Positions 1 through 40,389 of a stretch of DNA of 40,389 bases are shown one piece after another. The stretch lies in contig JAAUQQ010000003.1 in the NCBI GenBank assembly GCA_012032745.1, forward strand, positions 1 through 40,389. The letters run 5' to 3'. The DNA is from Synechococcales cyanobacterium RM1_1_8. Lineage in GTDB: Bacteria > Cyanobacteriota > Cyanobacteriia > PCC-9006 > JAAUQQ01. Both the position numbers and the translations under genes were made by a program. The first letter of the stretch is position 1. Every line of letters begins with the position of its first letter. The notes beneath the pieces were generated by a model. The model did not search any database and was not told where the DNA came from. It saw nothing but the letters and a program-made list of their open reading frames with translations.

Positions 1-30
1 TGGGAGAGGGGTTGGGGTGAGGGCAGGGGA
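1..30. repeat. Dispersed G-rich repeat, partial copy at left edge
   Basis: The first 30 bases are the right arm of a hairpin repeat seen more fully at 33052-33098 (GGGAGAGGGG followed by TTGGGGTGAGGGC). Only one arm is in the window. Its complement is the left part of the 4814-4900 copy. Confidence 0.7.
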
Positions 31-257
31 TTCAACGAGTCAGCATTATTAGACCGTAGGAATATTCCGCTGAACACCCTGCTAGGCCAAAGGCTCGACG
101 ATTGTGTTCAACATCGGTATTTTGATGAATAGGAATGGTATGTTGTCCTGATTCAGCCGATGACTAAATTCTCGGTAGTCCTCTTAGGCGAGGGATAGAG
201 AGTTGACCCTGAAGGAAGATAAAGCAGACTAGATATAAGACGAGCCCAAGCATTAAT

Positions 258-506
258 GTGATGACTCACGAAGCAATTCACTGCCCACGATGTCATTCGG
301 AAGAGATCAGCGGAAATGGTCATAATAGCCGTGGAAGTCAGAGCTATATGTGCCGAGACTGTGGCCAAAAGTTTGTCCATGTTCTCCCTGAATTGCGCTC
401 TCAGATAAAGCGACGCGGAGGCCCTGTACGTCGGAGGATGACATTGCGGTGCAAAGTCGCACTTCGTACTCACAAACTTGGGTTTCAACTGCTAAATCTA
501 TTGTAA
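258..506 (+). pseudogene. IS1-type transposase (InsA-like) N-terminal remnant
   Basis: The first 40 codons (258-377) encode a four-cysteine zinc ribbon with C9-x2-C12 and C32-x2-C35 followed by QKFV. This is the layout of the InsA N-terminal domain of IS1-family elements. After residue 40 the open frame runs to 506 but loses all resemblance to InsA, and no helix-turn-helix or DDE domain follows. It is therefore a decayed 5' end of an insertion sequence. I could not find terminal inverted repeats. It could instead be a free-standing zinc-ribbon protein, but the abrupt loss of homology argues for a truncated transposase. Confidence 0.55.
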
Positions 507-517
507 CGACCATAGCC

Positions 518-1654
518 TTATATACAACCTAACTTAGACGTTGCTTGGGCAAGTTCTTGCAACATGCGCGACGAAAAACCGTTGTATAGAGCTGAGCGAT
601 CCGTGAGTGAAAAAACACGAACTGGATGATTAGTAGATGGCTTCAGTACGGATAGAAACTTAGCCGTGCCGTTATGGAAAGGGCGCACTTGCGAAGCGGC
701 CTGAATAGAACGCAGCCGTGGGCTGAGGAGGTTGCCCTGTGTTACGGTCGCTTTGGAAAGCGTAAAGGTGGCCGGTTCTATCTCAGATGCAATCTGCTGG
801 CCTCGCTGGTATTCAACGATGCAGACCTGATTCGCTTTGTTCGCCGGAAAGATGCTCAGGTAATACGAATATCCCGACGCAGGCGGCTCTCCTTCCCATA
901 GGCCCAAGAAAGGAGCCGTATTAGGATTGCGAGTTTGTTGTTGTTGGTCTGTTGCCTGAAGCGCTTCGGTAAATTCTGTAGGAGAACGAGTTGCACCGAC
1001 TCCAGCAATGTTGATCCAACTTTGAATAGAATTTTCGCCCTCTTGGTTTAGCTGGCTCAGTTCAGCAGCCGTCAACAGAGGTAGCGGATCTCCACTCACG
1101 ACTCGTAAGGGCGGTTCTATCAGTGATTCCTCAGATGAGGCCACTGCTTGGCAAGAACCAGCCACAGAACGGGCAGGCTGACCAGCGCTCAGGTAGTGAA
1201 CAACTTGGATGTTTTGGGGTTGACCGCTAAGCGGGCGTAGGCTGGCATAGAGACCGTGTACGGAAGCTCGGGCGGTATAGAGGCGGCGACCATCGTTGGG
1301 CTGAGCGCGAAACGCTTCGGTGAAGGGAATTCGAGAATAGTCAGCATCCGGGGCGATCGCTTCGTAGTCGCGCAGTGAAGCATTGCTTAAAAGCGTTGTT
1401 ATGCTCCCTTTGCGATCGCGCCGCAGAATACTCACGCTAAGCGAGTTTCCAATTGGGTTAATAGGGGTTTCGGTCGCTGTTGTTTCGCCTATGATACCCG
1501 TCACCTTGTAAGTAAGGCTTGCGCCCTGGGCCAAGGAGATAGTGGCTTGGCAGCTAACTCTGTAAGGTTCGGCCCGTACTGGTATCGGCAGAGTTGCCAA
1601 AGCTATTGTTCCTAACAAGGTATAACCCAAACGCTTCATCATCCCTCTACACAT
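518..1654 (-). CDS. Exported protein of unknown function
   Basis: A 378-residue open frame. The N-terminus is a typical signal peptide: basic residues (KR) at 7-8, a hydrophobic stretch at about 10-24, and a likely cleavage site after VRA near residue 28, so the mature protein is periplasmic or secreted. The start at 1654 has a GGAG about 10 bases upstream. A second ATG pair (1642, 1639) would give MMKR or MKR and is also possible. The mature part has scattered cysteines (about C35, C168, near 278 and the penultimate C377) that could form disulfides, and a conserved-looking segment beginning FLGLWEGEPP near residue 247. I recognise no domain. It is monocistronic as far as can be seen, with an IS remnant downstream and no close partner upstream. 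Confidence 0.75.
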   Translation of the reverse strand: MCRGMMKRLGYTLLGTIALATLPIPVRAEPYRVSCQATISLAQGASLTYKVTGIIGETTATETPINPIGNSLSVSILRRDRKGSITTLLSNASLRDYEAIAPDADYSRIPFTEAFRAQPNDGRRLYTARASVHGLYASLRPLSGQPQNIQVVHYLSAGQPARSVAGSCQAVASSEESLIEPPLRVVSGDPLPLLTAAELSQLNQEGENSIQSWINIAGVGATRSPTEFTEALQATDQQQQTRNPNTAPFLGLWEGEPPASGYSYYLSIFPANKANQVCIVEYQRGQQIASEIEPATFTLSKATVTQGNLLSPRLRSIQAASQVRPFHNGTAKFLSVLKPSTNHPVRVFSLTDRSALYNGFSSRMLQELAQATSKLGCI

Positions 1655-1780
1655 GAATCGAGATCTCCAAATGAGGATAGAAGCAACGCTCGCCTGTGGT
1701 TTTCGTCAGAGCGTCGCTTTGAACTTAGCCAAATCTAATCAGTCGGAAGTATTACGTTCTGTCTGTTACCAAAATTGATA

Positions 1781-1936
1781 CTAAGACAGGCCTTGTTGCA
1801 CAAAGATGAAAACTTTTCCACAAGCCCGCCTCTGCTCAAGCTGTTGGATTGCGGCAGGCACCTCACTCAAGTGATCAAGGCGATCAAACCTAAGAGCAAT
1901 CTTTCTGTCTGAGAACAGACCTCCCCCAACGTTTAG
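1781..1936 (-). pseudogene. Duplicated 3' end of the neighbouring dehydrogenase gene
   Basis: This minus-strand stretch encodes a tail nearly identical to the end of the dehydrogenase at 2503-3486: SDRKI, then LSEVPAAIQQLEQRRACGKV, then a different last few residues and a stop at 1781. At the DNA level 1793-1936 aligns with 2512-2656 without large gaps, with most bases identical. Only the last ~45 codons are present, with no start or nucleotide-binding fold, so it is not a functional gene. It lies immediately after the stop of the DUF6326 gene (1933), so the two copies of the dehydrogenase end flank that gene as direct repeats. Confidence 0.85.
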
Positions 1937-2382
1937 GTGTGCCCAATACGAGGCCATTTCCATGCATGACGGATCACTAGCAAAAGAAGAACGACTTCTA
2001 CAACAGCGCCATACAGCAGATACATCCAAAACTCACCTGCTAAATTGAACAATGTGTAAGGAATATAAACCGCAGCCACGATTATGTTTGTCCAACGATT
2101 TACCTTGGCTGACAAGGTGACGGACAGGAAAATCATCAGCGCTGGAATTGTTGTCAAAGCCAGTCCTGTCAATAGAAAAATTTGTGTAATATCAAACACA
2201 AATACTTTTCCTGCCAGAATATTCTTTATGTAGTCCGGCTTATACAAGCCGAAATAGTCTACATAGATGTAGAAAAACATAAAACTGGCCCACAGTGCTG
2301 CAAGCTTCAGCTTCACATTTATCTTAATGTCTTCCAACGTCCTTTGTGGTGTTTTTTGTGCATTTATATCTTTCATTCTCAT
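1933..2382 (-). CDS. DUF6326-type four-helix membrane protein
   Basis: A 149-residue protein with a short charged N-terminus (TLEDIKINVKLKLAALWASFMF) and four hydrophobic helices at about residues 28-46, 65-90, 97-116 and 117-138. The opening motif and helix spacing match what I recall of the DUF6326 family of small integral membrane proteins of unknown function. Its ATG overlaps the stop of a truncated upstream frame as ATGA (2379-2382), suggesting translational coupling to a partner gene that is now mostly missing. Base composition is visibly more A/T-rich than its neighbours, and it is boxed between two copies of the dehydrogenase 3' end, so lateral acquisition is likely. The function is unknown. 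Confidence 0.75.
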   Translation of the reverse strand: MRMKDINAQKTPQRTLEDIKINVKLKLAALWASFMFFYIYVDYFGLYKPDYIKNILAGKVFVFDITQIFLLTGLALTTIPALMIFLSVTLSAKVNRWTNIIVAAVYIPYTLFNLAGEFWMYLLYGAVVEVVLLLLVIRHAWKWPRIGHT

Positions 2383-2502
2383 TTGTCTTCTACCTTTTTC
2401 GTATAGTCCATATGGGGTTTTTCATCCTGCGACATGTTTTTCCAAATTCCTCGGAACAGGTCTTCAGACCCCGTTTCCATAGGCCGCTTCCAACTACTAA
2501 GA
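2379..2502 (-). pseudogene. C-terminal remnant of a gene coupled to DUF6326
   Basis: A minus-strand frame ends in DYTKKVEDK and its stop overlaps the DUF6326 start by four bases (ATGA). The ~40 codons after the dehydrogenase stop (from about 2502 downward) read as plausible hydrophilic protein, but no start lies within them: the frame runs back into the dehydrogenase gene in a different phase. The simplest reading is that the 3' end of a DUF6326 partner gene was carried in with it and cut off. I cannot identify the parent family. Confidence 0.4.
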
Positions 2503-3486
2503 CTACTGAATTTGTTGCATAGAGATGACAACTTTTCCACAAGCCCGCCTCTGCTCAAGCTGTTGAATTGCGGCAGGCACCTCACTCAAGGGATAAATGC
2601 GATCAACCATAGGAACAATCTTTCTGTCTGACAGCAGATCTCGAACAAATGTTAGATCCTCTAGGTTGGGCTTTACGACAAAGCACTTTATCTTGCGGCG
2701 GTCGGTTTTTCTAAACCATGGGGACAAAATCATCGCTTGTACAAGACGACCCATGGAGCCACCGACTAAAACGTAGGTTCCCTGTGGCGTTAAGGCCGGA
2801 AAGTAGTCAAACACCGAGCGATAAGCTGCCGCATCCAAAATCAGGTCGTAGGGCTGGTCGGTTTGGGTGGCATCGGTTTGCGTATAGTCGATGATGTGGT
2901 CTGGATTGAGCGATCGCACCCTGTCCAGCTTAGACGTACTGCACACCGCTGTGACTTCAGCCCCCAACGCTCTAGCGATTTGCACCGCAAACGATCCGAC
3001 ACCGCTAGAGGCACCATTTACCAAAACCCTTTGCTGAGGTTGAAGCTGTCCGCAATCGCGCAGTCCATGCAGAGCAGTCAGCGCCGCCGCAGAAACCGCT
3101 GCCGCTGCCTCAAATGAAACCATGTCGGGTTTGAGCACCAGCGCAGTTGCTGGAACGCAAACGTATTCAGCAAAGGCACCAAAGCCGCATTCAGAAATAT
3201 CGCCAAACACCTCGTCGCCTGGCTGAAATTGAGTGACCTTTTCGCCCACGGCTTCGATTCGCCCAGCTACATCAAAGCCCAGCGTTTTGACTTTGGGCCG
3301 CAAGAAGCCACCAAACATAGGACGCGCGAGAAATGGATCGCCCCTCATTAAATGCCAATCGCCAGCATTCACGGCCGCCGCATGTACCCTTACCAGCACA
3401 TCCTCTCCACCGCAGATGGGCCTATTGACCTCCGCTAAGCGCAAGACGTCTGCCGCACCGTATTTGTCCTGGACAATTGCTTTCAT
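2503..3486 (-). CDS. Zinc-independent MDR oxidoreductase (quinone reductase-like)
   Basis: A 327-residue member of the medium-chain dehydrogenase/reductase superfamily, predicted to reduce quinones, enones or similar small molecules with NAD(P)H in the cytoplasm. The GroES-like N-terminal domain covers residues 1-125 (NAGDWHLMRGD at 40-50, GFDVAGRIEAVG at 70-81). The Rossmann domain carries GASSGVG at 158-164, then QIARALGA. The cysteine cluster and ligands of zinc alcohol dehydrogenases are absent, which places it with the quinone-oxidoreductase branch. The length is normal. It is divergent from a TetR regulator, with a palindromic operator between the two starts, so induction by a small electrophile is likely. 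Its 3' end is duplicated at 1781-1936. The exact substrate cannot be read from sequence. Confidence 0.88.
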   Translation of the reverse strand: MKAIVQDKYGAADVLRLAEVNRPICGGEDVLVRVHAAAVNAGDWHLMRGDPFLARPMFGGFLRPKVKTLGFDVAGRIEAVGEKVTQFQPGDEVFGDISECGFGAFAEYVCVPATALVLKPDMVSFEAAAAVSAAALTALHGLRDCGQLQPQQRVLVNGASSGVGSFAVQIARALGAEVTAVCSTSKLDRVRSLNPDHIIDYTQTDATQTDQPYDLILDAAAYRSVFDYFPALTPQGTYVLVGGSMGRLVQAMILSPWFRKTDRRKIKCFVVKPNLEDLTFVRDLLSDRKIVPMVDRIYPLSEVPAAIQQLEQRRACGKVVISMQQIQ

Positions 3487-3518
3487 CTGGTAGGCCTCTA
3501 CTTTTGCTGACCGTTTTT

Positions 3519-3553
3519 GACTTACGCCGTAAGCTTAGCATACACTGTAAGTC
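3519..3553. promoter_or_regulatory. Candidate TetR operator between divergent genes
   Basis: The interval between the dehydrogenase start (3486) and the TetR start (3636) holds a perfect palindrome CTTACG-C-CGTAAG at 3521-3533 and a wider inverted repeat GACTTAC (3519-3525) / GTAAGTC (3547-3553). CTTA/TAAG half-sites thus occur four times in 35 bases. Overlapping dyads in a divergent promoter next to a TetR gene are the usual layout of an autoregulated operator. Confidence 0.6.
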
Positions 3554-3635
3554 CGTCAAGATAGTTTTGCTCAGCGAAAACCACTGCCTGGAATTGAGCA
3601 AGGTCTATCGATGGGGGCCGACAGCAAATAGCAAC

Positions 3636-4298
3636 ATGACTAGAAAGAACGACCCAAGGACAAGATCTCGCTCTCCGCTCAGTAAAGAACGGGTCTTGCG
3701 CTGCGCTGTTCGTCTGGCTGATACAGAGGGTATCGAGGGGCTCTCGATGCGAAAGCTAGCTCAAGCGTTGGGCATCAAGGCAATGTCGCTGTACAACCAT
3801 ATAGAGAACAAGGACGATATTATCGATGGGATAGTTGACAGGGTTGTTAGCGAGATAGAAGTGCCTAGTCTGGAGGTTGACTGGAAAGTTGCGATGCGAT
3901 CGCGCGCCATCTCAGCCCACGAAGTGCTATTGCGCCACCCTTGGTCAACGATGCCGATGGTTTCTCGAATTAACGTCGGCCCTGCTATGCTGCGCTACAT
4001 AGACGCGACGCTGGGATGCTTGCTAGAAGCAGGCTTTTCGAGTGAGATGGCAGATCGTGCCTGGAATGCTCTCGATAGCCATATCTACGGATTTACGCTG
4101 CAAGAACTCAACTGTCCGGTAGAGATAGAAGCCTATGCCACGACAGCAGCCAAGTATCTACCCATGATTCCGGCAGATAAGTATCCCTACATGAATCGCC
4201 TTAGCCAACAGGTTGCCGAAGGCCAGTACGATGGAATTAATAGGTTTGAGTTTGGCCTCGACCTAATCTTAGATGGACTCGACGCTTACAGAACTTGA
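3636..4298 (+). CDS. TetR family transcriptional repressor
   Basis: A 220-residue regulator. The N-terminal helix-turn-helix lies at about residues 35-56 (LSMRKLAQALGIKAMSLYNH), preceded by a basic arm (MTRKNDPRTRSRSPLSKE). The C-terminal all-helical domain (about 75-220) resembles the TetR_C ligand-binding fold (WNALDSHIYGFTLQE near 145). The open frame extends upstream to 3477 without protein-like sequence and through the operator, so I chose ATG 3636. It is divergent from the MDR oxidoreductase and most likely represses it and itself through the palindromes at 3519-3553. The ligand is unknown. Confidence 0.85.
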   Translation: MTRKNDPRTRSRSPLSKERVLRCAVRLADTEGIEGLSMRKLAQALGIKAMSLYNHIENKDDIIDGIVDRVVSEIEVPSLEVDWKVAMRSRAISAHEVLLRHPWSTMPMVSRINVGPAMLRYIDATLGCLLEAGFSSEMADRAWNALDSHIYGFTLQELNCPVEIEAYATTAAKYLPMIPADKYPYMNRLSQQVAEGQYDGINRFEFGLDLILDGLDAYRT

Positions 4299-4456
4299 AA
4301 GGGTTGAAAGATAGACACCTTGCCGTTTTACGAACTTTCGAATTTAGTTCAGCGATCAATCAGGAGGTAGAGCCAGCCAGCCATTGAATTCTGTCCATCA
4401 GCGTTGACCACAGCTTGGGCATCATGCAGGCCGAGAATCCGGCGACGGCGTTTTAA

Positions 4457-4812
4457 CGTGCCCTGCCCATTGATATCTATGCTGTACCGGAGGGCGATCG
4501 CCTCAACCTCGAAATGGTCTTCACCCTGCCTAGCGGCGTGGGTGCCAAAAAAGAAACGGTCCAGAAATACGTCTGTGGTGCTCTCAATCAGCTATTGCCC
4601 CAGAATGAAGTGACCGCCACAACGCCGGGGGGGAGCACCAGCGCCGCCGCGATCGCCCTCAACGCCCCAACCCTCGCCCAACAGGTCGCCGCCGCCGGAG
4701 GCAACCCCGCCAAAATCCGCGTCAACGTTGCCGATAAAACTTTCCGGATTAGCGGCAAGGTGCTTAGCATCGTCGAAGGCAATGGCTCCTACCTTGTTGG
4801 GGCGCAAGTTTT
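4457..4812 (+). pseudogene. Gene remnant truncated at both ends
   Basis: Reading from 4457 in the frame of the ATG at 4514 gives a soluble, protein-like segment (PIDIYAVPEGDRLNLEMVF, then LPSGVGAKKETVQKYVCGAL), an alanine-rich linker, and a second ordered-looking segment (RVNVADKTFRISGKVLSIVE). The coding resemblance seems to begin before 4514 but is stopped upstream by an in-frame TAA at 4454. Downstream it runs straight into a dispersed hairpin repeat at 4814, after which only repeat-derived codons follow. No start or ribosome-binding site is seen. I do not recognise the family. A short functional protein starting at 4514 cannot be excluded. Confidence 0.4.
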
Positions 4813-4813
4813 G

Positions 4814-4900
4814 CCCCCCTCACCCCAACCCCTCTCCCACGAGGGCTGCGATCCGGCTCCCCTTCTCCATCAAATGGAGAAGGGGTTGGGGGATGAGGTC
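4814..4900. repeat. Dispersed C/G-rich hairpin repeat, composite copy
   Basis: CCCCTCACCCCAACCCCTCTCCC (4816 on) is followed by a perfect 12 bp stem CCCCTTCTCCAT / ATGGAGAAGGGG with loop CAA (4859-4884), then TTGGGGGATGAGG. The same building blocks occur at 1-30, 31413, 33052 and 40327. It forms the junction where the upstream gene remnant ends, and lies just past the end of the convergent CsgG-like gene. Confidence 0.8.
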
Positions 4901-4937
4901 GGCTGCTGCTAGCCTCTCTGGCAACCTTTTTTTGGCC

Positions 4938-5729
4938 CTATTCCAGATCCAAAACGCTGCGCGTGCCCTCTCGGCGTTTCTCTTCCTTGGCGGCAAATTC
5001 AGCCACACAGCCATCCTTCTCCACCATGACGCAGTTCAGATAGTCAGACGCTTCTACCAAGGCCGCCCGCAGCGCCTTACCCACAGGTGCTTTCTGAGAC
5101 TTGGACTCATCGTTTCCCGTGGAGAAAATCAGAATCTGAGTGTCACGGGAGGTCGATTCAGATTCCGCCGTTGCCCGTCCTTCAATGGTTCGAGAAAAGG
5201 CCACTTCGCCCGTAGTGGAATTGACCACGCGGAGGTCGATCGCCACATAGGACTTGCGCGTTTCTCTCTTTTTGCTGCCGCCAGTCCTAAAAATACCCAG
5301 ATTAATGCCACGCCGCTCGCCGCTGCTTTCCTGGGAGACATCCTCTTCGTAGGAAGTCACCTTGCCCATGACAATATATTGAGCGCCCGTGAGCTGGCCG
5401 GTCTGGGCTCCGGTCCCCGCTCTGACCCTGCCGCCGCTGTTGAGGGCTTGCTCATCAAAGACTTGATCCAGCTTCTGGCGCTCAACGACCGTGAAATTTC
5501 CGCTGGAAGACAGCTCATTGCTGAGGGCATCGGCCAGTTCCCGAGAGGTGCCGCCTTGCCACCACCACCAGCTCGATTCGTTTTTGAACTCTGGCACCGA
5601 AATCGTGGGCTTGGATTGGCCAAATGCAGCGGGTGCGAGGCTGAGGCCCAGACCCAGCGAGAGGGCGGCTAGGGTTGCATAGCGCCCCAGGACGGTGATG
5701 GAGGTCGTGGTTGTCAGTCTAGTTTTCAT
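4938..5729 (-). CDS. CsgG/HfaB-like outer-membrane secretion protein
   Basis: A 263-residue protein with a signal peptide (hydrophobic core at about 18-33, cleavage near AFGQ at 35-38) and a CsgG-like domain: PTISVPEFKNES at 41-52, then ADALSNELSSSGNFTVVERQKLDQVFDEQ (about 66-94), GAQYIVMGKVTSYEED (about 115-130) and VAIDLRVVNSTTGEVAFSRTIEG. In the curli and holdfast systems this family forms an outer-membrane export ring. In cyanobacteria many homologues stand alone with unknown cargo. There is no lipobox cysteine at the predicted cleavage site, unlike Escherichia coli CsgG, so it may be soluble periplasmic. No curli subunit gene is adjacent. Neighbours are unrelated, so function beyond the family level is inference. 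Confidence 0.82.
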   Translation of the reverse strand: MKTRLTTTTSITVLGRYATLAALSLGLGLSLAPAAFGQSKPTISVPEFKNESSWWWWQGGTSRELADALSNELSSSGNFTVVERQKLDQVFDEQALNSGGRVRAGTGAQTGQLTGAQYIVMGKVTSYEEDVSQESSGERRGINLGIFRTGGSKKRETRKSYVAIDLRVVNSTTGEVAFSRTIEGRATAESESTSRDTQILIFSTGNDESKSQKAPVGKALRAALVEASDYLNCVMVEKDGCVAEFAAKEEKRREGTRSVLDLE

Positions 5730-6034
5730 AAAATGTCAATTCTAGTGATACACAAGCGGCGATGGATGGTTGGGTGCTACTCAGCCAAATGGGCTATGCT
5801 CAGCCGGATGCCTGAAGCTTAGCATAACTGAATTACAGCCGTTTGAGCCGCGAAACCAGGTTCAGCTCTGCTTCACATAGCCTATTCATTGCTAGGAAAG
5901 CAGGAAACAATTCAGTGCAGTACGCTCAGTCAAATTACTTACAGTATCTCAGGAGCTTCAGACGTAAAGCTTGCATAAACTTTTTATCTCCCGCGAATTG
6001 AACGGGTAACAATCTCAAACGCCCTGCAAATTCC
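5730..6034. other. Intergenic region between divergent CsgG-like and WD40 genes
   Basis: These 305 bases must hold both promoters. I see no repeat, RNA gene or convincing operator, only an A/T-rich stretch at about 5880-5960. Confidence 0.5.
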
Positions 6035-7144
6035 ATGGAACCCAAGCCTCTCTCGCTACTGATTTTGGGCTGCATTGGCAGCGGCTTAATTGCCTTGTTC
6101 GACAGCTCCCCAGCCCTGGGCCGCCAAGCCGTCTCCACAGCTCCAGTTCCCCCAGCTCCGGTTTCTCCAGCAACTCTTTCCCCAACCACAGCCATAGCTC
6201 AACCCCTACTGGCCCAGGCTAGGCCCCCAGCAGGCCAAGCTCGCCTGCGCTATAGCCTCCAGGGCCATAACGGCGGCGTCAACAGCATTGTCTTCAGCCC
6301 CTTCAACCAATTCGTGATCAGCGGCAGCGTCGATCGCACCATCCGCATCTGGGATCTCAAAACCGGCGAAGCCGTTCAGACCCTCAACAACTCCCTGGCT
6401 GTCAGCGCCGTCACCCTCAGCCCCAATGGCAACTTTATCTACAGCACCGGCCCGGCCTACAAGCCCTCGGTCAAAATCTGGCAGCGCAGCACGGGGCAGC
6501 TCAAGCAAGTCATCAATGACTTTAAGGCGGTGGTCAGGGCGCTGGATGTGAGTTCGGATGGAAATGTGTTGGCAACTGCGGTTTTGGATGGCAACATTGA
6601 GCTGTGGGATACGGCGACGGGCGATCGCCTGCGCACCCTCACGGGCCACACCGATGTGGTCACTGCCGTGGCCTTTGCGCCCGGTGGCAGGACTTTGGTG
6701 AGCGGTGGCGGGGGACGCGATCGCACCGTCCGCATCTGGAACGCCGACAAAGCCACCCTGCTCCACACGATGACAGACCACAAGGATTGGGTGCTCGATG
6801 TGGCTGTTTCTAACAACGGTCGCTATGTCGTCAGCGCCAGCGCCGATAGGACGCTCAAGCTCTGGGAACTGGACAGCGGCAAGCTGATCCGCACCTTTAG
6901 TGGCCACAGCAACTGGGCTCGCTCCGTGGCCATCAGCCCAGACAACGATCGCATCGTCAGCGGCAGCAAAGATGGCACGGTCAAGGTCTGGGATTTGAAA
7001 ACCGGGGCCTTGCTCTATGACATCAAGGCCACGACCAAGGGCATCGATGAGGTGCGGGATGTGGCTTTTGCATCCGATAACAAAACGGTGATGGCGGGGG
7101 TGACCGATGGTCTGGTGAAGATCTGGACCTTGGAGGAGCGTTAG
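6035..7144 (+). CDS. Exported seven-blade WD40 repeat protein
   Basis: A 369-residue protein. Residues 1-30 form a signal peptide (LSLLILGCIGSGLIALF then a small-residue region). Residues 31-70 are a proline/alanine-rich linker (PVPPAPVSPATLSPTT). From about residue 73 there are seven WD40 repeats, each ending in a WD-like dipeptide (IRIWDL, VKIWQR, IELWDT, VRIWNA, LKLWEL, VKVWDL, VKIWTL). Seven blades make one closed beta-propeller, so this is a complete scaffold with no attached catalytic domain. It probably acts in the periplasm or on the envelope as a protein-binding platform. The partner is unknown. It is divergent from the CsgG-like gene and convergent with the cupin. Confidence 0.88.
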   Translation: MEPKPLSLLILGCIGSGLIALFDSSPALGRQAVSTAPVPPAPVSPATLSPTTAIAQPLLAQARPPAGQARLRYSLQGHNGGVNSIVFSPFNQFVISGSVDRTIRIWDLKTGEAVQTLNNSLAVSAVTLSPNGNFIYSTGPAYKPSVKIWQRSTGQLKQVINDFKAVVRALDVSSDGNVLATAVLDGNIELWDTATGDRLRTLTGHTDVVTAVAFAPGGRTLVSGGGGRDRTVRIWNADKATLLHTMTDHKDWVLDVAVSNNGRYVVSASADRTLKLWELDSGKLIRTFSGHSNWARSVAISPDNDRIVSGSKDGTVKVWDLKTGALLYDIKATTKGIDEVRDVAFASDNKTVMAGVTDGLVKIWTLEER

Positions 7145-7205
7145 GCAGATCAATCCAGGCCCCAGCTCTACGTTTGGGCTCAGCGCTCTGGCTCAGCGTT
7201 CTGGC

Positions 7206-7577
7206 TCAACGTTCTGGCTCAAACACCTGCTCATCCGCCTCCCGCCAGGCAGGGTCCACAATGCAAATAAACACCAGGGGGTCTGGTCCTGGATTGTGGG
7301 CAAACTGCCGGGCCTGGGGGGGAATGTAAACCAAATCTCCCGGCTCTAGGGGCTGGGTTTCATCCCCAATCGTCATCTGGCCCCGCCCGCTGAGGATGTA
7401 GTAGATCTCCGAGGTGGCCAGGGCGTGGGGGATGGAGGTCTTACCCGGCGGGACGATCGCCTGGGCAAAGCTATAGCGCAGCGCCACGGGATGCTTGTCG
7501 GGGTGGAGCAGTTCCCGCAGGATTGTGCCATCTCCGGCCACAAATTCCTCACAGTCGTTGAGCTTGCGGATCAACAT
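7206..7577 (-). CDS. Small cupin-domain protein
   Basis: A 123-residue single-domain cupin. The two cupin motifs are at about residues 45-66 (PPGKTSIPHALATSEIYYIL then SGRG) and 81-98 (GDLVYIPPQARQFAHNPG). The second histidine of motif 1 (HxH) is a leucine here and the motif 2 histidine position is phenylalanine, so the usual metal site is incomplete. It may bind a small molecule or be structural rather than an oxygenase. It is followed upstream on the same strand, 15 bases away, by the small cysteine protein at 7593-7880, suggesting one transcript. A short near-repeat of GCTCTGGCTCAGC lies at its 3' end (7188-7222). Confidence 0.85.
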   Translation of the reverse strand: MLIRKLNDCEEFVAGDGTILRELLHPDKHPVALRYSFAQAIVPPGKTSIPHALATSEIYYILSGRGQMTIGDETQPLEPGDLVYIPPQARQFAHNPGPDPLVFICIVDPAWREADEQVFEPER

Positions 7578-7592
7578 TGAAGTAAAGCCTTC

Positions 7593-7880
7593 TTAAAACA
7601 CAGCCTGCTCAAAATCGCTACAGTTCACCGCCTCCGCTGTCATCGCTGCCTGGGGATGGACCGGACATTTGAGCCGATGGTCGTTGGTAAAAAACTGACA
7701 GCCCGCACAGGGAATTTGGTGCATCGCCTGGCTGCGGCGCACCGTATCTCGGCCTGCGGCCAGGATCTGCCAAATGCCTAGCAGCACTAAGCCCCAGGCC
7801 AGGCCCGCAAACACCGCATTGGGCAGGGTTCGCAATAGCCAAATTAATCGAGCAGCCAGTTCGGCGATCGCATTCAGCAA
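7593..7880 (-). CDS. Small conserved cyanobacterial membrane/cysteine protein
   Basis: A 95-residue protein with one transmembrane helix (about 20-42, VFAGLAWGLVLLGIWQILAA) followed by a soluble cysteine domain: IPCAGCQFF at 56-64, KCPVHP at 70-75 and NCSDFE near 86-91. The C-x2-C ... C ... C arrangement could bind a metal or an iron-sulfur cluster. From memory, small proteins of this shape (FFTND then LKC) are widespread in cyanobacteria and have no assigned function. It lies 15 bases upstream of the cupin gene in the same direction, so the two are probably co-transcribed. Confidence 0.75.
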   Translation of the reverse strand: MLNAIAELAARLIWLLRTLPNAVFAGLAWGLVLLGIWQILAAGRDTVRRSQAMHQIPCAGCQFFTNDHRLKCPVHPQAAMTAEAVNCSDFEQAVF

Positions 7881-8269
7881 AATCTTTCTGGATCGAGATA
7901 GGCCACAGCAGAATCACCGGCCCTTGTCACTGGTCATTGTAAGGCGAGGCCCAAGCCGCCGAATCCTTGGGTTAGAAGGCTCAATCATTCGTAAATTCTC
8001 GATACAAACGCTTGACTTTGCCCCCCGATTCCCCGGATGGGGCAGCTCACCCCACAATCCCTAGAAACCGTGACAGGCCGATATGCCCAGTGGGTGAGGG
8101 CCTTGCCTCACTGATAAACTAGGCTAACTTACGACGCCCTTGCACCATTGAAAACCAACCAGGGGGAGAGGTATCATGGGCCTCCCAACCCAACCCACGT
8201 TCTATCTGTAGGATGAACGTCGGATCTGTTCACAACCTTTTTTATCGACTCCCAGGAAGTCTCAAATCT
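7881..8269. other. Intergenic region upstream of the peroxiredoxin gene
   Basis: 389 bases between divergent genes. A 25-codon open frame starting at ATG 8037 exists but has no support. The in-frame extension of the peroxiredoxin gene to 8213 is not family-like. A ribosome-binding site AGGAAG at 8254-8259 sits 10 bases before the chosen peroxiredoxin start. I see nothing else. Confidence 0.5.
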
Positions 8270-8911
8270 ATGGTGCTCCAACTAGGCGATATCGCCCCCG
8301 ATTTTACCCAGCAATCCTCTTCCGGCGAGATCAAGTTCCACGACTGGGCGGGAGATAGCTGGGTGGTGCTGTTCTCCCACCCCGCCGACTACACCCCCGT
8401 TTGCACCACAGAACTCGGCACCGTCGCCAAGTATCGGGCTGAGTTTGAAAAGCGCAATGTCAAGACCATCGCCCTCAGCGTCGATGGCGTCGAGTCTCAC
8501 AAGGGCTGGATTGGCGACATCAACGAGACCCAGGGCACCAGTGTGGACTACCCCATTCTGGCGGATGAGGATAAGCAGGTGTCCATGCTCTACGGCATGA
8601 TTCATCCCGAGTCCAGCACGGGCAATACGCTGACGGTGCGATCGGTGTTTGTCATCGACCCCGCCAAGAAGATCCGCTTGATGATCACCTACCCCGCCAG
8701 CACGGGCCGCAATTTCGATGAGCTGCTGCGGGTGATTGACTCCTTGCAGTTGACCGATTACCACAAGGTTGCGACCCCGGCCAACTGGCAGGATGGCGAT
8801 GACTGTGTGGTGGTGCCTTCGATTTCCACGGAAGATGCGAAGACCCAGTTTCCCAAGGGTGTGACTGAGGTGAAGCCCTACCTGCGCATGACGCCCCAGC
8901 CCAACAAGTAG
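8270..8911 (+). CDS. 1-Cys peroxiredoxin (Prx6 type)
   Basis: A 213-residue thiol peroxidase that reduces hydrogen peroxide and alkyl hydroperoxides in the cytoplasm. The active-site signature is HPADYTPVCTTELG with peroxidatic Cys45 and the Prx6-typical His37. Motif FVIDPAKKIRLMITYPASTGRNFDE and the extended C-terminal arm (KGVTEVKPYLRMTPQP) are those of the Prx6/AhpC-TSA 1-Cys group. The start MVLQLGDIAPDF is the family start and has AGGAAG upstream, so the longer frame from 8213 is not used. Length is normal. No resolving cysteine in the 2-Cys position is present. It is monocistronic and ends at a palindromic element (8924-8965) shared with the convergent hydrolase gene. Confidence 0.93.
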   Translation: MVLQLGDIAPDFTQQSSSGEIKFHDWAGDSWVVLFSHPADYTPVCTTELGTVAKYRAEFEKRNVKTIALSVDGVESHKGWIGDINETQGTSVDYPILADEDKQVSMLYGMIHPESSTGNTLTVRSVFVIDPAKKIRLMITYPASTGRNFDELLRVIDSLQLTDYHKVATPANWQDGDDCVVVPSISTEDAKTQFPKGVTEVKPYLRMTPQPNK

Positions 8912-8923
8912 GCTGCGGTTTAT

Positions 8924-8965
8924 GTGGGGACATGGCACGAAGACATGTCAACGCCATGTCCCTAC
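8924..8965. repeat. Long palindrome between convergent genes, possible bidirectional terminator
   Basis: A perfect 10 bp stem GGGACATGGC (8927-8936) / GCCATGTCCC (8953-8962) encloses a second palindrome GACATGTC (8942-8949). The element sits exactly at the junction of the peroxiredoxin stop and the hydrolase stop. No T-tract follows, so it may be a mobile palindromic repeat rather than a classical terminator. Confidence 0.65.
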
Positions 8966-10200
8966 TGGTTTCCTAAGCTTTCATCCAAAAACGCGCCGAC
9001 CCGCTCCAGCCAAGGCCCCGGCGCTGTCATCGACAGGGGCAGCATGGACTGGGATGACAAGCCTAAAATATCTTTTGGCCCTGCCAGTTGGCTGTGCAAG
9101 CCCACCACATCATTGAGCGTGGTCCAGGAGGTTCCATCGGAGCCATACAGCACCAGGGCGCTGCTCTGGACCGCTGGGGCGTAGGTGATGGGATCAAACG
9201 CTGTCGGGTCGCCCCCCTGGAAAACGCCTCCCCAGAGCGTCAACATTTGGGCGGTGGGCGATCGCGGCAATCCCACCGCTGCCACGCTGGCCTCGGTTAG
9301 GGTATACAAATTGGCATAGGGATCCTCTAAAATCAGCGCTGCCGGGGCTAGGTCATATTCCGCCACGGCCCGCAGCACCGTCCCCGCCGCCATCAGCCGT
9401 CCATACAGCGCCAGGGGCGGATTATCAAAGCGCTGACGCACATAGTCCACTGCGGCGGCCACATCCTCTGCCTCCCGGCGGCCCAGGGTGGTGTCGCTGC
9501 CGCTGGAGCCACCGACGCCGCGAAAGTCCACTGCAAAGCAGTCATAGCCCAGGCGATGGAACTGCTTGATTTCTTGCAGTAGGGTCTGCTTGCTGGCGGC
9601 GTAGGCTGGGAACAGCAGCACCATGCCTTGTTTGGGCGGTTTGGCCTGGGCCGGAGTTTGGGCCGGATCCTGGGCTTGGGCCGGAACCTCTGCCGAGCCA
9701 GACTGCCCAGACTCCAGCACACCGGGGTCAGCCGGTACGTACCAGGCTTCGAGCCGCTCGCCACCGCCCAGATCCAGGTTGTAGGTCTCGAAGGCCAGGC
9801 CCAGTTCTGCAGGGCTGTAGCGATTCTCTGGGCGGGGCACTTGTACCCCTGTGGCGAAGGCCCAGAGGCGTTGGAGGGGAGGCTGGACGAATAGGGGAGG
9901 CTGGGCTTCTGGGAAACTGCGGTATTTCGTCAGGGAATGGGCCTGCCAGGCTGCCAGGCCGTTGAGGGCCAAGAAGGGCACTGTGATGCCCAGGCCCAGC
10001 CACTGCCAGCCCCGCGAGCGAAAGGCCCTGGACAGCGCTGATCCAGAGGGCGGTTTGGGAGCCTGGGCCGGTGCTACATCGGTAACAGACCCATCTGCGA
10101 TCGCCTCCTGTTCTGGAGAGGAGCCCGACTCTGGCGCGGCCTGGGACGGGAGAAGGGGGGAATCTGCCATGGGGGAGGATACGAGGGGGATGCCAGGCAA
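8962..10200 (-). CDS. Membrane-anchored alpha/beta hydrolase-fold protein, catalytic serine lost
   Basis: A 412-residue protein. Residues 1-60 are low-complexity and Pro/Ala/Ser-rich. One transmembrane helix spans about 66-86 (WLGLGITVPFLALNGLAAW). The alpha/beta hydrolase domain runs from about 135 to 410: GMVLLFPAYAASKQTLLQEI at 192-211, DFRGVGGSSG at 225-234, and the nucleophile elbow LALYGRLMAAG at 263-273. The family rule is GxSxG, but here it reads G267-R-L-M-A, so the serine is leucine (CTG). No acceptable C-terminal histidine is evident either. It is probably a non-catalytic homologue or a recently inactivated enzyme. The start could be residue 11 (10170). A Gln/Ala/Pro-rich insertion lies at about 165-190. 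Confidence 0.8.
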   Translation of the reverse strand: MPGIPLVSSPMADSPLLPSQAAPESGSSPEQEAIADGSVTDVAPAQAPKPPSGSALSRAFRSRGWQWLGLGITVPFLALNGLAAWQAHSLTKYRSFPEAQPPLFVQPPLQRLWAFATGVQVPRPENRYSPAELGLAFETYNLDLGGGERLEAWYVPADPGVLESGQSGSAEVPAQAQDPAQTPAQAKPPKQGMVLLFPAYAASKQTLLQEIKQFHRLGYDCFAVDFRGVGGSSGSDTTLGRREAEDVAAAVDYVRQRFDNPPLALYGRLMAAGTVLRAVAEYDLAPAALILEDPYANLYTLTEASVAAVGLPRSPTAQMLTLWGGVFQGGDPTAFDPITYAPAVQSSALVLYGSDGTSWTTLNDVVGLHSQLAGPKDILGLSSQSMLPLSMTAPGPWLERVGAFLDESLGNQ

Positions 10201-10444
10201 AGCCTAACAAATCCTTGGCCAATCGAAGTTTTCTCTCCCTAGCATTCCCGCTCCTGCAAAATTTCTTGACAGGCAAGGTGCAGACTGGACGATCTGCGGT
10301 TGGCCCGCCAGCGCCCGCTCGCCGACGCAAGGAATATGCCAAGCTAAGGACACCTTCCGCTGGCCTAACCATTCAGTTCGGCTCCCCGTTCCGGCCCAGC
10401 TTTCGCCCCCAGACCCCATCCATCTTTGCCGCCCCACCCCCTCC

Positions 10445-10930
10445 ATGGAAATTGATCTAAGACCTACCACCACTGACGATCTTGACTTTGTGATCGCTAC
10501 CGAAAACGACCCCGTCAACCGCCGTTTTGTGGTGCCCTGGAGCCGAGAACAGCATGAAATCGCCCTCCAGGACAAAAACCTCCAGCATTGGATTGTCCAG
10601 GGCGATCGCCCCACGGGCTACATCATCCTTGCGGGCCTCAACAGCCCCGACCAAAGCATCGAAATGCGCCGCATTGTCATTACCGAGAAGGGCCAGGGCC
10701 TGGGCCGCCGGGCGATCAAGCTCACCACGGGCCATGTGTTTGACCAGCTCAAGGCCCACCGCTTCTGGACCGAAGTCAAGCAATTTGACCTACGCACCCA
10801 GCACCTCTACAAATCCCTGGGCTTCATTGAGGAAGGGCGGCTGCGGGACTGTTCTAAGGGGCCAGAGGGCTTCGAGACCATGGTGCTCCTGGCCATGCTC
10901 CAGCCGGAATACGAACAGATTGTGGGTTAG
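10445..10930 (+). CDS. GNAT family N-acetyltransferase
   Basis: A 161-residue cytoplasmic acetyltransferase of the RimJ/RimL-like type. It starts with the typical IDLRPTTTDDLDFVIATEND. The acetyl-CoA-binding motif A is RRIVITEKGQGLGRRAI (about 75-91, with QGLGRR the pyrophosphate loop). Motif B holds LYKSLGFIEEGRLRD near 122-136. The length matches single-domain GNATs. It is divergent from the hydrolase gene with 244 bases between. The acceptor substrate cannot be predicted. Confidence 0.88.
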   Translation: MEIDLRPTTTDDLDFVIATENDPVNRRFVVPWSREQHEIALQDKNLQHWIVQGDRPTGYIILAGLNSPDQSIEMRRIVITEKGQGLGRRAIKLTTGHVFDQLKAHRFWTEVKQFDLRTQHLYKSLGFIEEGRLRDCSKGPEGFETMVLLAMLQPEYEQIVG

Positions 10931-11048
10931 GGCTGGGGGTCAGGGCTGGGGTTAGGGCTGGAGGGGATGGCGCAGCGGCCTACAGCGATCGCGCCATCGG
11001 TACGACACAGACGCTCAGCGGAAAGTAACCACAGCAGCCCCAGGGAGA

Positions 11049-12396
11049 TCATTGGAATCGATCCCAGAACCACCAGGCTGGGAAGTAGCCAAATGGGCGA
11101 TCGCTCCCAGAACCCGGCCTAACGGAAACCCGCTGCTCAGGCACAGCGGCAGCGGCTCTCCGGCTTGGCCTGCGGCCATCCGCAACCGGGCCGGGCTGGC
11201 TGGCTGGGCGATTGGGCTTGGACCTGCTGCGATTAGCGCTGCGCTTAGACGAGTCCAGCTTGGGCTCCGCCAGGGTTTGGGCAGCAGTCGGCGATATTGG
11301 ATGGGCCCCGGCGGTGCCGGTTGGCCCTGGCCCATCCACCGCCGCCCCAGCCTGGGCCTGGCCCGGATCCGGCAGGCTGGGATCCGGCAGGCTTGCATTC
11401 GGCAGGCTTGGATCGAGCACCCGCGCCGCCACAGCCAGGGTGGCCTCTGGATCCAAGCAATAGCGGCTCAGCCAAATGGCCAGTTTCCGAGCCGCTTCAT
11501 TCCCTGGGGCTTGGCGGCTTGGAACCACTGCTGCAACGGCTCCGACAATCCCTGGGCAGAGAAGGTCGGCGCGCCCTTCACAAACAAGTCCAACCGGGGC
11601 AAGAGTTGCTGCTGCTCTGCCCCAGAAAGCCATGGAGATCGAGCAGCAGCTTGGCCAGGGCCTTGGGCGGCGGCAGGAGGCTGGCGGTCAGCAGGCGGCG
11701 GTTGCTAATGAAACAGTAGTTCGATAGATCTGCGCCAGCTTCATGGGCCGGTTCATGGGCCGGTTCATGGGCCGATCCATGGGCCGCTAGAGCCTCTCCC
11801 ACCGCTGGTTGCGGCGGCTCAGCCATCACCGAAATCGTGGGAGCCGCCGCTTCATACAGCTCCGCCGCTTCCGCTGCCCCATCTTCATCCCCCAGGGGAT
11901 AGGCTGCCGCTGCGGGGATGGGGGCCTGGGGCAATGTTTGAGCATGGCGTCGCTGGGTGCGAGCAGGGGGGCTAGGCTCGGAACCCGGCGCGATCGCCCC
12001 GCCCTCCCCATCCTCCCGCCGCACGTAGGTGTCGGCTTCGCTGATGCGTCTTTGGAGGGGCGTTTGGGCGATCGCCGCAGCCTCCAGCACAGCAGGCCTG
12101 GCCTGAACGGGAGCCGCCGCCGGTTTGGCCAGCCGAAATTTGGCTTCCCAATCGGGCTCCTCTTCCCCTAGAACGCGGCTGTAGAGACAGACGCCCTCAA
12201 TCCCACCCAGGCGCAAGCGGCGAAAGGCTTGGTAGATCTTTTTGCCCAGAGCTGGATAATCCAAGCGATCCTCGGGGCCTCGATTGATAAAAATATGGAG
12301 GCGCTGCCCCTGTTCTACGACCTGGAAGATCAGGCGATCGTCGCCACAGGCGGCCTCTAGAACATGAATTAAGACCTGATCATCCATGGGGTTCAA
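11049..12396 (-). pseudogene. Conserved cyanobacterial protein gene interrupted by two frameshifts
   Basis: Three minus-strand segments join into one protein-like sequence. From ATG 12396 to about 11630 the frame encodes an N-terminal domain (MDDQVLIHVLEAACGDDRLI, then a DRLDYPALGKKIYQAFRRL-type segment), a Pro/Ala-rich linker with four EPAH-type 12 bp repeats (about 11743-11790), and ALAKLLLDLHGF. Continuity then needs one extra T in the TTT run at 11626-11628 to read SGAEQQQLLPRLDLFVKGAP to WFQAAKP, and one extra C in the run at 11506-11509 to read GNEAARKLAIWLSRYCLDPE to the stop at 11049. The corrected length is 449 residues. I recognise the N-terminal style from cyanobacterial hypothetical proteins but not a function. 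Either the gene is broken or the sequence has two base-call errors. Confidence 0.7.
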
Positions 12397-12688
12397 ACCG
12401 GAACAACAACAGCAGGAAATGCTGCACTAAAGCTGGCGACGAGCCCGGCGCGCCTGGCAGATAACCCAGTCGCGAGGGCCTCTACAGCATCTCCAACCCA
12501 TCTCCAACCCAGAAGGCCAGCCATCTGCTTGTTGATAAAGTGCCCAAACCCCACCTCAATTTCTCGAATCCATCCCCCGGCCCCAGTCCGCTCCCGCCCC
12601 CTCATTTCCGCCGAGACTCTCATTTCCCCGTAGGATGAAGAGGGAGCCCCAGCGGGCTTTGCCATTGACCTTAAAACCGCGCTAAATC

Positions 12689-13666
12689 ATGGGTATCACC
12701 AACGGCTTTGTGGGAACCGTCGGCAACACGCCGCTCATCCGTCTCAACAGCTTCAGCAATGAAACGGGCTGCGACATCCTAGGCAAAGCCGAATTCCTCA
12801 ACCCTGGCGGTTCCGTCAAGGATCGGGCGGCCCTGTTCATCATCGAAGATGCGGAGAAGCAAGGCCTGCTCCAGCCTGGCGGCACCGTGGTCGAAGGCAC
12901 GGCGGGCAACACCGGCATTGGCCTGGTCCACATCTGCAACGCCAAGGGCTACCGCTGCATCATCGTCATCCCCGAAACCCAGTCCGCTGAAAAGATTGAC
13001 CTGCTGCGCACCCTCGGAGCCGATGTGCGCACCGTTCCCGCCGTGCCCTACAGCGACCCCCGCAACTACGTCAAAGCCTCGGGCCGCATCGCTGTGGAAA
13101 CGCCCAACGCCATCTGGGCCAATCAGTTCGACAACCTGGCCAATCGCCAGGCCCACTACGAAACCACTGGGCCGGAGATTTGGCAGCAGACCGGCGGCAA
13201 GGTGGATGGCTGGGTCGCCGCGACGGGGACGGGAGGCACCTATGCAGGTACAGCTTTATACCTCAAGGAAGTCAATCCTCAAATCAAATGTGTTGTCGCC
13301 GATCCCATGGGCAGTTCGCTCTATTGCTATGTCAAGGATGGCAGCCTGGACAAGGAAGGCAATTCCATCACCGAAGGCATTGGCAATGGCCGGGTCACGG
13401 CCAATATGGAAGGCGCACCCGCCGATGATGCCATCCGCGTCACGGATGCTGAAGCCCTGGCGGTGATCTACCAACTCCTGCGCCAGGATGGCCTGTTCAT
13501 GGGGGGCTCGGTGGGAATTAATGTCGGTGCAGCGGTGAAACTGGCGAAGCAAATGGGGCCGGGGCATACCATTGTCACGGTGCTGTGCGACAGTGGTGCT
13601 CGCTATCAGTCGCGGCTATTCAATGCTGAATGGCTGGCTTCTAAGGGCTTAGAAATGCCGCAATAA
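12689..13666 (+). CDS. cysK: Cysteine synthase A (O-acetylserine sulfhydrylase)
   Basis: A 325-residue PLP-dependent beta-substitution enzyme that makes cysteine from O-acetylserine and sulfide in the cytoplasm. The PLP lysine is K44 in NPGGSVKDRA. The substrate loop is EGTAGNTGIGL (near 69-79), where many CysK proteins have TSGNTG, so the loop has alanine in place of serine. The phosphate-binding glycines are ATGTGGTYAG (near 178-187). The C-terminal LCDSGARYQSRLFN is diagnostic of this family. Full length, with family start at ATG 12689. Neighbours are unrelated, so it is probably a single-gene unit. I am confident of the family. Use of an alternative acceptor such as O-phosphoserine cannot be excluded. 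Confidence 0.9.
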   Translation: MGITNGFVGTVGNTPLIRLNSFSNETGCDILGKAEFLNPGGSVKDRAALFIIEDAEKQGLLQPGGTVVEGTAGNTGIGLVHICNAKGYRCIIVIPETQSAEKIDLLRTLGADVRTVPAVPYSDPRNYVKASGRIAVETPNAIWANQFDNLANRQAHYETTGPEIWQQTGGKVDGWVAATGTGGTYAGTALYLKEVNPQIKCVVADPMGSSLYCYVKDGSLDKEGNSITEGIGNGRVTANMEGAPADDAIRVTDAEALAVIYQLLRQDGLFMGGSVGINVGAAVKLAKQMGPGHTIVTVLCDSGARYQSRLFNAEWLASKGLEMPQ

Positions 13667-13852
13667 CTGGCTTTTTTTTACGGCTTTTGGAGCTGGTTTA
13701 GCCATGGAAAAACGCGATCGCCGCCACCATTTTCCGGTACAACTACGTAGATAAAACCGATACAAGCTGCAACAGAAGTAAATTTAGATTTTGGGACAAT
13801 TTTCGAAATATGAGGGTTCTGAACATCTGCTAGAAAAGCGTGCAGCATAGTC

Positions 13853-14179
13853 ATGCAGTTACAAATCTTGCTTGCCATGAACCTCAATGCCGCCGCTTGC
13901 TCCGCCGAGGGCCCCAGCGCTCTCAATGCCCTGCGGGTTCGCCGGGCGATCGCCGAAGCCCAAACCATCTGCGCCGCCCAGGGGCAGAACTCCCCCGCCT
14001 GTGGGCTCACCTGGGATCACGCCCTGGCCTTGCAGGTCCAGCCCTGGGAGCCGCAGCCCGGCCCATGCCGCCCCCTAGCGATCCCCCAAAACCAGAATGA
14101 CCCCGGCTATCACCCGGTCTCGTCCGGCAGTTACATCGCCCGGCAATTACAACGTTGTGCGTGGGAACACAAAGAATGA
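13853..14179 (+). CDS. CP12-like protein with only the N-terminal cysteine pair
   Basis: A 108-residue protein. Residues 30-61 (RRAIAEAQTIC40 ... C50GLTWDHAL) match the first half of a CP12 domain: an amphipathic helix, a C-x9-C pair, and a W-D in the AWD position. The second half (C-x8-C with YD ending) is replaced by a Pro/Gln-rich tail containing two unrelated cysteines. It lies 125 bases upstream of a complete CP12 gene. CP12 proteins use their cysteine pairs to bind GAPDH and phosphoribulokinase under oxidising conditions. A one-pair variant could bind one partner only. No ribosome-binding site is evident. An internal ATG at 13877 is an alternative start. Confidence 0.55.
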   Translation: MQLQILLAMNLNAAACSAEGPSALNALRVRRAIAEAQTICAAQGQNSPACGLTWDHALALQVQPWEPQPGPCRPLAIPQNQNDPGYHPVSSGSYIARQLQRCAWEHKE

Positions 14180-14304
14180 TGTCGCCCAGCCCCAGTCCAG
14201 CGCCGACCTTTGAGTTTCTTGGCTAAGCTGCTAAGGAATAGCACTTCGCTATGTTTTGTTACTCACTCCTGCCTAGGAGTTCCTAGCCCATCTGGAGATT
14301 CACT

Positions 14305-14550
14305 ATGGCTACGATGATGCTTGATCAGGTTGGCACCGAGTCGCTCAAAGACCGCCTCAAGGATGCCCTAGCCCAGGCTCGGCAAGTGTGCGAATTGGGT
14401 CCAGAGGCCGCAACGGATTGCAAATTGGCTTGGGAAACGGTGGCAGAGTTGGGCATTGCCAGTTCGGCCCAGGCTGAAGCGCAGCCGTTTTATGCTTCCT
14501 ATTGTGATGCAAATCCTGGGGCGATCGAGTGCAAGGTTTATGACGTTTAG
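14305..14550 (+). CDS. CP12 domain protein (Calvin cycle regulator)
   Basis: An 81-residue CP12. The N-terminal pair is C29-x9-C39 followed by LAWETVAELG, and the C-terminal pair is C67-x8-C76 within YCDANPGAIECKVYDV, both at canonical spacing. CP12 is an intrinsically disordered redox switch: when oxidised it assembles GAPDH and phosphoribulokinase into an inactive complex in the dark. The linker between the two halves is alanine-rich. GGAG at 14294-14297 is well placed for the ATG at 14305. A small hairpin ACTCCT / AGGAGT lies upstream at 14265-14280. Confidence 0.88.
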   Translation: MATMMLDQVGTESLKDRLKDALAQARQVCELGPEAATDCKLAWETVAELGIASSAQAEAQPFYASYCDANPGAIECKVYDV

Positions 14551-14808
14551 ACTAGGTTAGATGCTGGCTCGAAAGCTAGCTTAATTTCCAGTGGGTGAAT
14601 GGGCCAGGGCGCGATGCGTTCTGGCCCATTTCCGTTGACTTTGAGCCGTTGGGGAAGTCATTAGGCTTTGAGGCAGTCGGGGCAAAGCTGCTCGATGTGG
14701 ATGCCATGCTGGGCGAGAGCCATTTCGGGCCGTTCCCCCGGCGATCGCCCGAAACCCCAGCGATTTCGTTAGGCTAGAGACACAAATCCCGACGCCCCAC
14801 CGTCTAGG
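14551..14808. other. Intergenic region before the ABC1 kinase gene
   Basis: 258 bases. One minus-strand open frame (14661-14771, ATG at 14723) would encode a 20-residue or slightly longer peptide ending HIEQLCPDCLKA. It looks protein-like but is too short to call a gene. I see no terminator for CP12. Confidence 0.4.
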
Positions 14809-16518
14809 ATGGGCCTAGCTCCCTCCCCCTGCCCCCGATCGGTTTCCCCGCCCGAGCCTCCCCTTTCTCAGCAGCCGCCAAACCGAAATCATTGAAGTCG
14901 TCGCCCGCAACGGCTGGGGCTACTTTCGCAATCAGTTGTCGCTCAACCCAAGCCCGAGGAATTTCGCCTGCCCCTGCCCGATGTGCTGCGGCAAATCCTA
15001 ATCGAGCTGGGGCCAACCTTCGTCAAACTCGGGCAGTTGCTCAGCACCCGCCCCGACCTGCTGGGGCCGGAATATATCACCGCCCTGGAGACCTTGCAAA
15101 GCGATGTGCCTGGGCTGCCCTGGGCCACGATCAAGGACATTCTCAAGGCGGAGCTGGGGGAGTCGCTGGGGCAGTTTGCAGAGATCGAGCCGGTGGCGAT
15201 CGCCGCCGGTTCCCTCGGCCAAGTCCATCGCGGCAAACTGCTCGATGGCACCGTCGTCGCCCTCAAAGTCCAGCGCCCCGGCATCCGCCGCACAATCGAA
15301 GAAGACCTGGGCGGGCTCAAAGCGATCGCCGAACTGCTCAGCAACGGCAGCAGCCTGCCCGGCAGCACCATTGGCCGGGCCTATGACCTGCCCGGCCTGG
15401 TGGAAGAATTTCGCAACAGCCTGATCGATGAGCTGGACTTTTGCCGCGAAGCCAACAACACCGACCTGCTGCGTAAAAACCTGGCCGCCAGCAGCCTCTG
15501 GAAGGCAGGCCAGGTGCGCCTGCCCCAGGTCTACCATGCCCTCAGCACCGAAAAAGTCTTGACCCTGGAATGGATCGAAGGGGTAAAGCTCAAGGATGCT
15601 GCCATCACCCCAGCGGGTAAGCAGGAGGTCGCAGCCCTGGCGACTCGGGTGATGATGCAGCAAATGTTCCTCAATCGCTTTTTCCATGCGGATCCCCACC
15701 CTGGCAATTTCCTCTACCTGGGCTGCGATGACAATGGCGAGAACCACCGCATTGCCCTGCTGGACTGCGGCATGGTGGCGATGCTGGATCCGCGCACCCA
15801 GCGCATCATTACGGATTTGGTGGTGGGAATTGTGTATGAGCAACCGCGCCAAGTGGCCCAGGCGGTGCGGGAGCTGGGCTTTGCTCGCCTGGAGGTGGAT
15901 ATTCGTGCCCTGGAAGCGGAGTTCGATCGCCTCCTGCGCCGCTTTTACACCCGCCCCTTGGAATCGATTAATCTGACGGAGTTGCTTAACGAAGCCCTGC
16001 GCATTCCTCGGGAGAAGCAGATTCAGATGCCGGGGACGGTGGGATTGTTTGTGAAGGCGATCGCCAATGTCGAGGGCATTGCCCGCCAGCTCGATCCCCA
16101 GTTTTCCTTTGTGGAAGTGGCCCGGCCTGTGGTGGAGAAGTCCTTGCAGCAGCGGCTCCTCAGCGCCCAGGGTGGCGCAGAACTGGCCCGTTCCAGTCTG
16201 TACTTTTCCCAACTGGCCCTGGATTTTCCCCAGCGCTTGAATGTGTTGCTGGATCGATTGGAGCGATCGGAGCTGGGGCTGAATTGGCGCTGGAAGGGGC
16301 AGGAGGATTTTGAAAAGGTGGCGCGGCGGGGGCTAAAGCAGCTTTCTCTGGGAATTATTGGCGTGGGTTGTTTGCTGTCGGGGGCAATTTTGATGGCGTC
16401 TTTCCCCACGGAGTTGGGGGCGGTGCCGCCGCGAAGCTTGTTTTTTTGGAGTCAGGGATTGTTGGTGACGGGGGCTGGGGTTAATTTTTGGCTCGTGCTG
16501 AAGCTGCTCAGGAGCTAG
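14809..16518 (+). CDS. ABC1/UbiB-family atypical kinase (N-terminus frameshifted here)
   Basis: An uninterrupted frame from 14983 encodes 511 residues of an ABC1/AarF/UbiB protein: KxGQ motif GPTFVKLGQLLSTRPDLL, the alanine-rich nucleotide loop AAGSLGQVHRGKL, the lysine in VALKVQRPG, DELDFCREANN, the catalytic FFHADPHPGNFLYL, and metal-binding LLDCGMVAML. Two C-terminal hydrophobic helices follow (LGIIGVGCLLSGAILMA; LLVTGAGVNFWLVLKLL). The family's N-terminal helix is present but out of frame: TEIIEVVARNGWGYF at 14882-14926, then, with one added C at 14947-14949, QLSLNPKPEEFRLPLPDVL. A second shift near 14876-14883 would connect to ATG 14809, giving 569 residues, a normal length. In cyanobacteria these kinases are tied to quinone and tocopherol/isoprenoid metabolism. 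The exact role is unknown. Its 3' end is duplicated at 17351-17635. Confidence 0.85.
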
Positions 16519-16545
16519 GCGAGCTTGACCTGTGCAACTGATGTT

Positions 16546-17238
16546 TTAGCCCTGTTGGTCTTGCTTGAAGAGCAACCCAGCCCGAAAATCCAACTTTGGA
16601 AATATCTCTGAAACAATCCGCTCCTCCGCCCGAACCCGAGTCACCTCATATTCTCCCTCTACCAATCTACAGATCGTCAACGTTGGCTGCTTGGGCTTGC
16701 CAATATGTCGAACCCCACCCAAGCCCGCATAGTCTAAAATCCAGTACTCCGGAATGCCCATGGCCTCATAGGCCGCCAATTTCACCTCATAATCATCCTG
16801 CCAGTTGGTCGAAACCACCTCAATGACCAGCTTGATTGAAGCCCCATTCTCGATCGTTGAAGCCTTGTCCCACAGCGGCTCTGACTTCAATGCAGCCCGG
16901 TCCAACACAATCACATCCGGCTCAAAGCCCGTGTCATCGCTCACCTTGACAATGCACTCACGGGGAATGAGGTACGGCAAATCTTCCCGCCGAATTTCAA
17001 ACGCCAGCTCATCGTGACTGAACCCAGCCACCTCAGAATGCTTTCCCCTGGGCTTCGGCATTTGAATGATGACTCCACGGCGCAGCTCATAGCGGTATTC
17101 AGAATCTTCAGGGTACCAGTCCAAAAATTGCTCAACGCTCACCGGCTTCGGCAATGGTGAGATGCGCTGTATTTCTGACTTGGCCGGTTTTCCGGTTGCA
17201 ACAGTCATTATCGAGATCGCTCCAATAACACCAGTCAC
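16546..17238 (-). CDS. Uma2 family (DUF820) putative endonuclease
   Basis: A 230-residue member of the Uma2 family, which has a PD-(D/E)XK restriction-endonuclease-like fold and is greatly expanded in cyanobacteria. Key features are SVEQFLDWYPEDSEYRYEL, then RRGVIIQMPKPRGKHSE, the acidic core EPDVIVLDR with its aspartate, and the next strand LVIEVVSTNW, which carries the E of the signature, followed by YEVKLAAYEAMGIPEYWILD. The more usual start is the ATG at 17208 (MTVATGKPAK). Biological roles are unproven, although transposon association is common. The gene is convergent with the ABC1 kinase (27 bases apart) and lies between that gene and a duplicate of its 3' end, which suggests insertion as a cassette. 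Confidence 0.85.
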   Translation of the reverse strand: MTGVIGAISIMTVATGKPAKSEIQRISPLPKPVSVEQFLDWYPEDSEYRYELRRGVIIQMPKPRGKHSEVAGFSHDELAFEIRREDLPYLIPRECIVKVSDDTGFEPDVIVLDRAALKSEPLWDKASTIENGASIKLVIEVVSTNWQDDYEVKLAAYEAMGIPEYWILDYAGLGGVRHIGKPKQPTLTICRLVEGEYEVTRVRAEERIVSEIFPKLDFRAGLLFKQDQQG

Positions 17239-17350
17239 GAAAGCCTTTTAACTCAGGAGAATTGTTGCTAATTTCCTAGGCTTTGATTATACCGCAGGGC
17301 TCTGGATGTCCTGTGAATTGGAAAATCGCGAATGTCAACGAGGGGTTTTC

Positions 17351-17635
17351 CCAGCGTCGATAGGCCTGCTAGTGTTCTGGGCGATCGCCAATGGGGAAGG
17401 CATTACCCGCCAGCTCGATGCGGAGTTTGAGAAGGTGGCGCGGCGGGGGCTGAAGCAGCTCTCGCTGGGGATCATTGGGGTGGGTTGTTTGCTCTCGGGG
17501 GCGATGTTGATGGCGTCTTTTCCGACGGAGCTGGGCGCGGTTCCGCCACGTAGTTTGTTCTTTTGGAGTCAGGGGTTGCTGGTGACGGGGGCGGGGGTGA
17601 ATTTGTGGTTGATTCTGAAGCTGCTGCGGAGTTGA
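17351..17635 (+). pseudogene. Duplicated, internally deleted 3' end of the ABC1 kinase gene
   Basis: An open frame from 17306 to 17635 encodes 109 residues. From 17351 it matches the ABC1 kinase: IGLLVFWAIANGEGITRQLD corresponds to VGLFVKAIANVEGIARQLD (from about 16029). The copy then skips about 210 bases and resumes at FEKVARRGLKQLSLGIIGVG to the end (16309-16518), with both C-terminal membrane helices. Most bases are identical over the last 210. The frame is still open, so a two-helix membrane peptide could be made, but there is no kinase domain. It lies in direct orientation downstream of the parent, with Uma2 between. Confidence 0.88.
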
Positions 17636-17687
17636 ACGGAGCTAGGGCGACGGCGTTGGGAATGATAGACCCGAATTAGGAAGGGCC

Positions 17688-18247
17688 ATGGCTAAAAAAC
17701 GACGCAAGGCTAAAGCAGGTAAACCCACCGTCACCGAAAGCTGGTTTGAAACCTCCCCAGAGCGACAACTCTTCTTGTGGCGCTGTCAGCCCCAGGGCCA
17801 AATGCTCTTGCTGGCGGGCAATCGCCTGGGCTATCGGGCTCTGGCCCAGGCCCTCGCAGAGCTGGAGCGCAATGGCGCTGTGATCACGATGCCCTGCCCC
17901 AAGCCAGAGCTAGGACCGCCCATTCAGTGGGGACCGAGTCCGTTGAATAAGCGAGCGATCGCCCCCATCCCTGAAATCGAAGCTGATTTGCGCAAACGGT
18001 TCATCCATTCACCGGGTTTATCTGGTATCGCAGGCTAACGTTCCGGCGAGAGGATGCCCTGTACGAACCGCGCTGTGCGCTGCAAAATGATGGAGTCACC
18101 GTCCGGCTTTCAGCGAATAGCCTTTGCGAATTAATTGAAACGTTGTCTCACCAAACGTTTCCGGCCTCGGGAGGCACCTGCATTGGGGCATCGGAGAAGC
18201 GGGGGCAGAGCCTTTGGCTGGCCGGGGATTGGCTCGGCGCAGAATAA
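17688..18247 (+). CDS. Conserved hypothetical protein, one frameshift near 18006
   Basis: The frame from ATG 17688 encodes MAKKRRKAKAGKPTVTESWF, then an ordered-looking domain (PERQLFLWRCQPQGQMLLLA; LAELERNGAVITMPCP) and stops at 18038. One extra C in the CC at 18005-18006 lets it continue as RFIPFTGFIWYRRLTFRRED, DGVTVRLSANSLCELIETL and QSLWLAGDWLGAE to a stop at 18247, giving 186 residues. The continuation is clearly protein-like, so I treat the stop at 18038 as produced by an indel. I do not recognise the family. It is the first of a possible pair with the glycine-zipper/WD40 gene 100 bases downstream. Confidence 0.6.
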
Positions 18248-18347
18248 CTTCTGCTCAACCCATGACTTTTACGGTGCAAGAGTATAGAAAAGGACGGCAG
18301 GTGTTGCTTCACTGCTCTACATCTTGTTTGCGTCACTGATTCTCGGT

Positions 18348-19764
18348 ATGGATGCTTCTCTTTCTTTTCGTAAACCAGTAGTACCCAGCTCCCAGACAGG
18401 CTATATGGCGATCGCCAGTGGCACCACCGCTGGCTGGACCGTCGCCAGTACCTTTGGCAATGTCGGTGTCGTTGCGGGCGGTACAGCCTTTGGCCTGAGA
18501 GCCTTGCCGATCATGGGCGCTGGAGCCGTCGCTGGGGCGGCAGCCTATGGCGCTTATCGCGGGTTATCCGAGGGCGATCCTGTCGCTTTTAGTTCCCTGG
18601 GACTGGGCGCTGCCGCCGGGGCTGGTGTCTCCGCAGGCATTGGCGGGGTTGGAATTGTAGGCGGTTTTGGGGGGTGTGGGACTGGGTCTCGGGGCCATGA
18701 CAATGATGGGAGGTGTCGCTGGCTTGGGTCTCTATGGCATCGCCAAGATGCTGAACTCTGGCCCGAAGGAATCGGCATTTGATGCGTTCTCCCGCATGGA
18801 AGAACGTATCAATGAAGACCTGGCCTATTCCATGGCCTACAGCTCTGCACTGATCGAACTGACCTTTCACGAAGATGACATTCAGCGCACCTTCTTGGAA
18901 TACGAAGCCGAGGCAGATTTAGCCAGATTACGCCGGGAGCTTCAGCAAGTTGATCCCGAAGCCTGGACCAGGGCAGACCAGACCGCGCAAATGCTCGCCA
19001 CCGCTGAAGCATCCACAGGCTCAGTAACTTTAGTAAAGGTCCATGGGCTGCAACACCATAGTGCGGATATCAACGCGATCGCCTTTCATCCCAATCAAAC
19101 TGAGCTTTTGAGCGCGAGCAGTGACAAAACCATTAGCTGCTTAAACGTGATCACTCGCAGACGAAAATATTGCTGGAACTCTCCCAATTCAACCTTGACC
19201 ATGGCGGTCAACCCGCTCAACAACAGCCTCTTAAGCGGGGGCGAAGCAGCCAATTTGACGAATTGGAATCTAGACACAGGACAGCTCACCGAGGTGCTGC
19301 ATCCTGATCCAAAATCTCGCCAGAACAACCACTTCATCCATGCCGTTTGCGCAGGAGCCAGGGGCAAGTTGTTCGCCAGCGCCGGAGCAGACCAGGTCGT
19401 CACCCTTTGGCGCAAACATGAGTTGTATAGCCAATGCTATCGTCCCCTCCGCTGGCTCAAAGGCCATACCGATACCGTCTTTTCCATCGCCCTTTCCAGC
19501 GATGAACGCTACCTCGCCAGCGGCAGCGCCGACGCCACTATTCGCGTCTGGGATCTGGAACTCATGTGGTCGGAGCCTCGAATTTTAACGGGTCATCGGG
19601 GTGCCATCTATGCCGTCGCTGTCTGCCCAACCTACCCGCTACTCGCCAGCGCAGGACAGGATGGAACGCTACGGCTGTGGGATTTGCCCACAGGACAACT
19701 GCTCAAGAGCGTCCAGGCCCACAGTCAGCTCAAGCGACTCACGTGGACTGGGCAGGATGCCTAG
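18348..19764 (+). CDS. Glycine-zipper membrane domain fused to WD40 repeats (frameshift at 18669-18674)
   Basis: The first frame (ATG 18348) encodes about 110 residues rich in glycine and alanine with repeated GxxxG spacing (NVGVVAGGTAFGLRALPIMG; GAGAVAGAAAYGAYRG), then loses sense after the six-G run at 18669-18674. Removing one G joins it to the next frame, which continues the same glycine-rich character (VGLGLGAMTMMGGVAGLGLYG), then a helical, acidic linker (ERINEDLAYSMAYSSALIEL; LARLRRELQQVDPEAW), then about six WD40 repeats (from about 19030, ending IRVWDLE and LRLWDL). The corrected length is 471 residues. The design is a membrane-inserting glycine zipper plus a sensor propeller. I know no characterised protein with this layout. 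A role in membrane stress or defence is only a guess. The end overlaps the convergent glycosyltransferase by four bases. Confidence 0.7.
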
Positions 19765-20507
19765 GCCTGTAAGACGCCTCGGGCCACCTCCGCCACATGC
19801 TTGAGAATGGGAACATTGTCGAACCAACTGGGAGAAATATCACTGCGGGAACTGCGCTGGCCTCCAAAGCTGGGGACTGCGATCAGGCGATGGCGTTGGG
19901 GATATTTCCATTTGAAAACATTAAAAACGCCATCGGCAGGAATGGCTCCCCCTTCCAGATAGCTCAAGGGGCTTTCCAGCAGAGTTTCAAACAACTGAAT
20001 CAGTGGCTCCAAAGTTTTTCCATTAACTGCATAGAAGTGGGCACCGACTTTCTCACCCTCAAACGATCGAAGCAGGGGAAATTGAACTAGATTAGCAGAG
20101 AGATGGGGCTTAAAATTGGCTGTGTCACGCAGACCAGTCTCTCCATCGTTCAAATACCCGAAGTTAACGATGTCCCAATCCATCTGCTGTAATTCTGTCA
20201 ATAACGTTGCCTCATATTGGCTGAAGTCTGGGTGAATCGCGAGATCATCTTCCATCACAAGAACATTTCTTGCCCCCTCCGCCTTCGCCTTTTGGAGGAC
20301 GCCGAGGTGGCTGAGGAAGGCTCCTCGAACGCCGATGCCTTCAAACAGACCGGGATCTTGGGGACGGACGGCTGGGAAGATTTCAACTTTTCCGGGGGTC
20401 AGGGGCAGGCCCATTCGCTTGAGTTCCTTGGCCATGCCTTGGCGGCGATCGCGCCGCTCTGGCAAGTTAATAATGTAGGTTCGGTCAAAGAACTCAATGA
20501 ATTTCAC
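19761..20507 (-). CDS. Family 25 glycosyltransferase (LPS/surface glycan)
   Basis: A 248-residue cytoplasmic glycosyltransferase. It starts FDRTYIINLPERRDRRQGM, the family 25 N-terminal signature, followed by GAFLSHLGVLQKAKAEG (about 62-78) and the nucleotide-sugar/metal motif VLVMEDDLAIHPDF (about 82-95). The length is normal for the family, whose members transfer galactose or glucose to lipopolysaccharide or other glycans. No other glycan gene is adjacent, so the acceptor is unknown. The ATG at 20507 is the family start. Confidence 0.87.
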   Translation of the reverse strand: MKFIEFFDRTYIINLPERRDRRQGMAKELKRMGLPLTPGKVEIFPAVRPQDPGLFEGIGVRGAFLSHLGVLQKAKAEGARNVLVMEDDLAIHPDFSQYEATLLTELQQMDWDIVNFGYLNDGETGLRDTANFKPHLSANLVQFPLLRSFEGEKVGAHFYAVNGKTLEPLIQLFETLLESPLSYLEGGAIPADGVFNVFKWKYPQRHRLIAVPSFGGQRSSRSDISPSWFDNVPILKHVAEVARGVLQA

Positions 20508-20831
20508 CTTCGTTTCTGCTCCCAGTGACGAGTAAGTAGATGAGCGCCAGTTCCGTAGGTGCAGGATCTTCCGACCGCGAGGCTTTCAGGGGTGAGCGTT
20601 TTACGTTCATTCCTGCCGACCGACTTCCCAAGGGCTGACATTTGGGTCATTGCTTACTCGAAAGTACGAGGTGAAGCCTTGGGGTCCGGAGGCTGAGAGA
20701 ATCTTTAAGAAGCTCGCCGCGATCGCCCCAAATGCCAGGCAATGAACTGAGAAGGCAGCAATGTATTGTTTAAACAGCCTCCCAGCGCAGCTCCTTTGCC
20801 TAACTCCCTTGCCACCAGCCCCTTAGCCCCC
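20508..20831. other. Intergenic region, no gene seen
   Basis: 324 bases between divergent genes. An upstream TTG (20766) in frame with the next gene adds only a Pro/Ser-rich leader. I see no repeat, RNA or clear promoter. Confidence 0.45.
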
Positions 20832-22123
20832 ATGAAAAAACTGATTCGCTGGGGCATCATCGGCATCACCACCTGGGCCCTGATTCACGTCAACCTCCAG
20901 CTCTACAGCTCCGTCCCCGAAACCACCCACTACCAGGAGCAGCAAGCCCAGTTTGTCTACCTCAAGGCAGCTCTCCGGGAGGGAGCCGCTGAGGAGATGC
21001 AGGCGCGGTTTCCCGAGGGCTACTTTTTTACCTATGTGCTCTATGGTCTCTCCTGGGTGAATGTGGGCTTGGTCGAAAACCTCGATCCCACGGTGCGGCA
21101 AACGGCCCTGTTCGAGGCCCGCCAGGCCTATGGCCGCCTCAGTGAGCCCGCTGGCAAGCAGCCCTTTGCCCAGGATCAAGTCCCGCCCTACGGCATTTTC
21201 TACCAGGGTTGGCGCAATTATTTGCTCAGTGGAATTTTGTTGCTCCAGCAACCTGGCCTGCTCCAAGCGCGGGAACTGGCAGAATTCAAGGCGAATTGTG
21301 AGGCGATCGCCAATGCCCTCGCCGCTAGCCCCTCCCCCTTCCTGCCCTCCTACCCCAGGGAAACCTGGCCCGTCGATACCTTCCCAGCCCTGGTTTCCCT
21401 GCGGGCCCACCGCAGCCTGATCGATGAGTCCTACGAACCCACCATTGCCGCCTGGCTCGCCCGACTCAAAGCAGCACAGCCCGGTAGCGCCACCCAGATC
21501 GACCACCGGATCGCACCCTTTCGCCAGGGGCCTCGGGGCACCTCCCAGGCCCTGATCCAGCGCTTTTTGCCAGAACTCGATCCCGTTTGGGCCGCCCAGA
21601 GCTACGGCAGATTTCGCCAAGAATTTGTCACCCAGCGCCTGGGAATTCCGGGCATTCTCGAATATCCGATCGCAGATCCTGGCAAATCTTCCACCAAACC
21701 CGCCACAGCCAACCCCGCCGGAGACATCGACTCCGGCCCGCTGATCACCGGGGTCAGCCTCTCCGCCACCGCCATCGCCCTGGGCACCGCCAAGCTCAAT
21801 GGCGATGACCGCCTGCACCGAGCCCTCTGGCAGGCCAGCGAGTTGGTCGGCCTGCCTACGGGGGGGAAGCTGGCGATCGCCCGCAAAAACGCTACTGGTT
21901 TGGCCTGCTGCCGATCACCGATGCCTTTTTGCTCTGGTCCCAAACCGCCACGCCTTGGTTTTCAGATCCGGCGCAACCGGTGGCGCTGGACTATCCCCGC
22001 TGGTGGCGCTGGCCCAGCCATGGGATCTCCCTGGCGCTGTGGATGGGGATTCTCTGGGGGGTGAGCGATCGCCGCAAAGCCCGACAGCAGCGCCGCCGAG
22101 CTCTCAAACAACGCCGCTGCTAA
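20832..22123 (+). CDS. Membrane-associated protein of unknown function, frameshift at 21885-21889
   Basis: The protein starts MKKLIRWGIIGITTWALI, a single N-terminal membrane anchor, followed by a long soluble domain (FVYLKAALREGAAEEMQARF; GYFFTYVLYGLSWVNVGLV; YGIFYQGWRNYLLSGILLLQ). Reading continues to 21889, where the A5 run CGCAAAAACGC breaks the frame. One more A gives ARKKRYWFGLLPITDAFLLW, then FSDPAQPVALDYPRWWRWPS, a second membrane helix (ISLALWMGILWGVSD) and a basic tail ending at 22123. The corrected length is 430 residues. Two terminal membrane helices with a large extracytoplasmic domain between them are likely. I do not recognise the family. Confidence 0.65.
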
Positions 22124-22191
22124 CCGCCGCAAGTTCCAGCCCAACAAGTCCACGCTCCATCCGCCCTCCAAACAACACCCCAAAACCCAAA

Positions 22192-22240
22192 CAAAACCGA
22201 GCGCCCCCCGCTGATTTCAGCAGGAGGCGCTCGGTTTAAG
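22192..22240 (-). terminator. Intrinsic terminator of fusA
   Basis: Read on the minus strand, AAACCGAGCGCC pairs with GGCGCTCGGTTT around an inner GCTGA/TCAGC stem, followed by TTTGTTT. It lies about 40 bases after the fusA stop at 22279 and is a standard rho-independent terminator for that gene. Confidence 0.85.
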
Positions 22241-22278
22241 TAAGCTGAGTCAGCTTGAGTAACCCGTCTCAGTCCAGA

Positions 22279-24362
<2,084 letters not shown>

Positions 24363-24676
24363 GTCTGCTTTTGTAAGTTCAGTTCTTCGAACCGCTGTGT
24401 GTCCACCTGCCGAGGGTCACTTCAGCAAAAATCGGCATTGCTTTCCCGAACCAGCTCGGGCTGGTGGGCAACCCTCGGAACATCTCGGTTCGCTTTGGCT
24501 GGCCTGCTAAACATTGGCTGGCCTGCTAAACAATCTATGCCCCGGTTGACAACGCCTATTGTTTAACAATTGTAAATTGCTTTGCTGCAAGTTGTGACGC
24601 GCGGTACGGCGAGTTGTCTACGGGTTACCGAATCGTTGCCGAAAGGTTCTAGCCGAAAGGTTCTAGCCGAAAGATT
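24363..24676. other. fusA upstream region with two tandem repeats
   Basis: 314 bases upstream of fusA and downstream of the convergent-facing ArsR gene end. It contains a 19 bp x2 repeat and a 14 bp x3 repeat, described separately. The A/T-rich segment at 24550-24590 is the most likely fusA promoter area. No open frame stands out. Confidence 0.5.
24495..24532. repeat. Direct repeat, 19 bp x 2
   Basis: TTGGCTGGCCTGCTAAACA occurs twice back to back without mismatch (24495-24513, 24514-24532), about 140 bases upstream of the fusA start. Confidence 0.9.
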
Positions 24677-24679
24677 CTA
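24638..24679. repeat. Direct repeat, 14 bp x 3
   Basis: GCCGAAAGGTTCTA occurs three times in tandem (24638, 24652, 24666), with one G-to-A change in the last unit. The third unit overlaps the 3' end of the ArsR gene. Confidence 0.9.
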
Positions 24680-25066
24680 ACAGTGCGGTGGCGATCGCTT
24701 CTCTCTACCCCGCCCAGCCTGGCCGCCCAGCAGGTCTATGGTGGCCCCTATTCTGGGCGGCGCTGGATCAATCACCGCCAGCAATCCATCCATCAGGCCA
24801 GGGAAGCGCCCATCCAGCTCGGCTTTACGGAGGGAGTTGAGCCGCTGGGTGCCCTCCTTGCGAGAAAAAACGACCCCTGCCTCTCGCAACACCTTGAAGT
24901 GGTGGGAGAGGGTAGACTTGGGGACACCGCAGCAGAGGGATGAGCAGGGTTGCTCGCCCTGCTCCGCCAAGCGCCGCACAATTTCGAGGCGGACGGGATC
25001 GCCCAGGGCATAGAGCAAGCTGGCCAGGCTAATTTGTTCGATTTTGGGGTGGAACAACTCTCGCAT
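24677..25066 (-). CDS. ArsR-family transcriptional regulator
   Basis: A 129-residue winged-helix repressor. The core is ASLLYALGDPVRLEIVRRLA (about 15-34), then the recognition region PKSTLSHHFKVLREAGVVFS (about 49-68) and the wing RKEGTQRLNSLR. Three cysteines (C41, C45, C46) sit just before the recognition helix, where they could sense a thiol-reactive compound or metal. It is not a standard ELCVC arsenic/zinc site. The C-terminal 30 residues are Gly/Arg-rich and probably non-native extension. It is divergent from a decayed Old Yellow Enzyme gene, which was probably its target. Confidence 0.87.
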   Translation of the reverse strand: MRELFHPKIEQISLASLLYALGDPVRLEIVRRLAEQGEQPCSSLCCGVPKSTLSHHFKVLREAGVVFSRKEGTQRLNSLRKAELDGRFPGLMDGLLAVIDPAPPRIGATIDLLGGQAGRGREKRSPPHC

Positions 25067-25186
25067 GGTTGCATTATGCCATTTGCGCTATTATTCAATA
25101 GTTCTGTTTTTGCGAATTAAAGAACTTTGAGCGACTGCCTAGGTTTTGCCCAAGGTTTGATGATCAAGACTCTGCAAAGCGATAGA

Positions 25187-25570
25187 GGCAATCTGGGTTG
25201 GAAAACTGTCACCGATGCAGTCCACGAGGCGGGCGGCAAGATTGTTCTCCAGCTCTGGCATGTGGGTCGGGCTTCCCATTCCGACTTTCAGCCCCAGGGG
25301 GAATTGCCGGTGTCATCCTCGGCGATCGCCATTCAGGGCGAAATCCACACCCCCCAGGGCAAAAAGCCCTATGAAACGCCCCGAGCCTTGGAGCTGAGCG
25401 AAATTCCGGGCTTGATTCACGGGCTTGATTCAACAGTATGTGGAGGCCACCCAGCGCGCCCAAGCAGCGGGCTTTGATGGGGTCGAGGTGAACCGGAGCA
25501 GTCCACGTTTTATACCAATGGAGCAGAGGGTTACACTGACTATCCCTTTGTTGGGGCGGTCAAAGCCTGA
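25187..25570 (+). pseudogene. Old Yellow Enzyme (NADH:flavin oxidoreductase) pseudogene
   Basis: Three pieces of one OYE/NemA-type gene remain. The first (from about 25187) reads GWKTVTDAVHEAGGKIVLQL then WHVGRASHSDFQPQGELPV and ETPRALELSEIPGLI. It is then thrown out of frame by a 13 bp tandem duplication CGGGCTTGATTCA (25407-25419, 25420-25432). The second reads QQYVEATQRAQAAGFDGVEV. About 170 codons are missing, and the third piece (about 25508-25570) is the family C-terminus FYTNGAEGYTDYPFVGAVKA and a stop. The N-terminal ~75 residues are also gone. It is clearly non-functional. Its end overlaps the SGNH hydrolase gene. Confidence 0.88.
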
Positions 25571-27491
25571 CGCTGGGGCGGTCCAGGCCGGGGCGGACAA
25601 TATCGGTCTCGGCCCAGCGTTCCAGGTTGCGCAAAATCGACTGCCACAGCGCGTAGCCCTGGGGGCTGAGGTGGGTGCCATCGGTGGTGAACTGAGCTAT
25701 CAGCTCCCCGTTGGCCGTTGCAAACTGGGGATAGATATCCAAAAAGACCACCTGCTCTGCCTGGGCGAGCTGAGCGATGCGATCGTTGAGGCTGCGAATC
25801 CGTCCTGGCGGCGCACCGATCGCCGCTGGTAAAATCGACTGCACATAGATCTGGGCCTGGGGGTGCTGCTGGCGCAGACGGCGCATGATTTGCTGGAGGT
25901 TGGTCAAAATTTCTACATCGCCAACGCCATTTTTGAGATCGTTTACCCCCGCCATTACGTAGATGCTGGTGGGGCGCGTTTGACCCAGGGGCTCCAGACG
26001 CTGGAGAATCCCCCGAGTCGTATCGCCGGAAATGCCCTGGTTGAGCCAGAGCTGGGAGCCCGAAAGTTGTTGAAGCGGCAGCCAAAGGCTGATGGAATCG
26101 CCCAGGACAATGCTGAGGCGATTGTTGCCCTGGCCGCTGCCCACGGCGCGGGCTTCAGCGGCCAGGAGGCGCTGCCATTGGCCATAGCTGGGCTTGGTGC
26201 TGGCGTAGCTCCAGAGGGATTTGAAGCTATCGCTGGGCAGGCGGCTGTGGAGCTTGCCAGCCTTGAGTGCGGCTAGGCGCTGCTGGTAGAGCTGGTTGCC
26301 GGAGCGGGGGCCGAGGGGGGAGATGAGCTCGGGCGAAATCGGTTGGGGAGCGGCTTGGGAAAAACCAGCCTGGGGCCAGGTGGGAGTGAACTGGGGCGGT
26401 GGGTCGGGCACCAGGGCAGGGGCTCGATCTGGCATGGGTGTGGCGGTGGGTCGCTTGCCCAGGGCGGCCCTGGGGGAGGGAGCCAGGTCGGCGGGGGAGA
26501 GCTGGATGCTGGGCAGCGCTTCCGTTCCAGGATTGGGCCGTTGGGCGGCACGTACGCGCTGGTCGAGGGCGATCGCCGCTCCAGCGGCGCTGATCTTGGC
26601 GATGGGGGCGGGGGGCTTGGCGATCGCGCCGCCTTCATTAACCCACTGGAGCCTGGACTGGCCCGAGGCCGACGTGGAAAAGTCTGGAGACAGGGGAGCG
26701 GCGACGGGAGAAGCCAAGGCCACCGCCTGGGCCGCCCCCGCAGCCTGGGCCATGCCCAGGGCAAGGGCCATGGAGCTCAAAACGGGGGCTGGGGACGACG
26801 GCGCTGCTGCTGGGGAAGCTGCTGGGGTGGCGGTTTGAGCCACTGTCTCAGCATAGGTTTCCACAGCCGCTTGGTGGAGCTTGAGCGCCAGGGGGCGAGC
26901 CGCTGGCGGCAGCTCGGCAATGCTGCCGCCCCCCCGACGGGTCAGCAGCGGGCGCAGGCCGAGCAGCCAGGGCTCCGGCAGAAATTTCGGTAGGGCCTGG
27001 CCCAGCTCCGCCATGGATCGCTGAATCTGGGGGGGCTCAATCTCAATGACCGGGGCTGGGGCGATCGCCGCCGCTGAACTTGGCTGGGAGCCTGTCTGGG
27101 AGCCTGTCTGGGAGCCTGTCTGGGAGCCTGTCTGGGAGCCTGCCTGGGAAATCGGCTGGCTCGGGGCCGAGCGGGCTGTGGAAGCTCGCGGCCAAATCCA
27201 CGGCCAAATCCACGGCCAAATTTCCTGCCAAATTTCCTGCCAACTTCCTGCCGCAGGCCCGGCCCCCTCCCTGGGCGCTGCGGCACAGCCCCGGCTGAAT
27301 TCAGCAGCATAGGTTTCGATGCTGGCTTGGTGAAGCTTGACGGCCAGGGGCGTGATGCCCTGGTGTCTGGACTGGTGCTTGGGCTGGTGACTGGAGCCAG
27401 CGATCGCCAGCCGCCCTGGCTCGACCGGACTGTACGGCCCTGTGGCGTTGGTTTTGGCCAACAGGGCAGCGGCAAGGCACAGATCACTCAT
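25560..27491 (-). CDS. SGNH/GDSL hydrolase with long repeat-rich N-terminal region
   Basis: A 643-residue protein. The C-terminal ~190 residues form an SGNH hydrolase: block I IVLGDSISLW with Ser466, block II glycine in NQGISGDTTRG (near 486), block III asparagine in MAGVNDLKNG (N517), and block V TDGTHLSPQGY with D604 and H607. All catalytic residues are present, so it should be an active esterase or acetyl-hydrolase. The N-terminal ~450 residues are Pro/Ala/Ser-rich and contain a TGSQ repeat, a WQEIW/WPWIW repeat and two copies of a short helix motif, LAVKLHQASIETYA and LALKLHQAAVETYA. The N-terminus has a hydrophobic segment (DLCLAAALLA) that might be a signal. Substrate unknown; surface-polysaccharide deacetylation is a guess. 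Confidence 0.8.
   Translation of the reverse strand: MSDLCLAAALLAKTNATGPYSPVEPGRLAIAGSSHQPKHQSRHQGITPLAVKLHQASIETYAAEFSRGCAAAPREGAGPAAGSWQEIWQEIWPWIWPWIWPRASTARSAPSQPISQAGSQTGSQTGSQTGSQTGSQPSSAAAIAPAPVIEIEPPQIQRSMAELGQALPKFLPEPWLLGLRPLLTRRGGGSIAELPPAARPLALKLHQAAVETYAETVAQTATPAASPAAAPSSPAPVLSSMALALGMAQAAGAAQAVALASPVAAPLSPDFSTSASGQSRLQWVNEGGAIAKPPAPIAKISAAGAAIALDQRVRAAQRPNPGTEALPSIQLSPADLAPSPRAALGKRPTATPMPDRAPALVPDPPPQFTPTWPQAGFSQAAPQPISPELISPLGPRSGNQLYQQRLAALKAGKLHSRLPSDSFKSLWSYASTKPSYGQWQRLLAAEARAVGSGQGNNRLSIVLGDSISLWLPLQQLSGSQLWLNQGISGDTTRGILQRLEPLGQTRPTSIYVMAGVNDLKNGVGDVEILTNLQQIMRRLRQQHPQAQIYVQSILPAAIGAPPGRIRSLNDRIAQLAQAEQVVFLDIYPQFATANGELIAQFTTDGTHLSPQGYALWQSILRNLERWAETDIVRPGLDRPSVRL
27084..27143. 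repeat. Coding minisatellite, 12 bp x 5
   Basis: CTGGGAGCCTGT occurs five times in tandem (27084-27143, last unit with one change), encoding TGSQ repeats on the minus strand within the SGNH hydrolase. The unit is in frame, so copy-number changes would not break the protein. Confidence 0.92.
27190..27250. repeat. Coding minisatellite, 12 bp units
   Basis: Two related 12 bp units, GGCCAAATCCAC and GCCAAATTTCCT, each repeat about twice, encoding the WQEIW and WPWIW repeats on the minus strand within the same hydrolase. Confidence 0.8.
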
Positions 27492-27645
27492 GGGAAGCTG
27501 GGCTGAGAAGCAAGGGAGGTCTGCTTTACTTCTCCTTTCCGGAAGCGGGTGATCAGGATTAGAAGGTTAAATTAGCCACTCAAAAAAGTCATGTCTGTAC
27601 GCAGATTCCAAGCTGGGAGCCTGGGTGATTGCTCCGGCAGACCCA

Positions 27646-27680
27646 TAAAAAAAGGCGACTGGGAATTTCCCAGTCGCCTC
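27646..27680 (-). terminator. Intrinsic terminator of the PhyH-FemAB-DegT operon
   Basis: On the minus strand a perfect 13 bp stem AGGCGACTGGGAA / TTCCCAGTCGCCT is followed by seven T residues (plus-strand A tract at 27646-27653). It lies about 100 bases after the stop of the aminotransferase gene. Confidence 0.93.
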
Positions 27681-27778
27681 AATTCCTGTCGTATCAATCG
27701 TTCCTGAGTTTAGACTGCCCCGAGTCCAGCTCAGAATTGTGATGGCATCACCATGTTCTCGAAGAATATTGGAGCAGG

Positions 27779-28924
27779 CTAGGCGTATCCACAGTGCTGA
27801 ATGACATCGATCACCCGCCCGCGCTCTTCCTCCGTGAGGCTAGAGCCCGAGGGCAAACAGAGGCCCCGCCGGAACAGATCCTCCGCCACGGCTCCGCCGA
27901 TTGCCTCGCAGCCCTCGAAGGCGGGTTGGAGATGTAGGGGCTTCCAGACGGGGCGGCTTTCGATGTTGTGGGCTTCGAGGGCGAGGCGGACGGCTTCGCG
28001 ATCGCAGCCAAACTGCTCCGCATCAATCGTCAAACAGCTCAGCCAGCGGCTGGAGCGACCGTACTCCGCCTCGGGCATGAACGTCAGACCGGGCCGGTCG
28101 CCCAGGGCCGCTGCATAGGCTGCAAAGTTGTGGCGACGGGCCTCGACGCGATCGGCCAAAACCTGCAACTGTCCCCGACCGATGCCCGCCAACACATTGC
28201 TGAGGCGGTAGTTATAGCCCACTTCGGAATGTTGATAATGGGGGGCTGGATCCCGAGCCTGGGTGGCCAGAAACCGCGCTTCATTGATCCCAGCGGGATC
28301 CTCTGCAACCAACATGCCGCCGCCCGAGGTGGTGATGATTTTGTTGCCATTGAAGGAGTAGATGCCAAAACGGCCAAAGGTGCCGGGGGCCCTGCCCTTG
28401 TAGGTTGCCCCCAGGGCTTCGGCAGCATCCTCAATCAGCGGGATATCGTATTGATTACAAGCAGCCAAAATCGGCGAAATGTCCGCGCTTTGGCCGTAGA
28501 GATGGACCAGCACCACGGCCTTGGGCAAGCATCCCCGGCGGGCGCGCTCTGCCAGGGCCTGGTGCAGAAGCTCGGGATCCATGTTCCAACTGCGGCGATC
28601 GCTATCCACAAACACAGGCCTGGCCCCCTGGTAGACAATGGGGCTGGCACTGGCAATAAACGTCAGGCTAGAGCAAAACACCTCATCCCCCGGCCCGACC
28701 CCGGCCAGGCGCAGGGCCAAATGCAGCGCCGCTGTGCCGGAGCTCAAGGCAGCAGCATGGCCAATTCCCACGGTCTGACAAAATTCCTGTTCGAAGGCGG
28801 TGACGTGGGGACCGATGGGGGCAATCCAGTTGGATTCAAAAGCTTCCTGGACAAAGGCTTGCTCTCGCTCCCCCATGTGGGGCGGGGAAAGTAATATTTT
28901 TTTAGCGGGTTTCTGGATAGGCAT
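27779..28924 (-). CDS. DegT/DnrJ/EryC1/StrS aminotransferase (sugar aminotransferase)
   Basis: A 381-residue PLP enzyme of the family that adds an amino group to keto-deoxy-sugar nucleotides (EpsN/PglE-like). Features: SPPHMGEREQAFVQEAFESN at the N-terminus, SSGTAALHLALRLAGVGPGDEV (61-82), the aspartate in IEDAAEALGA (164-173), and the PLP lysine K195 in SFNGNKIITTSGGG. The C-terminal SRPVWKPLHLQP is the substrate-binding signature. Full length. It is the last gene of a minus-strand set with the FemAB-like and PhyH genes, and a strong terminator follows. No sugar dehydratase is in the window, so the substrate would have to come from elsewhere. Confidence 0.9.
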   Translation of the reverse strand: MPIQKPAKKILLSPPHMGEREQAFVQEAFESNWIAPIGPHVTAFEQEFCQTVGIGHAAALSSGTAALHLALRLAGVGPGDEVFCSSLTFIASASPIVYQGARPVFVDSDRRSWNMDPELLHQALAERARRGCLPKAVVLVHLYGQSADISPILAACNQYDIPLIEDAAEALGATYKGRAPGTFGRFGIYSFNGNKIITTSGGGMLVAEDPAGINEARFLATQARDPAPHYQHSEVGYNYRLSNVLAGIGRGQLQVLADRVEARRHNFAAYAAALGDRPGLTFMPEAEYGRSSRWLSCLTIDAEQFGCDREAVRLALEAHNIESRPVWKPLHLQPAFEGCEAIGGAVAEDLFRRGLCLPSGSSLTEEERGRVIDVIQHCGYA

Positions 28925-29044
28925 TGCAGCTATTTCTACAACAGTGATTAACAGTCAAAATTCAAATCAAAATCCAAGTTGAAACCAGATCTAAAAAATT
29001 CTAAAAGCAGCTTGAAATCAGCTTAAAACCAAACTCCAAAGGAG

Positions 29045-30112
29045 CTAAATCGAGGCACGATAGGCTGGAAAGAAACCTGATTCCAGCAATGCTTCACTGG
29101 AAGTATTTAGATCCTTTGCTCGATGTTCGACGAGCTGCCGATACAAGGACTGATCTGTGACAAGCCGCACGACGCCAAAGTGATGTCGCTGCTGCGAAAA
29201 GCCAGACTTAAAGGTGTAGAGGTTGTCTCTCTTACCACCAACACCGCCTCCCAGATGAAAGTATTGGTTGCCTCGGTCCTTTGCCCACATCCGTACATAG
29301 TCCAGCACTTCCATGAAGGGAGATTGCTGGATAAACTCTGTTTTTGTCCCTCCCAGATGGGCTTGGACAATGCCACAGGACTCAAACAAAATTATGCCCG
29401 AAACGATAACCCCATCCCGTTCAGCAATACAGAGATGAACCGATTCACCCAATTGGGACAGGCCATCGAAGTAGGCGCGGTCAAAGTAATATTGTGCTTG
29501 GGCCTGGGCTCGGTCCATCGTTTCTTGGTAGATTTCTAAAAATGCCTCCAGATATTCACCGTAGGGAACAATCCTGGCTTCAAATCCCAGGCGCTTGCAT
29601 TTTTTAATCGAGCTTTTGTGCCCTTTACGGGTTTGGCTCCAGATTTCTGACTTGGGCAGCGTCAAATCAATAGAAACCGTCTCACCCTGCTCAGAATATA
29701 GCCCATGGTCATTTAGGGATTGCAGGGCCCCATTCAAGATGGGATGGAGCCGCAAAAATGCTGAGCAAATTCTTCGGGAATAAAAATTATCCTGAAGTGC
29801 TTCAAGGGCCAAAGCCAAGAAGTCAGGCGAACCCATTGCAGATTCGCTCAGCAAAAAACCAGGGTAGCCGTAGGGGGAAATGACATCGAACCAATCGAGG
29901 TCTTGGGCCAGGGAGGCATCATGGGAAGGTCGCAGGAGGTAGGGCAAGAAGAAGATGCGATCGCCATCCCCAATCACCATAGCTTCTGGCAGTGCTTTTA
30001 GGCGTTGAGCCTCCAGCTCCACATAGGCAGGAAAATGGTAGACATCATGGCGAATACGTTTTAGCGTCTCAGACCACAACGGACTTTTAGTATCAATGAT
30101 TTGAATATTCAT
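29045..30112 (-). CDS. FemAB-like acyl/aminoacyltransferase (double GNAT fold)
   Basis: A 355-residue protein with the two-GNAT-domain layout of FemAB and related acyltransferases: an N-terminal domain containing FFLPYLLRP and WFDVISPYGYPGFLLSE, and a C-terminal GNAT-type domain with KGHKSSIKKCKRLGFEARIV, VSGIILFESCGIVQAHLGGT and YFHLGGGVGGKRDNLYTFKS. The family transfers an acyl or aminoacyl group to amino sugars, peptidoglycan or small molecules. Its ATG overlaps the stop of the PhyH gene (ATGA at 30109-30112), so the two are translationally coupled. A 120-base gap leads to the aminotransferase. The acceptor could be the amino group made by that enzyme; this is inference. Confidence 0.82.
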   Translation of the reverse strand: MNIQIIDTKSPLWSETLKRIRHDVYHFPAYVELEAQRLKALPEAMVIGDGDRIFFLPYLLRPSHDASLAQDLDWFDVISPYGYPGFLLSESAMGSPDFLALALEALQDNFYSRRICSAFLRLHPILNGALQSLNDHGLYSEQGETVSIDLTLPKSEIWSQTRKGHKSSIKKCKRLGFEARIVPYGEYLEAFLEIYQETMDRAQAQAQYYFDRAYFDGLSQLGESVHLCIAERDGVIVSGIILFESCGIVQAHLGGTKTEFIQQSPFMEVLDYVRMWAKDRGNQYFHLGGGVGGKRDNLYTFKSGFSQQRHHFGVVRLVTDQSLYRQLVEHRAKDLNTSSEALLESGFFPAYRASI

Positions 30113-31095
30113 CTATGATCTTCCTCCTCCCAGAGCACTGGAAATATTTCGGGATCGCTAAAGTCTGGGTCGCCGTTGGGCTGTTTTCGGCACAAACGCT
30201 CATCAAAAATATGAATCTCTTCTCCCGCTGCATTCCAGAACGCTTGATAGCGATTGGCCTGATCCTGTAGGTGGAGTGCCATCGCCAAGCGGGGCTGCTG
30301 ACTGCGATTGGGGTAGCTGCCATGGATCGCCCAGCAGTGGTGAAAGCTCATCTGGCCTTTTTGGAGGACCATGGGAATTTTGACCACATCTCGCCCCGAG
30401 TTGTGAAATTCTGCTTCCAGCCCATCCAAATCTAAGTTGTTAAAACAACGTTTATCTTCTAGCCCTAGCCATTTGTGGCTGCCATCCAAAACCACCAGCG
30501 GTCCCTGGGCTTCAATACAATCATGGAGCGGAATCCAGGCTGTGAGTAAGTTGTGGGAGCTACAGGTCGCCCAGTAGGCTCGATCGGCGTGCCAGCCCAC
30601 GCTGCTTGGGACTGGCTGGCTTTGGCCGGGTTGGCTTTGGCCGGGCTGTGGCTCCAGGGGGGGCTTGTAGACGAGCTGATCGTCGAACAGGCGGATTTGG
30701 CTGCTGCGGGTTAGGCGGGCGGCGATCGCGCCAATGATCGGCTGGAGGGCAAACTCTCGCAGCCGATGGCTTTGCAACGTGACAAACTCATTGTTTCGAG
30801 TGCCATGCAGACCCGCCTGGGGCGTCCAATTGCGATAGCCGCTGCTGACGGGCATCGGCCAATCTCGCTCCCCTTGGTAGAAGCATTCAGCGGCTAAAAC
30901 AGCGGCATCAACACTCTCTTCCGAGAGAACTTTCGGCGAAACATACCAACCATGTTCCTCATAGAATGCCACATCGGCTTCGCTGGGCAATAGCTCCCAG
31001 ATCGCTGGTGGAATTTTTGATGGTTTGGTCTGCATAGATCCCATAGATTTGGTGGCACTACTCAAACGAAACGTTGAGAACATTGATGGGTTCAC
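30109..31095 (-). CDS. Phytanoyl-CoA dioxygenase (PhyH) family oxygenase
   Basis: A 328-residue Fe(II)/2-oxoglutarate-dependent oxygenase. The iron ligands are H169-x-D171 in GWHADRAYW and the distal histidine H258 in WAIHGSYPN. The 2-oxoglutarate arginine is probably R269 in QPRLAM. Length and motif spacing are normal for PhyH. A short PGQSQ repeat (about 151-160) just before the HxD motif is an insertion not expected in the family. The start may be the internal ATG at 31035 (MQTKPSK), since the first 20 residues look non-conserved. It is first in the minus-strand operon with the FemAB-like and DegT genes. It probably hydroxylates an intermediate of the same product. Confidence 0.87.
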   Translation of the reverse strand: MNPSMFSTFRLSSATKSMGSMQTKPSKIPPAIWELLPSEADVAFYEEHGWYVSPKVLSEESVDAAVLAAECFYQGERDWPMPVSSGYRNWTPQAGLHGTRNNEFVTLQSHRLREFALQPIIGAIAARLTRSSQIRLFDDQLVYKPPLEPQPGQSQPGQSQPVPSSVGWHADRAYWATCSSHNLLTAWIPLHDCIEAQGPLVVLDGSHKWLGLEDKRCFNNLDLDGLEAEFHNSGRDVVKIPMVLQKGQMSFHHCWAIHGSYPNRSQQPRLAMALHLQDQANRYQAFWNAAGEEIHIFDERLCRKQPNGDPDFSDPEIFPVLWEEEDHR

Positions 31096-31412
31096 ACTGA
31101 AGCCGAAGTCGGTCAGATTTTGGTAAAGACCGCCATTTCGCTTTGTTCTTTAGTATGCCGATGAATTTTTCTTCGAATACATTTATAACCGTTCAGTGCT
31201 TTCCCGATTCCCTTCAGTTTCTTCATGTTAAAGCCTAGAGATGGAGGAATGGCAAGGCCAATACAGATATTTTCAAAAATCTCATAGTTCCCTGTTTTTT
31301 AGCTCGGAAGTACGAAGCTTGGCGATGGTTTTTTTCATTTGAGAAGGATTTTTTTAAGGGTTAGCGCTGCGATCGCGTTTTCTGCCAGAGCTGGTTGGCT
31401 GACAAATCTTTT

Positions 31413-31452
31413 GCCCCTCATCCCCCAGCCCTTTCTCCCATCCAGGGCTACC
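31413..31452. repeat. Dispersed C-rich repeat, partial copy
   Basis: CCCCTCATCCCCCAGCCC then TTTCTCCCATCCAGGGC matches the left arm of the 40327 copy with changes. The right arm is missing. Confidence 0.65.
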
Positions 31453-31535
31453 TTTTACACACAAGTCGAGCCTAGACTGGTTCATATCGTCTGTAGGCAA
31501 AGTGCGATGGAATATCCCCTTTTAATTCATGCTGA

Positions 31536-31667
31536 GAGGATGTTTGAGAATTCGCCAAAGCCAGCGATTCCATCACCCAACAGGTTAGACTGCTGTCCTG
31601 TTTTTTGATCAAAAGTACGGGCGATGGGTACCATCGGCTGCAGCCAAAGCCATTCTCAAACATCCTC
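31536..31667. mobile_element. MITE copy 1, 132 bp
   Basis: Terminal inverted repeats GAGGATGTTTGAGAAT (31536-31551) and ATTCTCAAACATCCTC (31652-31667) are perfect over 16 bp. The element is flanked by TGA on both sides (31533-31535 and 31668-31670), a 3 bp target duplication. The interior shares with copy 2 (36497-36626) the order ACAGG-TAGACT, then a T-rich run, then a TACGGGC-ATGGG motif and AGCCAAAGC. It is non-coding, so it must be moved by a transposase elsewhere. The TNA duplication suggests an IS5-type (IS1031 subgroup) enzyme, which is inference. Confidence 0.88.
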
Positions 31668-31731
31668 TGAGCCGGAACAGCCCTTGGAGGGATTGGGGCG
31701 AGGGGGCATGCCCAAGACGACTCCGCCCCCC

Positions 31732-32268
31732 CTAACTAACCTTAGAAGCCAGCCAGTTGGTGATCAGCGCAGGACAGTTGCCCTTGAACCAGCGCCAAGC
31801 CACGATGCGGAAAACGGGCTTAGAGGTCCGAGCAGCCAGCTTGACAAGCCGATTGGCTGGCCCCCAGGAAACTTTAGTGTTGAGCAGGTTGACAGAGCCC
31901 ACATCGTAGAGGCAATCGATGATCAGCTTGATCGTAGTTTCCTCCTGGAGCACCAGGTTTTGCACCAGCAATTGGACATCGCGCATCCGCTCCCGTTCCC
32001 GGCGCATTTCCTCCGGCGTCTTGGCCAACTTGGTTGGCCGCTGGGCTTCGATAGAGGCAACCTCGATCGCATCGGGTATATCTGGACGGGACTGCTGGGA
32101 CACTAGCGCTGGGGGATTTAGGGTGGCGATGGGGCAAGGGTGGGGGCGGTTTGAGGCAGGCTCAAATTTACACGCTCCCAGGGCGGCTCCTATGCAAGCA
32201 CGGCCGCTATACTGCATAGTATTGATATACAGCAGGTTGTCGTTGAGGACTCCCCAGGGAGTCCTCAA
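31732..32268 (-). CDS. Conserved cyanobacterial protein of unknown function
   Basis: A 178-residue frame. The C-terminal ~110 residues look conserved: a charged helix (KTPEEMRRERERMRDVQLLV), then QNLVLQEETTIKLIIDCLYD, VGSVNLLNTKVSWGPANRLV and ITNWLASKVS at the end. They suggest a helical protein, possibly membrane-peripheral. The first ~70 residues are Pro/Ser-rich and non-conserved in appearance, so the true start may be at internal ATGs such as residue 18 (32217). I recall similar cyanobacterial proteins with no known function. It is divergent from the moaD-like gene. Confidence 0.6.
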   Translation of the reverse strand: MRTPWGVLNDNLLYINTMQYSGRACIGAALGACKFEPASNRPHPCPIATLNPPALVSQQSRPDIPDAIEVASIEAQRPTKLAKTPEEMRRERERMRDVQLLVQNLVLQEETTIKLIIDCLYDVGSVNLLNTKVSWGPANRLVKLAARTSKPVFRIVAWRWFKGNCPALITNWLASKVS

Positions 32269-32346
32269 CTTTACTCTTCTGGAGCCGCTGCTCCGGTCAG
32301 TCTTTATTCGCTCAGCAGCTTACGCCCGTTCCCCATCCCTTCGCCT

Positions 32347-32613
32347 GTGACCTCGCCACCACCGCTGATTACTGTGACCGTCAAGTTGTTCGCAGCCTAT
32401 CGGGATGCCTATGGCCAAGATGAGCTGGTGCTGCAATTGCCGGGGAGGACGACGGTGGCGGCGTTGGGCGATCGCCTCATCGACCCACATCCCCAGTTAG
32501 CGCGCTGGCGCAGTGTCACGCGCTACGGCATCAACCTAGAGTTTTCCGCCCCGGAGACTCTGCTCCAGGACGGCGATGAAGTGGTGCTAATTCCACCCGT
32601 CAGCGGGGGCTAG
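32347..32613 (+). CDS. moaD: MoaD/ThiS-like sulfur carrier (molybdopterin synthase small subunit)
   Basis: An 88-residue beta-grasp protein ending in the obligatory Gly-Gly (PVSGG), where sulfur is carried as a thiocarboxylate. Features: VTVKLFAAYRDAYGQDELVL at the start and DEVVLIPPVSGG at the end, closer to MoaD than to ThiS. The start codon is GTG at 32347, and no ATG lies near. Partner MoaE is not in the window. It is convergent with the YggT gene, 26 bases apart. A role in thiosugar or tungsten/molybdenum cofactor synthesis by a paralogue is the main alternative. Confidence 0.85.
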   Translation: MTSPPPLITVTVKLFAAYRDAYGQDELVLQLPGRTTVAALGDRLIDPHPQLARWRSVTRYGINLEFSAPETLLQDGDEVVLIPPVSGG

Positions 32614-32639
32614 CCAGGAGAGAGAATCGGAAGCAAAGC

Positions 32640-32906
32640 TTACATCGCGCTGCCGATCAAGCCACCTGCAATTCGCAAAACAAAAATTGCCAAGATCGGC
32701 GAGAGATCCATACCCCCCAAGGGCGGAATGAAGGAACGAAACAGGTTGAGGTAGGGATCGGTGATTTGTCCCAAGGCTTGGAAGGGCTGGCTGTACCAAT
32801 CAATCATCGGAAACCAGGTCAACAAAACCCGCAGGATCAGCAGGCCCGTATAAATCGAGAGGGTTGTTCCGATGGTATTGGACAGGAGACCCAGGGATTC
32901 AGTCAT
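32640..32906 (-). CDS. YggT/Ycf19 family membrane protein
   Basis: An 88-residue protein with two membrane helices (about 13-32, LSIYTGLLILRVLLTWFP; about 68-86, LSPILAIFVLRIAGGLIG) and the family loop QPFQALGQITDPYLNLFRSF then IPPLGGMD. The family is also encoded in plastids as Ycf19. It has been linked to thylakoid/nucleoid organisation and, in other bacteria, to stress tolerance. Length is normal. It is separated by about 215 bases from the sigma factor gene end, with an REP-like hairpin between. Confidence 0.9.
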   Translation of the reverse strand: MTESLGLLSNTIGTTLSIYTGLLILRVLLTWFPMIDWYSQPFQALGQITDPYLNLFRSFIPPLGGMDLSPILAIFVLRIAGGLIGSAM

Positions 32907-33051
32907 GGGGATAGAAGAGGGTTGAAGTCAATACTGCTTTGGCGTCGCACAGCACAGGTTGGACTATGGATACTTTAGCTCAGATGGCTGGAAACTCCCA
33001 TCTGCCCCAGGCCATTTCCCCCAAAAATCATCCGAGCATCCCCTAGCGGTG

Positions 33052-33098
33052 ACCTCTCCCCTCTCCCACAATCTGGGAGAGGGGCTGGGGGTGAGGGC
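33052..33098. repeat. Dispersed hairpin repeat, full copy
   Basis: A perfect 11 bp stem CCCCTCTCCCA (33058-33068) / TGGGAGAGGGG (33074-33084) with loop CAATC, followed by CTGGGGGTGAGGGC. It lies 24 bases past the sigma factor stop and could act as its transcription end. Confidence 0.85.
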
Positions 33099-33121
33099 CG
33101 CTTGGCCCCAGGCCAGAGCTG

Positions 33122-34384
33122 TTAGGTCAGGGCCTCCAGGTAGTCGCGAATCAGGTTGCGGCGGCGGGGCTGACGCAGCTTTTGCAGAGCCTTGGCTTCA
33201 ATCTGGCGCACGCGCTCGCGGGACAGCTCCAGACTGCGGCCAATCTCTGCCAGGGAATAGGGCTGACCATCGCGCAACCCAAAGCGCATCCGAATCACCT
33301 CTTGTTCCCGCTCGGTCAGCTCATCCAAGAGATTTTGCAGATCCTTGCGCAGGGCTTCGCGCATCAAACGGTCCTCGGGAGAAGCCTCATCGGTTTCGAG
33401 CAGATCGCCCAGCTCCGTGTCCTTTTCCTTGCCTACCTTGGTTTCGAGCGAAACCGAGCGGGGCACTTTCATCAACACTTCACGCACTTGGGGCGGCGTC
33501 ATGTCCAGCTCCTTGGCCACATCTTCAATTGTGGCGGTGCGGCCTTCTTTTTGGGAGATTTGGCGCTGGGCCTTTTTGATTTTGTTGAGCTTTTCGGTGA
33601 TGTGGACCGGCAGGCGAATGGTGCGGCTTTGGGTGGCGATCGCCCGCGTAATCCCCTGACGAATCCACCAATAGGCATAGGTACTAAAGCGATAGCCCTT
33701 GGTGGGGTCAAACTTCTCCACCGCCCGCTCCAGGCCCAGGGTGCCCTCCTGGATCAAATCCAGCAGCTCCAGGCCACGATTTTGATATTTCTTCGCCACC
33801 GACACCACCAGGCGCAGGTTGGCATTGATCATGCGTTTCTTCGAAGCATCTCCCGCTGCCAAAATCTGATCGAGTTCCTGGGTCGTCAAAGCGGCCAAAT
33901 TGGCCCAGCATTGCTTGCCCGCTGCCAGGGTGGGCTTGAGGTCGGCCACGGGCATCTCCGCCGCCGAAGCCCAGCGCTGAAAGGAGGGACGGTGGCCCAG
34001 CTTGGCCCGGAGCTGATCGCGAATGGCCATCAGCTCCACATAGCGCTGGAGAATGCCGCCTTCGCTTTGGGCAAACCCATTGCGCTGCTCCAGCAAGCCC
34101 ATGTAGCGCTGCACCTGCTGGGCCTCAGAGACCTCTTCGTGGCGCAACAGCAGGGGCACGCGGCCAATTTCTTGGAGATAGATGCGCACCAGGTCGGTTG
34201 TATGGCGACCGCTGCGACCGCTCTTACTCAGATCCACCGCCAAAACTTTAACGATTTCATCGTCGTCGATGAGGCCTGCGGTGACATCGGCATCAGCACC
34301 AATGAAGGTTGAATCGTCCGGATCTGCGCTCAAGGCAGTATCTTCAACCGCAGCAGATTCTTTGTACAAGGGGAGTTCTGACAT
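33122..34384 (-). CDS. RpoD-like group 2 sigma-70 factor
   Basis: A 420-residue sigma factor. Region 1.2 is DLVRIYLQEIGRVPLLLRHE (about 64-83). Region 2 is complete: NLRLVVSVAKKYQNRGLELL, DLIQEGTLGLERAVEKFDPT, RFSTYAYWWIRQGITRAIA and RTIRLPVHI. Region 3 follows (QISQKEGRTATIEDVAKELD). Region 4.2 is SLAEIGRSLELSRERVRQIE, ending AKALQKLRQPRRRNLIRDYL. The acidic, short region 1.1 and total length fit a group 2 (SigC-like) factor better than the primary SigA, but the promoter-recognition residues are those of group 1/2 in general. SigC is a tentative subtype. The neighbours give no extra clue. Confidence 0.88.
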   Translation of the reverse strand: MSELPLYKESAAVEDTALSADPDDSTFIGADADVTAGLIDDDEIVKVLAVDLSKSGRSGRHTTDLVRIYLQEIGRVPLLLRHEEVSEAQQVQRYMGLLEQRNGFAQSEGGILQRYVELMAIRDQLRAKLGHRPSFQRWASAAEMPVADLKPTLAAGKQCWANLAALTTQELDQILAAGDASKKRMINANLRLVVSVAKKYQNRGLELLDLIQEGTLGLERAVEKFDPTKGYRFSTYAYWWIRQGITRAIATQSRTIRLPVHITEKLNKIKKAQRQISQKEGRTATIEDVAKELDMTPPQVREVLMKVPRSVSLETKVGKEKDTELGDLLETDEASPEDRLMREALRKDLQNLLDELTEREQEVIRMRFGLRDGQPYSLAEIGRSLELSRERVRQIEAKALQKLRQPRRRNLIRDYLEALT

Positions 34385-35004
34385 AGGTCACGCAGGGAGT
34401 TTGAGAGAAGACAACTAGACTTGCTCGGGTCTCACGCCCCTAGTGTTCCCAACGATCTTGGACCATGCACAGTCAAGAGAGCTTCAGGGTTCCTAGGGAT
34501 GTCGTTCGAGGCGGGGTGGGTTTAACCCGCTTCGATTAAGAAAAGTCTACTCGGATAGAAAAAATGACGGATACGGGATAAATACGGGAAAGAAATTGAA
34601 TGCCCCTGCGCTCTTAGATTAGCTACGTAACTATCAGCGTCAATTCCCGAAGGTGAGGGTTGAATTTCAAAAGGTGAAATCCAGATTGGTTAAGGTTTGC
34701 GAGCCTAGCAGTGGTATTGACCCACCACGGCAGCACTTCCCTGATGCCCCATTGACCAATTCGCCCTGGATGTGGTTTATCTTCCAGGGTGATTATTGCT
34801 CCCTAAAAGCCCTCAGACCCATCGGGCTCGTGAGGGTTCCCAGCCAATAGGGGTCTGTAAACAATTTTTAGGGGGATAGAGCCTGGAGGAGGATCTGAGC
34901 CGGTTGGTGCGTTGGCTAACAATTTGAATGGGGATACTGGTTGAATGGGGATACTGGTGTTTTGAAATATGAATAAAAGCTTAAGTTTTGGCTGTGAAGT
35001 AGAA
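34385..35004. other. Long intergenic region upstream of the sigma factor
   Basis: 620 bases with no convincing gene. A 65-codon frame at 34653-34850 looks non-coding. The region contains a 17 bp x2 repeat (34924-34957). The sigma factor promoter probably lies in the A/T-rich part at 34520-34640. Confidence 0.5.
34924..34957. repeat. Direct repeat, 17 bp x 2
   Basis: TTGAATGGGGATACTGG occurs twice back to back without mismatch (34924-34940, 34941-34957). Confidence 0.92.
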
Positions 35005-35042
35005 AAAAAGGGGAAATTCTAGCCCTAGAATTTCCCCTTTTT
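35005..35042. terminator. Bidirectional intrinsic terminator after pgk
   Basis: A perfect 18 bp inverted repeat AAAAAGGGGAAATTCTAG / CTAGAATTTCCCCTTTTT around a CC centre. The A tract on one side and T tract on the other let it stop transcription in both directions. It is about 105 bases past the pgk stop. Confidence 0.92.
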
Positions 35043-35145
35043 GAGTGGATTTGGGTTGGTATTAGGCAACCTTGGTTACAGTGCCCAGCGACTGCCCAAA
35101 ACCTGGGGCGGCTTAGGCTGGTACAGAAACTGACGCCTCGCTGTA

Positions 35146-36351
35146 CTAGGCATTATCCAAAGCAGCGATACCGGGCAGCTCCTTGCCCTCCAGCAGTTCC
35201 AGGCTGGCACCGCCGCCCGTGGAGATATGGCTCATCTGCTCTGCCAAGCCAAACTGCTCCACCGCTGCCACAGAGTCGCCACCGCCAATGATCGTGGTGC
35301 AACCACCGGGAGTGAGGGAGCCAAGGGTCTCGGCCACACCTCGGGTGCCCGCTTCAAACTTGGGAAACTCAAACACACCCATGGGGCCATTCCAAATCAC
35401 GGTCTTGCAATCGCCCAGGGCTGCCTGGAACGCCTTGATCGAATCGGGGCCAATGTCCAAGCCCATCCAGCCATCGGGAATCGCATCGATGCTGACGGTC
35501 TGGGTGTTGGCATCCTTGTCGAACTTATCGGCAACTACCACATCGGTGGGAAGAATCAGCTCCACGCCGTTCTTCTCCGCCAGGGCGGTCAGTTCCCTGG
35601 CCAGGTCCAGCTTGTCGTCTTCCACCAGGGAACCGCCGACGGAAATACCGCGCGACTTATAGAAGGTGAAGATCATACCGCCGCCGAGGAACAGCTTGTC
35701 CACTTTTCCCAGCAGCGCTTCGATCACGGTGATTTTGCTAGAAACCTTGGAGCCGCCGACGATCGCCGCCAAAGGCCGCACCGGCTCATCCACCGCCGAT
35801 TTCAAAAACTGAAGCTCCTTCTCGATCAGCAGACCCGCCACATTGGGGGAGAGGTATGCCGTCACCCCAGCGGTGGAGCCATGGGCGCGGTGGGCGGTGC
35901 CAAAGGCATCGTTGACATAGACATCGGCCACGGCAGCGAGCTGCTGGGCAAACTCGGGGTCATTGGCCTCTTCGCCCGCGTGGAAGCGCACATTCTCCAG
36001 CAAAATCACATCGCCATCGGCCATGGCTGCCACCGCCGCCTGGACGCCCTCGCCGATGCAGTCATCGGTTTTGGTGACGGTCTGGCCCAAGCTTTCTGAG
36101 AGACGGGCCGCCACGGGGGTGAGGCGCATGCTGTCCACAACCTTGCCCTTGGGCCGACCGAAGTGGCTACAGAGGATGACTTTGGCTCCCTTGCTGGCCA
36201 AGTCCTTGATCGTGGGTAGGGCGGCCCGGATGCGGGTGTCGTCGGTGATGTTGCCCGCATCGTCCAGGGGCACGTTGAAGTCAGCACGAACGAGGACGCG
36301 CTTTCCGGACAGATCGCTAGCGGTCAGATTGGCAACAGACTTCTTAGCCAC
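35146..36351 (-). CDS. pgk: Phosphoglycerate kinase
   Basis: A 401-residue enzyme that phosphorylates 3-phosphoglycerate with ATP in the Calvin cycle and runs in reverse in glycolysis. Signatures: [15 protein letters not shown] (about 19-33), [39 protein letters not shown] (about 205-213), [10 protein letters not shown] and the ATP-site [14 protein letters not shown]. Full length, with a standard start at 36351. It is monocistronic and ends at the bidirectional terminator 35005-35042. A MITE (36497-36626) lies about 145 bases upstream of its start, inside the likely promoter region. Confidence 0.97.
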
Positions 36352-36905
36352 GGCAGCAAGTCTCCTTTTGGGTAGATTGGATTTAATAAGATTTGTTAGG
36401 TCTTTATACTCATTCTCTAATAAATCGGTTCAGAACGAACCTTTGGTTTGAATTTGTTTGATTTCGATAGGTTTGATTCGGTTTCGATGGGTTTTAGAGG
36501 ATGTTTGAGAATTCGCCCAGGCCGGCGCTTTTATACTCAACAGGCTAGACTATGCCCGATTTTTTAAGCAAAAATACGGGCTATGGGCACTATTAGCTAT
36601 AGCCAAAGCTATTCTCAAACATCCTCTTAACCGATTTGACCGGCTCCCTTCGTTCTCGCCGGTGTAATGGATTCCTTGGGGACATTTCTCTCCCTGGGGG
36701 CTCTCCTTCCCAAGCTTGGGCGATGACCCTTTGCAAGGGTTTTATTGCTGTTCTGGATTAAACGTGAAGTTTCAATGCCGGATTACCGAACCTGCGAGGT
36801 GGGGCTGATAGACTGCAAGCAACCACGGCTTAACTGTGGTTTCTATCGTGATTTATACATCGTGGCCCTGGGGCCAGAGAGGCAGCCGAGAGGCTGGAAT
36901 CCATT
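36352..36905. other. Divergent intergenic region between pgk and UspA genes, with MITE
   Basis: 554 bases. The A/T-rich 36370-36490 next to pgk is a likely promoter. MITE copy 2 occupies 36497-36626. The rest, up to the UspA start, holds no gene. Confidence 0.6.
36497..36626. mobile_element. MITE copy 2, 130 bp
   Basis: Terminal inverted repeats GAGGATGTTTGAGAAT (36497-36512) and ATTCTCAAACATCCTC (36611-36626) are identical to those of copy 1, with a TTA target duplication on each side (36494-36496, 36627-36629). The interior is diverged but collinear with copy 1. It inserted between the pgk and UspA starts. Confidence 0.88.
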
Positions 36906-37316
36906 ATGTTTTCAACGGTTCTCTTTCCGCTCGATGACAGCCGTGAATCCCGAGAAGCGGCTGAAATGGTGGCTCAATTCGCCAAGCTGCACCAGAGCCA
37001 GCGGGTGGTGTTGCTGTCGGTTTTTGAAGGGGATGCAGCAGCGCCGGATGGGTCTGGGGGGATGGCCTCCCACGGGGCGATCGCCGAGCTCCTCGACAAT
37101 GCCAAGTCGATGTTCGCCACCCAAGGGGTGACTACCGAAGCCTTGGAGTGCCAAGGCAAGCCCGCCTTTGCCATCTGCGACATCGCCGATGAGATCCAAG
37201 CCGATGTGATCATCATGGGCTGTCGCGGCATGGGCCTGACCGAGGGCGGCGCGGCGGAGAGCGTCACCAATCGGGTGATCAATCTCGCTCCCTGCCCGGT
37301 GCTGGTGGTGCCCTAG
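36906..37316 (+). CDS. Universal stress protein, UspA family
   Basis: A 136-residue single-domain UspA protein. The N-terminal strand FSTVLFPLDDSRESREAAEM carries the adenosine-binding aspartate. The C-terminal phosphate loop is MGCRGMGLTEGGAAESVTNR, in the G-x2-G-x9-G(S/T) position, but the last glycine is glutamate (AESVT), so ATP binding may be weakened. It ends CPVLVVP, the usual C-terminus. Function in stress survival is known for the family, but the ligand here is uncertain. It is alone on this strand, with its promoter shared with pgk through the MITE-bearing spacer. Confidence 0.92.
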   Translation: MFSTVLFPLDDSRESREAAEMVAQFAKLHQSQRVVLLSVFEGDAAAPDGSGGMASHGAIAELLDNAKSMFATQGVTTEALECQGKPAFAICDIADEIQADVIIMGCRGMGLTEGGAAESVTNRVINLAPCPVLVVP

Positions 37317-37407
37317 GGATAGGAGGCTTCCAGATGGATCTCTAGAACGCCCGCCAGAATGCCCGCCCCAAACATCCGTCCCAAGCCATCCGCCCAAAAC
37401 CATCCGT

Positions 37408-38211
37408 TCAAAACCGCCAAGCTCCCCCTAGCTGGAGAGAGTGAATCAAGATGGTGTTGGCATCAAAGTCCACATCCCCCACATTTTCGATATCCGCCAC
37501 GGTGAAGTTTTGTCCGGGCAGTCCCTGGAGTCTGTAGCCCAGGAAAACGCTGGCGTTGGGAGAAATATCATAGGCCAGGCCAGCCTTGGCCTGGAAAATG
37601 GCGCTGATGCCCGAGCCATCCAGGGATGCAGTGCCCAGCGCTGGAACGCCCACATTGACATCGTCCGCCGTGAGCCTGGCAATGCCTACACCGCCGCCGA
37701 TGTAGGGGCGAAAGGCTGTGCCCGTGGGGATGTCGTAGTAGCCATTGGCCGAGAGGGACCACACGTCAAAGCGACCGCTGGCATTGGCCAAGTTGCCGAA
37801 GCCATCGGTGTCTACGCCGCTGACATTGTTGCGGTTGTAGCTCAGTTCCAGCTCCGCCCTGGCATCCCGAAATTGGTAACCTAGGGCTCCGCTGATGGCA
37901 AAGCCGGTGTCGGTTTTCACGGAAATGTCGATCGGCTCAACCGGGATGGGAGCAACGACGATAGGAGGCAAGCCGAATCCAGGGTCGATGGGGTCAACTT
38001 CGATCTCGAAGGATTCGGATTCAATGTCTACGGAATAGCCGAAGCCTGCGCCGGGGGAGATGGAGCCGTACCAACCGGTGGGCTTTGGGCTTGGGGCCGT
38101 TTGGGCTTGGGCAGAGGTTGCGACCAGGGAGAAAGCACCGAGGGAGAAAGCACCGAGGGCGCATCTGCCGAAGGAGCGCAAGCCGGAGCGGACGAGTCTG
38201 GATGGGGCCAT
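37408..38211 (-). CDS. Outer-membrane beta-barrel protein (porin-like)
   Basis: A 267-residue protein with a signal peptide (hydrophobic core about 18-31, cleavage after AQA near residue 36) and an eight-stranded-type barrel: alternating strands such as GWYGSISPGAGFGYSV, GFAISGALGYQFRDARAELE, FRPYIGGGVGIARLTA, ISAIFQAKAGLAYDI and SVFLGYRLQG, ending in the C-terminal aromatic LGGAWRF that targets the outer membrane. A proline-rich loop (IVVAPIPVEPI) and acidic segment lie at about 62-92. It is probably a small OmpW/OmpA-type barrel, with substrate or partner unknown. It faces the Wzz-type gene across a 568-base gap. Confidence 0.88.
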   Translation of the reverse strand: MAPSRLVRSGLRSFGRCALGAFSLGAFSLVATSAQAQTAPSPKPTGWYGSISPGAGFGYSVDIESESFEIEVDPIDPGFGLPPIVVAPIPVEPIDISVKTDTGFAISGALGYQFRDARAELELSYNRNNVSGVDTDGFGNLANASGRFDVWSLSANGYYDIPTGTAFRPYIGGGVGIARLTADDVNVGVPALGTASLDGSGISAIFQAKAGLAYDISPNASVFLGYRLQGLPGQNFTVADIENVGDVDFDANTILIHSLQLGGAWRF

Positions 38212-38779
38212 GGTGGGAAAGGATGGGTCATCGCAAATCTTGTTCTTCCATTCCCTGGGGCAGCTCGGGAGGCCGCGATCGCACCGAGTTTTGGAAGCCT
38301 GGGAAGGAAGGAAGGGCGATCGCAGACCAAATCTCCGGTAAATGGATAGACTGACACCCTTACAACTATCACGTTTTTTGGGCTGGCTCTATGGCTAGGG
38401 GCAAATTCAGAAAAACTGTCACAGCTTGGGGAACTTTTTCTGAATGGTATTTTCGGATACGAATCATCCAGGGGCGCGATCGCCCGCTGAACCATGTGAA
38501 CCATGGGGCTCCAGTTCAACCGCCAAGCATCACCTACCGCCCATCACCTACCGCCCATCACCTACCGCCCATCACCTAGCACTTGCCATGCCTGGCAGCC
38601 CAAGCCCATCACTCAAATAATTCAAATTCAACATTTTTAGAATTCATCACGATTCGCCAATTCAGCCTGGGAACTCTATTGGGTGAGTCATTGCCGAAAT
38701 TGCAGCATTACCAGATGCCCATGCCAGATGCGATCGCCATGGGACTCCACTGGCAACTCCTCCCAAGCGCTTATTCCTG
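38212..38779. other. Intergenic region with minisatellite
   Basis: 568 bases. It contains a 14 bp tandem repeat (38528-38578) and no gene with support. The promoters of the barrel gene and of the Wzz-type gene should lie here. Confidence 0.6.
38528..38578. repeat. Minisatellite, 14 bp x 3.6
   Basis: CATCACCTACCGCC occurs three full times plus nine bases (38528-38578) without mismatch. The perfect copies suggest recent expansion and possible length variation between strains, about 200 bases upstream of the Wzz-type gene. Confidence 0.93.
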
Positions 38780-40186
38780 ATGACTACTGCCCCTTCGCTA
38801 CCCCAGCGAACCCTCGCCACAGTGCTCGCCACAGCACAACGTCACGGTCTGGTGGTGGGCAGTATTTTTCTGGGGGTGATGACGCTGTCGGCACTGCTGG
38901 CCAATGTCAAACCGCCGGACTACGCTGCGACAGGACGTTTGAGGTTCACCCGCAACAGCCCCACCGCCTCCATCACCGAAGCCGGTCGCCAGGTCGGCCA
39001 GCTCGAAGCCTTGGTGGAGCAATCGAGTCCCTTGGAGACGGAAATTGAGGTGCTCCAATCCTCGAAGCTGATCGAGCCAGTGATCCAAAAACTGGGGCTC
39101 AAGGATGATCAGGGAGCCCAGCTAACCAATGAGGATTTTTTGCAGAATCTCCGGGTCAAGGCGGTGCGATCGTCCGATGTCTTGGCCATTACCTATGTAG
39201 GCCAGGAGCCCCAGCAGGTGGCAGCGGTGGTGAATGAGCTGCTGCAAAGCTACCTGGTGAGCGATGTGGCTGCGCGTCGCGCCCAGGCCCGCAAGGCCCT
39301 GGATTTTGTGGAGCAGCAGCTACCGGCCTCGCAGCGCCGCGTGGCGGCGGCGGAACAGGCCCTGACCCAGTTTCAGCAGAGCAGCGACCAGGTGCTGGCC
39401 AGCCAGGATCCCAGTGGGGTAGTGACACGGGCCAGTGCCCTCAAGCAGCAGGTGGGGGAGCTGACGGCGGCCCTGGCGGATACGGAGGCTCAATTGGGGG
39501 TGTTGCGATCGCAGTTCGAAGCCAGCCAAGCGGATCCTCGGGTGCGCCAGACCATGCTCAGCCAATCGGGGCCGGTGCAAAGTGCGTTGAGTGAACTATC
39601 TACCGCTGAATTGGAACTGGGCCAGCTCAAGGCCCGCTATCAGTTAGAGGCTCCCATCGTGCGGGAAGCCCAGGCCAATGTGGATGCCCTGAGGGAGATT
39701 GTCCGCCAGCGCCAAGCTGAGGCCTTGGAGGGGCCGACGGCGGGGGTGGTGCTGCTGGGCACCCCGGATCCGCTCTATCAATCCTTGACCCGAGAAATTC
39801 TCTCCCTGGAAAGCCGCCAATCGGGCCTGGTGCAACAACTGGAAGTCTTGACTGGCCAAGAGGCCCTGGCCCAGGAGCAGCTCAGGCTGTTGCCCCAGCA
39901 TCTGGAGACCCAGCGCACCCTCCAGCAAACGGTGGAAGTGGCCCAGGCAGCCAATGCAAACCTGTTGGAAAAGGTGGGCGAGCTGCGCATCGCCGAAGCC
40001 CAAAACGTGGGCAATGCCGAGGTGCTGGTGGCGGCGGAGGTGCCCCTCAATCCGGTGTCGAGCAAAGTTCCTCTCTATGCAGCGGGACTGTTGTTGAGCG
40101 TGATGCTGTCTGGGCTGTGGATTTACACCGCTGAAAGCCAACAGCGTGAAATTCATTTGCAGAATGCTAACTCATCATCGCTTTAA
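38780..40186 (+). CDS. Wzz/GumC-type polysaccharide chain-length protein
   Basis: A 468-residue inner-membrane protein. TM1 spans about 22-42 (GLVVGSIFLGVMTLSALLAN), a Wzz domain follows (ATGRLRFTRN; ETEIEVLQSSKLIEPVIQKL; VLAITYVGQEPQQVAAVVNE; LLQSYL), then a long coiled coil (about 165-400, rich in EQALTQFQQ and LGQLKARYQ). TM2 lies near the C-terminus (PLYAAGLLLSVMLSGLWIY, about 438-456). This is the polysaccharide co-polymerase type 2 shape, without the C-terminal BY-kinase domain in this protein. It regulates export or chain length of exopolysaccharide or O-antigen. A separate kinase is not in the window. Start chosen at ATG 38780. Confidence 0.88.
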   Translation: MTTAPSLPQRTLATVLATAQRHGLVVGSIFLGVMTLSALLANVKPPDYAATGRLRFTRNSPTASITEAGRQVGQLEALVEQSSPLETEIEVLQSSKLIEPVIQKLGLKDDQGAQLTNEDFLQNLRVKAVRSSDVLAITYVGQEPQQVAAVVNELLQSYLVSDVAARRAQARKALDFVEQQLPASQRRVAAAEQALTQFQQSSDQVLASQDPSGVVTRASALKQQVGELTAALADTEAQLGVLRSQFEASQADPRVRQTMLSQSGPVQSALSELSTAELELGQLKARYQLEAPIVREAQANVDALREIVRQRQAEALEGPTAGVVLLGTPDPLYQSLTREILSLESRQSGLVQQLEVLTGQEALAQEQLRLLPQHLETQRTLQQTVEVAQAANANLLEKVGELRIAEAQNVGNAEVLVAAEVPLNPVSSKVPLYAAGLLLSVMLSGLWIYTAESQQREIHLQNANSSSL

Positions 40187-40326
40187 CGGAAGCTCCGTAT
40201 TTATGTCCCTTTGTACGGGAATAGACGGATCGATTTACGTTTGATCAAGGGTTCGCCATGATGAGTTTGTTGGACTTTGTGGTGGCTAATCCAGCGAGGC
40301 GTGAGTTTCTGTACTAACCTGGGCCG

Positions 40327-40389
40327 CCCTCATCCCCCAGCCCCTTCTCCCTTTCGGGGAGAAGGGGAGCCGGATCGGAGCCCCTCTCC
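40327..40389. repeat. Dispersed hairpin repeat at right edge
   Basis: CCCTCATCCCCCAGCCCC then TTCTCC is followed by a hairpin around CTTTCG (CCCCTTCTCC / GGGAGAAGGGG, 40341-40367) and AGCCGGATCGGAGCCCCTCTCC. The AGCCGGATC block is the reverse complement of GATCCGGCT in the 4814 copy. The repeat probably continues beyond the window. Confidence 0.8.

Follow-up and report, generated by a model that had tools for sequence, protein, structure and literature searches.

A DUF6326 gene between two copies of a dehydrogenase 3' end in a cyanobacterial genome, most likely an ordinary recombination scar

How does a gene come to lie between two direct copies of the 3' end of its neighbour? A gene framed in this way mimics a mobile cassette, and a sequence-only reading of the DNA analysed here had proposed such a cassette, inserted in the end of a dehydrogenase gene in the manner of elements that integrate at att sites, with recombination with a homologue as the alternative. 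The DNA, referred to as the window, is a stretch of 40,389 nucleotides that makes up the entire contig C225, one of 486 in a cyanobacterial draft genome that is 87.7% complete. The evidence set out below points instead to general recombination as the means by which an operon partner was added, and among relatives the site can be seen both empty and filled, along with the decaying scar.

The repeat and the genes around it

Read on the minus strand from 4298 to 1793, the locus comprises an intact gene for a zinc-type medium-chain dehydrogenase/quinone-oxidoreductase-like protein (ADH; 2503-3486, stop codon at 2503-2505), a 120-bp spacer (2383-2502), a DUF6326 gene (1933-2382) and a 144-bp segment, copy A (1793-1936), which is fused to the DUF6326 stop codon. 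Divergent from ADH on the plus strand is tetR (3636-4298), whose product was assigned to the TetR-family regulators by a Pfam search (TetR_N and TetR_C_1) and which occupies the same place in most cyanobacterial ADH loci. The repeats thus adjoin TetR, ADH and, at 518-1654 on the minus strand, one gene of unassigned function; only DUF6326 and the spacer lie between them.

Copy A aligns without gaps and in the same orientation with copy B, which lies inside the intact ADH (codons 278-325; 2512-2655, minus strand). The identity is 86% over 144 nt (124/144), confirming the direct repeat that had been placed at 1793-1936 and 2512-2656. Its description as the last ~145 bases of ADH is right in locating it within the 3' end, but copy B stops 9 nt short of the end of the gene. 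The pair scores far above every other repeat within 8 kb, and a search of the whole genome with the repeat returned matches at copies A and B only.

The differences between the copies are unequally distributed in their effects, 19 of the 20 being non-synonymous and one synonymous. Copy B keeps the residues conserved among 16 aligned homologues and, at conserved sites, carries the base of all or nearly all outgroups. Because the differences nearly all alter an amino acid while copy B retains the conserved residues of the family, we conclude that copy A is a drifting relic; it is not translated as part of ADH. With a single synonymous difference between them, the two ends must either have been nearly the same at the time of separation or have been homogenised afterwards. 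Across the middle 61 bp of the repeat the copies differ only once (p about 1e-4). At several lineage-specific sites copies A and B agree in the window while their counterparts A' and B' agree in L148, the related locus of the Leptolyngbyaceae genome SM1_4_3. Together, these two patterns indicate gene conversion between the copies within each genome.

The spacer is non-coding. The tail of a partner gene that had been read between the copies (2379-2500) was rejected, since the L148 homologue of the spacer, 85% identical over 108 bp, has three stops in the proposed frame and tblastn against the fetched loci gave no significant relative. The spacer occurs in the window and L148 only. A search of it for the operator motif found none; two palindromes of the form CTTACNNNGTAAG lie in the tetR/ADH intergenic region at 3521-3551 (3521-3533 exact, 3539-3551 with one mismatch). 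We call them operator-like on the strength of their position and their conservation, similar pairs being present in the promoters of L148, L059, L040, L043 and L114, while the number of such matches across the whole window is at the level of chance. As the spacer has no operator, DUF6326 is probably co-expressed with ADH, as part of a transcript starting at the TetR-controlled promoter.

Empty and filled loci among relatives

In L128, a locus of genome G260, divergent tetR and ADH are followed by a homologue of the window gene 518-1654 (61% amino acid identity over 169 residues), with a single ADH 3' end and no DUF6326. The homologue likewise stands directly behind ADH in L004 and L129, where again there is a single ADH end without an intervening DUF6326, and the window gene is the ancestral downstream neighbour of ADH. 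Single ADH ends in relatives lacking DUF6326 are what the sequence-only reading had expected to see if a cassette had entered. The neighbour gene itself seems to be composite, residues 6-173 resembling L128-type proteins of ~175 amino acids and the later part resembling the gene behind ADH in L004.

When the interval between the copies was removed in silico, copy A and the DNA following it aligned with the ADH end of L128 and on through TTAGtATcAATTTT of intergenic DNA, as far as an insertion of ~100 bp in the window (1670-1770, minus strand). L128 is the closest of the empty loci, yet its DNA identity to the window is only about 65%. The continuity of copy A with the L128 ADH end and intergenic DNA identifies copy A as the original ADH end, still in place, and it follows that what was added is the ADH carrying end B together with the spacer and DUF6326. 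The ~100 bp behind copy A, which have no counterpart in L128, may be a small MITE inserted later.

The filled arrangement was also found in L148 (G246:C547), from the Leptolyngbyaceae MAG SM1_4_3, another contig of which, C672, is identical to JAAUTN010000501.1. L148 matches the window continuously from 4395 to 1910, with 90.7% identity over 2.5 kb, and the two ADH proteins are 93% identical. Near the junction there are bases common to A and A' but different from those in either intact ADH gene, which shows that the duplication arose once, before the window and L148 loci separated. An insertion occupying 4900-5841 splits copy A', whose remaining part runs from 5842 to the contig end at 5934. 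The neighbour gene was searched for in SM1_4_3 and was not found, contig C547 ending inside A'.

The inverted ends of the insertion in A', CAATACTYCGGACAGAATTAGGA, are near-perfect, and its target duplication is TTATCA. The whole resembles two MITE-like pieces (about 4900-5013 and 5605-5841) around a 208-residue gene of unassigned function, and may be a composite moved by its MITE ends. Within 1670-1770 of the window, AATACTTCCGACTGATTAG resembles the terminal repeat of this insertion and the DNA forms a strong hairpin, so that the segment is a possible relative of the L148 MITE. Behind copy A the terminal-repeat-like motif has a score of 13, where shuffled sequence reached at most 12; at the other border, near 4395, the score is only 10, which is within chance, and a composite transposon is therefore not claimed.

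Occurrence of the same junction in a genome of another family means that the event is old. The suggestion that it was either not recent or involved a copy from a donor strain is upheld in its first part; a diverged donor is not required, given the single synonymous difference. The ADH genes of the window genome's own genus are only 57-60% identical to that of the window, the remainder of the contig behaves like its genus, and third-position GC is low in the genes of 518-4298 (0.44-0.55 versus 0.65-0.75). Along with the separation of the two filled loci between families, these features suggest that the whole tetR-ADH-DUF6326 block probably entered the window lineage horizontally.

Elsewhere in the window, 258-365 encodes the InsA-type zinc-ribbon start of an IS1-like transposase (Pfam PF03811), apparently a fragment, close to the contig end. 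Exact 23-bp inverted copies of TGGGAGAGGGGTTGGGGTGAGGG are present at 1-23 and 4817-4839, and a related match in L140 makes this probably a dispersed cyanobacterial repeat. The elongation factor G frame at 22279-24054 (minus strand) begins out of frame, suggesting a frameshift or a sequencing error.

DUF6326 and its dehydrogenase and regulator partners

The DUF6326 gene encodes a predicted helical membrane protein of 149 amino acids, with helices at residues 23-47, 67-89, 92-115 and 120-142 (good confidence, pLDDT 81), that matches PF19851 at 49.4 bits against a gathering cutoff of 24 (E=7.5e-13). The gene had rightly been described as A/T-richer, its GC content being 0.398 compared with 0.571 for the window as a whole. 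Yet the GC of DUF6326 genes is 0.37-0.40 in the other cyanobacterial loci examined and 0.37-0.42 over the homologues checked, and low GC across the family means that the composition here is no mark of a foreign cassette. Comparison of the predicted fold with solved structures gave no match at E<=0.001, so that no function can be assigned from it, and DUF6326 is named in no paper of the literature searched.

Relatives were taken from 80 other genome loci. In 14 of these, an MDR-type ADH and/or its cognate TetR lies <=1.7 kb from DUF6326, and the 14 are drawn from Cyanobacteria, Deinococcota, Bacteroidota, Bacillota and one Spirochaetes MAG. Where ADH is present it is on the same strand as DUF6326, in either gene order. 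The arrangement is tetR/ADH-DUF6326 in L044 (Meiothermus) and tetR/ADH-serine hydrolase-DUF6326 in L059 (Phormidesmis). L040, L043 and L114 have tetR and DUF6326 divergent from one another, without ADH and with two tandem CTTACNNNGTAAG-like palindromes in between; in these three loci DUF6326 would be the sole target gene of the TetR regulator. None of these other loci has a second ADH 3' end. From its gene neighbourhoods, DUF6326 is a recurrent operon mate of ADH and TetR in several phyla.

In two further loci the ADH upstream of DUF6326 looks truncated or broken. In Cohnella (L113, 3518-4423), tblastn recovers only ADH residues 8-156, directly upstream; in Paenibacillus (L080, 3041-4419), it recovers the ADH in two pieces.

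The window DUF6326 gene has a history of its own. DNA homology to the tetR/DUF6326 loci spans 2397-1953, and the identity to L040, the second DUF6326 locus of SM1_4_3, is 88%, above that to the positional counterpart in L148. The window protein, moreover, is of a rare type, FGLYKPDYI / GEFWMYL[LV]YGA (GEFWMYLLYGA in the window), shared with only two of 81 homologues, L040 and L041; L148 has the common type. Being closer to L040 than to L148 and of this rare type, the gene looks recombinant, a sign of allele replacement within it.

A membrane partnership between DUF6326 and an oxidoreductase is a lead and not a result. We put forward, as a tentative and somewhat doubtful proposal, that DUF6326 serves TetR-controlled zinc-type oxidoreductases as a so far unrecognised helical membrane partner, and that it has been repeatedly shuffled beside or, at times, into ADH across phyla, the orphan end in the window being one scar of this process and the Cohnella remnant in L113 perhaps another. 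The linkage of an uncharacterised family to TetR-regulated dehydrogenases makes a functional lead that can be tested.

Origin of the orphan end and comparison with known systems

The locus is most likely a well-documented but ordinary recombination scar, the outcome of known genome reshuffling and no new mobile element. We think it reasonably probable that part of the ADH 3' end was duplicated by recombination while a tetR/ADH-spacer-DUF6326 segment was being installed in a resident tetR/ADH-neighbour locus. One exchange would have passed through homologous tetR/ADH DNA, and the conservation of tetR and ADH between the empty L128 and the filled loci provides long homology on that side. The second would have joined the DUF6326 end, with little or no homology, to a point in the resident ADH some 145 bp short of the end of that gene, either by homology-assisted illegitimate recombination or by an equivalent duplication and deletion; at the DUF6326/ADH-end junction near 1936 there is at most short similarity. 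The product would be ADH(B), spacer, DUF6326, orphan ADH end A and neighbour gene, in that order. ADH would remain intact, DUF6326 would come under the ADH promoter, and the orphan end would lose coding constraint and drift, with occasional gene conversion from copy B. The presumed incoming form, with no extra ADH end, was found in no genome. We infer the exact pathway from the product; the source of the incoming copy could be either another strain or the genome itself, the near-absence of synonymous differences counting against a diverged donor. Recombination with a homologue, the second choice of the sequence-only reading, fits these observations better than its att-site cassette.

The most serious competitor, which we hold to be rather unlikely, is a tandem duplication, either of an ADH-DUF6326 unit or just of ADH, after which most of the second ADH was deleted and copy A was left. 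An internal duplication would be expected to yield copies as closely related as A and B, the lack of synonymous differences favouring a source nearly identical to the resident, and its proposed intermediate is a full second ADH behind DUF6326. Such a gene, which had been named beforehand as the sign of simple duplication and decay in relatives, is present in none of the ADH loci inspected; L148, in another family, has the same short 3' fragment at the same junction. In L017, from a genome of the same genus, a different second ADH does follow the first (residues 1-144, 43% identity), and in other bacteria ADH either precedes or follows DUF6326. Because copy A continues into the ancestral DNA that lies before the neighbour gene, however, this model has to make the first ADH the new copy.

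A site-specific cassette with its att site in the ADH 3' end appears very improbable, even though, as with att-site elements, an insertion lies at the 3' end of a gene, the end is duplicated and relatives have the empty site. To this extent the cassette proposal holds, DUF6326 having been added at the ADH 3' end with duplication of that end, as the comparison with L128, L004 and L129 shows. Its likeness to an integrating element is unsupported: the interval is tiny, 0.7 kb, and contains no integrase, recombinase or other mobile gene; the repeat is not an exact, conserved core but 144 bp of coding sequence, the whole 3' end, with one copy decaying; and the cargo is an operon partner that elsewhere occurs free of the repeat, beside ADH (L059, L044) or beside tetR without ADH (L040, L043, L114). 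Carriage of DUF6326 by a phage or plasmid was also considered and rejected, a search of viral contigs having found no relative and a plasmid search giving only weak and partial matches to ADH and DUF6326. Misassembly of this fragmented metagenome-assembled draft, in which repeats can misjoin contigs, is scarcely credible when the independently assembled SM1_4_3 has the same junction, A and B are nowhere identical for more than 36 bp, and both flanks have matching arrangements in other genomes.

Among known systems, a diversity-generating retroelement also has a direct repeat pair of about 140 bp with one member at a gene 3' end. This candidate was rejected, as the 20 differences in the window are of all kinds and not confined to adenines, and a Pfam scan of ORFs near the repeat turned up no reverse transcriptase. 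Merodiploidy, or partial tandem duplication, similarly gives two direct copies of part of one gene; in the window, by contrast, only the last 145 bp are duplicated, and they are fixed at the same place in two families. The precedent for the geometry comes from Vibrio T6SS effector-immunity arrays and Rhs, in which homology-facilitated illegitimate recombination, a process discussed more generally for small variable segments (PMC2884548), has been proposed to insert a new module and push the old 3' end of the gene downstream (PMC5361080). The window differs from these systems in that its anchor, a metabolic dehydrogenase, is intact, the gene added to this anchor is its usual operon partner, and the donor form is unseen. 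It resembles them in the arrival of a new module behind a homologous anchor, with no integrase and with the old 3' end displaced and decaying.
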